A stretch of DNA of 64,000 nt from assembly GCF_013141825.1 (NCBI RefSeq), contig NZ_RZNH01000004.1, positions 124,531-188,530 of the forward strand. The letters run 5' to 3'. The translations under genes were made by a program, and so were the position numbers. Source of the DNA: Marinifilum caeruleilacunae. GTDB lineage: Bacteria > Bacteroidota > Bacteroidia > Bacteroidales > Marinifilaceae. The notes beneath the pieces are model-generated. The model did no database searches and was not told where the DNA came from. It saw nothing but the letters and a program-made list of their open reading frames with translations. This document shows positions 1-64,000 of the stretch, piece by piece; the stretch's first letter is position 1; each line of letters opens with the position of its first letter.

Positions 1-140
1 TTATTCAATATTGCATCGCGATTCCGAGATGGATCTCCAACAATAGAGGTGTTATGCATTAACACATCCAGTGCAACCAACTTTTGTCTCAGATCTGTTA
101 AACTCTCTTGTAGGTAAATTCTATTATTCTTGAAATCCAT
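1..140 (-). CDS. Hypothetical protein, N-terminal 46 residues only
   Basis: The reading frame begins with ATG at 138-140 and runs off the left edge of the window, so only the N-terminus is seen. It starts MDFKNNRIYLQESLTDLRQK and looks like an amphipathic helix; no signal peptide, motif or family is recognisable. An AGGAT-like ribosome site lies just upstream. It begins 22 nt after the stop of the lutAB fusion and on the same strand, so it may be the third gene of the lactate-utilisation operon. Function unknown. Confidence 0.5.
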   Translation of the reverse strand, partial: MDFKNNRIYLQESLTDLRQKLVALDVLMHNTSIVGDPSRNRDAILN

Positions 141-162
141 ATCCTGATGATTTAAAAAATGA

Positions 163-2307
163 TTATAAAAGTTCCAGATGGTTCTCGATAAATTCAGTCA
201 GGTGAAGTACTTTCACCGGAACTTCCTGTTTCATTAAACCACCATTAATTTGCATCACACAACCAGGGCAATCGGTTACCAATATCTCGGCTTCGCTGGC
301 CTCGATATTTTCAATTTTCTTGTTTAAAATCCCATTGGAAATGCTTGCAAAATCCAGAGAATAAGTACCACCAAATCCGCAACACACATTGCTATCGGTA
401 AGTGGAACAAATTGTTTTCCTATTAGATTTGAAAGGAATGATTCTGCCGAATAATCTAATGATCGAGAATCGTGACAAGGCGTATGATAAGTTACCTTCT
501 TGTTTCCTTTCACTTTAAATTTGATATTGTTTTCTTCTAAGAACTTACCAATTGGGGTTACCATATCGCCCAACATGGAAGCTTTCTTATATCGGTTTGG
601 ATCTTCCTTCGAGAAATCGAGGAATTCGTGCTTGATGGCTCCACCACAAGTAGGACACAATACCAGTAGTGCTTCGTAATCTTTTGGTCCTTGCAGGTTG
701 TCAAGCGTATTAAAAATCATGCTTTTAGCATTATCCGGATCGCCCGAAGCAATGGCAGGAATACCACAACATGCTGCCTTTTTAGGAATATCTACCTGTA
801 TGCCACTTTTTTGCAATAGTTTTACCATGGCCAATCCCATTTCCGGATAGAAATACTCTACCGCACATCCAGGGTAAAAGAATACTTTACGTTCCGATGT
901 AAACTGGTCGTAACCATCCTTGTAAAATCTTTTGCTAAAAGTTTTAGAAGCCAAAGCCGGGAATTTTCTGAAATCCATTTCTTTCGGCAACATTGGAACC
1001 GTACCAATAATCTTTTCGTTATTGGTTTTGCATGTTTTTGTTAATGGAAATTGGAAATTTGCCCCCATCGAAAGTACAGACTTCATTCTATCCGGCTTAG
1101 CTACCAAACTTTTAAATACTTTCTTCTTAACAGGATTAATTCCATACTTCTTCCCTACTACCAATTTCAGATCAGAAATCAGGCTTTGCAAATCGATACC
1201 CGACGGACAGTTGAATGAACAAGCTCTACAGCCAATACACATTTTTAGAATGTCTTTAGCAGCCTGGTCGCCCTGGTAAAGTGCTGTTAGTATCAATCCG
1301 ATTGAACCAATGTAACGGTCGCCATATACATGCCCACCTACCATTTCGTAAGCCGGACAAATGTTGGCACAACTACCACAACGAACACATTTTAGTGCTT
1401 CCTTAAATTTTGGATGCTCGAAAAATGCCAAACGTCCGTTATCCAGGAATACGTAATGTGTTTCCTTAATTCCTTCTTCGTTTTTATATGATGGAGTTCT
1501 TCCTTTAATCCATGTTGTATACGAGGTAATGGTTTGTCCGGTAGCACTTTTTGGCAGTACACGAACAATATCCAATGCCTGGTTAAAATCGTCGCACAAT
1601 TTTTCATATCCAACCAAAACAATATGAACCGGTGGTACGGTCGACGATAAGCGTGCATTTCCTTCGTTGGTAACCAAACCAATGGTACCTGTACTGGCAA
1701 CTGCAACATTAGCCCCAGTCATTCCTACGCCCGATTTAAAATACGATTCGCGCAAGAAACGGCGAGCAATCTCAACCATTGCCTTGATATCATCCGGATC
1801 GACATCTTCCCCAGTATAATCGGCAAAGATCTTCGCCACCTGCTGACGGGTTTTATGAATGGCTGGCATTACCATATGCGATGGATGCTCGTTGGCCAAC
1901 TGTAGGATCCATTCTCCCAAATCGGTCTCGATGGGTTGTAATCCTTCCTTTTCCAGATAATGGTTCAATTGAATTTCTTCTGAAGTCATCGATTTTGACT
2001 TCACCATATATTTGGCATTGTGCTTTTTCATTACATCAGCAATGTATTTACAAGCATCTTCGCCAGTCTTGGCCTGGAATACTTTACAACCATGCTTCTC
2101 TACATTATCGCGAAACTGGTTGAATTGCTGCATTACTTTATTTAAATCGCGATCTTTTAAATCGTGAACACGAGTTCTTAAGGATTCGAAGTCGAGGCCT
2201 TTGTATGCATTTTCTTTTGATGCTTTATAAGCAGTAGCAAAGTTCTTAAGGTTATGATATAAAACCTCGTCTTTTAATTTTTCTTCTATTTGGTCGTGTA
2301 TTTTCAT
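163..2307 (-). CDS. LutA-LutB fusion, lactate-utilisation iron-sulfur protein
   Basis: A 714-residue protein with the LutB layout followed by the LutA layout. Residues ~80-300 form the LUD domain (glycine-rich GMTGANVAVASTGTIG near 194-210). Two 4Fe-4S cysteine clusters follow (C307/310/313/317 and C357/360/363/367, the second ending in NCP). The C-terminal half holds two CCG domains: PGC at 479-481, CC at 513-514, CPTC at 551-554, then H608/C611, CC at 642-643 and CPGC at 680-683. In Bacillus, LutA (~240 aa) and LutB (~475 aa) are separate subunits of the LutABC lactate dehydrogenase complex; the summed length fits a fusion. It lies 9 nt downstream of a LutC-like gene. Role in L-lactate oxidation is inferred from family; the physiological electron acceptor is unknown. 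Confidence 0.88.
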   Translation of the reverse strand: MKIHDQIEEKLKDEVLYHNLKNFATAYKASKENAYKGLDFESLRTRVHDLKDRDLNKVMQQFNQFRDNVEKHGCKVFQAKTGEDACKYIADVMKKHNAKYMVKSKSMTSEEIQLNHYLEKEGLQPIETDLGEWILQLANEHPSHMVMPAIHKTRQQVAKIFADYTGEDVDPDDIKAMVEIARRFLRESYFKSGVGMTGANVAVASTGTIGLVTNEGNARLSSTVPPVHIVLVGYEKLCDDFNQALDIVRVLPKSATGQTITSYTTWIKGRTPSYKNEEGIKETHYVFLDNGRLAFFEHPKFKEALKCVRCGSCANICPAYEMVGGHVYGDRYIGSIGLILTALYQGDQAAKDILKMCIGCRACSFNCPSGIDLQSLISDLKLVVGKKYGINPVKKKVFKSLVAKPDRMKSVLSMGANFQFPLTKTCKTNNEKIIGTVPMLPKEMDFRKFPALASKTFSKRFYKDGYDQFTSERKVFFYPGCAVEYFYPEMGLAMVKLLQKSGIQVDIPKKAACCGIPAIASGDPDNAKSMIFNTLDNLQGPKDYEALLVLCPTCGGAIKHEFLDFSKEDPNRYKKASMLGDMVTPIGKFLEENNIKFKVKGNKKVTYHTPCHDSRSLDYSAESFLSNLIGKQFVPLTDSNVCCGFGGTYSLDFASISNGILNKKIENIEASEAEILVTDCPGCVMQINGGLMKQEVPVKVLHLTEFIENHLELL

Positions 2308-2316
2308 AGCTGCTTC

Positions 2317-2790
2317 TTATAAATCGTTCAAAATGTAAACTGTCATCTCCTTTGGTCCGTGTACTCCCACAGTTAGTACACGCTCGATATCGGCTGTTCT
2401 GCTTGCACCTGTTATAAATGCAACATATCCGCCCATATCAGAAGTTCTCTCTTCAATAAAATCGGCCACATGGTTTAATGTGCTTACCAACTTGCTTAGC
2501 GGCAGAACCACCAATAATTTTTCTGCCAGGCAGGTTGCCAATCTTTTATTTTCTTCGCAGCTATCCACTACAACAGTTCCTGTTTCTGCTATACCATAAT
2601 CAACTTCGATTAGTGCAGTACCTATTCCCTCTTCACCAGCTCTAATGTCTTTCTTCAATTCGAAACTCGGCACATCTACAAAATCAAATCTTTCCTTCTT
2701 TAATAGCATCGAAAACTCTTCGTTCGAAAGAATTAAATTCTCACTTCCTACTAATTCCGATTTTTCGATAAATCTTTCTAAATCATTCAT
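2317..2790 (-). CDS. LutC-like LUD domain protein
   Basis: A 157-residue protein with the LUD (DUF162) fold signature: a central IEVDYGIAETGTVVVDS segment (about residues 92-108) and a C-terminal GASRTADIERVLTVGVHGPK segment typical of LutC/YkgG proteins. It is shorter than Bacillus LutC (~240 aa). It is the first gene of the operon with the lutA-lutB fusion. Its upstream region carries a weak sigma-54-like -24/-12 pair and two elements shared with the second LUD gene at 9218-9733. Third component of the lactate-utilisation complex by family and context. Confidence 0.85.
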   Translation of the reverse strand: MNDLERFIEKSELVGSENLILSNEEFSMLLKKERFDFVDVPSFELKKDIRAGEEGIGTALIEVDYGIAETGTVVVDSCEENKRLATCLAEKLLVVLPLSKLVSTLNHVADFIEERTSDMGGYVAFITGASRTADIERVLTVGVHGPKEMTVYILNDL

Positions 2791-2838
2791 TGGGTTAAGT
2801 TATTGTTAGAATACTTAGGCAACACCTAAAATTTGCTC

Positions 2839-2852
2839 GCAAGTCCTTAACC
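2839..2852 (-). promoter_or_regulatory. Weak sigma-54-like -24/-12 pair for lutC
   Basis: On the minus strand the sequence reads TTGG-TTAAGGAC-TTGC, with exactly 10 nt between the GG and GC dinucleotides. The -12 TTGC is perfect but the -24 box lacks the usual CAC after GG. Transcription would start ~37 nt before the lutC ATG. An overlapping alternative, TGGCAT-TAGGC-TTGG, has a better -24 box but no GC. The shared upstream elements make the site more credible than its sequence alone. Confidence 0.4.
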
Positions 2853-2977
2853 AAGCCTAATGCCAAAAATTTCGCCCAACTGCTATCTAGAACCATTCAA
2901 AATATTTATTCCTGATCTCCTGCACTTTAGCTGATCGAAAAGGTTTTCAGAGCTACCATTTCAAACGATTTCGATTC

Positions 2978-2993
2978 TGTTCAATTCTGAACA
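2978..2993. promoter_or_regulatory. Shared palindrome upstream of lutC (putative activator site)
   Basis: TGTTCA-ATTC-TGAACA is an inverted repeat identical over 16 bp to the one at 9884-9899 upstream of the second LUD gene. It lies ~140 bp upstream of the sigma-54-like pair, a usual distance for an enhancer-binding-protein site. Confidence 0.65.
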
Positions 2994-3016
2994 TCAGTCT
3001 CCTATAAGCTGTGCCG

Positions 3017-3032
3017 TTTTGAACAATTGTGC
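3017..3032. promoter_or_regulatory. Second shared upstream element (lutC side)
   Basis: TTTTGAACAATTGTGC matches 15 of 16 bases of 9922-9937. It starts 39 bp from the start of the neighbouring palindrome; the corresponding offset at the other locus is 38 bp. Confidence 0.5.
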
Positions 3033-3396
3033 AATTTGGAACGCTATTTTCTGTACCATTTGGTATGATGTGCCAAATAGAATAGTGGAGCGTAATTTTG
3101 GATTTTTATAGTGGTCTACTGCCAAAAATGGCAGGGAACTATATTTATCTATAATTTTTTATCTCCGGTTAAGTAGCGAAAATACTGGGCCTTTAAGATT
3201 TTTTATATTATGTTTTTATCAATTCATTTTTATTATTAACATATTGTTTGTAAATTCATGAGCAGAGATAAGGCAACTGTCGAAAAAGAAATAAGTGAAT
3301 AAATTGAATATGTAGAAATCTTTTCCATCAGGAGTAGCAATTTACCCTATGAGAAGCATGCCTTCTTATTAATTACATACAACTGGATAAAGTGTG

Positions 3397-3425
3397 AACA
3401 CCCCGCGGCTATGCTACGGGGTGTT
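3397..3425 (+). terminator. Strong rho-independent-type hairpin
   Basis: AACACCCCG / CGGGGTGTT, a 9-bp stem with an 11-nt loop, followed by T's on the plus strand. No annotated gene precedes it on that strand, so it may end a small RNA or an upstream untranslated transcript. Confidence 0.65.
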
Positions 3426-3574
3426 TTTCTATACCAGAATTGACTATAAATACAGAATATCATACTACTTCTATAAGGGCACTATTTGGATAAATTATAT
3501 TTTACTAAAACCATATTAATGTTTAGTTGAGTTTTTCTATTTTTAGTATCGCATTTATTAAAATTCAATCCTTA

Positions 3575-4141
3575 ATGAAAAACTACCTTCTTGTATTTCT
3601 TTTTGCACTATGTGTGAACCAATTACACGCACAACATTTCCTCGATTACTTTGACAAAGCACATATAATAACAGATCATGATACCATTGCATGCTATGTA
3701 AAGGTACAGGGAACTTACCATGCTAAATTTGAATACAAATTGCATCGCGATGCCGATACACTGGTTGCGAATATTGATACTGTGAATTATCTGATTACCG
3801 ATTTCAATAGCTATGGGAAAATCAGGCCAAATAACAAGAGTATACTGTCCAGAATAATTTGTTGGGGTAAAATAAACTACTACGCCAGAATACAGTTTGC
3901 ATCGCCTAAATTAATTCGTGGCGATCATCAGAATGGAGTAAGCAAAACCGATGATTGGACCACCTACTATATTGAAAAGCAGGATACCTTGATTGCCGTT
4001 CCGAAAAGAAAGGTAGCCCAAAAGATTGCTTTCTTATTCGATGATGATTTAAAATCTCTCACCAAAGTAATGAAGATGAATAAGCTTAATAATGAAAAAT
4101 TGATAACGATTATAGAGAATTACAATCAAGGCAAACAATAA
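3575..4141 (+). CDS. Hypothetical secreted protein
   Basis: 188 residues from the ATG at 3575, which gives a clean signal peptide (MKNYLLVFLFALCVNQLHAQ). The frame could begin at an in-frame TTG at 3527, but that would put 16 residues before the signal sequence, so the ATG is preferred. The mature part is rich in beta-like strands, with repeated DTI/DTL motifs (HDTIACYVKVQG, ADTLVANIDTVNY), a pattern common in uncharacterised Bacteroidota periplasmic proteins. No catalytic motif seen. First of five close plus-strand small genes; function unknown. Confidence 0.7.
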   Translation: MKNYLLVFLFALCVNQLHAQHFLDYFDKAHIITDHDTIACYVKVQGTYHAKFEYKLHRDADTLVANIDTVNYLITDFNSYGKIRPNNKSILSRIICWGKINYYARIQFASPKLIRGDHQNGVSKTDDWTTYYIEKQDTLIAVPKRKVAQKIAFLFDDDLKSLTKVMKMNKLNNEKLITIIENYNQGKQ

Positions 4142-4162
4142 GGATTTTTTAGACTTAAAAAC

Positions 4163-4609
4163 ATGGCGTACAACTCCTGGGAAGACATTTACCGATCGAA
4201 GAAAACAGAGGAACTTTATAGAATATATAAAGGCGTTGATTATTCTACCTATGATCAGAAAAAACTTGCACTTAAAGTATTGCAAGAGAGAAAGTTTGAT
4301 TTTGAGAATGTAGAACCTCAGGTTCGGAAATGGAAGAAAGAAAAAATTAAAAAGGAGGAAGAGTTCAAAGCCAATAAACCCATTCTATCCTTTATTGATA
4401 GGAACTTTGGCTATATTCTGGCTTGTATATTTGGAATGTTTTTTCTTTCGGCTTATTCGGAGTATGTAAAATTTGACCAGGATGAACTGCATGGGACAGA
4501 TCAATTTGTACTCTCGCTTATTACCTTTGGCCCATTGGTAAGCGTTGCAGTGGCACTCCTTATTCAGCACTTGCGTAGCAAAAAAAGAAAATCGAAATTA
4601 TCAAAATAG
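4163..4609 (+). CDS. Hypothetical membrane protein with charged N-terminus
   Basis: 148 residues. The first ~75 are highly charged and probably helical (YRSKKTEELYRIYKGVDYST; WKKEKIKKEEEFKANK). Two membrane segments follow, around residues 82-100 (FGYILACIFGMFFLSAY) and 115-137 (FVLSLITFGPLVSVAVALLI), then a short basic tail. It begins 21 nt after the previous gene. The N-terminal charged helix plus two-TM plan suggests a small inner-membrane protein; no family recognised. Confidence 0.65.
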   Translation: MAYNSWEDIYRSKKTEELYRIYKGVDYSTYDQKKLALKVLQERKFDFENVEPQVRKWKKEKIKKEEEFKANKPILSFIDRNFGYILACIFGMFFLSAYSEYVKFDQDELHGTDQFVLSLITFGPLVSVAVALLIQHLRSKKRKSKLSK

Positions 4610-4657
4610 AACTACATAACAATTAAGCATTTTACAAACCATAAAAACCCAATTAAA

Positions 4658-4912
4658 ATGAATCAATCGCTTATGCAACCTAACCCATCATTGTCTTTTT
4701 TGCCTCTGATTATTATCATGATACCCATGATATTTATCGTAAACCGATTGGCAAAAGAGAAAGGAAAGAATGTAGTTTTATGGACCATTTTGGCATGTAT
4801 CCCAATTGTAAACATGATTATTTTACCCTATATGGTAGGTACGCCAAGTAAAATTCAGGAAGAAAAATTAGATCGGATTCTTGAACTATTAAGCAAGCAG
4901 GAAAAAGAGTAA
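4658..4912 (+). CDS. Small two-TM membrane protein
   Basis: 84 residues: a short N-terminus, two hydrophobic segments (about 12-30 and 40-58), and a charged C-terminal helix (EEKLDRILELLSKQEKE) likely to be a coiled coil in the cytoplasm. It resembles short phospholipase_D-nuclease N-terminal-like or PLD-N-type membrane anchors in overall plan only. No motif allows a functional call. Confidence 0.6.
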   Translation: MNQSLMQPNPSLSFLPLIIIMIPMIFIVNRLAKEKGKNVVLWTILACIPIVNMIILPYMVGTPSKIQEEKLDRILELLSKQEKE

Positions 4913-4931
4913 ACTAAAGCTTTTGATAATC

Positions 4932-5399
4932 ATGAATAACGAAAGCATATTCCTTATTGTTTGGGCAATAGTTATTGTGCTTATCCTGGGTCTTATGTAT
5001 AGACGGGGCAAAAGAGCTTTGTCTGTATTTCCTGATATGGGAAGCGTAAGAATACTTTACAGGGATCAGTCAGCATCGGGCTACTCTACCTCATCGCTTC
5101 AAAATAAACTGGGTGGAGCAAATCGCACTTTAGATTTGCTGCTAATAGAAGACGAACTGTGGCTAACATCAAAACTACTATTGGCAAGCATTGCAGAAAA
5201 ATACGATATGCTACATCGAATTGCCCTGGAAAATATTACGCAGGTACAACTTGATGGTAAAAAGCTAATTGTAGATTTTAAAACTGAAAACGACAGTAAG
5301 AAGCAAGTGGTGGTAATTACCAAAGATGTTGATCGATTTATTACAGCATTAAAAAATCGACACAATTGTATTGTGTTACATAAGAACTACAACAAATAG
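4932..5399 (+). CDS. Hypothetical membrane-anchored protein
   Basis: 155 residues from the ATG at 4932 (an in-frame TTG lies 9 nt upstream). One N-terminal membrane segment (about residues 6-23) is followed by a basic linker and a soluble domain of alternating strands and helices (VRILYRDQ, LLLIEDELWLTS, ITQVQLDGKKLIVDF). The C-terminal part has a pleckstrin-homology-like strand pattern, often seen in bacterial PH-like membrane proteins; this is only a guess from the pattern. Starts 20 nt after the preceding gene. Confidence 0.6.
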   Translation: MNNESIFLIVWAIVIVLILGLMYRRGKRALSVFPDMGSVRILYRDQSASGYSTSSLQNKLGGANRTLDLLLIEDELWLTSKLLLASIAEKYDMLHRIALENITQVQLDGKKLIVDFKTENDSKKQVVVITKDVDRFITALKNRHNCIVLHKNYNK

Positions 5400-5405
5400 A
5401 AACCA

Positions 5406-5822
5406 ATGAAACTCATAAAAAAAGTATATATCTATTGGTTTTGTGCAGTAAATAAAACTGTTTCAACAACTGCCTATTGGGGAATGATAGTAATCAGAAC
5501 AATTGCTATAATGATGCTGTTTGAGACACTCATATTAGCTACTATAGGCTCTACTTTTTCATATTTATCTAAGGAGATTATTGTTCCTAAATATCCAGGC
5601 CTGACAGTTCTTTTATTATGCGGAGGATTATTGGGTATTAAATATTTAATTTTTCTAAAGAATGATCAATGGAAAACTTACATCGAAGAATTTGATTTAT
5701 TATCAAAACAAAAAAAGAAATTGATTTATGTCTTTACAGCACTTTATAGTGCACTAATTATTCTTGCTTTTTTTTATTTAATTAGCTTACTATCCAAAGC
5801 TGATTGGGTTCCTTATTCATAA
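5406..5822 (+). CDS. Hypothetical multi-pass membrane protein
   Basis: 138 residues with about three membrane segments (roughly 25-50, 62-80 and 106-128) and a cytoplasmic stretch rich in lysine (SKQKKKLIYVF) before the last one. It starts 6 nt after the preceding stop, so the two are almost certainly cotranscribed. No family recognised. Last of the five-gene group. Confidence 0.6.
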   Translation: MKLIKKVYIYWFCAVNKTVSTTAYWGMIVIRTIAIMMLFETLILATIGSTFSYLSKEIIVPKYPGLTVLLLCGGLLGIKYLIFLKNDQWKTYIEEFDLLSKQKKKLIYVFTALYSALIILAFFYLISLLSKADWVPYS

Positions 5823-5969
5823 GGATGAAAATCCTGATTATATGGATAAAAAAATAAAATTGCGACTTATGAGTCAAATCATCTGAGATGAGAATTCGAA
5901 TCCATAATTCTTATTTTTATAGTATCTTGTAGTATACACAAAGCATTTCACTCATAAAAAAAAGCAAGC

Positions 5970-6245
5970 ATGACCTTAAAAGAACTATTCGATATCGCGA
6001 AAACGCAATTGGAGGAATTAACCGATTTGCAAACCCCCGATTTTAGACTGGAACAAGCCGAATTACTAAAAGAAGAAGAGCTTTGGGAAATTGTGGTTTC
6101 CTATTTGGTTGAGGATACCAATAAGAACACCATTCCGTCGGCAGCCTTAACTTCCGAGCATCATTTTCACCGAATCTTTAAGAAAATAAGAATAGATAAA
6201 GACAAAAATGTAGTAGGCTTTTATATGTATGATAGCCGGAAGTAA
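5970..6245 (+). CDS. Small conserved-looking cytosolic protein
   Basis: 91 residues, acidic, with no signal or membrane segment. The N-terminal helix (KELFDIAKTQLEELTDL), a central strand with tryptophan (LWEIVVSYLVED) and the C-terminal strands (IRIDKDKNVVGFYMYD) recall GvpO-like small proteins in order of elements, but the sequence match is too weak to claim it. Stands alone, ~150 bp after the membrane-protein group. Function unknown. Confidence 0.6.
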   Translation: MTLKELFDIAKTQLEELTDLQTPDFRLEQAELLKEEELWEIVVSYLVEDTNKNTIPSAALTSEHHFHRIFKKIRIDKDKNVVGFYMYDSRK

Positions 6246-6417
6246 GCTTTGATACCTCAACATTTCAACACAATGAATATCTGCAACATAAAGGCTATTT
6301 AGCACATTACAGATCGGTAAATCCTTTATTTATATTTAATCCAAGATTCTTTTTGACATATTTTTTTGTATGATTTGGTATTTTTAGGCGTTCAAAATCC
6401 TAAAAAAATTAACCATT

Positions 6418-7017
6418 ATGAAGGAAAAACAAGAAGAAAAACTCTATATCTGTAAGCCATGTGGCTATGTGATGAAGGAAAGCGAACTACAGGATGTATG
6501 CCCTGCTTGTGGTTTGCCAAAAAAGGTATTCGAACAATACAAAGAGAGAATGTCGCCAGGGCGTAGCAAAATATTGCATCTCGATTTGCACCCTATTGCT
6601 GTGCATTTTCCTCAAACCACATTGGTTTTTGCTTTACAGGCATTGTTAATCAACCTTTTCTTCCCAAATTTTTATCCTGAAATTTTATTGGGTACAGCAA
6701 AATTCTCGGCTGTAATTTTCCCTTTCACTGTTTTTGGTGCTTTCCTTAGCGGAATGATAGATGGTAAGCTGCGTTTTAAATCGGTAACTACTCCTATCCT
6801 GAAAAAGAAAATCATTTACAGTACTGTAATGCTAATTGCCTCTTTCTTTACGCCTTTCTTAGCCTGGAAGGGAATAGATGATTTGCAATCGAAAATATTA
6901 TTATTGATTTGTGGTACCATAGCGCTGATTTGTGGTATTGTACTGGGTCATGCCGGTAAACGATTGATGAACATTGGTATGGGTGGTGCTGTTAAAATTT
7001 GGGGCAGAAAGTTTTAA
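6418..7017 (+). CDS. Rubredoxin-like zinc/iron ribbon fused to DUF2231-type membrane domain
   Basis: 199 residues. The N-terminus has CxxCGY (C12, C15) and CPACG (C28, C31), the four-cysteine metal site of rubredoxin-like domains in rubrerythrins. After a linker, the sequence LHPIAVHFPQ (about 58-67) is the DUF2231 signature, followed by about four membrane segments ending near residue 180. The plan suggests a membrane electron-transfer or redox-sensing protein, but no partner oxidoreductase is adjacent. A TTTAGG/CCTAAA inverted repeat lies just before the start, and a hairpin terminator follows. Confidence 0.75.
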   Translation: MKEKQEEKLYICKPCGYVMKESELQDVCPACGLPKKVFEQYKERMSPGRSKILHLDLHPIAVHFPQTTLVFALQALLINLFFPNFYPEILLGTAKFSAVIFPFTVFGAFLSGMIDGKLRFKSVTTPILKKKIIYSTVMLIASFFTPFLAWKGIDDLQSKILLLICGTIALICGIVLGHAGKRLMNIGMGGAVKIWGRKF

Positions 7018-7080
7018 GGCTTTTTTCTCAGGCAAAATAGCAAGCTATATTCGCTAAGTATAGCTTATTAAAAATATACA

Positions 7081-7114
7081 AAGGCAATTTCCTTTACAAT
7101 TGGGAAGTTGCCTT
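7081..7114 (+). terminator. Hairpin terminator after the rubredoxin-DUF2231 gene
   Basis: AAGGCAA at 7081-7087 pairs with TTGCCTT at 7108-7114, and inner TTCC pairs with GGAA. A T-rich but not pure tail follows. Confidence 0.6.
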
Positions 7115-7142
7115 CTTGCATTATTAAAAGTCTGCGCTTATT

Positions 7143-7162
7143 TTTAGGTTTCAATACCTAAA
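7143..7162. promoter_or_regulatory. Inverted repeat just upstream of the Crp/Fnr gene
   Basis: TTTAGGT-TTCAAT-ACCTAAA, a perfect 7-bp inverted repeat ending 9 nt before the ATG at 7172. A related repeat (TTTAGG-N10-CCTAAA) stands at 6383-6404 before the previous gene. Possible operator or autoregulatory site. Confidence 0.35.
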
Positions 7163-7171
7163 CCAGTTTCG

Positions 7172-7759
7172 ATGAGCACAGCTGAAGATAGCAAACTAAT
7201 CTACTACGTAAAGAAATGGGTAAACATCACAAAAGATGATGAAGCGGCCATTTTATCTGCATTTGAACAAGCTACAATCAGGAAGAAAAAAGATCTCCTG
7301 GTGCCAGGGGAAGTATGCAAGTACAACTATTTTATTGTAAACGGATGTATGCGCACTTTTTATATCGACGAGAAGGGTGTTGAGCATATCTATCACCTTA
7401 GGTTCGATAACAATTGGATAGGTGACCTGGAAAGCTTCTTTAGCCAGAAGCCTTCGAAATATTATATCGAAGCTCTGGAAGATACCCATTACATTCGCAT
7501 TTCGAAGGAAAGGCTCGACAAACTCTACGATGAAGTACCAGCTTTTGATCGATACTTCAGAATCCTTTTTCAGAAGGCTTATGTGAATGCCTTAAAACGA
7601 TTAAACGCCAACATGTGGGAACCAGCCATAGATCGTTACAACGATATGCTTAGGGAACATCCCGATATGTTCCAGAGAGTACCACTGGCCTATATCGCTT
7701 CCTATTTGGGCATTACCCCCGAAAGTTTAAGCCGAATTCGCAAGAAAAACAACAAGTAA
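7172..7759 (+). CDS. Crp/Fnr family transcriptional regulator
   Basis: 195 residues. An N-terminal cNMP-binding-like beta roll (residues ~30-115: LLVPGEVCKYNYFIVNGCMR, then HLRFDNNWIGDLESFF) and a long dimerisation helix lead to a C-terminal winged helix-turn-helix (VPLAYIASYLGITPESLSRI). It lacks the GELAL phosphate-binding cassette of cAMP receptors and the Fnr N-terminal cysteines, so the ligand is unknown and may not be a cyclic nucleotide. It precedes yceI and the azoreductase-like gene, and TTGAC-N4-GTCAA boxes stand between it and yceI, making those genes its likely targets. Confidence 0.88.
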   Translation: MSTAEDSKLIYYVKKWVNITKDDEAAILSAFEQATIRKKKDLLVPGEVCKYNYFIVNGCMRTFYIDEKGVEHIYHLRFDNNWIGDLESFFSQKPSKYYIEALEDTHYIRISKERLDKLYDEVPAFDRYFRILFQKAYVNALKRLNANMWEPAIDRYNDMLREHPDMFQRVPLAYIASYLGITPESLSRIRKKNNK

Positions 7760-7803
7760 AATTCTTACAGATCTATCTGTTTTACTTCACAGAATAGCAT
7801 CAC

Positions 7804-7817
7804 TTGACATAGGTCAA
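7804..7817. promoter_or_regulatory. FNR/CRP-type operator upstream of yceI
   Basis: TTGAC-ATAG-GTCAA is a perfect FNR-like inverted repeat. It lies ~46 bp upstream of the putative yceI -7 element and directly downstream of a Crp/Fnr gene. Confidence 0.6.
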
Positions 7818-7826
7818 TTTTATTTC

Positions 7827-7840
7827 TTAACATAGATCAA
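7827..7840. promoter_or_regulatory. Second FNR/CRP-type operator upstream of yceI
   Basis: TTAAC-ATAG-ATCAA repeats the first box with two changes, 23 bp downstream. It overlaps a perfect 16-bp palindrome ATCAAGTGTACTTGAT at 7836-7851. Confidence 0.5.
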
Positions 7841-7862
7841 GTGTACTTGATTTTATGCCCTC

Positions 7863-7870
7863 TACATTTG
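7863..7870 (+). promoter_or_regulatory. Bacteroidota -7 element for yceI
   Basis: TACATTTG matches the TAnnTTTG consensus, 60 bp before the yceI ATG. The nearest upstream TTG (7847-7849) is only 13 bp away, so the -33 box is weak, as expected for an activator-dependent promoter. Confidence 0.5.
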
Positions 7871-7929
7871 TATTGTAAGTAATTCAAACAGTTGAATACA
7901 ATTTTTATACAATAAATAAATTAGAAGAC

Positions 7930-8493
7930 ATGAAAAAGTTAAGTTTATTGATCGTGCTATTGATGGCAGCAAGCGTATCGGTATTTGCACAGAAAAATGA
8001 AGTAAAAGTAAATGAATCGGTAGTAAAGTGGACAGGAACCAAAATTGGTGGTTCTCACTATGGAGAAATAGAACTGGAAAGCGGCTACTTCGAGTTTAAA
8101 AACGAGCAAATTGTAGGTGGTGAAGTGGTAATGGATATGAATAGCATTACAGTTACTGATATTGAAGATGCAGGTTATAACCAAAAATTGGTAGGGCATT
8201 TAAAATCGGATGATTTCTTTGGTGTTGAAAAATTCTCGAAATCGAAATTTGTAGTTAGTAAAGCAACAAAATTCAGCAATGGTTCAGCAAAAGTAAGTGG
8301 TGAACTTACCATTAAAGGAAAAACCGAAAGCTTAAGTTTCGATGTAAAGAAAGATGGCGATCGTTACACGGCTCAATTGAAAGTAGACCGCTCGAAATAT
8401 GATGTTCGTTACGGATCGAATTCCTTCTTCGACAATTTAGGAGACAAAGCCATTGGTGATATTTTCACTTTGGATATCACACTTCGCATGTAA
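7930..8493 (+). CDS. YceI family periplasmic protein
   Basis: 187 residues with a signal peptide (MKKLSLLIVLLMAASVSVFAQ). The mature domain has the YceI lipocalin-like pattern: VKWTGTKIGGSHYGEI, DMNSITVTDIED, HLKSDDFFGVEKFSKSKFV, LTIKGKTESLSFDV and the C-terminal GDIFTLDITLRM. Family members bind polyprenoid-type lipids in the periplasm. It follows a Crp/Fnr gene and precedes an azoreductase-like flavoprotein by 61 bp, probably as one operon; this trio is familiar in Bacteroidota. Confidence 0.9.
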   Translation: MKKLSLLIVLLMAASVSVFAQKNEVKVNESVVKWTGTKIGGSHYGEIELESGYFEFKNEQIVGGEVVMDMNSITVTDIEDAGYNQKLVGHLKSDDFFGVEKFSKSKFVVSKATKFSNGSAKVSGELTIKGKTESLSFDVKKDGDRYTAQLKVDRSKYDVRYGSNSFFDNLGDKAIGDIFTLDITLRM

Positions 8494-8554
8494 TTATCGA
8501 TAAAGGACAATAGATATTATTATCCATTTTACTTTACAGAAAAACAGGAAAAAA

Positions 8555-9166
8555 ATGAAGATTTTAATTGTAAAATACCTCCCATCAGGTACGAACTCGA
8601 ATACTTTGAAGTTAGTGAATGAGTTCAAAGAGAATGTAAATGCAACACATGAAATAGATGAAATTGATTTGCTAAAAACGCCACCAAACTACTTCGATGA
8701 ACTGAGTTTAGGTGCATATGTAAAAAGAAATTTTGGTGGCTTGGAACTGAACAATGAAGAACTGGAGGCCATTCGTCCGTTCGATTTGCTAAACGAGCAG
8801 TTTATGAATGCAGATTTGGTAGTATTGGCTACACCTATGCATAACTTTTCGCTGCCAGGCATTGTTAAATTATATTTCGATTCCATTATGCAAAGCGGCA
8901 AAGTATTTCAATATGAGAATGGCGCACCTGTGGGCTTAATGGGTCAAACGAAATTCCTTAGCCTTTATACAAGTGCAGGGAAATACCTGGGCGATTACGA
9001 GTACTTAGATCATGTAAAAGCTTTGCTAAAAATTGAACTCGATTTTATGGGCATAAAAGAATACGATTTTGTGCATGCCAGCAGCGGGAATCCTGATTCG
9101 ATTGATTCAGAATTTTTAAATGCAAAGCAGAGCATTCAAAAAATTGCAGAGAAGTGGGAATTGTAA
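8555..9166 (+). CDS. FMN-dependent NADH-azoreductase-like flavoprotein
   Basis: 203 residues with the flavodoxin-like fold of AzoR. The N-terminal KYLPSGTNSNTLKLV segment is the FMN phosphate loop, APMHNFSLPGIVKLYFDSI (about 89-108, here ATPMHNFSLPG) is the conserved second flavin loop, and LYTSAGKYLGDYEYLDHVK matches the third. The family reduces quinones and azo compounds with NADH. Likely cotranscribed with yceI under the Crp/Fnr regulator. Ends at a bidirectional terminator. Confidence 0.85.
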   Translation: MKILIVKYLPSGTNSNTLKLVNEFKENVNATHEIDEIDLLKTPPNYFDELSLGAYVKRNFGGLELNNEELEAIRPFDLLNEQFMNADLVVLATPMHNFSLPGIVKLYFDSIMQSGKVFQYENGAPVGLMGQTKFLSLYTSAGKYLGDYEYLDHVKALLKIELDFMGIKEYDFVHASSGNPDSIDSEFLNAKQSIQKIAEKWEL

Positions 9167-9187
9167 TTGATAAAACACCCAAAAGAA

Positions 9188-9213
9188 AAAGGCTGTCGGG
9201 AAAGACAGCCTTT
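9188..9213. terminator. Bidirectional terminator
   Basis: AAAGGCTGTC-GGGAAA-GACAGCCTTT with T-rich tails on both strands, shared by the convergent azoreductase-like and LUD genes. Confidence 0.85.
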
Positions 9214-9217
9214 GTTT

Positions 9218-9733
9218 TTATAAATCTTCTATCACATATACCAATGTTTTAATGGCCTTAGGTGAAAAACTTAATCCTTTGTTTGTTCCCGAACTGGTTA
9301 GGCTTGCTATGCCACGGCCAACATCTATTGCCGACTTTCCTTTTATCAGTTCCAAATCGTCCATAGAATGTAGTATTCTGCTCGCAGGAACAATAATGTG
9401 CAATGTTTCCGACAAGAAAATGGTCAGTAACTGATCTGAATCTTGTGTATCAATAATGAGTTTGCCTGAATCGGCAAGGGCATATTCTGCCTCGATAATT
9501 GCATTTCTTGCATTGCTGATCTCGAAAGATTTTTTGTGTAAATCCAAACTCTTCAGGCGAATAAATTCAAACTGCACATTCTCTTTACTTGCTGCCTCTA
9601 TAAACAATTCCTGATCTACTTTAAGAGAGTCGTTACCTATGTGGTTTGAATTCGCCAAAAATGAATCCAAAAGGTCTCTCCTGTTTTGTGCTGAAAATAA
9701 ATCTTGTTTCTGTGTAATTGTTCTGACTTCCAT
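9218..9733 (-). CDS. LUD domain protein (LutC-like paralogue)
   Basis: 171 residues with the LUD core: AIIEAEYALADSGKLIIDTQ (about residues 79-98), a segment on SETLHIIVPASRI, and GTNKGLSFSPKAIKTLVYVIEDL at the C-terminus. The last part ends in IEDL, as the LutC-like protein at 2317-2790 ends in YILNDL. The glycine-rich GASRT motif is partly replaced by SGTNKG. It is monocistronic, preceded by a strong sigma-54 promoter and the same palindrome found upstream of lutC. It lies directly downstream of a sigma-54 response-regulator gene. Substrate unknown; a lactate or organic-acid role is inferred. Confidence 0.78.
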   Translation of the reverse strand: MEVRTITQKQDLFSAQNRRDLLDSFLANSNHIGNDSLKVDQELFIEAASKENVQFEFIRLKSLDLHKKSFEISNARNAIIEAEYALADSGKLIIDTQDSDQLLTIFLSETLHIIVPASRILHSMDDLELIKGKSAIDVGRGIASLTSSGTNKGLSFSPKAIKTLVYVIEDL

Positions 9734-9769
9734 ACCTTTTAGATTTTAATTAAAACTATCTTCTAAAAG

Positions 9770-9784
9770 GCAAAAGCAGTGCCA
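9770..9784 (-). promoter_or_regulatory. Sigma-54 promoter of the LUD gene
   Basis: On the minus strand TTGGCAC-TGCTT-TTGC is a near-perfect -24/-12 sequence, with exactly 10 nt between GG and GC. Predicted start ~25 nt upstream of the LUD ATG at 9733. The gene just upstream encodes a GAFTGA-type sigma-54 activator. Confidence 0.85.
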
Positions 9785-9883
9785 AAGAATGATTAAATAA
9801 GTTAAGAAATCAAAACTTTTATTACCTACTTGATTATATGGAAGTTACACTAGAGTAATTCCATCATTCAAATGCCTTCCAAG

Positions 9884-9899
9884 TGTTCAATTCTGAACA
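9884..9899. promoter_or_regulatory. Shared palindrome upstream of the LUD gene (putative activator site)
   Basis: TGTTCA-ATTC-TGAACA, identical to 2978-2993, ~110 bp upstream of the sigma-54 -12/-24 boxes. Confidence 0.7.
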
Positions 9900-9921
9900 T
9901 TTTTCAGCACTTTGTCGTTGT

Positions 9922-9937
9922 TTTTGAACAAGTGTGC
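9922..9937. promoter_or_regulatory. Second shared upstream element (LUD side)
   Basis: TTTTGAACAAGTGTGC matches 15 of 16 bases of 3017-3032. It runs into a further inverted repeat, TGTGC-TAAAAT-GCACA, at 9933-9948. Confidence 0.5.
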
Positions 9938-10023
9938 TAAAATGCACATTTTCAGCACATTTTTGGGTGTGACATTTCTCCCCGATTGTGGAATTTTTTC
10001 ACAATTTAAGAATGCTTAAAATG

Positions 10024-11469
10024 CTACAATTTATTCATTCGGCTTCGGAGTGCACTCCTCGTGATACCAAGGTAATCAGCCGTTTTTGATTTGTTGTTGT
10101 CAAACTTCTTTAAAGCCTTGCGAACAATCTCCAGTTCGAGCTGCTCAATATGTAGCTCATTATCCGGAAGTACAATTCTACCGGGAATTAATGGCTGATC
10201 GCCAGAAGCAATCTCCTCGTCTTCGGCCTGAAGGAATCGAATATGATCGGGCTTAAGCTCAATATCGTTATAAAGTAAAGTAGCACGTTCAATGGTATTT
10301 TTTAACTCTCGGATATTCCCGGGCCAATCGTATTCCTGCAGAATGGATTGTGCCAGCTTGCTGATGAATTTAAACTTTCGCCCTCTTTTCCTGGCGTACT
10401 GATCGAGAAAGATTTGAGAGAATGAAAGGATTGCTTCTTTGCGCTCTTTTAATGCCGGAATGTACAAACGTCCTGTATTTAAACGATAATACAAATCGCT
10501 TCGGAATGATTTCTCCGCTACCATTTCCTTTAAATTGCGATTGGTGGCACAAATGATTCTCACATCCAGTTCGATGGGCTGACTGCCTCCTACCCGGTAC
10601 ATTTCCTTCTGCTGCAATACCCTAAGAAGTTTGGGTTGCATGTCTAAAGGCATTTCGCCTATCTCATCCAGGAATAAGGTTCCACCCTGTGCCAATTCCA
10701 ACTTACCTGCTTTCCCTTCTTTTTTTGCCCCGGTAAAAGCACCATCGGCATAACCAAATAGTTCACTCTCGAATAAAGTTGGAGAAATTGCCGAACAATT
10801 AATCGAAATAAATGGTTTCATGGTATCCGAATCGTGACCAAAGTGCACAAGGCGGGCCATTACCTCTTTTCCCGTTCCTGTTTCGCCTTCGATAAGCACC
10901 GGAACCGATCGGTCTTCGTGAAATTGCTCTGCCATACGAACCACACCTCTCATGGCATCGGAAAATACACCAATTTTCCCCACCGAAGTAATTTCACGTA
11001 TGGTAGATTCGTAATATTGAATTCGTTCGGCCTCATCCTTTTTGGCCGAAGTCATTTCTCTTTCGAAATTTTCTTTCAGGTCTCTATTTTCGGTTTTCAG
11101 CTTGATATTTTCAGCCACTCGTTCAATTAAAATGGCTAGCTCTTCGATGTTAACCGGCTTTAAAAGGTAGTCGTAAGCACCACCACGCAAGGCTTCTATC
11201 GAAGTTTCCATATCACCAAAGCCAGTCATAATAACAACTTCGATTTGCTTGCCCGACTCTTTGTCCTTTATTTTTCTGAGCAAATCGAGCCCCGACATGC
11301 CAGGCATTCTCATGTCTGATATTACCATCTGGTAATCTTCCGACTGCATCAAGGCCAGTGCCTCTTCTCCATTATGACACAAGTTAATCTGATGTCCCAA
11401 TTGCTCCTCAATAAACTCGGCAACTGCAGCACCACTCGAAAGATCATCATCAACAATTAATATCCTCAT
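10024..11469 (-). CDS. NtrC-family sigma-54-dependent response regulator
   Basis: 481 residues in three domains. The receiver has acidic residues D7-D9, phosphoacceptor D52 (VISDMRMPG) and the signalling lysine of LLKPV near 104. The AAA+ domain has Walker A GETGTGKE (195-202), the sigma-54 contact loop GAFTGA (243-248) and Walker [13 protein letters not shown] Fis-type helix-turn-helix ends the protein ([20 protein letters not shown]). It follows its kinase by 17 nt. A sigma-54 promoter stands upstream of the next gene (9218-9733), and matching palindromes stand there and upstream of lutC, so both LUD transcription units are its probable targets. Confidence 0.93.
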
Positions 11470-11486
11470 GATTTATCTGTTTTATC

Positions 11487-13880
11487 TTATTTCTGTAATT
11501 TAAATTTCACGATAAAGCTGGCTCCACCTTCGGCATTATTGTAATTCGAAATTTCTCCCTGGAAACGATCGATAAATGATTTCACAATCGCCATACCCAA
11601 ACCAGTGCCCGCTTCGGGACCTTTGGTGGTGAACAATGGATCGTAAATCTTCTCCTGAATTTCAGCTTCTATTCCGGTACCATTATCGTGAATTTCGAAA
11701 ATACCGAACTCATCGTCCTGACTGAGTTTGATTTTTATCCTTTTGGAATCCTTTTTGATTTTATCCAGTGAATGGATTGAATTTACAACCAAATTGACCA
11801 CAATTTGCTCGAACTGAATGTAATTTGAAAATACCCTGATTTCTTTGTCTGGTAAATCGCTTATAAGTTCGATACTGTGGTCGTAAACCTGTCTTTTTAC
11901 CAATGATAAGGCACTATTTACTGCACTAAGCATATCTACCGACTCACTATCCTTATCCACAGGTTTTTCCCAAAATTTACGCATGTGTTTGATAATGGAA
12001 TCGATTCTTTCGGTTCCTTCGGATATGGTTTTGATTTTCCGAGTAAACATTTCGGGTAAATCTCCCGGATTTCTTTTCTGCCAAAACAGCACACTATCTG
12101 CGGTAATTTTTATGGCATTTAGTGGCTGGTTAATTTCATGGGTAATGCCTGCTGCCATTACTCCGATTGATGCCAGGCGCGAAGATTCTTCCAACAAGCG
12201 CATGGCTTCCGTATTCTTCTGTTCGGCTTCAATTCGAGCATCCATCAACAAGTTTCTTTCCCAGGCATTGGCAATCATATTTACTGTCGAGAAGAAAACA
12301 GAAATCTCGTCGCGAGACCAATTGTGTTGCTGATTTTGAGAAAATCCCATCAGTCCAACCACCTTATTTTCTACCACTACCGGCAGAATAACAACAGCTT
12401 TAATATTTCTTTTTCGATAATACTCTCTCTCCTTGTCTTCCAGGTTCGACAGGTCGTTGGAAACAATACTTCGGTTCATTTTCAGGCGAGAGATAACGCC
12501 CTTTAATTCCGAAAAGTAGAATTGATCAACATCCACAATATTCTTTCCTTTTGTGGATATACGGCTGTTGATTTTTATGGCAGAATCGTCTGATGAGTGC
12601 AAGGAATACAAGCTGATTCTTGCAACATTTAGCTCTTCGGTCATTAATTTCAGAACATCATCGAGCACATGTTTGAAATCGGCCGAAGCATTTAACAATC
12701 GGCCAATAATACCCAGTAAACGTTCATGCTTGACCGAAATTTTAAGTCTTTCCTGCTCTCTTATCAGTGCTCTTTCGGCTCTAATTCTTCGAACAATTGC
12801 ACGAGATAGAACAATAATAATGATGGTGGCAATCGAAATAATTCCCAATACAATATGAATCCACTCTTTGTGTTCGCTGTAAAAAGATTTTGGAGAATTT
12901 CGTAGGAACGTTCCTTTAGGCAATACATCCTTGTCAATCTTAAATCGCTCTATTTCATTATAATTGACTACATATTGATCGAGCGGTTCTTTGAAAATTG
13001 GAATTGAATCGGCAGGTGTTCCATTCAAAATCTGATCGACCATCCTGGCTGCCATTTCACCATGGAAACTTCCTTTTACAATTTTACCGCCAATTACGCC
13101 ATCGCTAATGTAAAAAGCCCAAACAATGTAAATTGGAACTTTACTTTTGGGAATCAGCAGTTCCAGGTTATCCTGAAAACTGATAAACTTACCATTTTTA
13201 TCCTTGTTAAAAGTAAGCAGTAATATGGTTGTATCTCCTCTAATGTTTTCCACATTTTCAACCAGCTCATCTATGGTTTGATCTTCGTAATAAATGAACT
13301 CCAAATCATCTTTATACTTACCTTCAATATCTTTGATAATCTGCTTATTCAATTTTGCCGTAGTGGTTTTATCGTCGTTAATAACGACCAATTGCTTGGC
13401 TTCGGGACGAGTGGTAAGAATCAAATCAATAACCCCATCCCAATCTACTTCTTCGGCAACACCGGTAATATTCTCCATTCCTTCAATCATTTCTTCATTA
13501 AAATGATTGATTCCACAAAATACAATTGGAGTTTCATTGAAGTATTTATAACCATGATTTCGAACAAAGGAAAGTGCATTATTGTCGGAAACAATAATGG
13601 CATCGTACTTTTCCTTCTTGAGTTTTAGGTCGTAAAGTTCAATTAATTTGGCAAGATATTCCGGAGAAGGATTTCTTTTGGTATCCAGGTATTCATAATC
13701 GATTTCGTAATTGCTTCCAACGGAATCCATTACATTTTGAATCCCGATGTTTACATTATCGGTCCAACGTAATCCTTGATGATAAGAGTGCAAAACCAGA
13801 ATTTTTTTCCTGCCATTGGCTGAACTCAGTATTGAACAAAACAGAAAAAAAATGATTAATACATTACGCAAACTCTTCAT
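11487..13880 (-). CDS. Sensor histidine kinase with periplasmic ABC-substrate-binding-like domain and GAF
   Basis: 797 residues. A signal or anchor segment (1-23) is followed by a ~310-residue periplasmic region like ABC_sub_bind proteins (KKILVLHSYHQGLRWT, then VVINDDKTTTAKLNKQI). One membrane helix lies at about 342-363. The cytoplasmic part has a GAF-like domain (~390-550), a HisKA box (AAGITHEINQPLNAIK, phosphoaccepting His ~ residue 583) and a HATPase with GTGLGMAIVKSF. The periplasmic domain probably senses an exported or external small molecule. It forms an operon with the sigma-54 regulator. The ligand is unknown; lactate or a related carboxylate is a guess from the putative target genes. 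Confidence 0.9.
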   Translation of the reverse strand: MKSLRNVLIIFFLFCSILSSANGRKKILVLHSYHQGLRWTDNVNIGIQNVMDSVGSNYEIDYEYLDTKRNPSPEYLAKLIELYDLKLKKEKYDAIIVSDNNALSFVRNHGYKYFNETPIVFCGINHFNEEMIEGMENITGVAEEVDWDGVIDLILTTRPEAKQLVVINDDKTTTAKLNKQIIKDIEGKYKDDLEFIYYEDQTIDELVENVENIRGDTTILLLTFNKDKNGKFISFQDNLELLIPKSKVPIYIVWAFYISDGVIGGKIVKGSFHGEMAARMVDQILNGTPADSIPIFKEPLDQYVVNYNEIERFKIDKDVLPKGTFLRNSPKSFYSEHKEWIHIVLGIISIATIIIIVLSRAIVRRIRAERALIREQERLKISVKHERLLGIIGRLLNASADFKHVLDDVLKLMTEELNVARISLYSLHSSDDSAIKINSRISTKGKNIVDVDQFYFSELKGVISRLKMNRSIVSNDLSNLEDKEREYYRKRNIKAVVILPVVVENKVVGLMGFSQNQQHNWSRDEISVFFSTVNMIANAWERNLLMDARIEAEQKNTEAMRLLEESSRLASIGVMAAGITHEINQPLNAIKITADSVLFWQKRNPGDLPEMFTRKIKTISEGTERIDSIIKHMRKFWEKPVDKDSESVDMLSAVNSALSLVKRQVYDHSIELISDLPDKEIRVFSNYIQFEQIVVNLVVNSIHSLDKIKKDSKRIKIKLSQDDEFGIFEIHDNGTGIEAEIQEKIYDPLFTTKGPEAGTGLGMAIVKSFIDRFQGEISNYNNAEGGASFIVKFKLQK

Positions 13881-13979
13881 ACCTTTTTTTAATTGAAAAG
13901 AAATTCATGCCTAATATAAGCGATTTATCTGCAATTTAGGCTATCAAGAAGATGTTACGTAGAAGATGAAAAGAGGTTA

Positions 13980-15152
13980 TCAAACAGCTATTGTAAAAAT
14001 AAATTGACTCCCCTTGCCCAATTTGCTCTTTACATGAATTTTGCCACCATGCTGTTCTACGAACTCTTTACAAAGGATTAAACCTAGACCTGTCCCAGTT
14101 TCATTTTCGGTTCCAATCTGGCTTACTTTTTCATCTATTCTAAAGAGTTTATCGATCTTATCCCCGGCAATACCAATTCCATTATCGGCAACTGTAATTT
14201 CAATAAACTGATCTAAAAGTTTAGAGCTTACAACAATCTCACCTCCACGTGGCGTAAATTTAATGGCATTGCTTACCAAATTTCGTACTACGGTATTGAT
14301 CATGTTTTCATCTACCCGAGCCGACAGGTTTTCCTGTATGTTGGCTGTAAGGCAAATCTCTTTATGTTCTGCACTTCCGGTAAGTAAATTTACCACTTCG
14401 TTAACCAGGTTCCAAAGGTCAACCTCTTTGGGTTTAAAGGAAATTTTTCCGGTTTGCATTCTTGCCCATTCCAGCAGATTTTCTAATAATCTGTATCCAC
14501 TACGCGCCGATGAATTGATGATTTCATGAAAATTATCCAATTGTTCCTTGCTCAACTCTTCGGAACTATTCACAAGAAAATCAGACGCTCCAATGAGAGA
14601 AGCAAATGGGTTTTTTAAATCGTGGGCGATAATGGAAAAGAACTTATCCTTGGTGGCATTCAAACTTTCGAGTTCTTTTCTCTGCTTCTCAATCATGATT
14701 TTTTGGCTGGTAAGCTCCTCCTCCAGTTGATCTTTCACCATCATTCTTCTCCTGATATTTTGAAGTGGAATCAGGACAGTATCGATAATTTTAACATCAA
14801 AATGCCTTTCGACCTCTCTTAAGTTGGCCTGTGTGCATTCCAGCAGAATCGAATCTACTTTTGCCTTGGCCGATGCCGAACGAGTATCTGTATCGATTAA
14901 GGCATATTCGCCAAAACTCCTGGATTCATTCAGCTCAATAAAAACATGATCATGATCGTGAATTTGAACACAACCAGAAGCAATTACATAGACAGCTCCA
15001 CCCGGATCGCCAATGGTAAAAATGCACTCGCCTGCTTTCACTTCCTTGATGACTACAATTTCTGACAGGTATTGAAATACCTGAGATTCCTGCTCGGCAA
15101 GGAAATCCAGTTTTTGTAAGAGATCAATTTTCGTTTTTGCGCTTAGAGCCAT
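13980..15152 (-). CDS. Soluble histidine kinase with N-terminal cNMP-binding domain
   Basis: 390 residues without membrane segments. Residues ~15-135 form a CNBD beta roll (AGECIFTIGDPGGAVYVIAS, then the cassette SRSFGEYALIDTDTRSASAKA, which keeps the Gly-Glu and the Arg expected of a cyclic-nucleotide phosphate cassette). A short coiled coil leads to HisKA (DKFFSIIAHDLKNPFASLIG, His ~ 176) and HATPase (NGIGIAGDKIDKLF; ETGTGLGLILCKEF). A cytosolic kinase directly reading a cyclic nucleotide is suggested. No receiver protein is fused or adjacent on its own transcript; the sigma-54 regulator 2.5 kb downstream on the same strand already has a kinase. Has its own promoter. Confidence 0.88.
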   Translation of the reverse strand: MALSAKTKIDLLQKLDFLAEQESQVFQYLSEIVVIKEVKAGECIFTIGDPGGAVYVIASGCVQIHDHDHVFIELNESRSFGEYALIDTDTRSASAKAKVDSILLECTQANLREVERHFDVKIIDTVLIPLQNIRRRMMVKDQLEEELTSQKIMIEKQRKELESLNATKDKFFSIIAHDLKNPFASLIGASDFLVNSSEELSKEQLDNFHEIINSSARSGYRLLENLLEWARMQTGKISFKPKEVDLWNLVNEVVNLLTGSAEHKEICLTANIQENLSARVDENMINTVVRNLVSNAIKFTPRGGEIVVSSKLLDQFIEITVADNGIGIAGDKIDKLFRIDEKVSQIGTENETGTGLGLILCKEFVEQHGGKIHVKSKLGKGSQFIFTIAV

Positions 15153-15180
15153 TTTTTTTCAATTGAGATTTGATTGATTA

Positions 15181-15209
15181 CAAATTTATTTTTTTATCTG
15201 TTAAATCAA
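15181..15209 (-). promoter_or_regulatory. Bacteroidota promoter for the CNBD-kinase
   Basis: TTG at 15207-15209, 18 bp spacer, TAAATTTG at 15181-15188 on the minus strand. Fits TTG-N17-23-TAnnTTTG; ATG follows 28 nt downstream. Confidence 0.6.
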
Positions 15210-15235
15210 TAAAAATCTGAAAAATAAAGACAAAA

Positions 15236-15262
15236 AAAACTGCTGATATGTTCAGCAGTTTT
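15236..15262 (-). terminator. Terminator after the beta-barrel gene
   Basis: AAAACTGCTGA / TCAGCAGTTTT stem of 11 bp with a 5-nt loop and a T-tract on the minus strand. Confidence 0.85.
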
Positions 15263-15283
15263 AATTTCTTTTCTATGTTCTTC

Positions 15284-15868
15284 TTAGAAGAGTTTGAATC
15301 CTAATGTTACGTTGAACATTTTGTTCTTCTTCAGGAATTCTGAAGATACATCGCTTAAACCGAATTCATAATCAACATCTAATGTCAGTTTCCAAACATC
15401 AACACCAGCTCCTACTTTTGCGTTCCAAACTGCACCTTCGAAATCTTCATCAACTTCACCTAAGGTACTCTTAAAACTATCATCAATTTTAAAAGAAGCA
15501 ACAGGACCAGCAAATGTTCTTAATTTAAAAGCAGGAAGTTTAACTACTTTGTAACCTAATAACATTGGAATATCTAAACTTTTTCTTTTAACATCCAGAC
15601 TAAGACCATCGGCTACAATTTCACTTTTACGAGACACGTAGTTTAATTCAGGTTGTAGATACCACTTGTTCAAATTAATTCTCAAAAAAGCACCTAACAT
15701 CATTCCATTGTCAGCTTTATCTTTAATGGTAGATGCCGAAGGAATTTCAGAATCAATTTTGGTACTAACTATACCACCGTGAAAACCAAAGTTAACAGGA
15801 GATGAAAGTTGAGCGAATAAAGCAGAGCTGAATAAACAAACAACTGCCAATAAGATTAATTTCTTCAT
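15284..15868 (-). CDS. Outer-membrane beta-barrel protein (PorT-like family)
   Basis: 194 residues from the ATG at 15866-15868, which gives a standard signal peptide (MKKLILLAVVCLFSSALFAQ). The longer in-frame start at 15928 would place 20 residues before it and is rejected. The mature part is a series of amphipathic strands (NFGFHGGIVSTKID, GMMLGAFLRINLNKWYLQPELNYVSRKSE, VGAGVDVWKLTLDVDYEFGLSD) ending in an aromatic residue (VTLGFKLF), as for small outer-membrane barrels. Probably 8 strands. Cargo or partner unknown. Confidence 0.8.
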   Translation of the reverse strand: MKKLILLAVVCLFSSALFAQLSSPVNFGFHGGIVSTKIDSEIPSASTIKDKADNGMMLGAFLRINLNKWYLQPELNYVSRKSEIVADGLSLDVKRKSLDIPMLLGYKVVKLPAFKLRTFAGPVASFKIDDSFKSTLGEVDEDFEGAVWNAKVGAGVDVWKLTLDVDYEFGLSDVSSEFLKKNKMFNVTLGFKLF

Positions 15869-15996
15869 AGTTAAATTATTTTCAATTTTTAGAAGTACTA
15901 ATTTAAGAGTTTTTTTCACATTCATCATTAATTTGAGATTATTAATGACTTAAATTCTATCATTCACTGTTTCACACGATTTAACCGACACAAAAA

Positions 15997-16019
15997 AAGC
16001 CCGACTAAAAGCCGGGCTT
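15997..16019 (-). terminator. Terminator after the C1 peptidase gene
   Basis: AAGCCCG / CGGGCTT stem with a T-tract on the minus strand. Confidence 0.8.
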
Positions 16020-16039
16020 AATATCTCGTTATGATAGGA

Positions 16040-17245
16040 TTACAATCCCAATTTGTTTTTCATTTCTTTCGACAAAGCATCTTTGTGAATCATGAATGAC
16101 ATGGTTTTGTATGCAACAAATGGATATGAAGCATAGAAATAACCATTGTACTTGTTGCTATCGTCAGCCCAAGAGTTTTTCACGATGAAATACTTGTTGT
16201 CTTTCTGATCTTTTGCGATACCAACAATGTGCATACCGTGATCGTCAGTAGTTGTGTAGTTATCGTAAGCAACCTGGCGCATTTCCTGGGTGATTTTCTT
16301 TTCTGTTACAGGACCTGCATCACCGCTTAATTTGGCAGCTTTCTCAGTTTTAGAAAGAGATTCCCACTTAGAAATTTCAGAGTCAGACATGTTTTTAGTT
16401 TCAGTTTCAGGAACAATAGCAATTCCTTTTCTGTACATGAAACCTTTTTCGCTAACATCCGAAGCCCAACCAATGGTATATCCATCCATGATTGCTTTTT
16501 CCATGATTTCCATCATTTCATTCATAGGAACATTGTATACTTCGTCCCACAACCAGTTATCAGGTACTTCGATAATGAATTTTTCGTAGAATGGGTGATG
16601 TGTATAAGATGAAATCTCGATATAGTCATCAGCATTAAGACCAACAAAATCTTTGGCGAATGATTTTGGAGTATACTCTTTTCCTTCGTATTCGAATTTT
16701 TCAGGCTTTTCTCCTAAGTATGCATCCAAAATTCCATCGAATCCTACGTGCCACACCGGAGTTAATTTCTTATTTCTGTTTTTGATTACTGCAGTTACAT
16801 AGTCATTTAAAACAGCATCCAATTCACCATGAGTATGACCTTGCTCGCCATAGTTTAGTCCTTCGTAAACTCCTTCAGGAACAATACCATAGTTTTTAAG
16901 CACATAAGTTACATCGTGGAATGCTCCACCGCCTCCAAAGTTGAAGTTACCATGCATTCTTACGTGTCTTTTTGCTTTATCTGAGTAACAGTTGTACACT
17001 ACAAACATTTCAGACAAATCTACTTCAGGCTTACCCATTCTCATCATTTCCGATTCGATGAATGATAATCCTGAGAAAGACCAACAAGTACCAGATCTGT
17101 GCTGATCTTTTACAGATGTTGCTGGTAATCTTTTGATATCAGTAAACTGATAAGCTTCTTTTTTCTCTTCTTTTTTTTCACCAGCAGTCGCCGAAAAAGC
17201 CAATCCTGCTGCTAAAAGTCCAACGCTTAAGAATTTTAATTTCAT
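16040..17245 (-). CDS. C1 family cysteine peptidase, aminopeptidase C/bleomycin-hydrolase type
   Basis: 401 residues with a signal peptide (ends ...ATAGEKK). The catalytic Cys is in DQHRSGTCWSFSGLSFIESE (Cys ~54), the His in DDHGMHIVGIAKD (~340) and the Asn in IVKNSWADD (~361), the papain-like triad with the oxyanion Gln of the DQ motif. Spacing and the ELSEMF-like stretch (DLSEMFVVYNCYSDKA) match the aminopeptidase C branch, here in a secreted form common in Bacteroidota. Monocistronic, with a clear promoter at 17381-17410. Probably degrades peptides in the periplasm. Confidence 0.88.
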   Translation of the reverse strand: MKLKFLSVGLLAAGLAFSATAGEKKEEKKEAYQFTDIKRLPATSVKDQHRSGTCWSFSGLSFIESEMMRMGKPEVDLSEMFVVYNCYSDKAKRHVRMHGNFNFGGGGAFHDVTYVLKNYGIVPEGVYEGLNYGEQGHTHGELDAVLNDYVTAVIKNRNKKLTPVWHVGFDGILDAYLGEKPEKFEYEGKEYTPKSFAKDFVGLNADDYIEISSYTHHPFYEKFIIEVPDNWLWDEVYNVPMNEMMEIMEKAIMDGYTIGWASDVSEKGFMYRKGIAIVPETETKNMSDSEISKWESLSKTEKAAKLSGDAGPVTEKKITQEMRQVAYDNYTTTDDHGMHIVGIAKDQKDNKYFIVKNSWADDSNKYNGYFYASYPFVAYKTMSFMIHKDALSKEMKNKLGL

Positions 17246-17380
17246 TTGTTTATAATTTAGTGTTCACCTGGTAATACATATCCATTAATTTAAAAACATC
17301 AATTCATCATGCCCCTAATCAATTCATGATCAATTAACAATGAACATGTAATATTTTGTGATTATGTATTCAAACGCTTG

Positions 17381-17410
17381 CAAAATTAACAAAACGAAGA
17401 GCTTAAACAA
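17381..17410 (-). promoter_or_regulatory. Bacteroidota promoter for the C1 peptidase
   Basis: TTG at 17408-17410, 19-bp spacer, TAATTTTG at 17381-17388 on the minus strand. The start would give a ~130-nt leader before the ATG at 17245. Confidence 0.65.
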
Positions 17411-17528
17411 GGACTAATGTCAGTTTAATAGCGTTTATTTGCTGGGAACGTATATTTGTAGCTTCATTTGGTAAAAACCAATTTTCATTGATAAAAATAC
17501 TTTTGTCCTGTCAATTGTTTCCATAAAA

Positions 17529-17557
17529 AAATGAGAGCACTTGTAATACTCTCATTT
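17529..17557 (-). terminator. Terminator after the cytidylate-kinase-like gene
   Basis: AAATGAGAG / CTCTCATTT stem with an 11-nt loop and a T-rich minus-strand tail. Confidence 0.75.
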
Positions 17558-17583
17558 CAATAATATATGATATTAGACCGATT

Positions 17584-18300
17584 CTAGCCCATCACAATTT
17601 GCTTGCCTAGCACTCCTTTTTGCTGCATTAAATTCACGCAGGAGTTTACAATATTTTCCTCATCTAAATTCTTTGAATTATAGATAACATCGAAAACCGT
17701 ATTTGGCAATGCCTCTTTGTTAAAATAGTTTCTTAGAATCTCTCTTTTTTTATCGATTTCTTCGGCATACTTCAGCATCTCTTCCATACTCAAATTGTAG
17801 ATTTTCTGTAACTGAGATGCTCTCCACTCCAAGGGAGCCTGCAATTTAATATGAAATGATCTCTCGATATCGTTGGTAAGGACAACCCCTCCTCTACCAA
17901 TAATAATACAATTGCCTTTACAGGCAAATGAGCGCACTACCTCGGCAATGGTCTTTTTAATTTTTCTGTCGCTCTGATAATACTTACTGGACAGAGCTGA
18001 TAAAATCTCATCCCAGGTTGATTTTTCTTTTGAATTGAAGACATATTCAATTTTAGCGGGATCCAAATTTAATTCCTTAGCCGATCGCTCCAGAATTTCT
18101 TTGGTTAAAACATTCCATCTCTTTCCGGTTTTTGCGCTTAGCTTGGCTGCCAGGCTATTGGCGATATTAATCGCAGTGCAACCGCATTCACGTGAGATGG
18201 TAACAACAGGTCCTTCGCAAAACATTTCCTTTTTGGGATCAATAATTTTGGATTCGAACCTTTTTTCCATGTACTTTAACAAAATATTGTCCATATCCAC
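17584..18300 (-). CDS. Cytidylate kinase-like family protein
   Basis: 238 residues of the AAK_6 / cytidylate-kinase-like family. The N-terminal phosphate loop is non-canonical (VVTISRECGCTAINIANSL, about residues 28-46), and the second landmark is CIIIGRGGVVLTND (~131-144). It ends with helices typical of the family (KREILRNYF). The true substrate of this subfamily is not settled, and it is not the housekeeping Cmk, which has a GxxGxGKS loop. Monocistronic, with a terminator downstream. Confidence 0.75.
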   Translation of the reverse strand: MDMDNILLKYMEKRFESKIIDPKKEMFCEGPVVTISRECGCTAINIANSLAAKLSAKTGKRWNVLTKEILERSAKELNLDPAKIEYVFNSKEKSTWDEILSALSSKYYQSDRKIKKTIAEVVRSFACKGNCIIIGRGGVVLTNDIERSFHIKLQAPLEWRASQLQKIYNLSMEEMLKYAEEIDKKREILRNYFNKEALPNTVFDVIYNSKNLDEENIVNSCVNLMQQKGVLGKQIVMG

Positions 18301-18462
18301 CTCCTAATTAGTTAGTTTAACTCTTTATAATTTAAGCTTTTTTATGCAAAAAAGAAAATGAATTGGCTCGGTTCTTGTTATGTAGAGTGATTATTTAAAA
18401 GAAGAAATCGTTAATTTTATAAATTTGTAATTCATAAATTACGCTTACCAAAATAGAAGAGA

Positions 18463-20448
18463 ATGCGCAATAAGTTTGTCCTGATTATTTTTACCCTTAT
18501 CATATCGATATCACCTCTGGTTTCAGAGGCTCAATTAAACACCAATAATATTTTTGACAAAGGTCGAAGTGCAATTTATTTCGATGATTATACCGAAGCC
18601 ATTAACAAATTCAACGATATCATCAGGGTAAAACCCTACCTGCCAGAACCCTACTTTTTTAGAGGTTTGGCAAAATCTCACCTCGAAGATTACAATGGTG
18701 CCATAGTTGATTATACCAAAGCCATCGAGTTAAATCCGAACTACACATTTGCCTATCTGTATCGTGGAATTGCTAAAAATGCCCTCAAAAGGTTCGAAGA
18801 CGCGATTATTGATTTCGATATGGCCATTGAATTTAAACCCAACATGGCCGATATCTACTTTAGTAAGGCAAACAGCTTGTTATCATTAAAAAAATACAAG
18901 AAGGCCGAAAAGAATTATTCAAAGGCAATTTATATCGATCCCGAAATTATGGGTGCCTATTTAAACCGGTCCATTGTTCGGGAAAACCTGGATGATATCG
19001 ATGGTGCAATAAAGGATTGTAACAAAGCCATACAATTGAATAATTTCTCGGCTCATGCTTTTGGAAACAGAGGCTATCTTAAATTCAAGAAAGAAGAATA
19101 CGACGAAGCCATAAAAGATTATAATCGTGCCTTAAAAATAGAGCCAGAAAATACAAGAGTGCTTATGGCAAGAGCTTTTACCAATTACCAGCTAAAAGAT
19201 TTGCAAGGCACAATGGATGACTACAATAAAGTTCTCGAGATAGACCCAAACAATGCACACTGCTATTACAATCGTGCACTGTTAAAATCGGAAATTGGCG
19301 ATTACAATTCAGCCATTGAAGATTTTAATAATGTATTGGAGATGAATCCGGATAACATGTTGATTTACTTTAACAGGGGATTTGTAAAGATGGATATTGG
19401 TGATTTGTATGGTGCAATGGATGATTTTAGCACTGCCATTCGAATTTATCCTGATTTTGCGAAAGCCTATTTAGCCAGGGCATCGGTTAAGCGCGATTTG
19501 AATGATGAGAAAGGTGCAATGAAAGATCGCTACCAGGCTCTTCAAATTATCGACAGGTACAAGGCAATGAAGAACGAAGGCAAAATGTCGGCTTTTGTAG
19601 ATACTACCGAAAACTTTCAGCGTTTGATCGACCTGAATTCAAGAGAGTCCTTTACCGAAGAAGTTATTAAAGGGAGAGTACAAGATAAACGTGTGAGTAT
19701 TGAGCTGGAGAATAACTTCCACATTACTCATTTAAGTATGGATAGTTTGCGAGCTGGTAAAATTCAATACTACGATCAAACGATCATGAAATACAACCAG
19801 AAACAAAATTATCATCCGGCTTTCACCATATCTAACCATAACAGAAGATACCCGAAAGCATTGGTCGACAAACAGGTTTCACTTGCTCAAAAACAGATTG
19901 AATCGGAAGAAGCAAGTGCTTATTTCCACCGAGGCAGCTACCAGTTAATGGATAGGAAATACAACAAAGCCATAGCTGATTTCAATAAAGCACTGGAGAA
20001 GGATCCAAGCTTTTTATTCGCATATTTTAACCGTGCCAATGCACTTGTTGCGATGACCGATTACATTCAGTCCATAGGTGGTGGAGCCGAATCGGTTGTG
20101 AGTTTAAGACCCGATGAAAACAAAAATAAAAATGAGGTAATTGTTGATTATTCAAGCGCAATAAAAGATTATACCAAGGTGATACAATTGGACCCTTCGT
20201 TTAGCTTTGCCATATTTAACAGGGCCAATGCCTACGCCAAATCGAAACAGTTTAAAAGAGCGATTGCTGACTATGATTGGGCCTTACAGCTGGACTCCAA
20301 CTTTAAAGAAGCCTATTACAATCGAGGTTTGATTTACCTTTTCTTAGATGATAAAGCGTTGGCTTATGAAGATTTAAGTAAGGCAGGTGAACTCGGGTTA
20401 ATCGATGCTTACAACGTAATTAAGCGTTACTGTAATAAACCAGACTAA
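18463..20448 (+). CDS. TPR-repeat protein, exported
   Basis: 661 residues: a signal peptide (ends PLVSEAQLN), then about nine tandem TPR units (residues ~28-355; e.g. AYLYRGIAKNALKRFEDAII), a ~120-residue non-repeat linker (~365-480), and three to four more TPRs to the C-terminus. TPR units have the usual G8/A20/P32 positions (EIDPNNAHCYYNRALLKSEI). TPR arrays are protein-interaction scaffolds in the periplasm. The rarA gene follows after only 14 nt, so both may be on one transcript although the functions look unrelated. A TAAATTTG -7-like element lies at 18420-18427 without a clear -33 box. Confidence 0.85.
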   Translation: MRNKFVLIIFTLIISISPLVSEAQLNTNNIFDKGRSAIYFDDYTEAINKFNDIIRVKPYLPEPYFFRGLAKSHLEDYNGAIVDYTKAIELNPNYTFAYLYRGIAKNALKRFEDAIIDFDMAIEFKPNMADIYFSKANSLLSLKKYKKAEKNYSKAIYIDPEIMGAYLNRSIVRENLDDIDGAIKDCNKAIQLNNFSAHAFGNRGYLKFKKEEYDEAIKDYNRALKIEPENTRVLMARAFTNYQLKDLQGTMDDYNKVLEIDPNNAHCYYNRALLKSEIGDYNSAIEDFNNVLEMNPDNMLIYFNRGFVKMDIGDLYGAMDDFSTAIRIYPDFAKAYLARASVKRDLNDEKGAMKDRYQALQIIDRYKAMKNEGKMSAFVDTTENFQRLIDLNSRESFTEEVIKGRVQDKRVSIELENNFHITHLSMDSLRAGKIQYYDQTIMKYNQKQNYHPAFTISNHNRRYPKALVDKQVSLAQKQIESEEASAYFHRGSYQLMDRKYNKAIADFNKALEKDPSFLFAYFNRANALVAMTDYIQSIGGGAESVVSLRPDENKNKNEVIVDYSSAIKDYTKVIQLDPSFSFAIFNRANAYAKSKQFKRAIADYDWALQLDSNFKEAYYNRGLIYLFLDDKALAYEDLSKAGELGLIDAYNVIKRYCNKPD

Positions 20449-20462
20449 AGAATTAAATCAAA

Positions 20463-21737
20463 ATGACTCCAAATCAACCTTTAGCTGAACGACTTCGGCC
20501 AAAAGATTTATCGAATTATCTTGGACAAAAGCATCTTGTTGGAGAGAAAGCGGTACTGCGTAAAATGATTGAATCGGGTAACATCTCTTCTTTTATTTTA
20601 TGGGGACCTCCTGGGGTGGGAAAAACAACACTGGCAAAGATTATAGCCAACCAGCTCAATCGACCGTTTTATACACTGTCGGCAGTAAATTCAGGGGTAA
20701 AAGATGTGCGTGAAGTGATCTCAAAAGCTGAAAGCCAGCGCTTTTTCTCAGCTCCAAATCCCATTCTATTTATCGATGAGATTCACCGTTTTAGCAAATC
20801 GCAACAAGATTCGTTGTTGGGAGCTGTAGAAAATGGAACAGTAACTCTCATTGGTGCAACCACAGAAAATCCTTCTTTCGAAGTGATTTCGCCCTTGCTT
20901 TCGAGATGCCAGGTTTATGTATTAAAGGCACAGGAAAAGGAAGAATTGGAATTCTTAATTGATCATGCAATCGAGAATGATTCCTATCTGAAAGAAAGAA
21001 ACATTAAGGTTGAAGAAAAAGATGCACTGCTTAAATTTTCGGGTGGGGACGCAAGAAAACTTCTCAATATTCTGGAATTGGTAGTCAACTCGCAAACCAG
21101 CGAAGAAATTCATATTACCAACGAACTGGTAACAAAGGAGCTTCAGGAAAATCCCTCCATGTATGATAAAGATGGGGAACAGCATTACGATATTGCCTCT
21201 GCCCTGATTAAATCGATTCGAGGAAGTGACCCAGATGCTGCAGTTTATTGGCTTGCCAGGATGATTGAAGGTGGTGAAGATCCTAAATTTATTGCTCGTC
21301 GATTGGTGATTTCGGCCAGTGAAGATATTGGCCTTGCCAACCCCAATGCCTTGCTACTCGCCAATGCATGTTTTCAGGCTGTAAACCTGGTTGGAATGCC
21401 AGAATCCAGAATTATTTTATCGGAAGCTGCCATTTACCTTGCAACTTCTCCAAAGAGTAATGCTTCCTACCTGGCCATTAAGAAGGCACAAGCTTTGGTC
21501 AAAGAAACAGGTAATTTATCGGTGCCTTTACACCTAAGAAATGCACCAACAAAACTGATGAAGAACCTGGATTATGGCAAGAATTACAAATACTCGCACG
21601 ATTATCCGGGAAACTTTGTAGAGCAAGACTATCTGCCAAAAGAGATTATAAATCAAAGATTATATATCCCACAGCAAAATGCACAAGAGTCAAAAATTTG
21701 GGAGAGATTAAAAAATTGGTGGAAGAATCGATTCTAA
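20463..21737 (+). CDS. rarA: Replication-associated recombination protein A (RarA/MgsA)
   Basis: 424 residues, AAA+ ATPase. LAERLRPKDLSNYLGQKHLVG opens the protein as in all RarA/WRNIP1 proteins, Walker A is GPPGVGKTTLA (~48-58), Walker B is ILFIDEIHRFSKSQQD, sensor 1 is LIGATTENPSFEV. The C-terminal clamp-loader-like tetramerisation domain follows (HYDIASALIKSIRGSDPDAA; GGEDPKFIARRLVI). Acts at stalled replication forks. Confidence 0.93.
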   Translation: MTPNQPLAERLRPKDLSNYLGQKHLVGEKAVLRKMIESGNISSFILWGPPGVGKTTLAKIIANQLNRPFYTLSAVNSGVKDVREVISKAESQRFFSAPNPILFIDEIHRFSKSQQDSLLGAVENGTVTLIGATTENPSFEVISPLLSRCQVYVLKAQEKEELEFLIDHAIENDSYLKERNIKVEEKDALLKFSGGDARKLLNILELVVNSQTSEEIHITNELVTKELQENPSMYDKDGEQHYDIASALIKSIRGSDPDAAVYWLARMIEGGEDPKFIARRLVISASEDIGLANPNALLLANACFQAVNLVGMPESRIILSEAAIYLATSPKSNASYLAIKKAQALVKETGNLSVPLHLRNAPTKLMKNLDYGKNYKYSHDYPGNFVEQDYLPKEIINQRLYIPQQNAQESKIWERLKNWWKNRF

Positions 21738-21772
21738 AATGTTTACTTTTGCCCTGAATAAAATTGAATATC

Positions 21773-22591
21773 ATGATTAAAAATATTCCAAATATCAAAC
21801 ACGCAAATAGTGGTAACTTTTTCCTTTTGGCCGGACCATGTGCCATTGAAGGGGAAGAAATTGCCATGAGAATTGCCGAGAGAGTTGTTGAAATTACCAA
21901 CAAACTTGAAATTCCTTACATTTTTAAAGGTTCGTACAGAAAAGCAAACCGATCGAGACTGGATTCTTTTTCGGGCATTGGTGATGAAAAAGCTCTAAAA
22001 ATCCTGAAAAAGGTAAGCGATACTTTTGGAGTACCAACTGTAACCGACATTCACAGCGCAGAAGAAGCTGCTATGGCGGCTGAATATGTTGATGTATTGC
22101 AGATTCCGGCTTTCCTATGTCGTCAGACAGATCTATTGGTTGCTGCAGCGAAAACGGGTAAGGTTGTGAATATCAAAAAAGGTCAGTTTTTGGCTGCTGA
22201 ATCGATGAAATTTGCCGTTACCAAAGTTCGTGAATCGGGCAACGACCAGGTGGTTCTTACCGATCGTGGTAATATGTTTGGCTACCAGGATATGATTGTA
22301 GATTACAGGGGAATTCCTGTGATGCAGGAAAACAATTGTCCGGTAGTTTTGGACATCACCCACTCTTTGCAACAGCCAAACCAGGCTGGTGGAGTAACAG
22401 GTGGACGTCCTGAGCTAATTGAAACAGTTGCCAAAGCAGGTATTGCAGTAGGTGTTGATGGAATCTTTATCGAAACACATCCTGATCCTGCCAATGCTAA
22501 ATCTGATGGAGCAAACATGTTGCATCTTGACTACCTTGAAGATTTGCTTACCAAACTTGTGGCAATCAGAAAAACGATCAATCAGTTCTAG
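21773..22591 (+). CDS. kdsA: 3-deoxy-8-phosphooctulonate synthase (KDO-8-P synthase)
   Basis: 272 residues from the ATG at 21773; an in-frame TTG 9 nt upstream is the other possible start. Condenses phosphoenolpyruvate with arabinose 5-phosphate for the Kdo sugar of lipopolysaccharide. KdsA landmarks: LLAGPCAIEGEE, FKGSYRKANRSRLDSFSG, VDVLQIPAFLCRQTDLLVAA, LTDRGNMFGYQD and the C-terminal GVDGIFIETHPDPANAKSDG. The absence of a Cys near residue 11 of the family numbering cannot be judged safely here, so metal dependence is left open. A TACTTTTG -7-like element lies at 21744-21751. Confidence 0.93.
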   Translation: MIKNIPNIKHANSGNFFLLAGPCAIEGEEIAMRIAERVVEITNKLEIPYIFKGSYRKANRSRLDSFSGIGDEKALKILKKVSDTFGVPTVTDIHSAEEAAMAAEYVDVLQIPAFLCRQTDLLVAAAKTGKVVNIKKGQFLAAESMKFAVTKVRESGNDQVVLTDRGNMFGYQDMIVDYRGIPVMQENNCPVVLDITHSLQQPNQAGGVTGGRPELIETVAKAGIAVGVDGIFIETHPDPANAKSDGANMLHLDYLEDLLTKLVAIRKTINQF

Positions 22592-22614
22592 AAGAACAGA
22601 ATAGATATCATACA

Positions 22615-22640
22615 AAAGATCCGGCCTAAGCCGGATCTTT
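22615..22640. terminator. Bidirectional terminator between kdsA and hydA
   Basis: AAAGATCCGG-CCTAAG-CCGGATCTTT, 10-bp stem, with T's on the plus side (TTTCTTTTT) and a weaker minus side. Confidence 0.85.
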
Positions 22641-22664
22641 CTTTTTACACAAAATTACCATTTT

Positions 22665-24455
22665 CTAGTACTGCTCACGCTTCACATAACTGGTGTGAAG
22701 TAACTTGTGAGATTTATGACTTAGAGGTTCTTCAAGGAAGTCTTTGTAAATCTGAACAATTTCAGGATTCTCGTGCGATTTTCTAATTGGCAGTTCGCAA
22801 TCTTCAGCATAAATGGCTTCCATACGTTTCATACGTACTTCATCATCTACTGGGTAAGGCTGACCACCACCTCCCAGGCAACCACCCGGACAGGCCATGA
22901 TTTCCACGAAATGATAGAATCTTTCACCATTCTTGATGTCATCCATTAAACGATGTGCATTTTCCAAACCATTTGTAATGGCACATTTCAGCTCAACACC
23001 TTCAAGGAAATTCCAGTCTGCAACTGTTCCTTCAATCTTAATCGAAGCTTCCTTAACGCCTTCAAGACCACGAACAGGAAGAATTTCAAGATTTTCGAAA
23101 GGTACTTCCCTGCCAGTAATAATTTCGTAAGCAGTACGAAGAGCTGCTTCCATTACACCACCGGTAGCACCAAAGATGATACCAGCTCCGGAACCTGTAC
23201 CCATAATTGAATCGTAGTTCTCATCGCTTAGCTTTTCGAACTCGATACCCGCTTGTCTGATCATTACTGCCAATTCACGAGTTGTCAGAACGTAATCCAC
23301 ATCCTTATACCCACTATCCTTCATCTCTGGACGGTTGGCTTCGTATTTTTTCGCCGTACAAGGCATAATGGATACGGATATGATATTTTGAGGCTCAACA
23401 CCAATGTTTTTAGCGTAATAAGTTTTCGCCAATGCGCCAAACATCTGCTGAGGCGATTTACAAGTTGAAAGATTTGGCAAATACTCAGGGTATTTGTGTT
23501 CGATGTATTTCACCCAACCTGGCGAACATGAAGTTGCCATAGGAAGAGCTACATCAGGATCATCTTCTACCAATGCACGCTTCAACCTGGTCAACAACTC
23601 GGTTCCTTCTTCCATAATGGTAAGGTCGGCAGTAAAATCGGTATCCAAAACAGAATCGAAACCTAAACGACGAAGAGCCGATACCATTTTACCAGTTACG
23701 CGAGTCCCAGCACCCAAGCCAAGTTCCTCACCTAAACCAATACGAACAGCCGGAGCGGTTTGTACCACAACATGAGTATCAGGATCTGCGATGGCATCCC
23801 ATACCTTCTCAACATATGATTTTTCGGTTAAAGCACCAGTTGGACAGTGAACGATACACTGGCCACAATTTGTACAAACTACCTCATCAAGGGCACGATC
23901 GAATACAGTCGAAATTTTCATTTCCGATCCTTTGTGTGCTACCGCAATTGCACCTACACTTTGAATTTCGGCACATGTGCGAACACATCTCTGACAACGA
24001 ATACATTTTGAATCATCTTTCTCCAATGCAGGAGAAATTCTGTCAACCGTATAGTTTTTATCAGGTACCAAATCGATAAAATCCTGGTTGGTAATCTGAT
24101 ACTCAGCGGAAAGTTCCTGCAATTCGCAGTGACCGTTTCGATAACACTTGGTACACTCCTCGTTGTGCTCGGTAAGCAACAATTCGATGATGTGCTTACG
24201 ACAGTTACGTACTTTAAGGGTATTTGTATTAATTTCCATGCCTTCTGATACAGGCATTGCACAAGATGCAACAAGCTTATTGTTTCCAACTTGTTCTACT
24301 ACACAAACACGACAGTTACCTGCAACGCAAAGGTCTTTGTGATAGCATAAGGTTGGTATTTTAATATGGAGTTTTTCTGCTGCTTCGAGAATGGTTTTTC
24401 CCTCTTCTACGCTAACAGCTATTCCATTGATTGTTAAATTTACCATGTTTGACAT
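22665..24455 (-). CDS. hydA: [FeFe]-hydrogenase catalytic subunit of a HydABC-type complex
   Basis: 596 residues. N-terminal [2Fe-2S] plant-type domain (C37/C48/C51 region: LCYHKDLCVAGNCRVC), a His-ligated [4Fe-4S] region with CTKCYRNGHCELQ, two further [4Fe-4S] clusters (CIRCQRCVRTC and CTNCGQCIVHCPTG), then the H-cluster: TSCSPGW, MPCTAKKYE and ACPGGCLGGGGQ. In trimeric HydABC complexes this subunit makes H2 while using NADH and reduced ferredoxin together (electron bifurcation). An alternative start is M4. hydB lies 46 nt upstream and hydC 46 nt before that. No maturation genes (hydEFG) in the window. Confidence 0.93.
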   Translation of the reverse strand: MSNMVNLTINGIAVSVEEGKTILEAAEKLHIKIPTLCYHKDLCVAGNCRVCVVEQVGNNKLVASCAMPVSEGMEINTNTLKVRNCRKHIIELLLTEHNEECTKCYRNGHCELQELSAEYQITNQDFIDLVPDKNYTVDRISPALEKDDSKCIRCQRCVRTCAEIQSVGAIAVAHKGSEMKISTVFDRALDEVVCTNCGQCIVHCPTGALTEKSYVEKVWDAIADPDTHVVVQTAPAVRIGLGEELGLGAGTRVTGKMVSALRRLGFDSVLDTDFTADLTIMEEGTELLTRLKRALVEDDPDVALPMATSCSPGWVKYIEHKYPEYLPNLSTCKSPQQMFGALAKTYYAKNIGVEPQNIISVSIMPCTAKKYEANRPEMKDSGYKDVDYVLTTRELAVMIRQAGIEFEKLSDENYDSIMGTGSGAGIIFGATGGVMEAALRTAYEIITGREVPFENLEILPVRGLEGVKEASIKIEGTVADWNFLEGVELKCAITNGLENAHRLMDDIKNGERFYHFVEIMACPGGCLGGGGQPYPVDDEVRMKRMEAIYAEDCELPIRKSHENPEIVQIYKDFLEEPLSHKSHKLLHTSYVKREQY

Positions 24456-24501
24456 ATCAAATTTCTTTTTAATGGTTTAAATAAATTGGAATTAGCTCTT
24501 G

Positions 24502-25689
24502 TTAGTAAATCATTTCCTCACGGAAATTTTCTACAATCGAAGAGAATGAATTTGCCACTGACTGGCCCAAACCACATTTTGCAGTCAACTTCATGGTATC
24601 TGTAAGTTTAAGCAAATGATCAAGATAAGAGGCAGGTTTTTCGCCGCGTTTCACAGCTTTAATCCCTTTTAATAGTTGCTGACAACCAACTCTACAAGGA
24701 GTACATTGTCCGCATGATTCCTCCTCAAAGAAATCAAGGTAATTATTCAATACATTGTACATTGAGCGGGAACTGTTGAAGATCATCATCGATCCTCCTG
24801 TAGGTAATGAAATACCTGTTAGTTTTCCCTGGTATCCAATGGTTGTTTTTCCAAATCGTTTACGAGGCACAAGGAAACCCGAAGCACCACCAACCTGAAC
24901 TGCTTTGGTGTCACCATCACCAAAATCGTCCACGAAATCTTGTACCGTCATCCCCAATTCAAGCTCATAAATACCTGGAATAGGAGTATCTCCAGAAACT
25001 GAAAACACTTTCGATCCGCGTGAATCTTTCACACCCAACTCGCGGAATTTCTTAGCACCATACTTCAGAATGGTATATGAATGTGCTAAAGTTTCAACAT
25101 TATTAATAACCGTTGGTTTATTCATGTAACCAATCTCGGTTGGGAAAGGTGGTTTATTTCTAGGCTCACCGCGTTTTCCTTCCATCGATTCAAACAGAGC
25201 ACTCTCCTCACCACAGATGTATGCACCGCTACCCATGAAAATTTCCACACGGAAATCTAAACCTAGTTCATCTAATATATCATGAAACTTTCTTAGCTCC
25301 TTTTTTAGGTTTGGAACCAAGAATCTATATTCTCCTCTTAAATAAATATAGCCTTTCTTTGAACCTATAATTTGGGCACAAACAGCCATTCCGGATAAAA
25401 CTTTATGAGGCACCCTGGTTAGAATTTCTCTATCCTTAAAAGTTCCCGGTTCGCCTTCGTCGGCATTACATATTACGTATTTCTCTTTATCTTTTTGTTC
25501 GGCAGTTAATTTCCATTTTAAACCTGTTGGAAATCCTGCTCCCCCTCTACCCTTGAGACCGGAGTTAACCATCTCATTTATTACTTCCTGATTGGACCTT
25601 GCCAATGCATTTCTTAGAATCTCTTTACAATCTTGCTCATTCTTAAAGATAAGGTCGATTCTATGAAGATGTTTTTTAGTTGTTGTCAT
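24502..25689 (-). CDS. hydB: NuoF/HydB-like NADH-binding flavoprotein subunit of the hydrogenase
   Basis: 395 residues. The FMN/NADH domain starts with GLKGRGGAGFPTGLKWK (~45-61); YICGEESALFESMEGKRGEPR is the NADH site; a [4Fe-4S] site lies in EESCGQCTPCRVGC (~327-340) with the fourth Cys in AKCGLGQ. It has neither the N-terminal thioredoxin-like domain nor the C-terminal two-cluster ferredoxin tail of Thermotoga HydB (~600 aa), so the complex is a slimmed version. Binds NAD(H) and passes electrons to HydA. Confidence 0.9.
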   Translation of the reverse strand: MTTTKKHLHRIDLIFKNEQDCKEILRNALARSNQEVINEMVNSGLKGRGGAGFPTGLKWKLTAEQKDKEKYVICNADEGEPGTFKDREILTRVPHKVLSGMAVCAQIIGSKKGYIYLRGEYRFLVPNLKKELRKFHDILDELGLDFRVEIFMGSGAYICGEESALFESMEGKRGEPRNKPPFPTEIGYMNKPTVINNVETLAHSYTILKYGAKKFRELGVKDSRGSKVFSVSGDTPIPGIYELELGMTVQDFVDDFGDGDTKAVQVGGASGFLVPRKRFGKTTIGYQGKLTGISLPTGGSMMIFNSSRSMYNVLNNYLDFFEEESCGQCTPCRVGCQQLLKGIKAVKRGEKPASYLDHLLKLTDTMKLTAKCGLGQSVANSFSSIVENFREEMIY

Positions 25690-25735
25690 ACCTAAGGGTA
25701 TTTAGAATGTTAGTTTTGCTTTACAAATGTTAGTG

Positions 25736-26203
25736 TTAGTTTTCTTCGCGATACTCACGTAGAATATCCACAACCGATTCTTCTGTTAATTCTGTATAAA
25801 CATCATCATTAACCAGCATGGCAGGTGCTTTATGACACCACCCTAAACAGTTGGTCTGAAGAATTGTAAATTTCTTATCGACAGTTGTTTCGCCGACTTT
25901 AATTTTTAGGAAGTTCTCAATTGCCTGAATGATTTGGTTTTTGCCTTTCATTGCACAGGTAATTGTTTTACAAACACGAATTACATACTTGCCGCGTAGG
26001 TCTGTATCGAGGAACGAATAGAATGTTGCCGTTCCGTAAACATCTGCTGCAGGTATGCTCATTTCTTTAGCAATCTTCAAAATTGCCTCTTCTGATAGGT
26101 ATCTTTCCTGATCAATTACTCCCTGAAGAATTGGAAGCAAACTTTCGCGATCAGTACCATGTTTGGCAACTAAATCATGCACTAATTTTTCTTGAAAATC
26201 CAT
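25736..26203 (-). CDS. hydC: NuoE/HydC-like [2Fe-2S] subunit of the hydrogenase
   Basis: 155 residues of thioredoxin-like ferredoxin type. The four cluster cysteines are in VCKTITCAMKG (~82-92) and TNCLGWCHKAPAM (~121-133), the N-terminal helical part matches NuoE (LLPILQGVIDQERYLSEEAI). First gene of hydC-hydB-hydA, transcribed on the minus strand. Confidence 0.9.
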   Translation of the reverse strand: MDFQEKLVHDLVAKHGTDRESLLPILQGVIDQERYLSEEAILKIAKEMSIPAADVYGTATFYSFLDTDLRGKYVIRVCKTITCAMKGKNQIIQAIENFLKIKVGETTVDKKFTILQTNCLGWCHKAPAMLVNDDVYTELTEESVVDILREYREEN

Positions 26204-26551
26204 ACACTGTAGGTTTAAGGGTTTAATTAATAGAGTTACACTATGAATATAAAAAAATTAAAGAAATTTTTCTCTATTTAAACAAAAAACTCTAACAGTC
26301 AACAGATTACTAATAAATACAAAAAATAAGCTTAACTTAACTTAACAACAACTACAAAACCCTAGTAAACAAAAGGCTTTCAGAAGCGTTTTTCCTATAA
26401 AAAATTTTCAATACGTTCAACATAAAGTGCCGTATAACACATTTAATTTGAATTTAGACTTTATTTAAAGAAGCAAATAAGATGACAAATCTCATAAAAA
26501 AAGCCTTCGGTTAATTACCGAAGGCTTTCTGTATTAAGATATTAAGATATT
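26204..26551. other. 348-bp intergenic region upstream of hydC
   Basis: No coding frame. Very AT-rich; contains three tandem TTAAC units (CTTAACTTAACTTAAC at 26331-26346) and the terminator of the butyrate-kinase gene. No TAnnTTTG promoter could be placed for hydC. Confidence 0.5.
26500..26528 (-). terminator. Terminator after buk
   Basis: AAAGCCTTCGG-TTAATTA-CCGAAGGCTTT, 11-bp stem with a T-tract on the minus strand. Confidence 0.88.
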
Positions 26552-27628
26552 TTATTCATATACTTTTGGTTCAATTTCATTTCTCAGAACCATATATCCA
26601 TTCATGGCAAGTGCTTTCATTTCATCTTCGCCCGGATAAACAACTACTGGTGCAATAAACGACACCATATCTTTAATGTAATTCACAAGGTCAGGGTTAT
26701 GAGCAATACCACCAGTTAAAAGAATTCCTTCGACATCACCTTTTAAAACTGCTGCCATTTCACCAATCGATTTAGCAACCTGGTATGACATTGCATCCTG
26801 GATCAATTTTGCTTTTGCATCACCATCTTTCGCTTTCAATTCTACTTCGTAAGCATCATTGGTTCCAAGATGTGCAACCAAACCACCTTCACCTTTAATC
26901 ATTTTTTTGATATCATCCAGGGTGTATTCACCGCTAAAACACATTTTAGCAAGAGCACCTGTAGGCAATGTACCCGAACGCTCAGGTGAGAAAGGACCTT
27001 CTCCGTCTAAAGCATTGTTTACATCAACCACTTTTCCTTTAAGGTGAGCTCCTACAGAGATACCTCCACCAAGGTGAGCAACAATTACATTGATATCTTC
27101 GTATTTTTTGTCGATAGACTGAGCAAAAGCACGACCGATTGCTTTTTGATTCAAAGCATGGAAAATTGAGACTCTCTGAAATTCTGGGTGACCAGAAACT
27201 CTTGCAACATCAATCATTTCGTCAACAACTACCGGATCGGCAATATAAGCTTTCGCTTTTGGCAAAGATTGAGCAATGTTATCGGCGATAAGTCCACCAA
27301 GGTTACTGGCGTGCTCGCCAAGAATCCCAACTCTTAAATCTTCTTTAAGGCGATCATTCACTTCATAAATTCCGGATTCAATTGGTTTTACCAATCCACC
27401 ACGTCCCACTACTGCTTCAATTAAATCAATTTGAATTTCAGCATCCACCATCTCTTTCATGATGATATTCTTACGAAATTCGAATTGTTCTGTGATCTGA
27501 TTGAATTCTGCTAATTCTTCCGCGCTATGCTTAATATTTTTCAAGAAGACTGACTTATCACCTTGAAATACAGCAATCTTTGTAGATGTAGATCCGGGAT
27601 TAATTGCTAAGATTCTACGAGTTTCCAT
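26552..27628 (-). CDS. buk: Butyrate kinase
   Basis: 358 residues of the acetokinase superfamily. N-terminal ATP site AINPGSTSTKIAVFQG, then VVGRGGLVKPIESGIYEVND, VAHLGGGISVGAHLKGKVVDVNN (catalytic region) and LLTGGIAHNPDLVNYI. Length and the GRGG motif are those of Buk rather than acetate kinase (~400 aa). Makes ATP from butyryl phosphate, or the reverse. Its usual partner, phosphotransbutyrylase, is not adjacent. Branched-chain acyl phosphates are possible alternative substrates. A TATTTTTG -7-like element is at 27672-27679. Confidence 0.9.
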   Translation of the reverse strand: METRRILAINPGSTSTKIAVFQGDKSVFLKNIKHSAEELAEFNQITEQFEFRKNIIMKEMVDAEIQIDLIEAVVGRGGLVKPIESGIYEVNDRLKEDLRVGILGEHASNLGGLIADNIAQSLPKAKAYIADPVVVDEMIDVARVSGHPEFQRVSIFHALNQKAIGRAFAQSIDKKYEDINVIVAHLGGGISVGAHLKGKVVDVNNALDGEGPFSPERSGTLPTGALAKMCFSGEYTLDDIKKMIKGEGGLVAHLGTNDAYEVELKAKDGDAKAKLIQDAMSYQVAKSIGEMAAVLKGDVEGILLTGGIAHNPDLVNYIKDMVSFIAPVVVYPGEDEMKALAMNGYMVLRNEIEPKVYE

Positions 27629-27814
27629 TAGTTAAATAGTATGTTTGTGTTAAGTTGTATTTTTCTGAGTGCAAAAATATCAAACCAAATTAGAATTTAA
27701 TAGGATTTGCACACATTTTACATGCAAATTTACAATTAAAATTGATTTTAAGTTACAATTTAAAATCATTTCGCAGTAAATACTGCATATTTATTGCATT
27801 TAGGACATAAAAAA

Positions 27815-27835
27815 AGCTGATTGTTACAATCAGCT
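27815..27835 (-). terminator. Terminator overlapping the end of the serine hydrolase gene
   Basis: AGCTGATT / AATCAGCT stem spanning the stop codon, with A/T-rich tail (AAAAAA on the plus strand side). Confidence 0.6.
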
Positions 27836-29167
27836 CCATTCTTGATATTTTGGTAATTTATCTAATGCCATTCGATCCGGTCGCGCTTCAAAATGATTGA
27901 ACAAATCTCTTTCGGGCCACTCTTTTACCGAGCGGAGTACGCGTCTCATGAGTACATTTAAATCTCTTGTAAAGTCTGAACCTCTCCATGTTGAAGCGTT
28001 GGTAACAATTACGAAGCTATATCCATCTACCTGGTGTTTCATTAGGGCTGAAGAACCAGCAAGTGTTCCTGTTCTCCACCATGTTTTTGTCCTGGTTCCT
28101 TTCCATCCAATCGGACTATGGCCATTTTTGTTTGGTGTAGTCATATAAGCAATACTTTTCTTGCTCAGGATATCCGGATGGCTATCATCTCCATCAATAG
28201 CCAGAAGAAATTTCATCAATTCGGCTGCAGAGGCTACCCAACCGCCAGCACCTCCTAATGCTTCAATGTTATTTCCTCCGTTCGATCTAAAAACGGTTTT
28301 CCCCGAACCATCGAAGGCCGATACTTTAATAGCATTGGATTGCTCGTAATATTTTACCTCATTCGCATAATGATCCGTTTCCAGACTTTTCCCCAGGTGC
28401 ATATCAAATATACCAGCCGGGTTTAGAATCTGTTTCTTTACATACTCTTCATAATCCTGTCCAGAAGCTTTCTCCACCACTTTTTCGAGCATCACATATC
28501 CTAAATTTGAATATCCACCTCGGCTACCTGGCGTAAAATGTAATCTTCTGGATAGAGCAAATTGAATTGTAGTTTCGGCAGAGATTGGAGGTTCCACCTT
28601 CATTTTTTTTGCAATGGACAAGGGCAAAAACATTGGGTCACCATATTTACTGGAATATCCTGCCGAGTGGCGCAGCAAATGCTCCACTGTAATTCGTTTG
28701 CTACGCTTATCCTTAATTTTAGAATAGATGGAGTCATTTAAAATTCCATGTTCCCCAAAAACATAGTCATTCATCTTCAGTTTGCCTTCTTCCTGCAGTT
28801 TCATAATTGCAGTGGCTGTAATCAGTTTAGAAACACTTGCAATTCTAAAAATATGAGAAGGTTCAACCTTAATTTCATTTTCCAAATCGGCATAACCAAA
28901 GCCTTTGGCATAAAGCAGCTTTTGGTCTTTTACAACTGCAACAGTTGCACCTGCTACTTCCCATTTTTTTAAAAATCGATTGATTAAGCGCTCTGCACGC
29001 TCAGTTTCAACACAGTCTGAAAGGGTATTTGATATTCGGTGAGAGACAGCTTCGATACTGCTGTCAAATTCAATTGCCTCAGTTCCTTGCTTGGAGAAGC
29101 TAAAATTCCGATCGAAAAAGACCAGGAACAAAACTATTAGAAAAGAAAAAATTCTTCTTACTATCAT
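27830..29167 (-). CDS. Serine hydrolase of the beta-lactamase class C/penicillin-binding family
   Basis: 445 residues with an N-terminal signal or anchor (MIVRRIFSFLIVLFLVFF). The nucleophile motif SVSK is in RIASVSKLITATAIM, the Tyr motif is YSN (GGYSNLGYVMLE), and the third motif is in WWRTGTLAGSS (RTG in place of KTG). This is the beta-lactamase/D-aminopeptidase/esterase EstB-like fold. Specific substrate unknown. Monocistronic. Confidence 0.85.
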   Translation of the reverse strand: MIVRRIFSFLIVLFLVFFDRNFSFSKQGTEAIEFDSSIEAVSHRISNTLSDCVETERAERLINRFLKKWEVAGATVAVVKDQKLLYAKGFGYADLENEIKVEPSHIFRIASVSKLITATAIMKLQEEGKLKMNDYVFGEHGILNDSIYSKIKDKRSKRITVEHLLRHSAGYSSKYGDPMFLPLSIAKKMKVEPPISAETTIQFALSRRLHFTPGSRGGYSNLGYVMLEKVVEKASGQDYEEYVKKQILNPAGIFDMHLGKSLETDHYANEVKYYEQSNAIKVSAFDGSGKTVFRSNGGNNIEALGGAGGWVASAAELMKFLLAIDGDDSHPDILSKKSIAYMTTPNKNGHSPIGWKGTRTKTWWRTGTLAGSSALMKHQVDGYSFVIVTNASTWRGSDFTRDLNVLMRRVLRSVKEWPERDLFNHFEARPDRMALDKLPKYQEWS

Positions 29168-29508
29168 CCACTAAAAATTCGTTCAACATGTACTTCCAAC
29201 ATCACAACTCATTCAACAACAAGTTAACATGTTCTTTTCTACTTAATTCGGTACAAAAATGTTTATATTTTTTTGAAATTCCATTCTAAATTAGAGTCAA
29301 TTTAAAAATAACAATAATTTATTCATTAATCACAATAAAAATGCTTTTTATCATCAAATTTATAGTTTTCACACAAATATAGATTGGGCTAACATTCTAA
29401 TTTAGAACCAATATCAACAGCTGTTTATATTTATCCTAAAAAAATAATCGCTGCCGAAAACTCAATAACGGCAGCGATTCATGAATATTGTATACATATC
29501 CTGTTTTT
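29168..29508. other. 341-bp intergenic region
   Basis: No coding frame, extremely AT-rich. Two TAnnTTTG-like elements on the minus strand (29355-29362 and 29374-29381) could drive the serine hydrolase gene, but neither has a -33 TTG at good spacing. The 3' end holds the cyclase terminator. Confidence 0.5.
29446..29479 (-). terminator. Terminator after the cyclase gene
   Basis: AATCGCTGCCG / CGGCAGCGATT, 11-bp stem with a T-tract on the minus strand (TTATTTTTTTAGG). Confidence 0.85.
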
Positions 29509-30816
29509 CTATTCTTTGGAACAGGAGCACCGTTCCCCAACCTGGTACACCTGTACTTCATCATCAAATCCTTTCACATGAACTTCACCTAAATCTTTAA
29601 AACAGCCTTTGCAATTGAGCATCTCCACAAATTGCCCGCTTACTAAAAATTGTGTTTTAAAATTCTTGTTTAGCTGCTCAATTCTCGAAGCCATAATTAC
29701 ATTCTTGCCTGCTATTGAGAATTGCTTTCGAATTTCGTTCCCGATATTCCCTGTAACAACTTCACCAGAATGCAAGCCAATACCAACCCTTGTAGTGCCA
29801 CCATTTTCATCGGTGCGCAAATGGTTGATAACCTCAATAATTTCTAAACCGGCATGTAAAGAATCTTTCGCGTGGTTTTCATTCTTTCCGGCAATTCCGA
29901 ATGAGGCCATAAATCCGTCGCCCAGAATCTGGTGAATAATTCCATTGTTCTTTTCAATAATTCGAATCAAAGGATCGAAAATTGCATTTTGGAATGCGAT
30001 GGTTTCTTCAGGACTTTGATGATCAGCCATCACGGTAAAGTTTCGAATATCCAGAAACATGATCGATCCAACAACCTTGTGTCCAACTGTATCATTTCGA
30101 TGAACAATTAATTCGTTGGCAACATCTTTTGACAGTTGCTGTCCCAGCAGAGACTCGATTTCTTTCTGTTCTTCTATGCTATTGAGATAATTATTTACCC
30201 TCTTTTTAATTTCGGATGCCACGACTCCTGCAACCAAACCCGCTACAAACAGGCCAAAGCTTCGCATGGTGTAAATTTCTTTCAGTTGCACCACATCATC
30301 TTCTGGCTGCAAATATTCTATTCCCCAAAAAGCCACCAGAAAATAGCCAAGGCCCGCAAGCAAACCAGCACCAGCCGATACTTTAAAATCGAGATGCATG
30401 GCAGAAAGCATGAGAAGAAGAAAATAAAACAAAAGACCATCGTACTCCAATATTAAAAGAGAGTAATCGTATTTTATCGCGTGATAGAGAACAATGGCAG
30501 GCAAACCAAACTCTACAATAATATTTAGAATTAATATCCGCTTGGGAACCAGCAAATTGTTTTTAATGGCATAGGTTAACCTGAAATATATGGCCAGTTC
30601 GAACACGCAGAATAACAACCACCAAAATACCAGGCCAGTAAAAAACTGATCTTGATTTAAAAAGTTTCGAAGTAGGTTCGGCGCCAGGTAATGCAGAACA
30701 GGAAGTATTAAAGAACCAAAAATAAAAAGGCCTAAAATTATACCAACTCTCTTTCGCTCTATCCTGAGAAACTCAGGATGTAAGGATTCGCTAAAATGAT
30801 CATGAGGACGAAACAT
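29509..30816 (-). CDS. Membrane-bound class III adenylate/guanylate cyclase-like protein
   Basis: 435 residues. About six membrane helices occupy residues 25-210, then a coiled-coil-like segment (NSIEEQKEIESLLGQQLSKDVANEL) and the catalytic domain (~230-430). Both metal-binding aspartates are visible (SIMFLDIRNFT and LGDGFMASFG), as is the HSGEVVTGNIG loop. In the place of the usual GDxVNxAxR motif it has GKNVIMASRIEQ: the transition-state Asn and the base-specifying Asp are changed while the Arg remains. The C-terminus ends ...QVGERCSCSKE. A cNMP-gated K+ channel gene lies 17 nt upstream in the same operon. The product nucleotide is uncertain. Confidence 0.85.
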   Translation of the reverse strand: MFRPHDHFSESLHPEFLRIERKRVGIILGLFIFGSLILPVLHYLAPNLLRNFLNQDQFFTGLVFWWLLFCVFELAIYFRLTYAIKNNLLVPKRILILNIIVEFGLPAIVLYHAIKYDYSLLILEYDGLLFYFLLLMLSAMHLDFKVSAGAGLLAGLGYFLVAFWGIEYLQPEDDVVQLKEIYTMRSFGLFVAGLVAGVVASEIKKRVNNYLNSIEEQKEIESLLGQQLSKDVANELIVHRNDTVGHKVVGSIMFLDIRNFTVMADHQSPEETIAFQNAIFDPLIRIIEKNNGIIHQILGDGFMASFGIAGKNENHAKDSLHAGLEIIEVINHLRTDENGGTTRVGIGLHSGEVVTGNIGNEIRKQFSIAGKNVIMASRIEQLNKNFKTQFLVSGQFVEMLNCKGCFKDLGEVHVKGFDDEVQVYQVGERCSCSKE

Positions 30817-30833
30817 GGTGCTTGATTTTTAAT

Positions 30834-32111
30834 TTACATATACCTTTCTTCCCTGGATTGTGATTTCGATCTTAGTTTTTCAGCAATCTCAGGGTATTTT
30901 TTCAGAACCTTATTGAACTCCTTTTTTTGAAGTTCGTACAGGTCGGAATAACCAATAGATTTTACAGTAGCGGTTCTTGTCGTACTCTTGAACAATGCTA
31001 TTTCTCCCATAAAATCCCCATTCTTTAAAATTGTTAGCTGCTTACTTTCATCGGCCGATAATGCCTCCAACCTTCCTTTCTGAACAAAGAACATCGAATT
31101 GGCAGCATCGCCCACCCTAAACAGATAATCTCCCGGAGTCAAAACCATTGGACTTAAATATTGAGCAATATCCCTTATAAAATGATCATCCACACATTCG
31201 AATAATGGAATGTCCTTAATTGCATTTTTTTTAAACTCAAATTGCAATTCGTTTTTTAATCCGTAGGGCAAGGTCTCCATCAGTTCAGATTCATCGTAGC
31301 CTAATTTCTGCTTCCACTCGTAAGTAAAATAGTCGCTAATTCTCTCTTCCAGATCTTTAGGAATCTTATGGTAATGTATCAGGGCACGTAACTTATCAAT
31401 GTTTTCCATAAAGCGCTGTTCGGCAGGATTCTTTTTGGTAAAAATCCCAACCATGGAAGCAACAAATAGGGCCAAAACCCCTACGCCGAGAATTTGAAGC
31501 AAGGTCGTAAAGAGCATTTCCACATTTCCGTGCGGCACAATATCTCCATAGCCAACCGAAGTTAAGGTGGTTACTACCCAATACAAGGCTTGCACATAGT
31601 TATCCGTGTTGGATAATCCAGGTTCGAAGCCATGAATCCAAATCCAGATACACGACAGCCAGTGCGTAAAGTGAAAAAAACCTAAAATTAAAAGTCCAAA
31701 GGATATCCTGGAAGAAAATCTTAGGTTTCTCATTTGAAAAAAGTGAGCCGTTCGGATTACACGAACCCATTTGAATAGGCGGAACAGTTGAAACCAGGGG
31801 TTCGAAAACAGAACCGCATAAGGCAGAATGGCCAATATATCGGCAATAAAATATTTCCCTGAGTCATAAGTATCCCAATACACATCCTTAAGTAAAGCTT
31901 GAGATTTGATTCCTTTGTACCTGGCGATATTGATGATTAAATCGAGGAAAAACAGTAATGATATACTTAAATCAAGCGTCTTGTACCAGCTTAAGCTTCT
32001 TAAATTAAAAAGAAAATCCAGAGGAATTAATCCTACCTGCAGCAATACCGCAAGAATGATTATAATTCTCCAGCCAGAATCATAGAGAGATTTTAAGTAG
32101 TTATCAGACAT
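30834..32111 (-). CDS. Cyclic-nucleotide-gated potassium channel
   Basis: 425 residues. Six membrane segments with an S4-like helix bearing spaced basic residues (FRLFKWVRVIRTAHF, ~118-132), a pore with selectivity filter TLTSVGYGD (~192-200), a C-linker (~230-300) and a CNBD (~310-410) with the full phosphate-binding cassette GEIALFKSTTRTATVKS. That cassette and the filter indicate a K+-selective channel gated by cAMP or cGMP, like the MloK1 family. It is followed by a membrane cyclase gene 17 nt away, so the channel and its second-messenger source are probably coexpressed. Confidence 0.9.
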   Translation of the reverse strand: MSDNYLKSLYDSGWRIIIILAVLLQVGLIPLDFLFNLRSLSWYKTLDLSISLLFFLDLIINIARYKGIKSQALLKDVYWDTYDSGKYFIADILAILPYAVLFSNPWFQLFRLFKWVRVIRTAHFFQMRNLRFSSRISFGLLILGFFHFTHWLSCIWIWIHGFEPGLSNTDNYVQALYWVVTTLTSVGYGDIVPHGNVEMLFTTLLQILGVGVLALFVASMVGIFTKKNPAEQRFMENIDKLRALIHYHKIPKDLEERISDYFTYEWKQKLGYDESELMETLPYGLKNELQFEFKKNAIKDIPLFECVDDHFIRDIAQYLSPMVLTPGDYLFRVGDAANSMFFVQKGRLEALSADESKQLTILKNGDFMGEIALFKSTTRTATVKSIGYSDLYELQKKEFNKVLKKYPEIAEKLRSKSQSREERYM

Positions 32112-32218
32112 TAGGATTGGGTTTTTCTCAAAGTAAACTGAATTGCATTATTTAATTTAGTAAAAATAGATAAAAGCTCTTTATTAATCGGTAAATGACC
32201 TGGCAGATTGCATTTCAT

Positions 32219-33337
32219 TTATGCCACTTTTCGGTGACGGTTTACTGCTATTGTTACCGATGCAATTGCAAAAGCTCCTAAGATGGCAATGTCCTTCAGG
32301 ATATCCATTAATCCAGATCCTTTCAATAAAATCATTCGAATGATTTTAATAAAGTAAGCTATCGGGTTAAAATAATTCAGCTTTTGCCCCCATTCCGGCA
32401 TACTTTCAACGGGTGTAAACAAACCACTCATCAGTAAAAATATCACCATAAAGAACCAGGCAATAAACATGGCTTGTTGTTGTGTATTGGTTTGAGTTGA
32501 TATCAGTAATCCGAAACCTAATATTCCAATGAGATACACAAATGCCACCAGGAAAATAAGCCAAACCGATCCCAGGAAAGGAATATTAAAAACAAAAGCA
32601 GCAATGCACAAACCTATTGCCAGCTCAAAGAAACCAATTACCAGGAAGGGAATTAGTTTTGCTATTAAAAACTGCGACTTTTTAATTGGTGTAACATTAA
32701 TTTGTTCGATTGTGCCAATTTCCTTCTCTCTCACAACATTCATAGCCGATAAAAACAGACCAACCACGGTTACCAGCAATACCAAAAGGCCGGGAAGCAT
32801 ATAAGGAATGTATTTCATTTCTGGATTAAACTGATGCAAATAGGTTGATTGCACAAGCTGCATAGGAGTTGTTCCATCAACACTTATCATATCAGTATTA
32901 ATTATAGAATTATAATCCTGAATTACCGAAGAAATGTATGCATTATACAAACCGGCAGAACTTGCATTGATGGCATTAACAAGTACCTGAATACTTGCGT
33001 TCGCTTGTAGATCCAAATGCTCTCCAAATCCTTTATCAAAAACAAGGATGGCATCAATTTCATCTTTATACAGCTCTTTCTCGGCTTCCTCAACCGAGAA
33101 GGCAATTTCCTTTACCGTAAAAAAAGGCGAACCACTAAATTTCGAAATCAATTGTCTCGAATGACTCGACAGGTCCTTATCTACAATGTAAAGATTGGTG
33201 TTTTTCATGTCGTAGGTTGCTGCAAACGACAAGACACAAAGTTGGAGAATAGGCATTACAAATATAATTGGCAACATGCTTTTGTTGCGAAAAATTTGCA
33301 GAAACTCCTTTTGTAACAGGTATTTTAGTATTCTCAT
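32219..33337 (-). CDS. ABC-2 type exporter permease
   Basis: 372 residues, YbhS/YbhR-like. One N-terminal membrane segment (LPIIFVMPILQLCVLSFAA), a ~150-residue periplasmic domain (DKDLSSHSRQLISKFSGS), then five membrane helices in the C-terminal half with the ABC-2 motif VREKEIGTIEQINVTPIKK (~207-225). Last gene of the seven-gene exporter operon, 17 nt after its partner permease. Confidence 0.88.
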   Translation of the reverse strand: MRILKYLLQKEFLQIFRNKSMLPIIFVMPILQLCVLSFAATYDMKNTNLYIVDKDLSSHSRQLISKFSGSPFFTVKEIAFSVEEAEKELYKDEIDAILVFDKGFGEHLDLQANASIQVLVNAINASSAGLYNAYISSVIQDYNSIINTDMISVDGTTPMQLVQSTYLHQFNPEMKYIPYMLPGLLVLLVTVVGLFLSAMNVVREKEIGTIEQINVTPIKKSQFLIAKLIPFLVIGFFELAIGLCIAAFVFNIPFLGSVWLIFLVAFVYLIGILGFGLLISTQTNTQQQAMFIAWFFMVIFLLMSGLFTPVESMPEWGQKLNYFNPIAYFIKIIRMILLKGSGLMDILKDIAILGAFAIASVTIAVNRHRKVA

Positions 33338-33353
33338 GATTAAGCTTTCTTAT

Positions 33354-34460
33354 TTACTGTAACCTAACTTTAAACTTCTTAAGACTCAGAACTATAAATC
33401 CGATTGTCATACCAAACAAAACCAGGGTTTCCTTCCAAACATATTCAAAACCAACACCTTTAAGCATGATATTTTTAAGAATTATTATGAAATACTTGGG
33501 TGGAATGATATGGCTTATAACCTGCAAAGGCACAGGCATATTTCGAATGGGAAATATAAAACCAGACAATATAATTGTTGGCAACATGAGTACGAACATG
33601 GAAAGCATCATGGCCACCTGTTGACTTTTGGCAACCGTTGAAATAAAAATACCTATGGATAAAGCCAGGAAAATAAACAGAATACTTTCAGCCATAAGCA
33701 AAACAAAGCTTCCCAGAATTGGAACTCCGAACACAAAATATCCCATACCAATAATCACCAGGGCGTTGATAAAAGATAGAGCTAAATAAGGAGTTACCTT
33801 ACCCAAAATGATCTGTAAAGGATTCAGTGGCGATACCAATAGTATTTCCATGGTGCCCAATTCCTTTTCTCTGGCTATTGATATGGAGGTCATCATGGCC
33901 GATACTAACATTAAAATGGTAGCCATAATTCCCGGAATAAACATGAAAACACTTTCGAGATTCGAATTAAAATACATTCTCGATTTTACCTGTACTGAAG
34001 ATGGTACTGGTCTGCCTTCGTTAATTTCCACATTGTAGTTTTGCAGAATCCCCTGCAAATAATTCACCTCTAAATTTGCAGTATTGGGATCAGAAGCATC
34101 TGTTAGTATTTGAACATTGCCATTTGAATTTTTGATCAGGTTCTTGCCAAAATCAGGTTCGAAAACCAAAATCAATTTCACCTCTCCTTTTCTAAAAACA
34201 GCATCGGCCTGGTCCAAATGCTGTAAATTTTCGGTCAGCTGAAAATAACCCGAGGATGTAATCTTATTGATTATTTCAGCCGTATATTCATCCTTTGAAT
34301 GATCCAATACAGCCATTTTCACATCTTTCAAATCTGTATTGATTACATATCCGAAAAGCATGATTTGCACTATGGGCATCCCGAAAAGAATCAACATTGA
34401 ACGCTTATCGCGGAAAATATGATAGAACTCCTTTTTTAAAAATCCGAAAAATCGATTCAT
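33354..34460 (-). CDS. ABC-2 type exporter permease
   Basis: 368 residues with the same plan as its neighbour: N-terminal membrane segment (MLILFGMPIVQIMLFGYVI), a periplasmic domain, and five C-terminal membrane helices with AREKELGTMEILLVSPLNPLQ (~199-219). The two permeases are probably the two halves of the channel of one transporter. Spaced 17 nt on each side. Confidence 0.88.
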   Translation of the reverse strand: MNRFFGFLKKEFYHIFRDKRSMLILFGMPIVQIMLFGYVINTDLKDVKMAVLDHSKDEYTAEIINKITSSGYFQLTENLQHLDQADAVFRKGEVKLILVFEPDFGKNLIKNSNGNVQILTDASDPNTANLEVNYLQGILQNYNVEINEGRPVPSSVQVKSRMYFNSNLESVFMFIPGIMATILMLVSAMMTSISIAREKELGTMEILLVSPLNPLQIILGKVTPYLALSFINALVIIGMGYFVFGVPILGSFVLLMAESILFIFLALSIGIFISTVAKSQQVAMMLSMFVLMLPTIILSGFIFPIRNMPVPLQVISHIIPPKYFIIILKNIMLKGVGFEYVWKETLVLFGMTIGFIVLSLKKFKVRLQ

Positions 34461-34477
34461 TCTTTCTTATTTTTTAT

Positions 34478-35224
34478 CTACTCAACATTTTTAGCCTTCC
34501 TGGCCAAACTCAAAAACACCTGATCCATATCAAGAGCATTAAATTGCTCCTTTAACTTAGTGGGAGTATCAAGTGCCTCAACTCTGCCGTCAACCATGAT
34601 CGATACCCGATCGCAATATTCGGCCTCATCCATATAGTGGGTGGTTACGAAAATGGTAATCCCCGCTCGCGAAGCTTCATAAATCAAATCCCAAAATTGT
34701 CTTCTGGTAACAGGATCGACTCCTCCTGTTGGTTCATCGAGAAATACAATCTCCGGATTGTGAAAAATAGCCACCGAAAATGCGAGTTTTTGCTTCCAGC
34801 CAAGCGGTAGTGAGCTAATTCGCTTATTTCGCGAGTGCTGTAAATCAAGTTGATCTAAGAGCCCATTCGTTTTTGTATCTATCTCCTGCTTCGTCATGCC
34901 ATAAATTCCACCATAGAATCGAATATTTTCATACACAGTCAGGTCTTCGTAGAGCGAGAATTTCTGACTCATGTATCCAATGTTCCTTTTCAGAAGTTCG
35001 CGTTCTTTATACACATCAAAACCAGCCACACTTATCTCTCCTGAACTTGGATAAGACAAGCCACAAAGTATTTTTATGGCCGTTGTTTTACCAGCTCCAT
35101 TGGCTCCCAAGAAGCCAAAAATTTCACCTTTCGAAACTTCAAAGGACAGGTTGTCATTGGCCGTAAAATCACCAAATTTCTTATACAGGTTTTTCACCCG
35201 AATTACTTTCACATCCTTATTCAT
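34478..35224 (-). CDS. ABC transporter ATP-binding protein
   Basis: 248 residues. Walker A GANGAGKTTA (~39-48), Walker B EIVFLDEPTGGVD, H-loop TIFVTTHYMDEAE. The signature motif is degenerate (LPLGWKQKLAF instead of LSGGQ), as in the C-terminal half of E. coli YbhF. Overlaps the preceding ATPase gene by 8 nt. Forms the non-canonical half of the ATPase pair. Confidence 0.9.
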   Translation of the reverse strand: MNKDVKVIRVKNLYKKFGDFTANDNLSFEVSKGEIFGFLGANGAGKTTAIKILCGLSYPSSGEISVAGFDVYKERELLKRNIGYMSQKFSLYEDLTVYENIRFYGGIYGMTKQEIDTKTNGLLDQLDLQHSRNKRISSLPLGWKQKLAFSVAIFHNPEIVFLDEPTGGVDPVTRRQFWDLIYEASRAGITIFVTTHYMDEAEYCDRVSIMVDGRVEALDTPTKLKEQFNALDMDQVFLSLARKAKNVE

Positions 35225-36143
35225 GCTGATCGCTTTTTACACTCAAGGCCATAAAACAGTCCTCAATTCCAGGTTTAATTTTCTCTATTTCCAATTGTAA
35301 TCGACCTTTATTTTTCAGATAATCTTCGATTTCATCAATTAAAAAATCATTCCGCACATCGGTGTAATGCAAACTTTGCCCGAATAGAAAAACAGATTCT
35401 GTATGATCAAACTCTCTCAAATCCAACAAACTTTGATAGTTATCATCGCTTTTTATTGCATACAAATCTTTTCCAAACTGATCCACAATCTCAGCCGGAG
35501 AATTTACCTGCAGTATTTCACCTTCCTGAATAAGGGCAACACGTTCACACATATTTGCCTCATCCATATAAGGGGTAGCTACCACAATGGTAATCCCTTT
35601 CGATTTTAAGCCTTTTAACATCTGCCAGAACTCATTCCTCGAAACTGCATCAACACCAGTTGTAGGCTCATCGAGCAAGAGCACTTTAGGCTGATGAATT
35701 AAGGCGCAACACAATGCCAGCTTCTGCTTCATTCCCCCCGAAAGTTTACCAGCAAGCCGATCCTTAAAAGGTTCAATTTGCACCCATATATCATGGATCA
35801 TATCCATATTATCTGCTATGCGCGTATTAAAAACCCTTGCAAAAAACTCTAGGTTTTCAATCACACTAAGATCCTGATATAGAGAAAACTTCCCTGGCAT
35901 ATAGCCTAATAAATTTCGAATGACTTTGTACTGATCCACCACATCTGTTTCGCAAAGCCTTAGCTTTCCACTATCGGGTAGCAATAAAGTCGCGAGCAAT
36001 CTAAAGAGCGTAGTCTTCCCTGCCCCATCAGGACCAATAATTCCAAACAACTCTCCAGCCTTTATATCCAGATTGATATTTTTAAGTGCATGAACATCAT
36101 CGTATGATTTCGATAAATTATCGATTTGAATACCAGCATCCAT
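35217..36143 (-). CDS. ABC transporter ATP-binding protein
   Basis: 308 residues. Walker A GPDGAGKTTLFRLLA (~36-50), intact signature LSGGMKQKLALCC, Walker B VLLLDEPTTGVDAVSR. A ~75-residue C-terminal extension is typical of exporter-type drug/lipid ATPases. Pairs with the degenerate ATPase immediately downstream; together they equal the fused YbhF of E. coli. Six nt from the HlyD gene. Confidence 0.9.
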   Translation of the reverse strand: MDAGIQIDNLSKSYDDVHALKNINLDIKAGELFGIIGPDGAGKTTLFRLLATLLLPDSGKLRLCETDVVDQYKVIRNLLGYMPGKFSLYQDLSVIENLEFFARVFNTRIADNMDMIHDIWVQIEPFKDRLAGKLSGGMKQKLALCCALIHQPKVLLLDEPTTGVDAVSRNEFWQMLKGLKSKGITIVVATPYMDEANMCERVALIQEGEILQVNSPAEIVDQFGKDLYAIKSDDNYQSLLDLREFDHTESVFLFGQSLHYTDVRNDFLIDEIEDYLKNKGRLQLEIEKIKPGIEDCFMALSVKSDQHE

Positions 36144-36148
36144 AAGCT

Positions 36149-37033
36149 TTAAAATTTAATTTCACCTGGCATGCCAATTTTTAGTCGTCCATCGTTAACA
36201 ACCCTAACTTTAACGGCATAAACCAATTTCACTCTTTCCTCTTTGGTCTGAATAATCTTTGGTGTAAACTCCGATTGTGAAGAAATCCATGATACAGTTC
36301 CTTTAACACTTTCATTCTCTGTTTCATTTTTATCGATAATCACATCTACACCCTGACCTATTTTAAGAGCTGGCAATTGGTCTCCACTTACATAAACCCG
36401 AAGGTCCAAAACGTTTAAATCTGCCAATTTAAATAAAGGCGTGCCGGCATTTACCATTTCGTAAGGTTCCTTGTATTTTTCCAATACAGTAGCCGTTTTG
36501 GGCACAAAAATTTTACTTTTTTCAATCAAATCTTCCAAGGATTTAATTTGATTATCGTAACTCTCCAGATTGCCGAAAACCTGGGCATTTTCTGTTTTCA
36601 CAGATTCAATCTGCTTTTCTACAACCTGAACATTTCCATTGATATCGTCAAGTTCCTTTATTGAAACTGCTCCATCGGCAAACATCTTATCAATTCGCTT
36701 TTTGTCTTTTTGTAGTATGGCCAATTGTTCCTTGTACACCTCGATTCGGGATAATATATTCTGAATGCCCGCAGCAGTAGCCTTTCTTTGAGCTTTTAGC
36801 TGTTCTTTTTGCAGATAAAGTTGAGTTGTATCGATAAAACCAACCTGTTTCGCTTCTGTAAATTCATCTCCTTCTTCAAGCTGTAGTTCCATAATTTTAC
36901 CTGCATTTTCAGCAGAAATGATATAATCTACAGCCTCAAAATTACCATATGCATCAGATTGATCATTTCCATTTCCACAGGCCATTACCACCATAGCCAG
37001 AACCACTGTCATTATTATATTTGAATATTTCAT
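36149..37033 (-). CDS. HlyD/YbhG-type periplasmic adaptor protein
   Basis: 294 residues, lipoprotein-like N-terminus (VVLAMVVMACGNG; Cys ~19 could be lipidated). Flat beta-barrel at N (AENAGKIMELQLEEGDEF), a long coiled-coil hairpin (~75-180), then the second half of the barrel (VKLVYAVKVRVVNDGRLKIGMPGEI). Links the inner-membrane ABC transporter to TolC. Five nt from the tolC-like gene. Confidence 0.88.
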   Translation of the reverse strand: MKYSNIIMTVVLAMVVMACGNGNDQSDAYGNFEAVDYIISAENAGKIMELQLEEGDEFTEAKQVGFIDTTQLYLQKEQLKAQRKATAAGIQNILSRIEVYKEQLAILQKDKKRIDKMFADGAVSIKELDDINGNVQVVEKQIESVKTENAQVFGNLESYDNQIKSLEDLIEKSKIFVPKTATVLEKYKEPYEMVNAGTPLFKLADLNVLDLRVYVSGDQLPALKIGQGVDVIIDKNETENESVKGTVSWISSQSEFTPKIIQTKEERVKLVYAVKVRVVNDGRLKIGMPGEIKF

Positions 37034-37038
37034 TTCGA

Positions 37039-38340
37039 TCAGATTTTTGTATTTGTTATGCCTAAAATTCTTTTGTATTCACGTATTGCCTGACTCAGCT
37101 GAATTTCATGATATCTTCTATTGAGTTTGGCCTGAATTTCTTTGTTTAAATCTTCCAGGTAATCACTTGAAGTAATTACTCCATTGTCAAGCTGAGAAGA
37201 GGAGCTTTGGGTAACTTCTTCCTGAAGACTTACAATAGCGTCATCCTGCTCCAAAAGAATTTTAAATTTCGAGATGTTGTTAATTTCCTTTCGAAGTTCA
37301 AGTTTTTGATTTTTCTGAAAACTTGACAATTGAGTTGCCACCAGGTCTTTCTGATATTGATATTTTCTTTGGCTTCGTTTGCTCGATTTCCAATCGAAAA
37401 TATTCCAGCTTAATTTTGCCCCAATCATGTAATAACTATCAAAATCGTCGTTTAACTGATTGTACCCTGGTTGTCCATAACCCACCTGACCAAAAGCAGT
37501 AATTACCGGAAATCTGTCTTTCTTTGTAATTTCTATCTTCTCATCCAGCAGTAAGTTTTGACCCTTGTACCACTTGTATTCCGGTCTGTCTTCCCTAAGT
37601 TCATTCACTGACACAATCAAATCTGACTCGTCTTTTACATCAAGATCTTCCACATCAATATCATCATCTCTGCCCATCAGTTCTGCCAGTGTTTCCAGGC
37701 TAGTTCTTTCAACAAATTTTATTTCATTAATCTGCTGATCGATTAACAACAGCTCCGACTCCAGCACTTTAGCGTTAAAGGCAGCCATTGCTCCATTCTT
37801 TACAGCAGAATGAACTTGTTGTAAGCTGGCATCCACACTTTTTCTTTTCTCCAATAAAACCTGATTACTTTGTCTTAGCAAAAGAATAGTAAAGTACGCA
37901 TCGTTAACACGCTTGCGAAGCTCATACATCTTCACTTCCAAATCGGTTACTTCAACTTCTGTGGATATTTGGTCGAGTTTAATTTGACTTTTTGTCCTTC
38001 CTCCATTATAGATTAATTGTTCAACATCCAAATTCAGTGAGAATTGTTCTTTAGGAGCTCCGAATGAACCTGCTCCCGAAAGAGGACTGCTGGTAACATC
38101 GGATTGATAACTCATTTTACCATTTGCATACAGCTTTGGCAAATAAGCAGTTTTTATATTTTCAATACTTAAACCTGATTGTTTGTGCAACAACTCTTTC
38201 CCTTTTATTAAAGGATAATTTTGCTGTACTTCTTCATGAATTTGCTCCAGGCTAAGCTTAGCATCCTGCCCATAACCAGGCTCAATTAAAGCAAAGCAAA
38301 CCAGTAGTAAAGCACTACATTTGTACAATATCATTTTCAT
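37039..38340 (-). CDS. TolC-family outer membrane efflux channel
   Basis: 433 residues with a signal peptide (ends ...EPGYGQDA). Two repeats of the OEP fold, with long helical segments (EVTDLEVKMYELRKRVNDAYF; QLDNGVITSSDYLEDLNKEIQ) and barrel strands (SFGAPKEQFSLNLDVEQLIYNGG; YYMIGAKLSWNIFDW). Second gene after the TetR repressor, 5 nt downstream. Confidence 0.9.
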   Translation of the reverse strand: MKMILYKCSALLLVCFALIEPGYGQDAKLSLEQIHEEVQQNYPLIKGKELLHKQSGLSIENIKTAYLPKLYANGKMSYQSDVTSSPLSGAGSFGAPKEQFSLNLDVEQLIYNGGRTKSQIKLDQISTEVEVTDLEVKMYELRKRVNDAYFTILLLRQSNQVLLEKRKSVDASLQQVHSAVKNGAMAAFNAKVLESELLLIDQQINEIKFVERTSLETLAELMGRDDDIDVEDLDVKDESDLIVSVNELREDRPEYKWYKGQNLLLDEKIEITKKDRFPVITAFGQVGYGQPGYNQLNDDFDSYYMIGAKLSWNIFDWKSSKRSQRKYQYQKDLVATQLSSFQKNQKLELRKEINNISKFKILLEQDDAIVSLQEEVTQSSSSQLDNGVITSSDYLEDLNKEIQAKLNRRYHEIQLSQAIREYKRILGITNTKI

Positions 38341-38345
38341 TTTAT

Positions 38346-38954
38346 CTACATTTTAATGGATTGAATCACAAAATCAGCAACACGATCGGCCCTCTGCTTT
38401 AGAACTTCCGACACATCATCATTGGAGTACAATATTTCTACGGCTATTGGTCTACTTACAATTGGAAATATGCACAAACTCATAATATTCCATAGCAATT
38501 CCCTGGGATCGATAGGTCTTATTTTGCCTTCATTAATATATTGCTGGATTTGCATCCTGGTTTTCTCTTTGGCTTCAACCACTCCTTCAAATTTCATTAA
38601 GCGTAAAAAGCGATCGGGGTTGGCGCTGGCTTCGCTCAAAACAAAAATTGGAATAAAAGGATACTCAATCAACACATTGTAGTAATGATGACACAGGTTT
38701 CTAATTTTAGTAAACAACTCTGAATCGTCAGCTAAAAAAGAAGCCAAAGGGCCCAATAGTTTGCGAATGGCACCTTCAAAAACCTGTTCGAATAGCTTTT
38801 CTTTGTTCCGGTAATAGTAATGAAGTAATGCTTTATTTATGCCAGCCTCATCAGCAATTTCCTGCATTCTTGCACCCGCTAATCCTTTGGCGGCAAATAT
38901 TTTTTTGGCTGCATCAAGGATTTGCTTTTGTGTTTCCTCCGATTTTTCTCTCAT
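38346..38954 (-). CDS. TetR/AcrR repressor of the exporter operon
   Basis: 202 residues from the ATG at 38954 (an upstream ATG at 38987 adds MILTNWLKKIN and is less likely because it puts an operator inside the coding sequence). N-terminal helix-turn-helix (EETQKQILDAAKKIFAAKGLAGARMQEIADEAGINKALLHYYY is the usual shape, ~5-47), C-terminal ligand domain as in CecR/YbiH, which regulates the ybhGFSR-type exporter in E. coli. It is the first gene of the operon, and three 16-bp operators flank its promoter, so autoregulation is expected. Confidence 0.88.
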   Translation of the reverse strand: MREKSEETQKQILDAAKKIFAAKGLAGARMQEIADEAGINKALLHYYYRNKEKLFEQVFEGAIRKLLGPLASFLADDSELFTKIRNLCHHYYNVLIEYPFIPIFVLSEASANPDRFLRLMKFEGVVEAKEKTRMQIQQYINEGKIRPIDPRELLWNIMSLCIFPIVSRPIAVEILYSNDDVSEVLKQRADRVADFVIQSIKM

Positions 38955-38965
38955 ATTTATCTTTT

Positions 38966-38981
38966 TTAACCAGTTGGTTAA
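38966..38981. promoter_or_regulatory. TetR operator, proximal copy
   Basis: TTAACCA-GT-TGGTTAA, a perfect 7+2+7 inverted repeat, 12 nt before the chosen start of the repressor. Confidence 0.8.
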
Positions 38982-39009
38982 TATCATTTCATAAAATTAA
39001 CCATTTAGT

Positions 39010-39025
39010 TTAACCAAATGGTTAA
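39010..39025. promoter_or_regulatory. TetR operator, middle copy
   Basis: TTAACCA-AA-TGGTTAA, identical to 39074-39089 and directly downstream of the -7 element. A degraded half copy (TTAACCA) is at 38997-39003. Confidence 0.8.
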
Positions 39026-39027
39026 TG

Positions 39028-39055
39028 CAAATATATGACATTAATTTCTAGCCAA
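39028..39055 (-). promoter_or_regulatory. Bacteroidota promoter of the exporter operon
   Basis: TTG at 39053-39055, 17-bp spacer, TATATTTG at 39028-39035 on the minus strand. Operator copies lie on both sides of it. Confidence 0.7.
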
Positions 39056-39073
39056 AAAGACTTTTTACATTTT

Positions 39074-39089
39074 TTAACCAAATGGTTAA
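39074..39089. promoter_or_regulatory. TetR operator, distal copy
   Basis: TTAACCA-AA-TGGTTAA, 18 bp upstream of the -33 box; with the middle copy it could support cooperative binding or looping. Confidence 0.75.
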
Positions 39090-39097
39090 AAACAAAA

Positions 39098-39127
39098 AAA
39101 AGAACCCTTAAACAATAGAGTTCTTTT
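39098..39127 (-). terminator. Terminator after the FtsX-type permease gene
   Basis: AAAAGAAC / GTTCTTTT, 8-bp stem with a 14-nt loop and a T-rich tail on the minus strand (TTTTTTTGTTTTT). Confidence 0.6.
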
Positions 39128-39143
39128 CTAAGCATACTTTATA

Positions 39144-41567
39144 CTATTCGTAACGTAACGATTTAATAGGATTTGTATTGGCAACCTTTAGCGAATGCCC
39201 GCTCACTGTAATTACAGCGAGTAATAATGATATCACCAATGCAATAATAAAATAATACCAGGGGAAATCGATTCGATAAACAAAATTCGATAACCATTTG
39301 TGCATCGCATAAAAGCTAATTGGCCAGGCAATTAAATTTGCAAGAATCACACTCACACATAAATTTCTACTAAGCAGCACCACTAAATTCATTTCTGTGC
39401 TACCCAATACTTTTCTGATTCCAATTTCTTTAACACGTTGTTGCATTTCGAACGAAACCAAACCCAGTAGGCCAAGCAGGGCAATAATGAAAGCCAAAAT
39501 GGTAAATGATGTCAAAATATTGGCAACCCTCACCTCACCTTTAAACAAAGTATTGAAATCTTCATCCAGAAAGAAATACTCAAAAGGTTCGCCTTTGGTC
39601 ATTTTCATCCATATTTTTTTCACCATTTTCATACCGCCCATCACATTATCAGGCTTTAACTTCACCAACATATATCTTTGATGGTATTTTGGAGTATAGG
39701 TTAAAAACATGGGTAAAATTTTATCTCTCATCGATTCGAAATGGAAGTTCTTAATGACACCAACAATCTCAATAAGCGTTCTTCCATTTTCCGAAAAGTT
39801 TGGGCGATATACATTCCTACCTATGGCGCAATCGGTGTAGCCTAATGCATGAATCGCTGCTTCGTTTGCAATAAATACAGCAGTGTCGGCCAGTCTATTA
39901 CGATCAAAATTTCTTCCCTCCTTTATTTTCAAATCGAGAAGGTCAATAAAATTCTCATCTACATGCATCAGTCTAAAATTGATCATGTCTTCATTACTTG
40001 CCCCTTCGCGGTACATCGACCAGCCATTTGTTCCTCTTCCAGGAACCATCCCTGAGAAGGATACACTTTCTACTCCCGTATATTTAAAGAGCATTTCTTT
40101 AATGGTCTCCTTTTCGTCAGCATCGAAAGTATAAGCTCGATCAACCACCATAACTCTCTCTTTTTCAAACCCAAGTTTTTTGGTTTGCATAAAGTCTACC
40201 TGTTCCTTCATTACAAAGGCCGATATTAAAATTCCAATGGCAACAGTAAATTGGAAAACAACCAGAGATGCCCTGATGTTTTTCCCGAGCCTTCCTTTTC
40301 GAACTTCGCCTTTTAGCACACTAATGACTCTAAATCCCGATAAGGATAAAGCTGTATAGGTTCCTGCAAAAATGACTACAAAAACGATTACTCCTGCAAC
40401 AAAAAGCAGATATTGAGGTTGCCACAGCAATGTTGATGACAGTTCCTTTTTTGCAATCATATTAAATGATGGCAACATCAATTCAATTAAGAAATAGGAA
40501 AGTATGGCAGCGAAAATTGTCATGATAAAGGTTTCGGCATAGAATTGTATCATTAACATTTCACGACTGCTTCCAAAAACTTTGCGCACGCCAACTTCAC
40601 CTGCCCTGGTGTATGATCGTGCAGTAGTAAGATTTAGGAAATTTACACATGCTAATAAAAGAATAAAAAAGGCTATGGCGGAGAAAATGTAAACGTACTT
40701 AATATCGCTAATGGGCTCTATTTGACCATCGGTTTTTGAGTGCAGGTATATTTTTTCCAGAGGTTCCAGGTAGTAATTAAACTCGTTGCCCATATTTTCC
40801 CACTCATACACATCAATACCAAGAACGCTTTTCAGTTTTGGCCCCATGTATTTCAGGGTAAAATCTCTGAATTTCGATTCCAGCTCTTTATAATCCGTGC
40901 CAGGCTCCAACAAGAAATAGGCCTGCATGTAATCGCTAAACCAATTGTCATTGTCTTCGGCACTTAGCTTTAGGTTACACACCAAATTGTAATGAAAATG
41001 AGAGTTCACAGGCACATCTTCTACAACACCTGTTACGGTATAGAGCGTCTTTTCTCCCATACGAATCACTTTCCCAAGCGGATTTGCCTCTCCAAAATAC
41101 TTGTTGGCTGTGCTTTCGGTCAACACAATATTGCCCGAACCGTACAAGGCAGTTTTTGGATCTCCATAAATAAACGGTCGGTCGAATACCTGGAAGAAAG
41201 TTGAATCGGTTCTCAACAGCTTGTTCTCTACAAACTGTTTATCTTCATAGGTGAATAGTACATTATTCCAGAAATGTGTGCGAACCGCATACTTCACTTC
41301 AGGAAAATCTGCTTGTGCTGTAGGCGAGAAAGGCGCACAAATCGTATTCCCTTCAAATCTTCTTTCGCCCATCTTCATTTTTACTGCAACACGATAGATA
41401 TCCTCAGACTTAGTATAGAACTTGTCGTAACTTAATTCATCCTGAACAAAAAGATAGATCAGGAATACACAAGCCAACCCGATAGCTAAACCAACTACAT
41501 TGATAAAGGAATAGCCTTTATACTTTTTCATGTTGCGAAAGGCAACCTTAAAAAAATTCAGAATCAT
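39144..41567 (-). CDS. MacB/FtsX-family ABC transporter permease
   Basis: 807 residues from the ATG at 41567 (MILNFFKVAFRNMKKYK); an upstream ATG at 41603 adds 12 residues and is less typical. Membrane segment near residue 25-45, a large periplasmic MacB_PCD domain (~50-280), FtsX domain 1 (three helices, ~290-430), a second periplasmic domain (~450-660) and FtsX domain 2 (~680-790). LGLLGLVSFEMQQRVKEIGIRKVLGS is the classic end motif. This eight-helix form is common in Bacteroidota, usually without a partner ATPase next door, as here. Substrate unknown. Confidence 0.85.
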   Translation of the reverse strand: MILNFFKVAFRNMKKYKGYSFINVVGLAIGLACVFLIYLFVQDELSYDKFYTKSEDIYRVAVKMKMGERRFEGNTICAPFSPTAQADFPEVKYAVRTHFWNNVLFTYEDKQFVENKLLRTDSTFFQVFDRPFIYGDPKTALYGSGNIVLTESTANKYFGEANPLGKVIRMGEKTLYTVTGVVEDVPVNSHFHYNLVCNLKLSAEDNDNWFSDYMQAYFLLEPGTDYKELESKFRDFTLKYMGPKLKSVLGIDVYEWENMGNEFNYYLEPLEKIYLHSKTDGQIEPISDIKYVYIFSAIAFFILLLACVNFLNLTTARSYTRAGEVGVRKVFGSSREMLMIQFYAETFIMTIFAAILSYFLIELMLPSFNMIAKKELSSTLLWQPQYLLFVAGVIVFVVIFAGTYTALSLSGFRVISVLKGEVRKGRLGKNIRASLVVFQFTVAIGILISAFVMKEQVDFMQTKKLGFEKERVMVVDRAYTFDADEKETIKEMLFKYTGVESVSFSGMVPGRGTNGWSMYREGASNEDMINFRLMHVDENFIDLLDLKIKEGRNFDRNRLADTAVFIANEAAIHALGYTDCAIGRNVYRPNFSENGRTLIEIVGVIKNFHFESMRDKILPMFLTYTPKYHQRYMLVKLKPDNVMGGMKMVKKIWMKMTKGEPFEYFFLDEDFNTLFKGEVRVANILTSFTILAFIIALLGLLGLVSFEMQQRVKEIGIRKVLGSTEMNLVVLLSRNLCVSVILANLIAWPISFYAMHKWLSNFVYRIDFPWYYFIIALVISLLLAVITVSGHSLKVANTNPIKSLRYE

Positions 41568-41712
41568 CACACTAAGATTAAGGTTATGACAATTCACAAT
41601 CAATCAACATGCCACCCATCATACCGCACTCATTATCTGAACATTGAGAATAATCGCAAATAATCTCACATGTCCATTAACGAACACTTCATTTTCAATT
41701 ACGGACAAAAAA

Positions 41713-41736
41713 AGAGGGATGCTTTCGCGTCCCTCT
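41713..41736 (-). terminator. Terminator after the DUF1015 gene
   Basis: AGAGGGA / TCCCTCT stem with a GC-closed loop and a T-tract (TTTTTTT) on the minus strand. Confidence 0.85.
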
Positions 41737-41759
41737 CCCAAATATAGTATTGACTTTTA

Positions 41760-43010
41760 TTAGTCTAATTTGTGAATTAACAAACCTGAACGAAGCTTAG
41801 GCTCGAACCAAGTTGTTTTTGGAGGCATGATGTTACCAGTGTCAGCAATATCAATTAACTGTTGCATAGATACAGCGTACAATGCAAATGCTGCTTTCAT
41901 ATCACCATTGTCAACACGTTTTTTCAACTCACCTAATCCACGGATACCACCAACGAATTCTGCACGTGTAGTCGTACGAAGATCTTTAATATCAAGTAAG
42001 TTATCCAATACGTGGTTAGAAAGGATGGTTACGTCAAGAACACCAATTGGATCTTTATCATCGTAAGTTCCTTCTTTAGCATTCATTTTGTACCACTTTC
42101 CTTCTAAATACATAGAGAATTCGTGAAGTTTAGCTGGCTTGTAAATCTCTTCGCCCATGCACTCTACTTCGAAAGTTCCTTCTAGCTTTGCCAAGAACTC
42201 TTCTGCAGTCATACCATTCAAATCCTTTACTACACGGTTGTAGTCAATAATTTTCAGTTGGTTATCTGGGAAGTGAACTGCCATAAAGTAGTTGTACTCT
42301 TCGTCGCCAGTGTGGTTTGGATTCTTAGCAGCGAACTCATCACCAATACGAGCAGCAGCAGCTGTTCTGTGGTGACCATCAGCTACGTATGTTGCAGGAA
42401 CTTTAGTTGCGAACAACTCTTCCAACTCTTTGTTTGTAGCTGCATCGTTTACTGGCCAAAAATGGTGACCGAAACCATCTTCTGCAACGAAATCGTAAGT
42501 AGCTTCTTCGTTTTTAACGATGTTTTCAACAATAGCATCGATTTCAGGCACTGCTTTGTACGAGAAGAATACTGGCTCTAAGTTAGCCTTAGTGTAACGA
42601 GTTAAGATCATACGATCTTCTTCTTTGTCTGGACGAGTTAACTCGTGCTTTTTAATTACACCTGTTTTGTAATCTTCACAAGCAGCGTTAGCAACGATAC
42701 CGTACTGCGTACGACCGTCCATTGTTTGAGCATAGATGTAGAATTTAGCTTCTTCATCTTGCTTCAACCAACCTTTTTCTTGCCACAAGTTGAAGTTTGA
42801 AACTGATTTTTCATATACTTCTTCAGAGTGAACATCAGTTCCAGCAGGACAATCAATCTCTGCTCTTGTAATGTGTAATAAAGAACAATCTTTACCTTCA
42901 GCCATTTGAGCAGCCTCTTCTGAATTCATTACGTCGTATGGAAGACATGCTAAATCCTTAGCGATATCTTTAGTAGGGCGCAAGCCTCTGAATGGTTTTA
43001 CTATAGCCAT
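41760..43010 (-). CDS. DUF1015 family protein of the serine operon
   Basis: 416 residues. The DUF1015 landmarks are IVKPFRGLRPTKDIAKDLACLPYDVMN at the start, the R-P-DKEEDRMILTRYTKAN stretch (~118-136) and the TYVADGHHRTAAAARIGDEF motif (~204-223). The family is regularly found next to serA/serC in Bacteroidota and Clostridia; a role in serine metabolism (some members act as phosphoserine phosphatase-like or serine kinase-related) is unproven. Last gene of the serC-serA-DUF1015 block, separated from serA by a four-helix-bundle cassette. Confidence 0.85.
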   Translation of the reverse strand: MAIVKPFRGLRPTKDIAKDLACLPYDVMNSEEAAQMAEGKDCSLLHITRAEIDCPAGTDVHSEEVYEKSVSNFNLWQEKGWLKQDEEAKFYIYAQTMDGRTQYGIVANAACEDYKTGVIKKHELTRPDKEEDRMILTRYTKANLEPVFFSYKAVPEIDAIVENIVKNEEATYDFVAEDGFGHHFWPVNDAATNKELEELFATKVPATYVADGHHRTAAAARIGDEFAAKNPNHTGDEEYNYFMAVHFPDNQLKIIDYNRVVKDLNGMTAEEFLAKLEGTFEVECMGEEIYKPAKLHEFSMYLEGKWYKMNAKEGTYDDKDPIGVLDVTILSNHVLDNLLDIKDLRTTTRAEFVGGIRGLGELKKRVDNGDMKAAFALYAVSMQQLIDIADTGNIMPPKTTWFEPKLRSGLLIHKLD

Positions 43011-43057
43011 CGTTAATATGTTTTTGTTGTGTTGTTAATTTTTGTGTTTACCTATCT

Positions 43058-43090
43058 GTGAATTAGTGATTTCGTGAATTTGTAATATTG
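43058..43090 (-). repeat. Left inverted repeat of the IVP-like cassette
   Basis: Four tandem 8-mers: GTGAATTA, GTGATTTC, GTGAATTT, GTAATATT, then G. It ends directly at the stop codon of the four-helix-bundle gene (43091). Compared with the reverse complement of 43475-43507, 29 of 33 bases match (26 of 29 in the outer part). Confidence 0.85.
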
Positions 43091-43456
43091 TTATTTAGAT
43101 TCCAGTTTCTTCTCCAAATATTTCTTATAACCCGATGCCATTTTAGACAAATCAGTTAATATTTTTCGAATCTCATCATACTGATTTTGATCAATATATT
43201 TCTGTTGCAATGCTATTTCAGAACACACCAAACATTCACGAATAGAACCTTTTGATGTTTTCAGATATTTTAAAGACAAGGGTATTGTCTCCCCATATCC
43301 CTCTCCAATATTTAAAGCAACAGAATTTGCAGCTCTTCTATATTGATTTGTTAAACCAAACCTCTCATCATTTGGAAAGTGTTTCGTTTGGTTATAAACC
43401 ATTTTAATCATTTCCAATGATTTCTGATAAAGATCTAATTTTTCAAAATCAAACAT
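43091..43456 (-). CDS. Four-helix-bundle protein of the 23S rRNA IVP (S23) family
   Basis: 121 residues, all helical. Family landmarks are FEKLDLYQKSLEMIKMVY at the start, LTNQYRRAANSVALNIGEGYGE in the centre (~35-56) and SKGSIRECLVCSEIALQQKYI (~69-89), with a lysine-rich end (KYLEKKLESK). Members were first seen inside intervening sequences of 23S rRNA genes in spirochaetes and others, and related bundles (Avd) assist diversity-generating retroelements; the orphan members have no established role. It has a weak TTG-N16-TAATTTTG promoter that falls inside the right repeat. Neither an rRNA gene nor a reverse transcriptase lies nearby. Confidence 0.88.
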   Translation of the reverse strand: MFDFEKLDLYQKSLEMIKMVYNQTKHFPNDERFGLTNQYRRAANSVALNIGEGYGETIPLSLKYLKTSKGSIRECLVCSEIALQQKYIDQNQYDEIRKILTDLSKMASGYKKYLEKKLESK

Positions 43457-43474
43457 TTAATAGCTGTAAACTCC

Positions 43475-43507
43475 CAAAATTACAAATTCACTAAATCACA
43501 AAATCAC
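43475..43507 (-). repeat. Right inverted repeat of the IVP-like cassette
   Basis: Read on the minus strand: GTGATTTT, GTGATTTA, GTGAATTT, GTAATTTT, then G. Inverted copy of 43058-43090. The promoter-like TAATTTTG of the four-helix-bundle gene is part of it (43475-43482). Confidence 0.85.
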
Positions 43508-43510
43508 GAT

Positions 43511-44431
43511 CTAGTTTACTTTAAAAGTTGTATCTCCTTTTTCGATACAGTTCACAATTTGGTTTGCACCAGCAATACCAGCATTGATATTTGCTTCGGC
43601 AGTTTGTGCACCCATCTTTTTAGGTGTAAAGAAGAAGCGGCCGTCAAATTTAGCAGCAATCTCATCTTTACAATCAGGAGCGATATCAGAAATGTAAGCG
43701 AAATCTTTGCGATCTTCCATTAATTTCATCAATCCTTCTTCATCAATCACCTCTTTACGAGCTGTGTTTACAAGGATACCCCCTTCTGGCATCTTGTTCA
43801 ACAAGTCATAATTGATTGATTTTTTAGTCTTATCGTTAGCAGGAATATGCAAAGAAATATAGTTACATGTGCTATATAATTCTTCTACAGATTCTACTAC
43901 TTTCACACCATCAGCTTCGATTGCTTCTTTGGCAACAAATGGATCGAAAGCAAGAACTTCCATTCCAAAGCCTTTCGCAATTTCGCCAACGTAACGACCT
44001 ACGTTACCATATGCATGGATACCGATTTTTTTCCCTCTAAGCTCAACACCAGCTTTTCCATTGTAACCGTTTCTTGCTAAGAATACCATCATTCCTAACA
44101 CCAACTCAGCAACAGCGTTTGAGTTCTGTCCTGGAGTGTTCATTGCTACAATTCCTTTTTCAGTACAAGCTTCAAGGTCGATATTATCGTATCCGGCACC
44201 TGCACGAACGATAACCTTAAGATTTTTAGCAGCTTCAACAACTTCACGTGTTGCTTTATCGCTTCGGATAATCATAGCATCCACGTCAGCTACAGCAGCC
44301 AATAGATCAGCCTTATCAGTATAAGATTCCAACAAAGCCAACTCGTAACCTGCGCCTTCCACAACTTCTCTGATACCATTAACGGCGGCAGGAGCAAAAG
44401 GCTTTTCGGTTGCAATTAATACTTTTGTCAT
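43511..44431 (-). CDS. serA: D-3-phosphoglycerate dehydrogenase, short form
   Basis: 306 residues, D-2-hydroxyacid dehydrogenase family. First step of serine synthesis from 3-phosphoglycerate. Substrate-binding part with VIVRAGAGYDNIDLEACTEKG; NAD-binding Rossmann loop KIGIHAYGNVGRYVGEIAK (~137-155, with AYGNVG in place of GLGRIG); catalytic Arg in ILVNTARKEVIDEE and Glu in the downstream segment. The usual catalytic His of TPHxGAxT is replaced (FFTPKKMGAQT has Lys), as in other Bacteroidota SerA proteins by memory. No ACT domain, so no standard serine feedback. Follows serC. Confidence 0.9.
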   Translation of the reverse strand: MTKVLIATEKPFAPAAVNGIREVVEGAGYELALLESYTDKADLLAAVADVDAMIIRSDKATREVVEAAKNLKVIVRAGAGYDNIDLEACTEKGIVAMNTPGQNSNAVAELVLGMMVFLARNGYNGKAGVELRGKKIGIHAYGNVGRYVGEIAKGFGMEVLAFDPFVAKEAIEADGVKVVESVEELYSTCNYISLHIPANDKTKKSINYDLLNKMPEGGILVNTARKEVIDEEGLMKLMEDRKDFAYISDIAPDCKDEIAAKFDGRFFFTPKKMGAQTAEANINAGIAGANQIVNCIEKGDTTFKVN

Positions 44432-44537
44432 TTTATTTGAAATTTTTAATTAAAAAAATAAAATGTCATTGCCAGCCAAATCGAAGTAATTACATAGAAT
44501 TACTTTAGTCGTTCCTCATGCATTTGAATGACGAAAA

Positions 44538-44565
44538 GCAGGATGTCAGATAACCTCTATCCTGC
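44538..44565 (-). terminator. Hairpin between serC and serA
   Basis: GCAGGAT / ATCCTGC stem followed by TTTT on the minus strand. It lies in the 148-bp serC-serA spacing and could attenuate or end the serC transcript. Confidence 0.55.
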
Positions 44566-44579
44566 CATTCAAGAATATA

Positions 44580-45656
44580 TTATTTTACGTGCATTGCTTC
44601 AAATTCCTTCATGCAGTCAACAAGAGCTTGTACACTTGCTTTTGGTAAAGCATTGTATGTAGAAGCACGGAAACCACCTACTGAACGGTGACCTTTAATT
44701 CCAGACATGCCTTTAGAAGTAGCAAATTCGAAGAAGTCTTTTTCCAATTCTTTGTACTCATCAGCCATTATAAAGCAGATGTTCATTAAAGAACGATCTT
44801 CTTTATTAACAACAGTACCTTTGAACATTGGGTTACGATCGATTTCATCGTAAAGAACTGCAGCTTTTTCTTCGTTCATTTTTTGCATTGCTGCAACACC
44901 ACCTTGTTCTTTGATCCACTTCAAAGTTTGAAGAGCAGCAAATACTGGAACTACAGGAGGAGTATTGAACATAGATTCACCTTTAATGTGAGTTCTGTAA
45001 TCCAACATTGTAGGAATCTGACGATCAACTTTACCTAAAATTTCATCTTTAACAATCACAAAAGTAACACCTGCAGGAGCAAGGTTCTTTTGAGCACCAC
45101 CATAAATTAATGCATATTTAGATACATCAACCGGACGAGAGAAAATATCAGAAGACATATCAGCTACCAAAGGAACATTGATATCCATATCTTCTTTAAT
45201 TTCTGTACCATAAATGGTATTGTTGGTAGTAATGTGGAAATAATCCGCATCAGCAGGAATTTCATATCCTTTTGGAATGTAATTGTAAATTGCCTCTTTT
45301 GAAGATGCTACTTCTACAACTTCACCAAAAAGGTTAGCCTCTTTTTGAGCTTTGTTCGCCCAGGCACCTGTATTAAGGTAAGCTGCTTTTTTCCCCATCA
45401 AGTTGTAAGGAATCATGCAGAACTGAGTTGATGCACCACCACCAACAAATAATACTGAGTATCCTTCAGGAATGCTCAATAATTCTTTGAACAATGCGAT
45501 AGCTTCATCCATAACTGCAACAAACTCTTTGCTACGGTGAGAAACTTCCATTACAGAAAGTCCTGTACCAGCAAAATTTTTGATAGCTTCAGCAGTTTTT
45601 TCTACTGTAAAATCTGGAAGGATTGAAGGGCCTGCAGAAAAGTTGTGTACTTTCAT
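44580..45656 (-). CDS. serC: Phosphoserine aminotransferase
   Basis: 358 residues, class V PLP aminotransferase. N-terminal [33 protein letters not shown] (phosphate binding), [27 protein letters not shown] with the PLP-binding Lys in AQKN (~195-198), and [19 protein letters not shown] at the end. Second step of serine biosynthesis and also used in pyridoxal phosphate synthesis. First gene of the block. Confidence 0.95.
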
Positions 45657-46083
45657 TTTTTCAAACGTTTTAAATTTTTGTATTATTCCATATCCTGAGG
45701 CAAATTTGCAAATAAAAATTTATTTAGAAATGATTTTAGTTCTTAATTTCTATGTTTTTCAACAAAAAAATAATCATTTCCACCCCCTTCGTATAGATTA
45801 ATATTTACAGTCTGAAAAACAGCAATTTAACCCACAGAAAACATTTTGATTTTGTTCTCTTTTTAATCAATTTGGTGGCAATTTTTCCAATTCCGGATAC
45901 ATTCTGAATGGACAACGTGAGATTTATCACCCAAGGAAAGATCAAAAACTGTCAGATTTACCTCCTCACCTGCTCAAAAGAGAGAAACAAATGTAAGAAT
46001 TTATGTTAGAACTCTCTTTGTATTTTCACAAAAAAAGCAGATACTTTTAAAAGTACCTGCTTCAAATATTTTAGGACTGATCT
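45657..46083. other. 427-bp intergenic region upstream of serC
   Basis: No coding frame. Apart from the gcvT terminator at its right end I see only an AT-rich AAATAAA-type repeat near 45711-45735 and no confident promoter. Confidence 0.5.
46035..46062 (-). terminator. Terminator after gcvT
   Basis: AAGCAG(A)TACTTTTAAAAGTA(C)CTGCTT imperfect long hairpin with a T-tract on the minus strand. Confidence 0.8.
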
Positions 46084-47187
46084 TTATCCTTTATAGAAAG
46101 GGATCTTCACAATTTTTGCTTTCAATGCTTTTTTACGAACACGGATGAAGATTTCTGTATCGGCTTTGTAAAATCCTTCTTTTACATATCCCATACCAAT
46201 TGCTTTATCAACCATTGGAGCCATTGTACCAGAAGTTACTTCTCCAATTTCGTTTCCTTCAGCATCTTCAATCTTGTAACCCTGGCGAGGAATACCTCTG
46301 TCAATCATTTCGAAACCTTTTAATCTGCGCTTAGGTTTTTCTTCTTTTTGCTTTTCGAAGAAATCACGATCGATAAAATCGTTTCCTTCAACAAATTTTG
46401 TAATCCAACCCAAACCAGCTTCAATTGGTGTGTGATTGTCATCGATATCGTTACCATACAAACAGAAACCAACTTCTAGTCTTAAGGTATCGCGGGCAGC
46501 TAAACCAATAGGCTGAAGACCGAATTCTTTTCCTGCTTCCATTACCGCATTCCAAAGTTTCTCACCATCATCGTTTGCTACATAAATTTCACATCCGCCA
46601 GATCCGGTATAACCAGTTGTAGAAAAAATTGCATTTTCGATTCCTGCAACAGTTGCTTTTTTGAATGTGTAGTATTCCATATCTTCAACAGGAACATCAA
46701 CAATTTTTTGCATTGCCTTAAGTGCCAATGGGCCTTGAACTGCAAGCTGGCAAATTTCATCAGAAGCGTTGTACAACTCCTTGCCTACTTCCAATCCCAT
46801 TTCTTCAGCATTTTTACAACACCAGTTCCAGTCTTTTTCAATATTAGCAGCATTAACTACCAAAAGATAGGTTTCTTCGTCAATTCTGTACACCAACAAA
46901 TCGTCAACGATTCCACCTTCTCCGTTAGGAAAACAGCTGTATTGAACTTTACCATCAGATAAAGCTGCAACATCATTGGTTGTTAGTTTTTGAACAAAGC
47001 TAAAAGCTTTAGGGCCTTTAACCCAAAATTCTCCCATATGTGAAACATCGAAAACACCTAATTTTTCGCGAACACAAACGTGCTCATCTTTTACTCCGGT
47101 GTACTCAATTGGCATGCTATAGCCTGCAAATGGTGCCATTTTTGCACCTAGTTCTTCATGAAAACTAGTGAAAGCTGTTCTTTTCAT
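46084..47187 (-). CDS. gcvT: Glycine cleavage system T protein (aminomethyltransferase)
   Basis: 367 residues. Transfers the aminomethyl group from lipoyl-GcvH to tetrahydrofolate. Landmarks: [42 protein letters not shown] (folate site Asp), ISRTGYTGEDG-type segment here [40 protein letters not shown]-terminal barrel ends with [19 protein letters not shown]. Monocistronic, with a promoter at 47280-47308. Confidence 0.95.
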
Positions 47188-47279
47188 TGTATTTTGTATT
47201 TAGGGCAATCGGTACTAATTTTATTAGTAAATCGAATACCTAAGAAAAAATGTGAATTATGTATGTGTTATTGTTAGTG

Positions 47280-47308
47280 CAAATGTAGAAAATTTTCTTA
47301 GATAACAA
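47280..47308 (-). promoter_or_regulatory. Bacteroidota promoter for gcvT
   Basis: TTG at 47306-47308, 18-bp spacer, TACATTTG at 47280-47287 on the minus strand. Leader of ~85 nt; no riboswitch fold was identified in it, though its length would permit a small one. Confidence 0.65.
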
Positions 47309-47321
47309 CCGAATCCGTAAA

Positions 47322-49079
47322 TTACTTTACACCTCCTGTTTTCTTTGCAATTCCCAGGCGATATCCACCTTTAAATATCACTACAAAAGCATCGTGAACG
47401 CCACATGAATCACGATATTCGGCAGCTTCGTCAAAAGTTTCGAAACCTCCAATGGTATACTTGTGCCAACCTTCTACATACAAGTGTTCTATAACATCTC
47501 CACCTTTATATCTCTTGAATAGATCAGCGGGTCCCATTTCTCTTTTACAAGCTGCAATTTGAACTCTGTATACAAAATCTTCCTGCACCAACTCTTGCTT
47601 CATTTTAATCTCTTCAAGCTCCACAGTTTTCTCCTTTACAGGGATATTTGGCACAATAACTGGTACAGCCATTACAGGGGCACTCATTTTTTCTTGTTTC
47701 AATTCATTGGGTACTTCTTTAATCTTAGCTTTCTCAGCTAGAATATTTGGTTCTTTAATTTTTTCAACAATTTGTTTTTCTCTATAAATATCAAAGCCTC
47801 CAGGTCCTCCAGATCTCTCCGAAGCAAAATAGAATCTTCCTTCTTCATCTTCAAAATAGGTGATGTCATTGTCGGTACTATTAATTGGGAAGCCCAGGTT
47901 TTTAGGTCTGCCCCATTCTCCGCTATCGGTTCTTTCGCATTTAAAAATATCATAACCTCCCATTGTATTATGACCTCTGGAACTAAAATACAATGCACTT
48001 CCATCCTTGTTTACAAAAACATCGCTCTCATCGTATTCTGTATTGATTTCGCCACCAAGATTCATAGGCTTAGACCATTTGCCTGATTCATTTTTCTGTG
48101 CATAATAGATGTCACAATCGCCAAAACCTCCCTTTCGGTCACTTACGAAATAAACCTCTTTCTCATCTTTACAAAAACAAACCGAACTTTCTCTCGATTT
48201 ACTTTCGTTGATAAATTTCAAAGCCTTGCCTTTTGTCCATTTGTTTTTATCAGTCTTTGAAAAATAAACATCTCCATTTCCTTCTGCACCAGTATAAATC
48301 ACAAAATCATTATCGTTGGTATACATTAATCCAACATTCGATTTATTAGGTGTATTCAAAGGAAGTTTACTGGCTGCTGCTTCGGAATTCTGCTTAAATA
48401 TTTTTTCGTAATATTTTTGATCTGTTGCCGATCGTGAACTTTGCTCATCTCCTCGTCTTGAACTAAAATACATCACACCCTGTCTTGATATTGGGTTAAA
48501 CTCATCAAAGACTGTATTCACTTTTTCTCCAAGCAATTCAACCTGAAATTCAGACTCTCCTTTCTTTAATTTCTTCCCATTTTTACACTCTGCGATTCTT
48601 TTTTCACTCAAGAGAATCAAATCCTGTTTGTCTTTGTATTTATTTTGCCTAATCAGTTCAATATTGATTTTATACTGAACAATTGCCTGATCAAATTCGT
48701 TTCGATACTGGTGAGCCATTCCCAACAGGAAATGAATATCCTCACTCACATCTGGATTTAATTGCTGTGCCGCGTTCAAAAAGGGCAAAGCCTCATTTCT
48801 TGGTCCTGATATCAAATAGCTAACACCAATATTGTAATTCAATGCCGAATTTTTGTCATTAACCTGATAAGCATCCAAAAGCAGAGGAATTGCTTCGCGA
48901 ACATAGCCTTCTCCTTTTTCGAAAAGTGCAGCAGCAGTTGTAATTTTTTTGTATGCGTTTTTTCTTTCCTTATGCCCATCTACATAATCTGACTTCTTAA
49001 TATCAATCAGGTTTTGGGCCGATAAATTTGTAAAAACAACAAAGAAAAAAAGAGTGAGAGTAGTAAATTTAAATTTCAT
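47322..49079 (-). CDS. TPR-PD40-SPOR envelope protein
   Basis: 585 residues: signal peptide (ends ...NLSAQN), an N-terminal TPR region (~35-165), a WD40-like PD40 propeller (~190-435) with repeated YFSSRRG/YFVSDRKGGFGDCDIY/YFSSRGHNTMGGYDIF/YFASERSGGPGGFDIY blades, a linker, and a C-terminal SPOR-like domain (~500-585; FVYRVQIAACKREMGPADLF). The TPR-PD40 half matches proteins of the PorE type in Bacteroidota, but those end in an OmpA peptidoglycan-binding domain; here SPOR replaces it. Likely peptidoglycan-associated in the periplasm or outer membrane. Function not established. Confidence 0.82.
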   Translation of the reverse strand: MKFKFTTLTLFFFVVFTNLSAQNLIDIKKSDYVDGHKERKNAYKKITTAAALFEKGEGYVREAIPLLLDAYQVNDKNSALNYNIGVSYLISGPRNEALPFLNAAQQLNPDVSEDIHFLLGMAHQYRNEFDQAIVQYKINIELIRQNKYKDKQDLILLSEKRIAECKNGKKLKKGESEFQVELLGEKVNTVFDEFNPISRQGVMYFSSRRGDEQSSRSATDQKYYEKIFKQNSEAAASKLPLNTPNKSNVGLMYTNDNDFVIYTGAEGNGDVYFSKTDKNKWTKGKALKFINESKSRESSVCFCKDEKEVYFVSDRKGGFGDCDIYYAQKNESGKWSKPMNLGGEINTEYDESDVFVNKDGSALYFSSRGHNTMGGYDIFKCERTDSGEWGRPKNLGFPINSTDNDITYFEDEEGRFYFASERSGGPGGFDIYREKQIVEKIKEPNILAEKAKIKEVPNELKQEKMSAPVMAVPVIVPNIPVKEKTVELEEIKMKQELVQEDFVYRVQIAACKREMGPADLFKRYKGGDVIEHLYVEGWHKYTIGGFETFDEAAEYRDSCGVHDAFVVIFKGGYRLGIAKKTGGVK

Positions 49080-49368
49080 AGAGACCAGTAGTTAGTTTTG
49101 ATATGGGTTTTCTTAAAATGGATCAATTATCCAAATTTCATATTCACTAATACTGATAATAAAATAAAATGTTTCCTTTCCGGATTAAACTATTGGCAAA
49201 CATTCCATAAATCAAAGGATATAATGCTCTTATTGAATGATAAAACTGATAGGTAATTTGAAAATAAATTAGTATCATTGCAATATTATATGTAGTAAAA
49301 CCACTCAGATTTACAGGACTTTTAAAAATCAGTCCTGTTAATTTGTTAAAATTATTTTATCCTGTAGA
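49080..49368. other. 289-bp divergent intergenic region with a perfect hairpin
   Basis: Separates the divergent PD40-SPOR and Hpt genes. An 8-bp inverted repeat, ACAGGACT-N10-AGTCCTGT (49313-49338), stands 30 nt before the Hpt ATG. No T-tract of terminator type, so it may be an operator or a leader hairpin. Confidence 0.5.
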
Positions 49369-49824
49369 ATGACTCAAGGAGAACAACTCACCAATTTGTC
49401 CTATTTAAAGGAAATGTCGGGAAATGACAACAGTATTATCGAAGAAATGATCGAAATATTCATTGAACAAATCCCTGAATTTACTGAAGAGGTTAGCTCA
49501 AATTTTGAAACAAAGAACTGGGAAGGCCTTGGAGCAGTTGCACACAAAGCAAAATCATCGGTTCGAACAATGGGAATGGATAGTATTGGAGATTGTTTAG
49601 AACAATTAGAGCATTTTTCAAAAGGAAATCTTAAATTTGAGTTACAGATAAAAAAAGAAAAAGGAATTGAGTTAAGTCCTAAAGATGAAAAGAATTGGAG
49701 TAATGTGATGCACGAAACAACTAACGACACGGAATTGAAACACATTCCTGATTTGGTAGAGCATTTTCTAACCAATTGTCCGTTGGCCGTTGAAGAACTT
49801 AAATCAAGTCTTAAACAACTTTAA
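49369..49824 (+). CDS. Hpt-domain phosphotransfer protein
   Basis: 151 residues. A four-helix HPt fold with the phospho-His in VAHKAKSSVRTMGMDSI (His ~64) after DNSIIEEMIEIFIEQIPEF; the fold continues with CLEQLEHFSKGN. There is a long C-terminal half (HDEKNW... ending ...EELKSSLKQL) that shares the FLTNCPLAVEELKSSL helix type. The first gene of a signalling operon; the STAS protein follows after 15 nt. It probably relays phosphate between a hybrid kinase elsewhere and the REC domain of the PP2C gene downstream. Confidence 0.85.
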   Translation: MTQGEQLTNLSYLKEMSGNDNSIIEEMIEIFIEQIPEFTEEVSSNFETKNWEGLGAVAHKAKSSVRTMGMDSIGDCLEQLEHFSKGNLKFELQIKKEKGIELSPKDEKNWSNVMHETTNDTELKHIPDLVEHFLTNCPLAVEELKSSLKQL

Positions 49825-49839
49825 ACCATATCTAAAGCT

Positions 49840-50187
49840 ATGAATATTGAAACCAAACACGTCGACTCTGTTACAATAATGAAACTTTGCGAAACAAATC
49901 GTTTGTATGCCTTAAATGCCGGTATTGCAAAAGATAAAATGAACGAAGTTTTAACACAGCCACAAACAAGACTTGTAGTTGACTTTGAAGACATTAACTT
50001 TATTGATAGTTCTGGTTTTGGAGCATTAATTTCTGCCCTAAAAACATCGAAAGAACACCAGAGCAAAATTAAGCTTTGCAATATCAACAAAGATGTAATG
50101 GAATTAATTGAATTAATGCAATTGGATTCTATTTTTGAGATTTTACAGGATCCTACCGCTTGTGTAAACAGCTTCTCGGCAGAATAG
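49840..50187 (+). CDS. STAS-domain anti-sigma factor antagonist-like protein
   Basis: 115 residues, SpoIIAA/RsbV fold. The phosphorylatable Ser is in the conserved FIDSSGFGALISAL loop (~54-67), preceded by RLVVDFEDINFID. Such proteins are dephosphorylated by PP2C enzymes and then bind an anti-sigma kinase. A REC-PP2C protein is encoded directly downstream. No RsbW-type kinase or sigma factor is encoded in the window. Confidence 0.88.
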   Translation: MNIETKHVDSVTIMKLCETNRLYALNAGIAKDKMNEVLTQPQTRLVVDFEDINFIDSSGFGALISALKTSKEHQSKIKLCNINKDVMELIELMQLDSIFEILQDPTACVNSFSAE

Positions 50188-50196
50188 TAAGCCATT

Positions 50197-51759
50197 ATGG
50201 CCAAGGCCTCACCGCATATACTCGTTGTAGATGATGATGTTGTTGTACTTAAGTTTATAGAGTTTACATTAAGAGGCTTAAGCTACAAAACAACATTAGC
50301 GAGAAATGGTATTGAGGCCATTGATAAGGCCAAAACCGAACATTTCGATTTAATTATTTCGGATCTTTTCATGCCAATCATGGATGGTAATGAGTTGGTG
50401 CGACATTTTCGGAACACTCCCGAATACAAGCATACGCCTTTTATTTTCTTATCTGGAAACAACGAAGAGGAAACCTGGATCAAAAACCTTAATGATGGTG
50501 CCGATGATTTCATCACAAAGCCCATCAAACAGAAAGTTTTTGTTTCAAAAATCAACTCGCACTTAAAAAAGGCATTTCTACGAAAAGAAATTATTGCGGG
50601 AAAAGAAAAGTCTGACATTAGTTACGACAAAGGCACTTTAATATACTGTGCCAACAGAACCAAACCTTTTCCAATTCCCCGAAAACTAATAAAAACCAAC
50701 ATTAAGGTAGTTTACACCGATGCCGATTTTTTTATGGCTCTGCAAGGTGCAAACAATTGGGGAATCATTATCGATGATGCCGCCACCTGGGCCATGTCGA
50801 TACTTGAGAAAATAGTTGAAATTACAGCAGCTCACGTTCCGGTAAGTTTGCTAATTTCTGATCCGGATAATACCGAAATGATGGATCAGCTCTTGAAGTA
50901 CAAAATCAGCACTTTTCTGTATAAAAATCTGGATACAAGATTAATAGTACATCAAATCAATTCCAACATTCAAAGAGAACATGAACTGAAAAACAAGTAT
51001 TTGAATGCCCTTAATACTGCGGCCAAACGATCGCCAATAAGGTTCGAGAACAAGTTTTCTGATGAGCTAAATGACTTCCAGATTCGTATTCTACATGAAC
51101 CCTACGATAAATTGCCTGGTGGCGATTACTATGAAATTATCAATGTAGATGAAAATCGTAAGATATTTGTATTGGGCGATGTAATGGGTAAAAAATGGGA
51201 TGCCTGGTTCTTTGTTCCGGCCTACATTGCTTACATTAGAAGTACCATTAACTTTTTCCTGAATCGACAGGAATTTGATTTTGTGGAAGCTCCTGGAAAA
51301 TTCCTCGACATCATTAACCAGTACATTTTTAAGGACATGCAGCTCACCGAGGTTTTTACAACACTCAGCGTGATCTCGATTTGCACAAAGCAGAATAAAA
51401 TCAGCGTAGCTTCTGCTGGTGCATTGCGTCCATATTACTACAATAAATCGGAAGACACCATTTCGCAACTTAATATTGTGGGAACTTTACTTGGCGTGAT
51501 TAAAACGACCAAATATCAAAGCCTGGTTCACGATTTTAATAAGGGTGACAAGGTTTTGTTTTATACCGATGGTTACACAGAGGCTGTAAACGACAAAAAC
51601 AATGAGATGATTGGCGACGATGCCTTGTTTCATTCCTTAAACAAGTTCAAATTAGAGAAAGAACTACACCCTCAAGCCATAGAAGAAGAACTTACAAAGA
51701 CCTACAACGTCTCAAAATTTGATGACGACAGAACCCTTCTTTTGATCCAAAGAAAATAG
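50197..51759 (+). CDS. Response regulator with SpoIIE-type PP2C phosphatase output
   Basis: 520 residues. N-terminal receiver: VDDDVVVLKF (D12-D14), phosphoacceptor Asp in LIISDLFMPIMDG (~50), signalling Lys in FITKPIKQK. A central ~130-residue domain (residues ~150-270) is of unclear type. The C-terminal phosphatase has metal-site aspartates in PGGDYYEI, LGDVMGKKW, FYTDGYTEAV and FDDDRTLLLIQ. The usual GKG/GHG after GDVMG is GKK. Probable input from the Hpt protein and target the STAS protein, both in the same operon (10-nt spacing). Confidence 0.9.
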   Translation: MAKASPHILVVDDDVVVLKFIEFTLRGLSYKTTLARNGIEAIDKAKTEHFDLIISDLFMPIMDGNELVRHFRNTPEYKHTPFIFLSGNNEEETWIKNLNDGADDFITKPIKQKVFVSKINSHLKKAFLRKEIIAGKEKSDISYDKGTLIYCANRTKPFPIPRKLIKTNIKVVYTDADFFMALQGANNWGIIIDDAATWAMSILEKIVEITAAHVPVSLLISDPDNTEMMDQLLKYKISTFLYKNLDTRLIVHQINSNIQREHELKNKYLNALNTAAKRSPIRFENKFSDELNDFQIRILHEPYDKLPGGDYYEIINVDENRKIFVLGDVMGKKWDAWFFVPAYIAYIRSTINFFLNRQEFDFVEAPGKFLDIINQYIFKDMQLTEVFTTLSVISICTKQNKISVASAGALRPYYYNKSEDTISQLNIVGTLLGVIKTTKYQSLVHDFNKGDKVLFYTDGYTEAVNDKNNEMIGDDALFHSLNKFKLEKELHPQAIEEELTKTYNVSKFDDDRTLLLIQRK

Positions 51760-51823
51760 ATTTCTATATTTTCGAATTCAACTTTTTTTAGCACATTTGC
51801 CCTAAATATCAAAATTGGGGAAA

Positions 51824-52135
51824 ATGAATGAAGTAATTGGTTGGATTGGAAGTTTGCTATTTGCAATTTGTGCACTTCCACAAGTTATACACACTTTTAA
51901 AACCAGGAAAACAGACGACTTAAGCGAGATTTTTTTATGGCTTTGGTTTTGGGGTGAAATTTTTACACTTAGCTATATCTTAGTGGATGATATTGCTAAT
52001 AAAAACTATCACATTCCTCTTTATTTCAATTACCTATTCAACCTGGTATTGCTTTTCTACCTGTTGTTTGCGAAATACACCTACAATACAAAACCAACAG
52101 GATTAGCCAGTTTGCTACAAAAAATTAAAAAATAA
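51824..52135 (+). CDS. PQ-loop/SemiSWEET-like small membrane protein
   Basis: 103 residues from the ATG at 51824 (an in-frame TTG is 9 nt earlier). Three membrane helices: GWIGSLLFAICALPQVIHTF with the PQ motif, FLWLWFWGEIFTLSYILV, and FNYLFNLVLLFYLLFAKY. Such single three-helix PQ-loop proteins (SemiSWEETs or lipid-A-N-terminal-like LAB_N) dimerise to form transporters; substrate unknown. The PP2C gene is 64 nt upstream, so cotranscription is possible but not clear. Confidence 0.75.
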   Translation: MNEVIGWIGSLLFAICALPQVIHTFKTRKTDDLSEIFLWLWFWGEIFTLSYILVDDIANKNYHIPLYFNYLFNLVLLFYLLFAKYTYNTKPTGLASLLQKIKK

Positions 52136-52144
52136 TCATATCAA

Positions 52145-52169
52145 AAAAGCCAGACGTTGTCTGGCTTTT
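52145..52169. terminator. Bidirectional terminator between PQ-loop gene and citC
   Basis: AAAAGCCAGAC-GTT-GTCTGGCTTTT, 11-bp stem, T-rich on both sides. Confidence 0.9.
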
Positions 52170-52192
52170 ATTTTATATCGAAATCACATGAT

Positions 52193-53266
52193 TTAATGTC
52201 TTGATATGGTATTTTGAATTTTTGTTCTTACCTCCAATGATTCGTCCGAAAGCAGGAAGTTCTTTGTTGAATCAGGCAGGAAATCCAGTACCTCTTCCAG
52301 TCGATCCTCTCTAATAGCTTGTCTTACCTTCGAGGCTGAAATGTAGTTATCATCATCTCCACTTGTAATTCTTGGTATTTCCAACAAATCTACACCATTC
52401 GAAGGAAGGTATTTGATCATTGCCTCATTGTATGCAGCTGTAACCGGCGAATACATCTCTGTTCCAACATATCGTTTATTGATATTCAGAACTGGCACAA
52501 TGTAATGCAGGAAAGTAATTACATCGAGCTCGGCTTGTTTTGCAGCAATATCGCTCTCCTTTTCCTGCTTTAGGAAATAACAAGGGAATATTGTGCCTGA
52601 AACCACATAGTTTCCTCCTTTTACCATTATCAGGTTCTCGATATGCCCCAACTCTTCCTTTATCAATCTCCATCTGATATCGAAAGTAAAGGACGATCTG
52701 TCTTCTTCCACTACAAACAAGTACACCAACCTGTTTTCCTTACATGCTTTTTCGATCAGGTATTTATGACCTTTGGTAAAAGGGTTGCAATTCACTACAA
52801 CGGCAGCGATATCGCCCACATTCACCTCTTTTTTAATAGATCTTAAATAATCCTGGTAGGTTTTAATGTTTTCGTAACCAAATTCCAAAACAGAAAACAG
52901 AGGCTCAGCTGTTGCAATTTCGGTAAAACCTAAACCTTTAAACACTTCAAGATTCCTTGGTTTGGTGTAAACAAAAATATGTTTGTGCTCCTGTATCACA
53001 ATATCGATAAGATGTGTTACGATTTGTGCAAAGGCTGCTCCTTCACGAAATTTAGGTGCCACAGCTACATATTTCAACACTCTTCCTTTGTACGATCCGG
53101 TACCAATTACCTCATCATTCAAATTGTAAAGTATCATGCTATAATCAACATCATGCTGATTAAAATCGAATCCCAATGGTTCCAGAAATTCTGTCACCAG
53201 TTTTATATCGAAGGGGTTTCGCAGATCCAAAGATTCTTCTCTGTAATCAGTATTTTCAACTCCCAT
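52193..53266 (-). CDS. citC: [Citrate (pro-3S)-lyase] ligase
   Basis: 357 residues: an N-terminal GNAT-like domain (~1-140; RVLKYVAVAPKFREGAAFAQIV) and a C-terminal nucleotidyltransferase domain with GDIAAVVVNCNPFTKGHKYLIEKAC (~149-173; the HxGH variant TKGH). Activates the citrate lyase acyl carrier by acetylation with ATP and acetate. Lies 3' in the cit cluster, 178 nt from citXG, and may use its own promoter. Confidence 0.93.
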   Translation of the reverse strand: MGVENTDYREESLDLRNPFDIKLVTEFLEPLGFDFNQHDVDYSMILYNLNDEVIGTGSYKGRVLKYVAVAPKFREGAAFAQIVTHLIDIVIQEHKHIFVYTKPRNLEVFKGLGFTEIATAEPLFSVLEFGYENIKTYQDYLRSIKKEVNVGDIAAVVVNCNPFTKGHKYLIEKACKENRLVYLFVVEEDRSSFTFDIRWRLIKEELGHIENLIMVKGGNYVVSGTIFPCYFLKQEKESDIAAKQAELDVITFLHYIVPVLNINKRYVGTEMYSPVTAAYNEAMIKYLPSNGVDLLEIPRITSGDDDNYISASKVRQAIREDRLEEVLDFLPDSTKNFLLSDESLEVRTKIQNTISRH

Positions 53267-53444
53267 ATTTTTGTCCTTAGTTTAGTATTTTGTTAGTGTG
53301 TGATAGCGTATTAAAACATCAGTCAATATTATTGGATTTTACGAAACAACAAAGCTTTTTTCATATGTTTCAGAGATATATTATTATCCAAAAATCATGA
53401 TAAATGTTATTTGTTTTTTTTGCCCGATTTGTTATAAATGAAAG

Positions 53445-54833
53445 CTAAGAATGATAATTGGCAAGGCTATAGATAAAGTACGATACCGCCAATAAATCAG
53501 CCGATCCTCCCGGTGAGATGTGATTGCTTTCACAGTAGTTGATTAAATCGGAATAGCGATTTTCAAAATCTTCTTCTCCAAAACAATCCATTGCCAATTG
53601 TGCTTTTGCTTTTAATTCATCAAGTACATCAACCCCTTTTCTAAAAAGGATATTACTGTCGTCGTTGTTCGCAATTAAGGCCAACAGGGCATGTGTCAAT
53701 GATTTTTGCAAAAGCTTATCATCTGCCTCCACATTGGCGAGGTGACGTTCAAGAACCGGAATTGCATTTTCAAAAACACAAGGTAAACCTGCCTGAATTT
53801 CGCCTCTAATTCCTCTTCCTTTGTTTCCATATTTCTCAAAACAAACTTCCCCATGCGTTTGTTTGGTTTGGTAAAGTTTTCTGCCTAGTTCGCGCTCCAC
53901 CAGGTTTCCATTCAGCTTTTGAATCAAATCAACAAATGAATGGTAATTGAAACGCTGTTTTGCAATTAAATAGGCACTAACAAAAAGAGAAAATCCCAAA
54001 AGGAAAATCGCTCCTTTGTGTGTATTTACTCCCTTGGTTTCACGAAACATATCCTCTTCCATCAGCAATCCAATTCTTCTTAATTCAGGAAGAGCTTCTT
54101 TCAGGTTTTCATGTTTAAAAGAAAAACCGTAATTGGCAATCTCCTTAAAATAAACCGATAAAACCGAGGCTGAATTCAGGAAAGTGGCAAAGTCCATGTC
54201 GTCGTGAGAACCATTTGAAAAACGATCGACCAATCCGGGTTTTGGAGATAGGGCCACCTCATGCAAAAGAGATTTTAATGCTTTTGCAGCAAGATCATTG
54301 CAGATCTGCTCCCTGCTCAATTCGTTTAAATACTTATCGATATCTGCATTTATTTTTTTACGGATATCAGTATAAGAATGATTCTGCTGGCGCATACAAA
54401 GCAAAGCTGGCTTTTCGCTACAGTAGTAACATGTTTTGGCTTTGCCCGAAGAAACCGGATCCCCCTGAGCGTTGGTTATATCAACATCTAAAAGTCGACC
54501 CAAAGTATGATTCTCCTCAAACTTTTCAGTGATTTGCTTTATTTCCTCAATGACACAATTTCCATCTAGAATGGGAACAAGAAAAAGGTCGCCTGCCTCA
54601 TCTGTCGCACAATGCTCTTTTGATGAATCTATTAATATTCGGTGCGATAGCAAATGACGCTTCAGCTCTGATAAAACTTTCTGAAAGCATAAATGGATTT
54701 TCTCATCGGATTTCGGATAGCCGGGAATATTAAAATTCAGACTTAAAGAAGCCATTCCTGATTTGGAAATCTCTCCACGCAAAACCGCCCTTTTGTCCCT
54801 GGCAGCTAATATTTTTCCTAACACATCATCCAT
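53445..54833 (-). CDS. citXG: CitX-CitG fusion: holo-citrate-lyase prosthetic group synthesis
   Basis: 462 residues. The first ~170 residues are CitX-like (apo-citrate lyase phosphoribosyl-dephospho-CoA transferase: SLNFNIPGYPKSDEKIHLCF; HTLGRLLDVDITNAQGDPVS). The rest is CitG (triphosphoribosyl-dephospho-CoA synthase) with ALKSLLHEVALSPKPGLVDRFSNGSHDDMDF (~181-211), RETKGVNTHKGAIFLLGF (~272-289) and THGEVCFEKYGNKGRGIRGEIQAGLP. The fused CitXG form is known in lactic acid bacteria and others. Makes and attaches the prosthetic group of CitD. Confidence 0.92.
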   Translation of the reverse strand: MDDVLGKILAARDKRAVLRGEISKSGMASLSLNFNIPGYPKSDEKIHLCFQKVLSELKRHLLSHRILIDSSKEHCATDEAGDLFLVPILDGNCVIEEIKQITEKFEENHTLGRLLDVDITNAQGDPVSSGKAKTCYYCSEKPALLCMRQQNHSYTDIRKKINADIDKYLNELSREQICNDLAAKALKSLLHEVALSPKPGLVDRFSNGSHDDMDFATFLNSASVLSVYFKEIANYGFSFKHENLKEALPELRRIGLLMEEDMFRETKGVNTHKGAIFLLGFSLFVSAYLIAKQRFNYHSFVDLIQKLNGNLVERELGRKLYQTKQTHGEVCFEKYGNKGRGIRGEIQAGLPCVFENAIPVLERHLANVEADDKLLQKSLTHALLALIANNDDSNILFRKGVDVLDELKAKAQLAMDCFGEEDFENRYSDLINYCESNHISPGGSADLLAVSYFIYSLANYHS

Positions 54834-54938
54834 ATTGCAATCATTAAATCAGCAATAAATTCATTTAAATATGATATAAAATTACACCCTAAAAGTAAAA
54901 TAACAATTAGGGTGCACTTTCTTTATGTAAGAATCTCT

Positions 54939-56498
54939 TTACGAGAGATTTTCAACATTGTAAATCACATCAATAATGGTTCCGTCACGATACTCTACCA
55001 AAGCAACAATCTTGTCACCTAGTTCTTTCTCGGCTGGAATACCAGTCATCGCATCCACCTTCTCTTTTAGGTCTTTGATATCGACAACTTTAACACCTGC
55101 TTTAATTAAAGCAGCAGCAAGATTTGGCTTAGAAGGATTCACACATACACCGCGCTCTGTAACAATTACATCAACACTTTCACCTGGTGTAACTACGGTG
55201 TGAACTCTGTCTTTCACAATTGGCAAACGCCCACGGAAAGAAGGACAAACCACAACCGTTAGGTTTGCACCCGAAGCGGTATCTGAGTGTCCACCCGATG
55301 CACCACGAATTTCGCCCGACGAACCTGTAATTACGTTTACATTAAAATCCACATCAACTTCCAGAGCACCAAGAACCACAACATCAAGTTTATTGGTCAT
55401 CGATCCACAGTTGTTCGGATTTGCATACTGGTCGCAAGTAATTTCGATATGGTTTGGATTGTTTAAAACAGAAGAACTTACAGCAGCATCGAAAGATTGA
55501 ACGTCGAAGATTGCCTGGAATAAGCCTTCATTCAACATATCTACACCGTAAGAAGTAACACCACCAATCATGAAACTACCTTTAATATCTTTGCGTTTCA
55601 TATCTTCGCGAAGAAATTTTGCCACAGCCAAGGATGCTCCACCAGCACCAACCTGGAAAGACATACCATCCTTAAACAAACCAGAATGTTCGATTACATT
55701 GGCAGCAATACGTGCAATGCGTAAGTCCATTGGCGAAGTGGTAATACGAGTAGTTCCCGATGCAATTTTACTTGCATCACCAATGCTGTCTACCTTTACC
55801 ACATAATCGATAAAGTGCTGACGAACGGTACTTGGAACACAAGGGTAATCAACCAAATTATCGGTTACAATAATTACATTCTTAGAGTATCTTGCATCGA
55901 TATCAGCATAACCCATAGAACCAAATGCCGAAGGACCATGAGAACCTGTAGCATTACCTTCCTCATCGGCAGCCGAAGCAGCCAAAACCGACAAATCTGG
56001 CTTAATTCTTCCTGTTAGGAAGTCGCGCACACGTCCACCATGCGAGTGAATAATCGCTGGGTATTTTAGTTTACCCATCGAAATAATTTCACCAAGTCTT
56101 CCACGAATCCCCGAAGAAAAAATCTTGGTAATCATACCCTTCTCTACGTAAGGTACAAGACCATCGTGAGCCGAAGTTAACGATGAAGAAGCCAAAGTAA
56201 TGTCTTTGATTCCCATTTCGTCAAGTATCTTAATGGTTTGCATCAAAACACCATCTCCACCACGTAGGTGATGGTGAAAAGTAACCGTCATTCCATCGAA
56301 TGGATTACACTTTTTGATGGCAGCCTCTAAGTTATCGCAAAGTTTTGAGGTATGAGGTTTTTTTGCTTTAAGTGTTCTGGAAATATTTGTAGCCGGAGCT
56401 TCATCTTCAATAATGCTTTTCCAAACACCACGGAATGGCTTTAATTCGCCAAATCCTTCTATATATTCAGGAATTTCAACTCCTAATGCGTTTTTCAT
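54939..56498 (-). CDS. citF: Citrate lyase alpha subunit (citrate CoA-transferase)
   Basis: 519 residues. N-terminal LGVEIPEYIEGFGELKPFRG and DNLEAAIKKCNPFDGMTVTFHHHLRGGDGV are the family signature; the CoA-transferase fold continues with GASGGHSDTASGANLTVVVCPSFRGR near 398-423. Exchanges the acetyl group of the carrier for citrate. Follows citE by 42 nt. Confidence 0.95.
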   Translation of the reverse strand: MKNALGVEIPEYIEGFGELKPFRGVWKSIIEDEAPATNISRTLKAKKPHTSKLCDNLEAAIKKCNPFDGMTVTFHHHLRGGDGVLMQTIKILDEMGIKDITLASSSLTSAHDGLVPYVEKGMITKIFSSGIRGRLGEIISMGKLKYPAIIHSHGGRVRDFLTGRIKPDLSVLAASAADEEGNATGSHGPSAFGSMGYADIDARYSKNVIIVTDNLVDYPCVPSTVRQHFIDYVVKVDSIGDASKIASGTTRITTSPMDLRIARIAANVIEHSGLFKDGMSFQVGAGGASLAVAKFLREDMKRKDIKGSFMIGGVTSYGVDMLNEGLFQAIFDVQSFDAAVSSSVLNNPNHIEITCDQYANPNNCGSMTNKLDVVVLGALEVDVDFNVNVITGSSGEIRGASGGHSDTASGANLTVVVCPSFRGRLPIVKDRVHTVVTPGESVDVIVTERGVCVNPSKPNLAAALIKAGVKVVDIKDLKEKVDAMTGIPAEKELGDKIVALVEYRDGTIIDVIYNVENLS

Positions 56499-56540
56499 TT
56501 TGTCTTTGTATTAGTATCAATTCGTAAAACAGAAAAGCTG

Positions 56541-57440
56541 TTAACTTGCAACCGATTTTTCAATTTCTTTTAAATCGATATTTGCATATTCCAAAACGGT
56601 AATTGCTCTTTGTACAACAGGAGCATCAACCATTTTACCATCAATTGCGAATACACCAATACCCGCATTTTTATTTCTGATAAACTCCGAATATACCCTG
56701 TATGCTTTACGCACTTCATTCTCGGTTGGATTAAACACTTCGTGCACAACATCTACCTGGCGAGGGTTAATCAGTGCCTTACCAGCAAAACCTATTTTTT
56801 TGATGTATTCTGTTTCTTCACGAAGTCCTTCTTCATCATTAACATCTGCAAAAACGGTGTCTAAAACATCCAATCCATATGCTTTTCCGGCCATAACAAT
56901 ACGCTTACGAGCATAATCGATACCAACACCATCAGGAGTTTTCACAATTCCCATATCGGCAGTTAAGTCCTGACCACCAATTGTAATTGCATCAATTCGT
57001 GAATCGGCATTTGCAATATCGTACACATTGGCAACACCTTTTGCTGTTTCGATCATTACATGAATGGTCATTGTAGGATTCTTAATTCCATGTTTTTTCT
57101 CGATTCTTCGAACTTCTTTCATGAAATCTTTTACATCCTGAACTGTTTCTGTTTTTGGAAATCTGATGTTATCAGGTTGTAGTGGCACAATTTCCTCTAA
57201 ATCGGCAAGGCCAAATGGGGTGTGCATGTTGTTTACACGAACACAAACTTCGGTATCGTAAAACTCTACAGTTTGTAGCATGTTACGTACCAAAATTCTT
57301 GCAGCATCTTTCTGGTTCAAAGCTACAGCATCTTCCAAGTCTAATAAAACCGCATCGCAACCATAAACTCCGGATTGTTGAATCATTGCAGGATTATTTC
57401 CCGGAATGTACAACATTGATCTTCTTTTCTTCTTTGCCAT
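56541..57440 (-). CDS. citE: Citrate lyase beta subunit (citryl-ACP lyase)
   Basis: 299 residues, HpcH/HpaI aldolase fold. RRSMLYIPGNNPAMIQQSGVYGCDAVLLDLEDAV at the start; catalytic Arg and Glu in VRVNNMHTPFG and MIETAKGVANVY; RIDAITIGGQDLTADMG. Splits citryl-carrier into oxaloacetate and acetyl-carrier. Its ATG overlaps the citD stop by one base (TAATG). Confidence 0.95.
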   Translation of the reverse strand: MAKKKRRSMLYIPGNNPAMIQQSGVYGCDAVLLDLEDAVALNQKDAARILVRNMLQTVEFYDTEVCVRVNNMHTPFGLADLEEIVPLQPDNIRFPKTETVQDVKDFMKEVRRIEKKHGIKNPTMTIHVMIETAKGVANVYDIANADSRIDAITIGGQDLTADMGIVKTPDGVGIDYARKRIVMAGKAYGLDVLDTVFADVNDEEGLREETEYIKKIGFAGKALINPRQVDVVHEVFNPTENEVRKAYRVYSEFIRNKNAGIGVFAIDGKMVDAPVVQRAITVLEYANIDLKEIEKSVAS

Positions 57441-57727
57441 TACATTGTACCCTCCTGAATACCTAAAGAACGTTTAACAGCAGCTTCTACTCTTGCCTTA
57501 ATTGTTGGCGTAAGTGCTCCCTTATCTTTTGCAATCAAGTGAACATCCTGGATATCCAACTCATCTAATACCTGATTAATCGTAGTTTTGATATCATTTT
57601 CGAACTGTAGCATTACAGTTGAAGAAATATCAATTTGGCGACCGGTTTCCTCTGTTACAGGTTCGATCAAGACCATAATATCGCTTGATTCGAAAGTTCC
57701 GGCTTGCGCTTTAAACTTAGGTGTCAT
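57440..57727 (-). CDS. citD: Citrate lyase acyl carrier protein (gamma subunit)
   Basis: 95 residues. The prosthetic-group-accepting serine is in AGTFESSDIMVLIEP (~Ser14), the standard position in CitD. Also QVLDELDIQDVHLIAKDKGALTPTIKARVE, which is family-typical. First gene of citDEF-citXG-citC. No clear -7/-33 promoter was found upstream; CAAATTTTA at 57780-57788 is one base out of register. Confidence 0.93.
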   Translation of the reverse strand: MTPKFKAQAGTFESSDIMVLIEPVTEETGRQIDISSTVMLQFENDIKTTINQVLDELDIQDVHLIAKDKGALTPTIKARVEAAVKRSLGIQEGTM

Positions 57728-58575
57728 TGTTAATGAAATTAGTTTAAATTATTCCGTAAGAATTATAATAATTGATCTTGCAAATTTTAATGACTTTGAA
57801 TAGAAATCAAAGCACTTTTAAAGATTTTTGTAGTTAATTACCTACTGTTATAAAACACACGCAGGAAACGATTGCATATCAACTCATTACCAAAGCTAAA
57901 ATCTTGTAAGTATTTACATTTCTTACTATTCACATAGTTTACAAGGATAAAATAAGCACTACCACTCAGGCTTTTTCAACAACAAATGAAATATTTAACA
58001 CTAAAAACTGCTGGTAAAGAAGAAGGAAACAATTATTGTAGAAAACAACAAAGGCCTCGCACAAGCGAAGCCTTAATTGTTAGTGATTAGTTAGTGGTTA
58101 GAATTCGCTTGCCTAATAGCAAGAAAATCAGTTGTGTGATTAGTAAAGTTACAAATGGTAATTGTGTTTTACTTTTTAAATACGCCACAATAAAGTGTAT
58201 TTTTTTTGATTACGCAAACGTTTTCTGAAAAATCTTTTTTCACATATTTTATTTTTAATGATTCTTAAAACTGTAATTTTCCTATATATTCTGATGGTTT
58301 TATTACAGATTTTTTTCTTTTAATCAGGCATAGGAAAATGATTTTCAAGTTATCCGAAATCCAAATTACACTGATTCGGAAAAGCTATTTTCTTCAAAAA
58401 TTGAGCGATTAATAGATTTTTATGAGTTGTTAATCGTCAATTAAACTCAATATTAAGTGCGCAGGCATATATTCGCAATGTCATGAAATAATTCAAAGGT
58501 TAAAGATTAGATTAGTATAAGAAGTTAGAGTTAGCTTGAACTGCTCCACACATGCAGTTCGCGATGAAAGTGAAG

Positions 58576-58603
58576 ATAGCCCGGGTACCACACCAAGGGC
58601 TAT
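58576..58603 (+). terminator. Plus-strand terminator in the intergenic region
   Basis: ATAGCCC / GGGCTAT stem with a 14-nt loop and TTTTT tail. No plus-strand gene precedes it, so it probably ends a small RNA or a leader. Confidence 0.6.
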
Positions 58604-58616
58604 TTTTATAGAAAAA

Positions 58617-58652
58617 AAATGAGCTCCCAGGCAAAGACCCAGAAGCTCATTT
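58617..58652. terminator. Terminator after the sugar-kinase gene
   Basis: AAATGAGCT / AGCTCATTT outer stem with T-rich flanks on both sides; serves the minus-strand ADP-dependent kinase gene. Confidence 0.75.
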
Positions 58653-58674
58653 TAATTTGACAATTATATCTTTA

Positions 58675-60108
58675 TTAGATTGCACCAACCAACGATACCG
58701 ATGAAATGGTATCTCCCATTCCTACCAAGGTAACTGGTTTTTCAATTAAAATGGTTGGTACAGCAATAATTTCGATTTCCTGATTGGTATAAATACCAGA
58801 TGATAACAAATCATTGTCTCCAAGTATTTCTTTCACGGTATTGCTTAAGCCTTCCAATTCGTTCAGGCCTACATCTGAAACCTGATGGTCTTTTGCCCAC
58901 ATCAACACATCTTTGCTGTTAATTGCACCTGTTCCTGCTTTGGCAGCTGCTACCGTAGCGGCCAATTGCATACCATCTCTATTTTGAATTGGGCTTACTT
59001 TAAAACCTTTTTGCTGCAGTGTAACATACAATCCAAACATGTGTAGCTGCATTCTAGGACATTGAGTATACTCATACACCTTTAACATTCCTTTAAAAAG
59101 GTTAGAAGCATTCGTTAGATTATCGCACTCTTTCGCCAATTCTTCCTCACCAATCACTTCAAGGATATCGATTAACTCTCTTTCGTTAAAACCCAAACTA
59201 TCTACATCCTGAACCAGGCTATCGATAAGGTGCTTTCTCACGACCTTATCCTGGGTAGAAGCAACTTCCAGGTGCAACAAATTATCCGGACAAGATTTTC
59301 TCCAGTCTGCAATCAAACCTTTCGATAAATCGATACGCTCAGCTCCCTTGGCTCCATCAGCCAGAGTTTCATGCAACATTTGGTAACCAGACAAAATGAT
59401 GTATTCCGGATTTACATCCTCTTTAGCCATCCTATTGTTGAAATTATCATCGATATGAAGCTTAAAATTTAAAGGATCGTAGGTTGCAATAAATCGGTTT
59501 GCTTTCGGACAGGTATAAGTTTCATCACCAATGGTAAGCGTATCCCCTTTATCGAATTCAATAATCCAGTGAATTAGCGCATTATCTCCTTTTCGATCGA
59601 CCAGTGAAGCCTGCTTTAATTCACCATTTTCGTCGGTAGTTAGCAGGTTTGGCAAATCGAGAAACAGCTGCGATTGTTCTTTAGGTGCCGATGCACAATG
59701 TACATACACATTTTGAACACCACACACGGCCATGGCATTGGCAACAATACCACCTTGTCCTCCCATTTGTAGTTTATCGTAGCCAACATGTTTGTTCAGC
59801 CAATAAAAAACATCTACATCTTCAATCAACCATTCTTCGGCAATTCCGCCTTTAAAACAATGGGCAATACCTCGAATTGCGTCTTCATTTTTTCGAATGG
59901 CTTTTTCCTCTCCAGATAAAATTAAATTTTGGTCCAGCTTATTATTTCTGATCAACTTCTCTACATCCTTTCCACTCACTTTGATAACCGCATCAACATT
60001 GGCATTAAAGGCACTAATTAAACCTTTAATTTCTCCCATCTTCTCTAATTGTTTAGGTGCTGTGCTATAATTTTTAAGCCAGGCAGCTTTTAATTCATTA
60101 TTCGACAT
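58675..60108 (-). CDS. ADP-dependent glucokinase/phosphofructokinase family protein
   Basis: 477 residues, ribokinase-like fold of the ADP-PFK/ADP-GK family first described in Archaea. N-terminal ISAFNANVDAVIKVSGKDVE; MGGQGGIVANAMAVCGVQNVYVHCA (~115-139, sugar-binding region); SLVDRKGDNALIHWIIEF; FIATYDPLNFKLHIDDNF; QNRDGMQLAATVAAAKAGTG; C-terminal TLVGMGDTISSVSLVGAI, where GMGD is the catalytic GxGD. ADP rather than ATP as phosphoryl donor is the family property; glucose versus fructose 6-phosphate cannot be decided by eye. Would tie sugar phosphorylation to ADP in an energy-limited anaerobe. Confidence 0.88.
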   Translation of the reverse strand: MSNNELKAAWLKNYSTAPKQLEKMGEIKGLISAFNANVDAVIKVSGKDVEKLIRNNKLDQNLILSGEEKAIRKNEDAIRGIAHCFKGGIAEEWLIEDVDVFYWLNKHVGYDKLQMGGQGGIVANAMAVCGVQNVYVHCASAPKEQSQLFLDLPNLLTTDENGELKQASLVDRKGDNALIHWIIEFDKGDTLTIGDETYTCPKANRFIATYDPLNFKLHIDDNFNNRMAKEDVNPEYIILSGYQMLHETLADGAKGAERIDLSKGLIADWRKSCPDNLLHLEVASTQDKVVRKHLIDSLVQDVDSLGFNERELIDILEVIGEEELAKECDNLTNASNLFKGMLKVYEYTQCPRMQLHMFGLYVTLQQKGFKVSPIQNRDGMQLAATVAAAKAGTGAINSKDVLMWAKDHQVSDVGLNELEGLSNTVKEILGDNDLLSSGIYTNQEIEIIAVPTILIEKPVTLVGMGDTISSVSLVGAI

Positions 60109-60257
60109 TTGAGATGTTTTATATTATTAATTGGATTTTTTGAATGATATCACATTTAACAAGCAAATTAATGCAATAATTGTTCAAATGATTAGAATGG
60201 AAGTGTTTTTTGTTCAATTTTTTACCGCAATGGTTTGCAGAAATCAGATTAAAAAAA

Positions 60258-60283
60258 GCCCTCGCAAAATTCATTGCGAAGGC
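60258..60283 (-). terminator. Terminator after the SPFH gene
   Basis: GCC(C)TCGCAA / TTGCGA(A)GGC with one mismatch, T-tract (TTTTTTT) on the minus strand. Confidence 0.75.
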
Positions 60284-60311
60284 CCTAACTGAATTTCGAA
60301 AATTAAAAGGA

Positions 60312-61622
60312 CTATTTCTTCAATTTGGTATCCATTAACTGATTTGCCATTGCAGCTCCAATTAACGATTCAAGAGGTGTTTTTCCGTTCTTGCCATCAT
60401 TACCGGTAATCATGACATCCGGGAATTTAACTTTGGCTATTTCTTTTGCCACACCAATTGCAATTTCTTTTTCGATTTGAGCTCGTTCCTGAGGTGTTAA
60501 ACCTGCCGAAACCAACTTCGCATTTTGGTATGATTCGGCATCAGCAGCAACCTTTTTAGCTGCAGATTTCAACTTCTCGGTCTCTAGCGCAATTGCTGCA
60601 AGTCTTTTGTTGGTTTCCTCTTGCTTCAATTTGGTTTCGATAGAGATCAGAGCCTTAACCTGTTCTTTTTCCTGCGCAACACGTTCCGCCGCTTTATCTC
60701 TTTCCCCTTCGGCAACAATACGAGCCTGCGCATCTTTTGCAGTTTTAATTTTCTGCTGTTCCAACTGTCTTTTTGCTGACTCATCGCGCTGAGCTTCCAG
60801 TCGCTTTTTAAAGACAGCTTCCAGAATTACATCATCAACAATTACCTGTGCCACAATAATGTTATTCTCATTGATATCATGAGGTATACGAATAAATTTA
60901 CCATTTTCATCTTTTCTCTTCTTTACCTCGTAACGAGTCTGAATTTCCTTAATTTCACGACTACTATCCTCAATCGAAGAAACAATAGTATCACGATATT
61001 CAAGTTTCTCAACACTATAAGCTCCATCTTTCAACTGATCTTCGATTGCTACCCTAAAATCGGATGCAGAACCCGAAATATAATCCTGTGCTGCAAACAT
61101 ATAACCAGTATTCGATACTACTTCGCGAACAGTTGGTATAAGAGTGTTGTTAGCAAGATTTTGCAAAGATCTAAACTCAATTGCCATTTCAATAAAGGAC
61201 TCTTTATCGGTTGGTAACTGGAAGCGAGTAGATAACTTTGCTGAAGCTGTTACCTGGTCGATAAAACGAATCGGAATTGGATTCATCACTCCTTCGATAT
61301 CATCATTCTTTTCTCCTTTACTCACCACCTTAACATCGATGTACTTTTGCCATGGGATAATTTTCGCGAATCCTCTCCATTTAATTCCTTCCGACATTAC
61401 GGCATCTTTTCCACCATTAGGATAAACAACAAAGTATTGATAACCAGGCTCTGCCCAGAAAAATAAAAATGGCATAATAATCATAACAACACCTGAACCA
61501 ATTACTCCAAGAGAAAAACGAGAAGTTAGTTTCGAGAATGTTTGCGACTTACTTACCAATATTGGCTTTAAAAACAGCATGGCCAAACCTGCCAGTACAA
61601 TAATAATTCCTAATACAATCAT
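60312..61622 (-). CDS. SPFH/Band 7 (prohibitin-like) membrane protein
   Basis: 436 residues. Two N-terminal membrane segments (IVLGIIIVLAGLAMLFLKPI and FSLGVIGSGVVMIIMPFLFFWAEPGYQYF), then an SPFH domain (~70-250; GVMNPIPIRFIDQVTASAKLSTRFQLP) and a long helical coiled coil (~265-400; RLEAQRDESAKRQLEQQKIKTAKD) rich in Lys/Glu/Gln, ending with a conserved-looking NGKNGKTPLESLIG tail. Assembles as a membrane ring or scaffold in lipid microdomains; in bacteria partners include FtsH-type proteases. None next door. Confidence 0.85.
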   Translation of the reverse strand: MIVLGIIIVLAGLAMLFLKPILVSKSQTFSKLTSRFSLGVIGSGVVMIIMPFLFFWAEPGYQYFVVYPNGGKDAVMSEGIKWRGFAKIIPWQKYIDVKVVSKGEKNDDIEGVMNPIPIRFIDQVTASAKLSTRFQLPTDKESFIEMAIEFRSLQNLANNTLIPTVREVVSNTGYMFAAQDYISGSASDFRVAIEDQLKDGAYSVEKLEYRDTIVSSIEDSSREIKEIQTRYEVKKRKDENGKFIRIPHDINENNIIVAQVIVDDVILEAVFKKRLEAQRDESAKRQLEQQKIKTAKDAQARIVAEGERDKAAERVAQEKEQVKALISIETKLKQEETNKRLAAIALETEKLKSAAKKVAADAESYQNAKLVSAGLTPQERAQIEKEIAIGVAKEIAKVKFPDVMITGNDGKNGKTPLESLIGAAMANQLMDTKLKK

Positions 61623-61767
61623 AAAATAATTTAGTTTAATTGGTTTTCTATTTCAAGCACTAAAGTAGAATTTAAAATTGAAAGCCTTATTATTTTTATG
61701 TTAGTATTCGATCAAGATGAATTTTGCACTGCGAAACCCGATTTTTTACATGATATTTCTTAAACAA

Positions 61768-61795
61768 AAAAGCCCATCCTAAAGATGAGCCTTTT
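61768..61795 (-). terminator. Terminator after clpB
   Basis: Imperfect hairpin around AAAAGCCCATC / GATGAGCCTTTT with a T-rich minus-strand tail. Confidence 0.6.
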
Positions 61796-61817
61796 ATCGT
61801 CTAATTAAATGTAGTCA

Positions 61818-64000
61818 TTAAACGTCCTGTATGTTCCTAAATACAAGCGTTTCGTTAATTACATCAACCAGTATATTTTGACTGGCTGTAATGTTTTCGG
61901 ACAGTATCTGTTTCGACAAATCATTCAAAACCTGTTTTTGCAATATTCTTTTAATGGGGCGTGCTCCAAACTGGGGATCAAAGCCCAGTTCTCCAAGGTA
62001 ATCAACTGCACTATCGCTTAACTCTATACTGATATCATTTTTAGAAAGCATTTGCTGAACAGCCTTAAATTGCAACTGCACGATTCGTTTTACCTCTACT
62101 TTATCCAGTGGCGTAAATACAATGTTTTCATCAATCCTGTTCAGGAATTCTGGTCGAATACTCTTTTTCAAGAGTTCTAAAACCTCGCTTCTAGCCTGCC
62201 ACAACAATTCATCTTTGTTGCTTTCGCTCATCCTTTCAATTTTATCCTGAATCAGGTGCGATCCAATATTTGAGGTCATAATCACGATGGTATTCTTAAA
62301 GTCAACCACCCTTCCTTTATTGTCTGTTAATCGTCCATCATCCAACACCTGCAGAAGAATATTAAAAACATCGTGATGTGCTTTTTCGATTTCATCCAAT
62401 AAAACTACCGAATAAGGCTTTCTTCGAACAGCTTCAGTCAATTGTCCTCCTTCGTCATATCCAACATATCCGGGAGGTGCGCCAATTAACCTCGAAACCG
62501 AATGGCGTTCCTGGTACTCCGACATATCGATCCGAGTCAATTGATTTTCGTTATCAAAAAGAAATTCAGCCAAAGCCTTAGCCAACTCTGTTTTTCCAAC
62601 TCCTGTTGTTCCCAGAAAAATGAATGATCCAATTGGCCTTTTTGCATCCTGTAATCCTGCACGACTTCTTCTTACAGCGTCCGAAATTGCCGTAATGGCC
62701 TCTTCTTGCCCCACAACTCTTTTGTGAAGTTCTTCCTCGAGAGATAACAATTTTTGCCTTTCACTCTTCAACATTCTGTTTACTGGAATCCCTGTCCAGC
62801 GCGATACTACCTCAGCAATATCATCATTTCCCACTTCCTCTTTAATCAGAGCATCCGAATTCTGATTTTGCTTCAGTTTTTCATTCAAACGATCAATCTT
62901 TTCAGCAACTTCTTTTAATTTGCCATAACGAATTTCTGCCACTTTACCGTAATCACCTTCACGCTCGGCTTTTTCGGCATCATATTTAAGCGATTCCAAC
63001 AACTCTTTATTCTTCTGAATTCCATGAATTACTTCCCGCTCCGCTTCCCACTTGGCACGATATTTCAGTCTTTCATCGTTTAGTTCAGCAATTTCTCGCG
63101 CCAATTCATCTTGCTTTTTCGAATCTCCTTCGCGCTGAATGGCTAATTTCTCAATTTCCAATTGCTTGATTTTTCTTTCAATTTCGTCCAGTTCTTCAGG
63201 CAATGAATTCATTTCAAGTCGAAGTTTTGCAGCTGCTTCATCAATCAGATCAATGGCTTTATCAGGAAGAAATCGATCTGAAATGTAACGCTGCGACAAC
63301 TCAACGGCTGCTATAATTGCCTCATCACGAATTTGAACTTTATGATGATTCTCATAGCGTTCCTTTAATCCACGAAGAATAGAAATCGCACTTAGTGTAT
63401 CTGGTTCATCCACCATTACTTTCTGAAAGCGTCGTTCTAAAGCCTTGTCTTTCTCGAAATACTTCTGATACTCATTTAAGGTAGTCGCCCCAATGGCACG
63501 TAAATCGCCGCGAGCTAAAGCTGGTTTTAAAATGTTGGCAGCATCCATGGCTCCTTCACTTTTTCCAGCTCCAACCAAAGTGTGGATTTCATCGATAAAA
63601 AGTACAATTTCGCCTTCTGACTCAACCACCTCTTTCACCACCGATTTTAAACGTTCTTCGAATTCGCCCTTGTATTTAGCGCCTGCCACCAGTGCTCCCA
63701 TATCCAAGGAAAATATCTTTTTGTTCTTTAAATTATCAGGTACATCCCCTTTTATAATCCGGTGAGCCAAACCTTCGGCAATAGCAGTTTTGCCTACTCC
63801 GGGTTCACCAATAAGAATCGGATTATTTTTGGTTCTGCGCGATAAAATCTGAAGAATCCTTCTGATTTCCTCATCTCTCCCAATTACAGGATCAAGCTTC
63901 CCATTTCGTGCTCTCTCGTTTAGGTCAAGCGCAAATCGACTTAGCGAATTGAATGTATCGTCAGCAGTTTGAGAATCTACTTTCGCTCCTTTTCGTAATT
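61818..64000 (-). CDS. clpB: ClpB chaperone, N-terminus beyond the window
   Basis: 727 residues of the Hsp100 disaggregase are visible; the open frame runs unbroken to the right edge, so the N-domain and the first ~140 residues are missing. Visible: the N-terminal part of D1 with Walker A GEPGVGKTAIA, pore loop GAKYKGEFEERLK, middle coiled-coil domain (~240-380), D2 Walker A GTTGVGKTELAKALAE, GPPGYVGYDEGG-like pore loop (APPGYVGYDEGGQ) and Walker B VVLLDEIEKAHHDVFN. Ends ...LVFRNIQDV. A start at TTG 63770 is only an internal codon (Leu in EGLAHR). Confidence 0.95.
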   Translation of the reverse strand, partial: LRKGAKVDSQTADDTFNSLSRFALDLNERARNGKLDPVIGRDEEIRRILQILSRRTKNNPILIGEPGVGKTAIAEGLAHRIIKGDVPDNLKNKKIFSLDMGALVAGAKYKGEFEERLKSVVKEVVESEGEIVLFIDEIHTLVGAGKSEGAMDAANILKPALARGDLRAIGATTLNEYQKYFEKDKALERRFQKVMVDEPDTLSAISILRGLKERYENHHKVQIRDEAIIAAVELSQRYISDRFLPDKAIDLIDEAAAKLRLEMNSLPEELDEIERKIKQLEIEKLAIQREGDSKKQDELAREIAELNDERLKYRAKWEAEREVIHGIQKNKELLESLKYDAEKAEREGDYGKVAEIRYGKLKEVAEKIDRLNEKLKQNQNSDALIKEEVGNDDIAEVVSRWTGIPVNRMLKSERQKLLSLEEELHKRVVGQEEAITAISDAVRRSRAGLQDAKRPIGSFIFLGTTGVGKTELAKALAEFLFDNENQLTRIDMSEYQERHSVSRLIGAPPGYVGYDEGGQLTEAVRRKPYSVVLLDEIEKAHHDVFNILLQVLDDGRLTDNKGRVVDFKNTIVIMTSNIGSHLIQDKIERMSESNKDELLWQARSEVLELLKKSIRPEFLNRIDENIVFTPLDKVEVKRIVQLQFKAVQQMLSKNDISIELSDSAVDYLGELGFDPQFGARPIKRILQKQVLNDLSKQILSENITASQNILVDVINETLVFRNIQDV

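Follow-up and report, generated by a model that had tools for sequence, protein, structure and literature searches.

An S23p/IVP gene between inverted octamer arrays at the serA/DUF1015 junction of Marinifilum caeruleilacunae, a candidate intervening sequence outside 23S rRNA

The cassette between serA and DUF1015

The window is the whole stretch of DNA that was analysed, 64,000 nucleotides of Marinifilum caeruleilacunae contig NZ_RZNH01000004.1 (positions 124,531 to 188,530 of the forward strand). On its minus strand, between the genes serA and DUF1015, a small ORF of the IVP/S23p type is enclosed by two arms, with the features listed here from upstream to downstream.

43511..44431, minus strand: serA (2-hydroxyacid dehydrogenase), the upstream neighbour; profile match, position kept in relatives
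43475..43507, minus strand: upstream (5') arm, degenerate octamers in an inverted array; length 33 nt, period 8, 88% complementarity with the downstream arm
43091..43456, minus strand: IVP/S23p four-helix-bundle ORF, 121 aa; PF05635 E = 2.2 × 10−26, TIGR02436 E = 2.2 × 10−25, PDB 2gsc E = 1.3 × 10−13
43058..43090, minus strand: downstream (3') arm, abutting the IVP stop codon; arm complementarity, tandem repeats
41760..43010, minus strand: DUF1015, the downstream neighbour; PF06245 E = 6.7 × 10−110

A sequence-only reading had placed the gene at 43091-43456 between inverted repeats at 43058-43090 and 43475-43507. These coordinates are confirmed, as are the contact of the left repeat with the stop codon and the end of the right repeat 3 nt from the end of the serA ORF (43511). 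Its identification of a four-helix-bundle (IVP-like) protein also holds, with clear matches over the curated cut-offs of both PF05635 (23S IVS protein, S23p) and TIGR02436; among solved structures, 2gsc is related to the window IVP, and 2rld weakly so. Absent from that reading is the make-up of the arms, which are tandem arrays of degenerate octamers, inverted relative to each other, with 384 nt in between. TRF gives period-8 runs at 43058-43080 and 43475-43507, and the arm word AATTCACTAAATCAC, with up to 2 mismatches allowed, has 4 matches in the 64 kb, all within the two arms, while shuffled controls had a mean of 0.39 matches and a largest count of 2.

The terminal inverted repeats are able to form a stem, as those of an intervening sequence (IVS) do, and folding prediction has the arms pair in the cassette RNA at −122.4 kcal/mol (z = −5.97). 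BLAST with rRNA flanks finds no 23S flanks around the window cassette, and locus L004 has no rRNA match; since an IVS is defined as an insert in 23S rRNA, the cassette is a variant of the IVS and not a member of the class. The phage collection gave no match at E = 1 × 10−4, and phage carriage was rejected on that result.

Occupancy of the junction and of other sites

The cassette stands at serA/DUF1015 in 3 of the 6 genus genomes (G000, G002, and G005), and the look for empty sites in close relatives that the sequence-only reading had proposed finds cassette-free junctions in G001, G003, and G004, where a spacer of 117 to 119 nt is in place of the cassette. The same reading had put the serA-DUF1015 gap at about 50 nt without the cassette, which is right as arithmetic, but the real cassette-free junctions are longer and hold two hairpins. 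These hairpins are predicted for the spacer RNA of G001, and of G012 and G016 from other genera, at −27.7, −23.8, and −28.1 kcal/mol, with z between −5.9 and −6.6 for the three spacers. The cassette therefore replaces something and is not a mere addition, substituting for about 80 nt of other sequence, and no target duplication is evident by eye at the junction.

The 11 nearest named relatives of the window IVP (56-93% identity, the best being two records at 93% on the amino acid level; G005, G002, and G021 are included again as 3 of the 11) all lie at serA/DUF1015 in several genera, with Marinifilum, Ancylomarina, Marinilabiliaceae, Mariniphaga, Draconibacterium, Prolixibacteraceae, and others represented, and with the DUF1015 side alone visible in L210, which meets a contig end. 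On this shared position a freely hopping cassette was rejected, and with it the free mobility earlier proposed for the unit. The insert is at the same place in many relatives, though not in all, and the window cassette is neither freely hopping nor fixed. Inverted arms reach the threshold in 6 of the 10 testable named relatives at this junction, with none in L210 and L211 (score 16). The IVP ORF of L217 is broken early, and the G010 copy is frame-broken.

In a tree of serA plus DUF1015, G002, with the cassette, and G001, with the hairpins, are sisters (support 0.997). Where G001 differs from G000 and G005, G002 has the G001 letter at nearly all the sites listed, and the nearest discriminating ones lie some 64 nt ahead of the serA stop and near nt 60 of DUF1015, closer sites being uninformative. 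Because G002 shares G001 letters on both flanks, the exchange between cassette and hairpins was limited to a short tract. At this site the ORFs of the three congeneric cassettes are about 90% identical, with no pair closer than another, which places the donor outside the sample.

The source genome has four PF05635 genes, each flanked by inverted repeats, and the four arm sequences are different. The sequence-only reading had turned on whether its repeats recur around the genome's other IVP genes or are absent there; inverted repeats are indeed at all four, but their sequence is not the same. One common repeat for all IVP genes was rejected on these differing units, and neither the ends common to copies by which a MITE or transposon is recognized, nor the shared ends that one trans-acting enzyme had been supposed to use, are evident among arms that vary between cassettes. 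In the genus and its near kin, 16 stretches were chosen for arrays of such units, and 15 of them hold arrays, mostly direct, that have no IVP gene. Inverted octamer arrays at L196:522-554 and 1868-1900 (G002) surround a 384-aa ORF that is not an IVP, and L187, L190, and L201 hold solo 7/8-mer array clusters, some of which set two unlike units tail to tail without an intervening gene.

Other junctions of the genus also change their contents. At site A, two unlike cassettes (53-55% aa identity) lie between flanks of 87-96% identity, one kind being nearer (62-63%) to a site C cassette; at site C, the G003 and G002 cassettes share 53%, and the G010 cassette resembles the G003 one by eye; at site B, G002 holds a 66-71% relative on the opposite strand. 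With unlike cassettes at all three sites, the junctions are homes with a replaceable tenant. A DNA-level mobile cassette of the MITE kind, in which an IVP gene between terminal inverted repeats depends on a trans-acting enzyme for its movement and favors operon junctions, would account for these unlike or reversed tenants, for presence and absence among congeners down to a sister pair that differs, and for the inverted identity of the arms, whose agreement over 60 cassettes is 0.86 in register, at most 0.68 one unit off, and 0.27 at other shifts. We nevertheless consider it doubtful, given four arm sequences on the four cassettes of one genome, 11 nearest named relatives all at one junction, about 80 nt replaced with no clean addition, and a target duplication that is not evident by eye.

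Flanks and neighborhoods of IVP genes elsewhere

At least one IVP match is present in 116 of the 148 genomes of the phylum sample. The census of flanks took 30 of the 31 matches in the six genus genomes and 90 of the top-scoring matches of the phylum sample, a non-random selection by score and genus in which orthologous genus cassettes are each counted, giving 122 ORFs in 120 loci, with 120 ORFs having full flanks. Inverted-repeat flanks were found at 62 of these 120 (20 of 30 from the genus, 42 of 90 from the phylum), often as 7/8-mer arrays with units differing from those of the window cassette, against 0 of 118 in controls offset by 400-600 nt and 30 of 2000 drawn cross-locus pairs; the other 58 of the 120 missed the threshold. 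The minimal cassette of an IVP gene plus inverted repeats, as first proposed for the window, is supported. Tandem periodicity is strong, at 20 of 24 positions, in 24 of the 120 upstream flanks and in 14 of the 120 downstream ones, at lags of 7, 8, 14, 15, and 16 only, with 1/119 and 1/119 in offset controls and 0/120 and 0/120 in shuffles. Of 59 arms with a lag of 7 or 8 (19/24), 37 have an invariant AG and 5 an invariant CT (read towards the gene upstream).

To look at other phyla, all 22 plasmid records with an IVP match were taken, 20 of them cyanobacterial, one from Gemmatirosa, and one from Azospirillum. The best lag is 7, 8, 14, 15, or 16 (at least 19/24, one flank) in 20 of the 22, an uncontrolled set, and inverted arms at the same threshold are found in 11 of the 22, near copies included. 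In the cyanobacterial plasmids L285, L289 (cas6-IVP-cas4), and L288 (cas10-IVP-cmr3), a same-strand S23p gene sits between CRISPR-associated genes, and short tandem arrays adjoin it in all three; by eye, the L289 arrays look direct and not inverted. The Azospirillum S23p ORF is inside a 23S rRNA gene, the only one of 218 IVP loci with 23S flanks when its rRNA flanks are used in BLAST. Its arms are 36 nt, 86% complementary, and 397 nt apart, with heptamers visible by eye, which is the same build as the window cassette at 33 nt, 88%, and 384 nt. This insert, together with the recurrent inverted flanks, makes the window cassette look like an IVS-type element outside rRNA, and its build supports the notion of an RNA-level insert that the sequence-only reading had offered.

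For orientation, 163 of 209 IVP ORFs are flanked within 600 nt by a called ORF on each side, by crude ORF calling. Of these IVP ORFs, 119 run along both neighbors, 16 run against both, 24 lie between converging and 4 between diverging neighbors, and the IVP is 3' of a co-directional ORF in 143 of the 163; background pairs of adjacent ORFs are also mostly same-strand (359 versus 101 different). A motif selected a further 65 loci from more distant relatives (L218-L282), in which some MAG labels may be binning errors since the flanks of L276 and L274 are nearly identical. In 57 of them a tRNA or tmRNA gene is within 300 nt of the IVP, and 92 of the 93 tRNA/tmRNA neighbors share its strand; no census locus (0 of 120) has such a gene within that distance. 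Such genes are on both sides in 33 of the 57, with 25 of the 57 arranged as tRNA-Ser/IVP/tRNA-Pro, 6 between tRNA-Val and tRNA-Pro, and 6 beside tmRNA; several have almost no spacer, and inverted arms reach the threshold in only 14, being GT-rich in those displayed.

The tRNA-Ser/tRNA-Pro synteny and the long-term synteny at serA/DUF1015 are what one would expect of an ordinary small operon gene with arms that are spacer repeats prone to slippage, retained as a stem that serves mRNA stability or autoregulation, and with no behavior as an element. Heptamer copy number would agree with that too, as it varies upstream of the orthologous genus cassettes L049, L053, and L055 (about 11, 9, and 3, by eye). 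This explanation is unlikely because cassettes are replaced at the same junctions by hairpins and by unlike cassettes, because inverted flanks recur at many unrelated IVP sites, and because S23p is found inside rRNA too.

Over 83 cassettes, sense-RNA G-U pairs at arm mismatches number 113 versus 115.6 expected, which is no enrichment, and the antisense G-T wobble class is in excess at 165 versus 127.2 expected (per cassette, 33 versus 19). With the sense-strand wobble test negative, RNA pairing as a selected property of the arms is unsupported. Transitions make up 36.7% of 561 arm mismatches versus 57.4% of 1691 ortholog substitutions (p = 8 × 10−23), and this low share suggests that the arms may be rewritten by units more than by point mutation. 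At the serA site, arms match better within a genome (median 31) than across groups (19.5, maximum 41; n = 9, with grouping by label). An RT-linked element of the DGR/Avd kind, its arms written by an RT in trans and the IVP serving as accessory protein, would suit these last two results and the family relation to Avd (NF033474, E = 8 × 10−6), but it is very improbable, with an Avd equivalog score of 26.1 bits against a cut-off of 80 and with serA and DUF1015 as the two ORFs adjoining the IVP.

Intervening sequences and related systems

Our preferred reading, to which we give a probability of roughly 0.55, is that the cassette is an S23p/IVP-type IVS living in a protein operon and not in 23S rRNA. 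As judged from sequence, its anatomy, site behavior, and orientation appear to fit an IVS resident in an mRNA operon, and RNA processing would be the best mechanism for it. The cassette would be transcribed from upstream together with serA, and its arms would pair in the mRNA and be cleaved by RNase III or an enzyme like it. This cleavage would part the serA message from that of DUF1015, a role that the resident hairpins might also play. The S23p protein, a relative of Avd, would bind its own RNA. Short-tract recombination at this junction would occasionally carry the element from one strain to another, and its arms would be renewed in place, with no need for selection to keep them as a perfect stem.

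IVSs are usually regarded as a peculiarity of 23S rRNA, and no context has been assigned to the many orphan "four helix bundle" genes. The related genes in tRNA clusters and other operons suggest a widespread class of transcript-resident elements, and should the orphans prove to be this element residing in other transcripts, the family would gain a common and testable anatomy of arms, site kind, and orientation. A wider proposal, which we advance tentatively, is that S23p elements with inverted 7/8-mer arms may form one large class resident in 23S rRNA, tRNA operons, tmRNA surroundings, and cas and protein operons, with arms rewritten in place as matched pairs by some copying process, and that the heptamer repeats of Cyanobacteria and Bacteroidota may be such arms or their remnants; if so, there is a concrete suspect for the origin of those short repeats. 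That S23p genes should be tied to inverted arms of short units in rRNA, tRNA, and protein operons alike would surprise a specialist, and nothing in the accessible portions of the open-licence literature links S23p with inverted heptamer arms in settings other than rRNA.

The window IVP belongs to the orphan "four helix bundle protein" genes (PF05635, TIGR02436), and the IVP genes here show inverted 7/8-mer arms, operon junctions, and tRNA clusters, a context that the portions of the literature at hand do not describe for the orphans. STRR are counted among the heptamer arrays of this kind. In the sections available of one report, such arrays (TAACTGA) are published for Beggiatoaceae, Cyanobacteria, and Bacteroidetes (PMC4679880); like ours, they are short, intergenic, tandem, and sporadic, with no known mechanism, and those sections make no mention of S23, intervening, four helix, or 23S, whereas the arrays here are inverted about an S23p gene. 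Avd of diversity-generating retroelements, by the excerpt available (PMC10053308), is of a related fold family, and the window IVP is unlike it in a model score far under the cut-off and in adjoining ORFs that are not RT.

The closest comparison is the 23S IVS, which in the part of the source at hand (PMC4990558) has 428 or 444 nt with a 28-bp terminal stem, carries tandem heptamers in variable number preceding the S23p ORF, and forms stem-loops standing in place of small tetraloops. Within the scope of that part, the likeness extends to the S23p/IVP ORF, terminal inverted repeats of about 28-36 nt, a total of about 430-450 nt, tandem heptamers next to the ORF, occupation of the place that a smaller hairpin has in relatives, and an occurrence that is sporadic but site-faithful. 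Unlike the 23S IVS, the window cassette lies between two protein genes and has arms of AT-rich octamers, and RNase III cutting is putative here. The heptamer stems of P6b in the Nostoc trnL intron, as given in the available text (PMC4476775), have no internal protein gene and lie inside a group I intron, but they too are paired degenerate heptamers in an RNA stem, replaced repeatedly as a block, as here.
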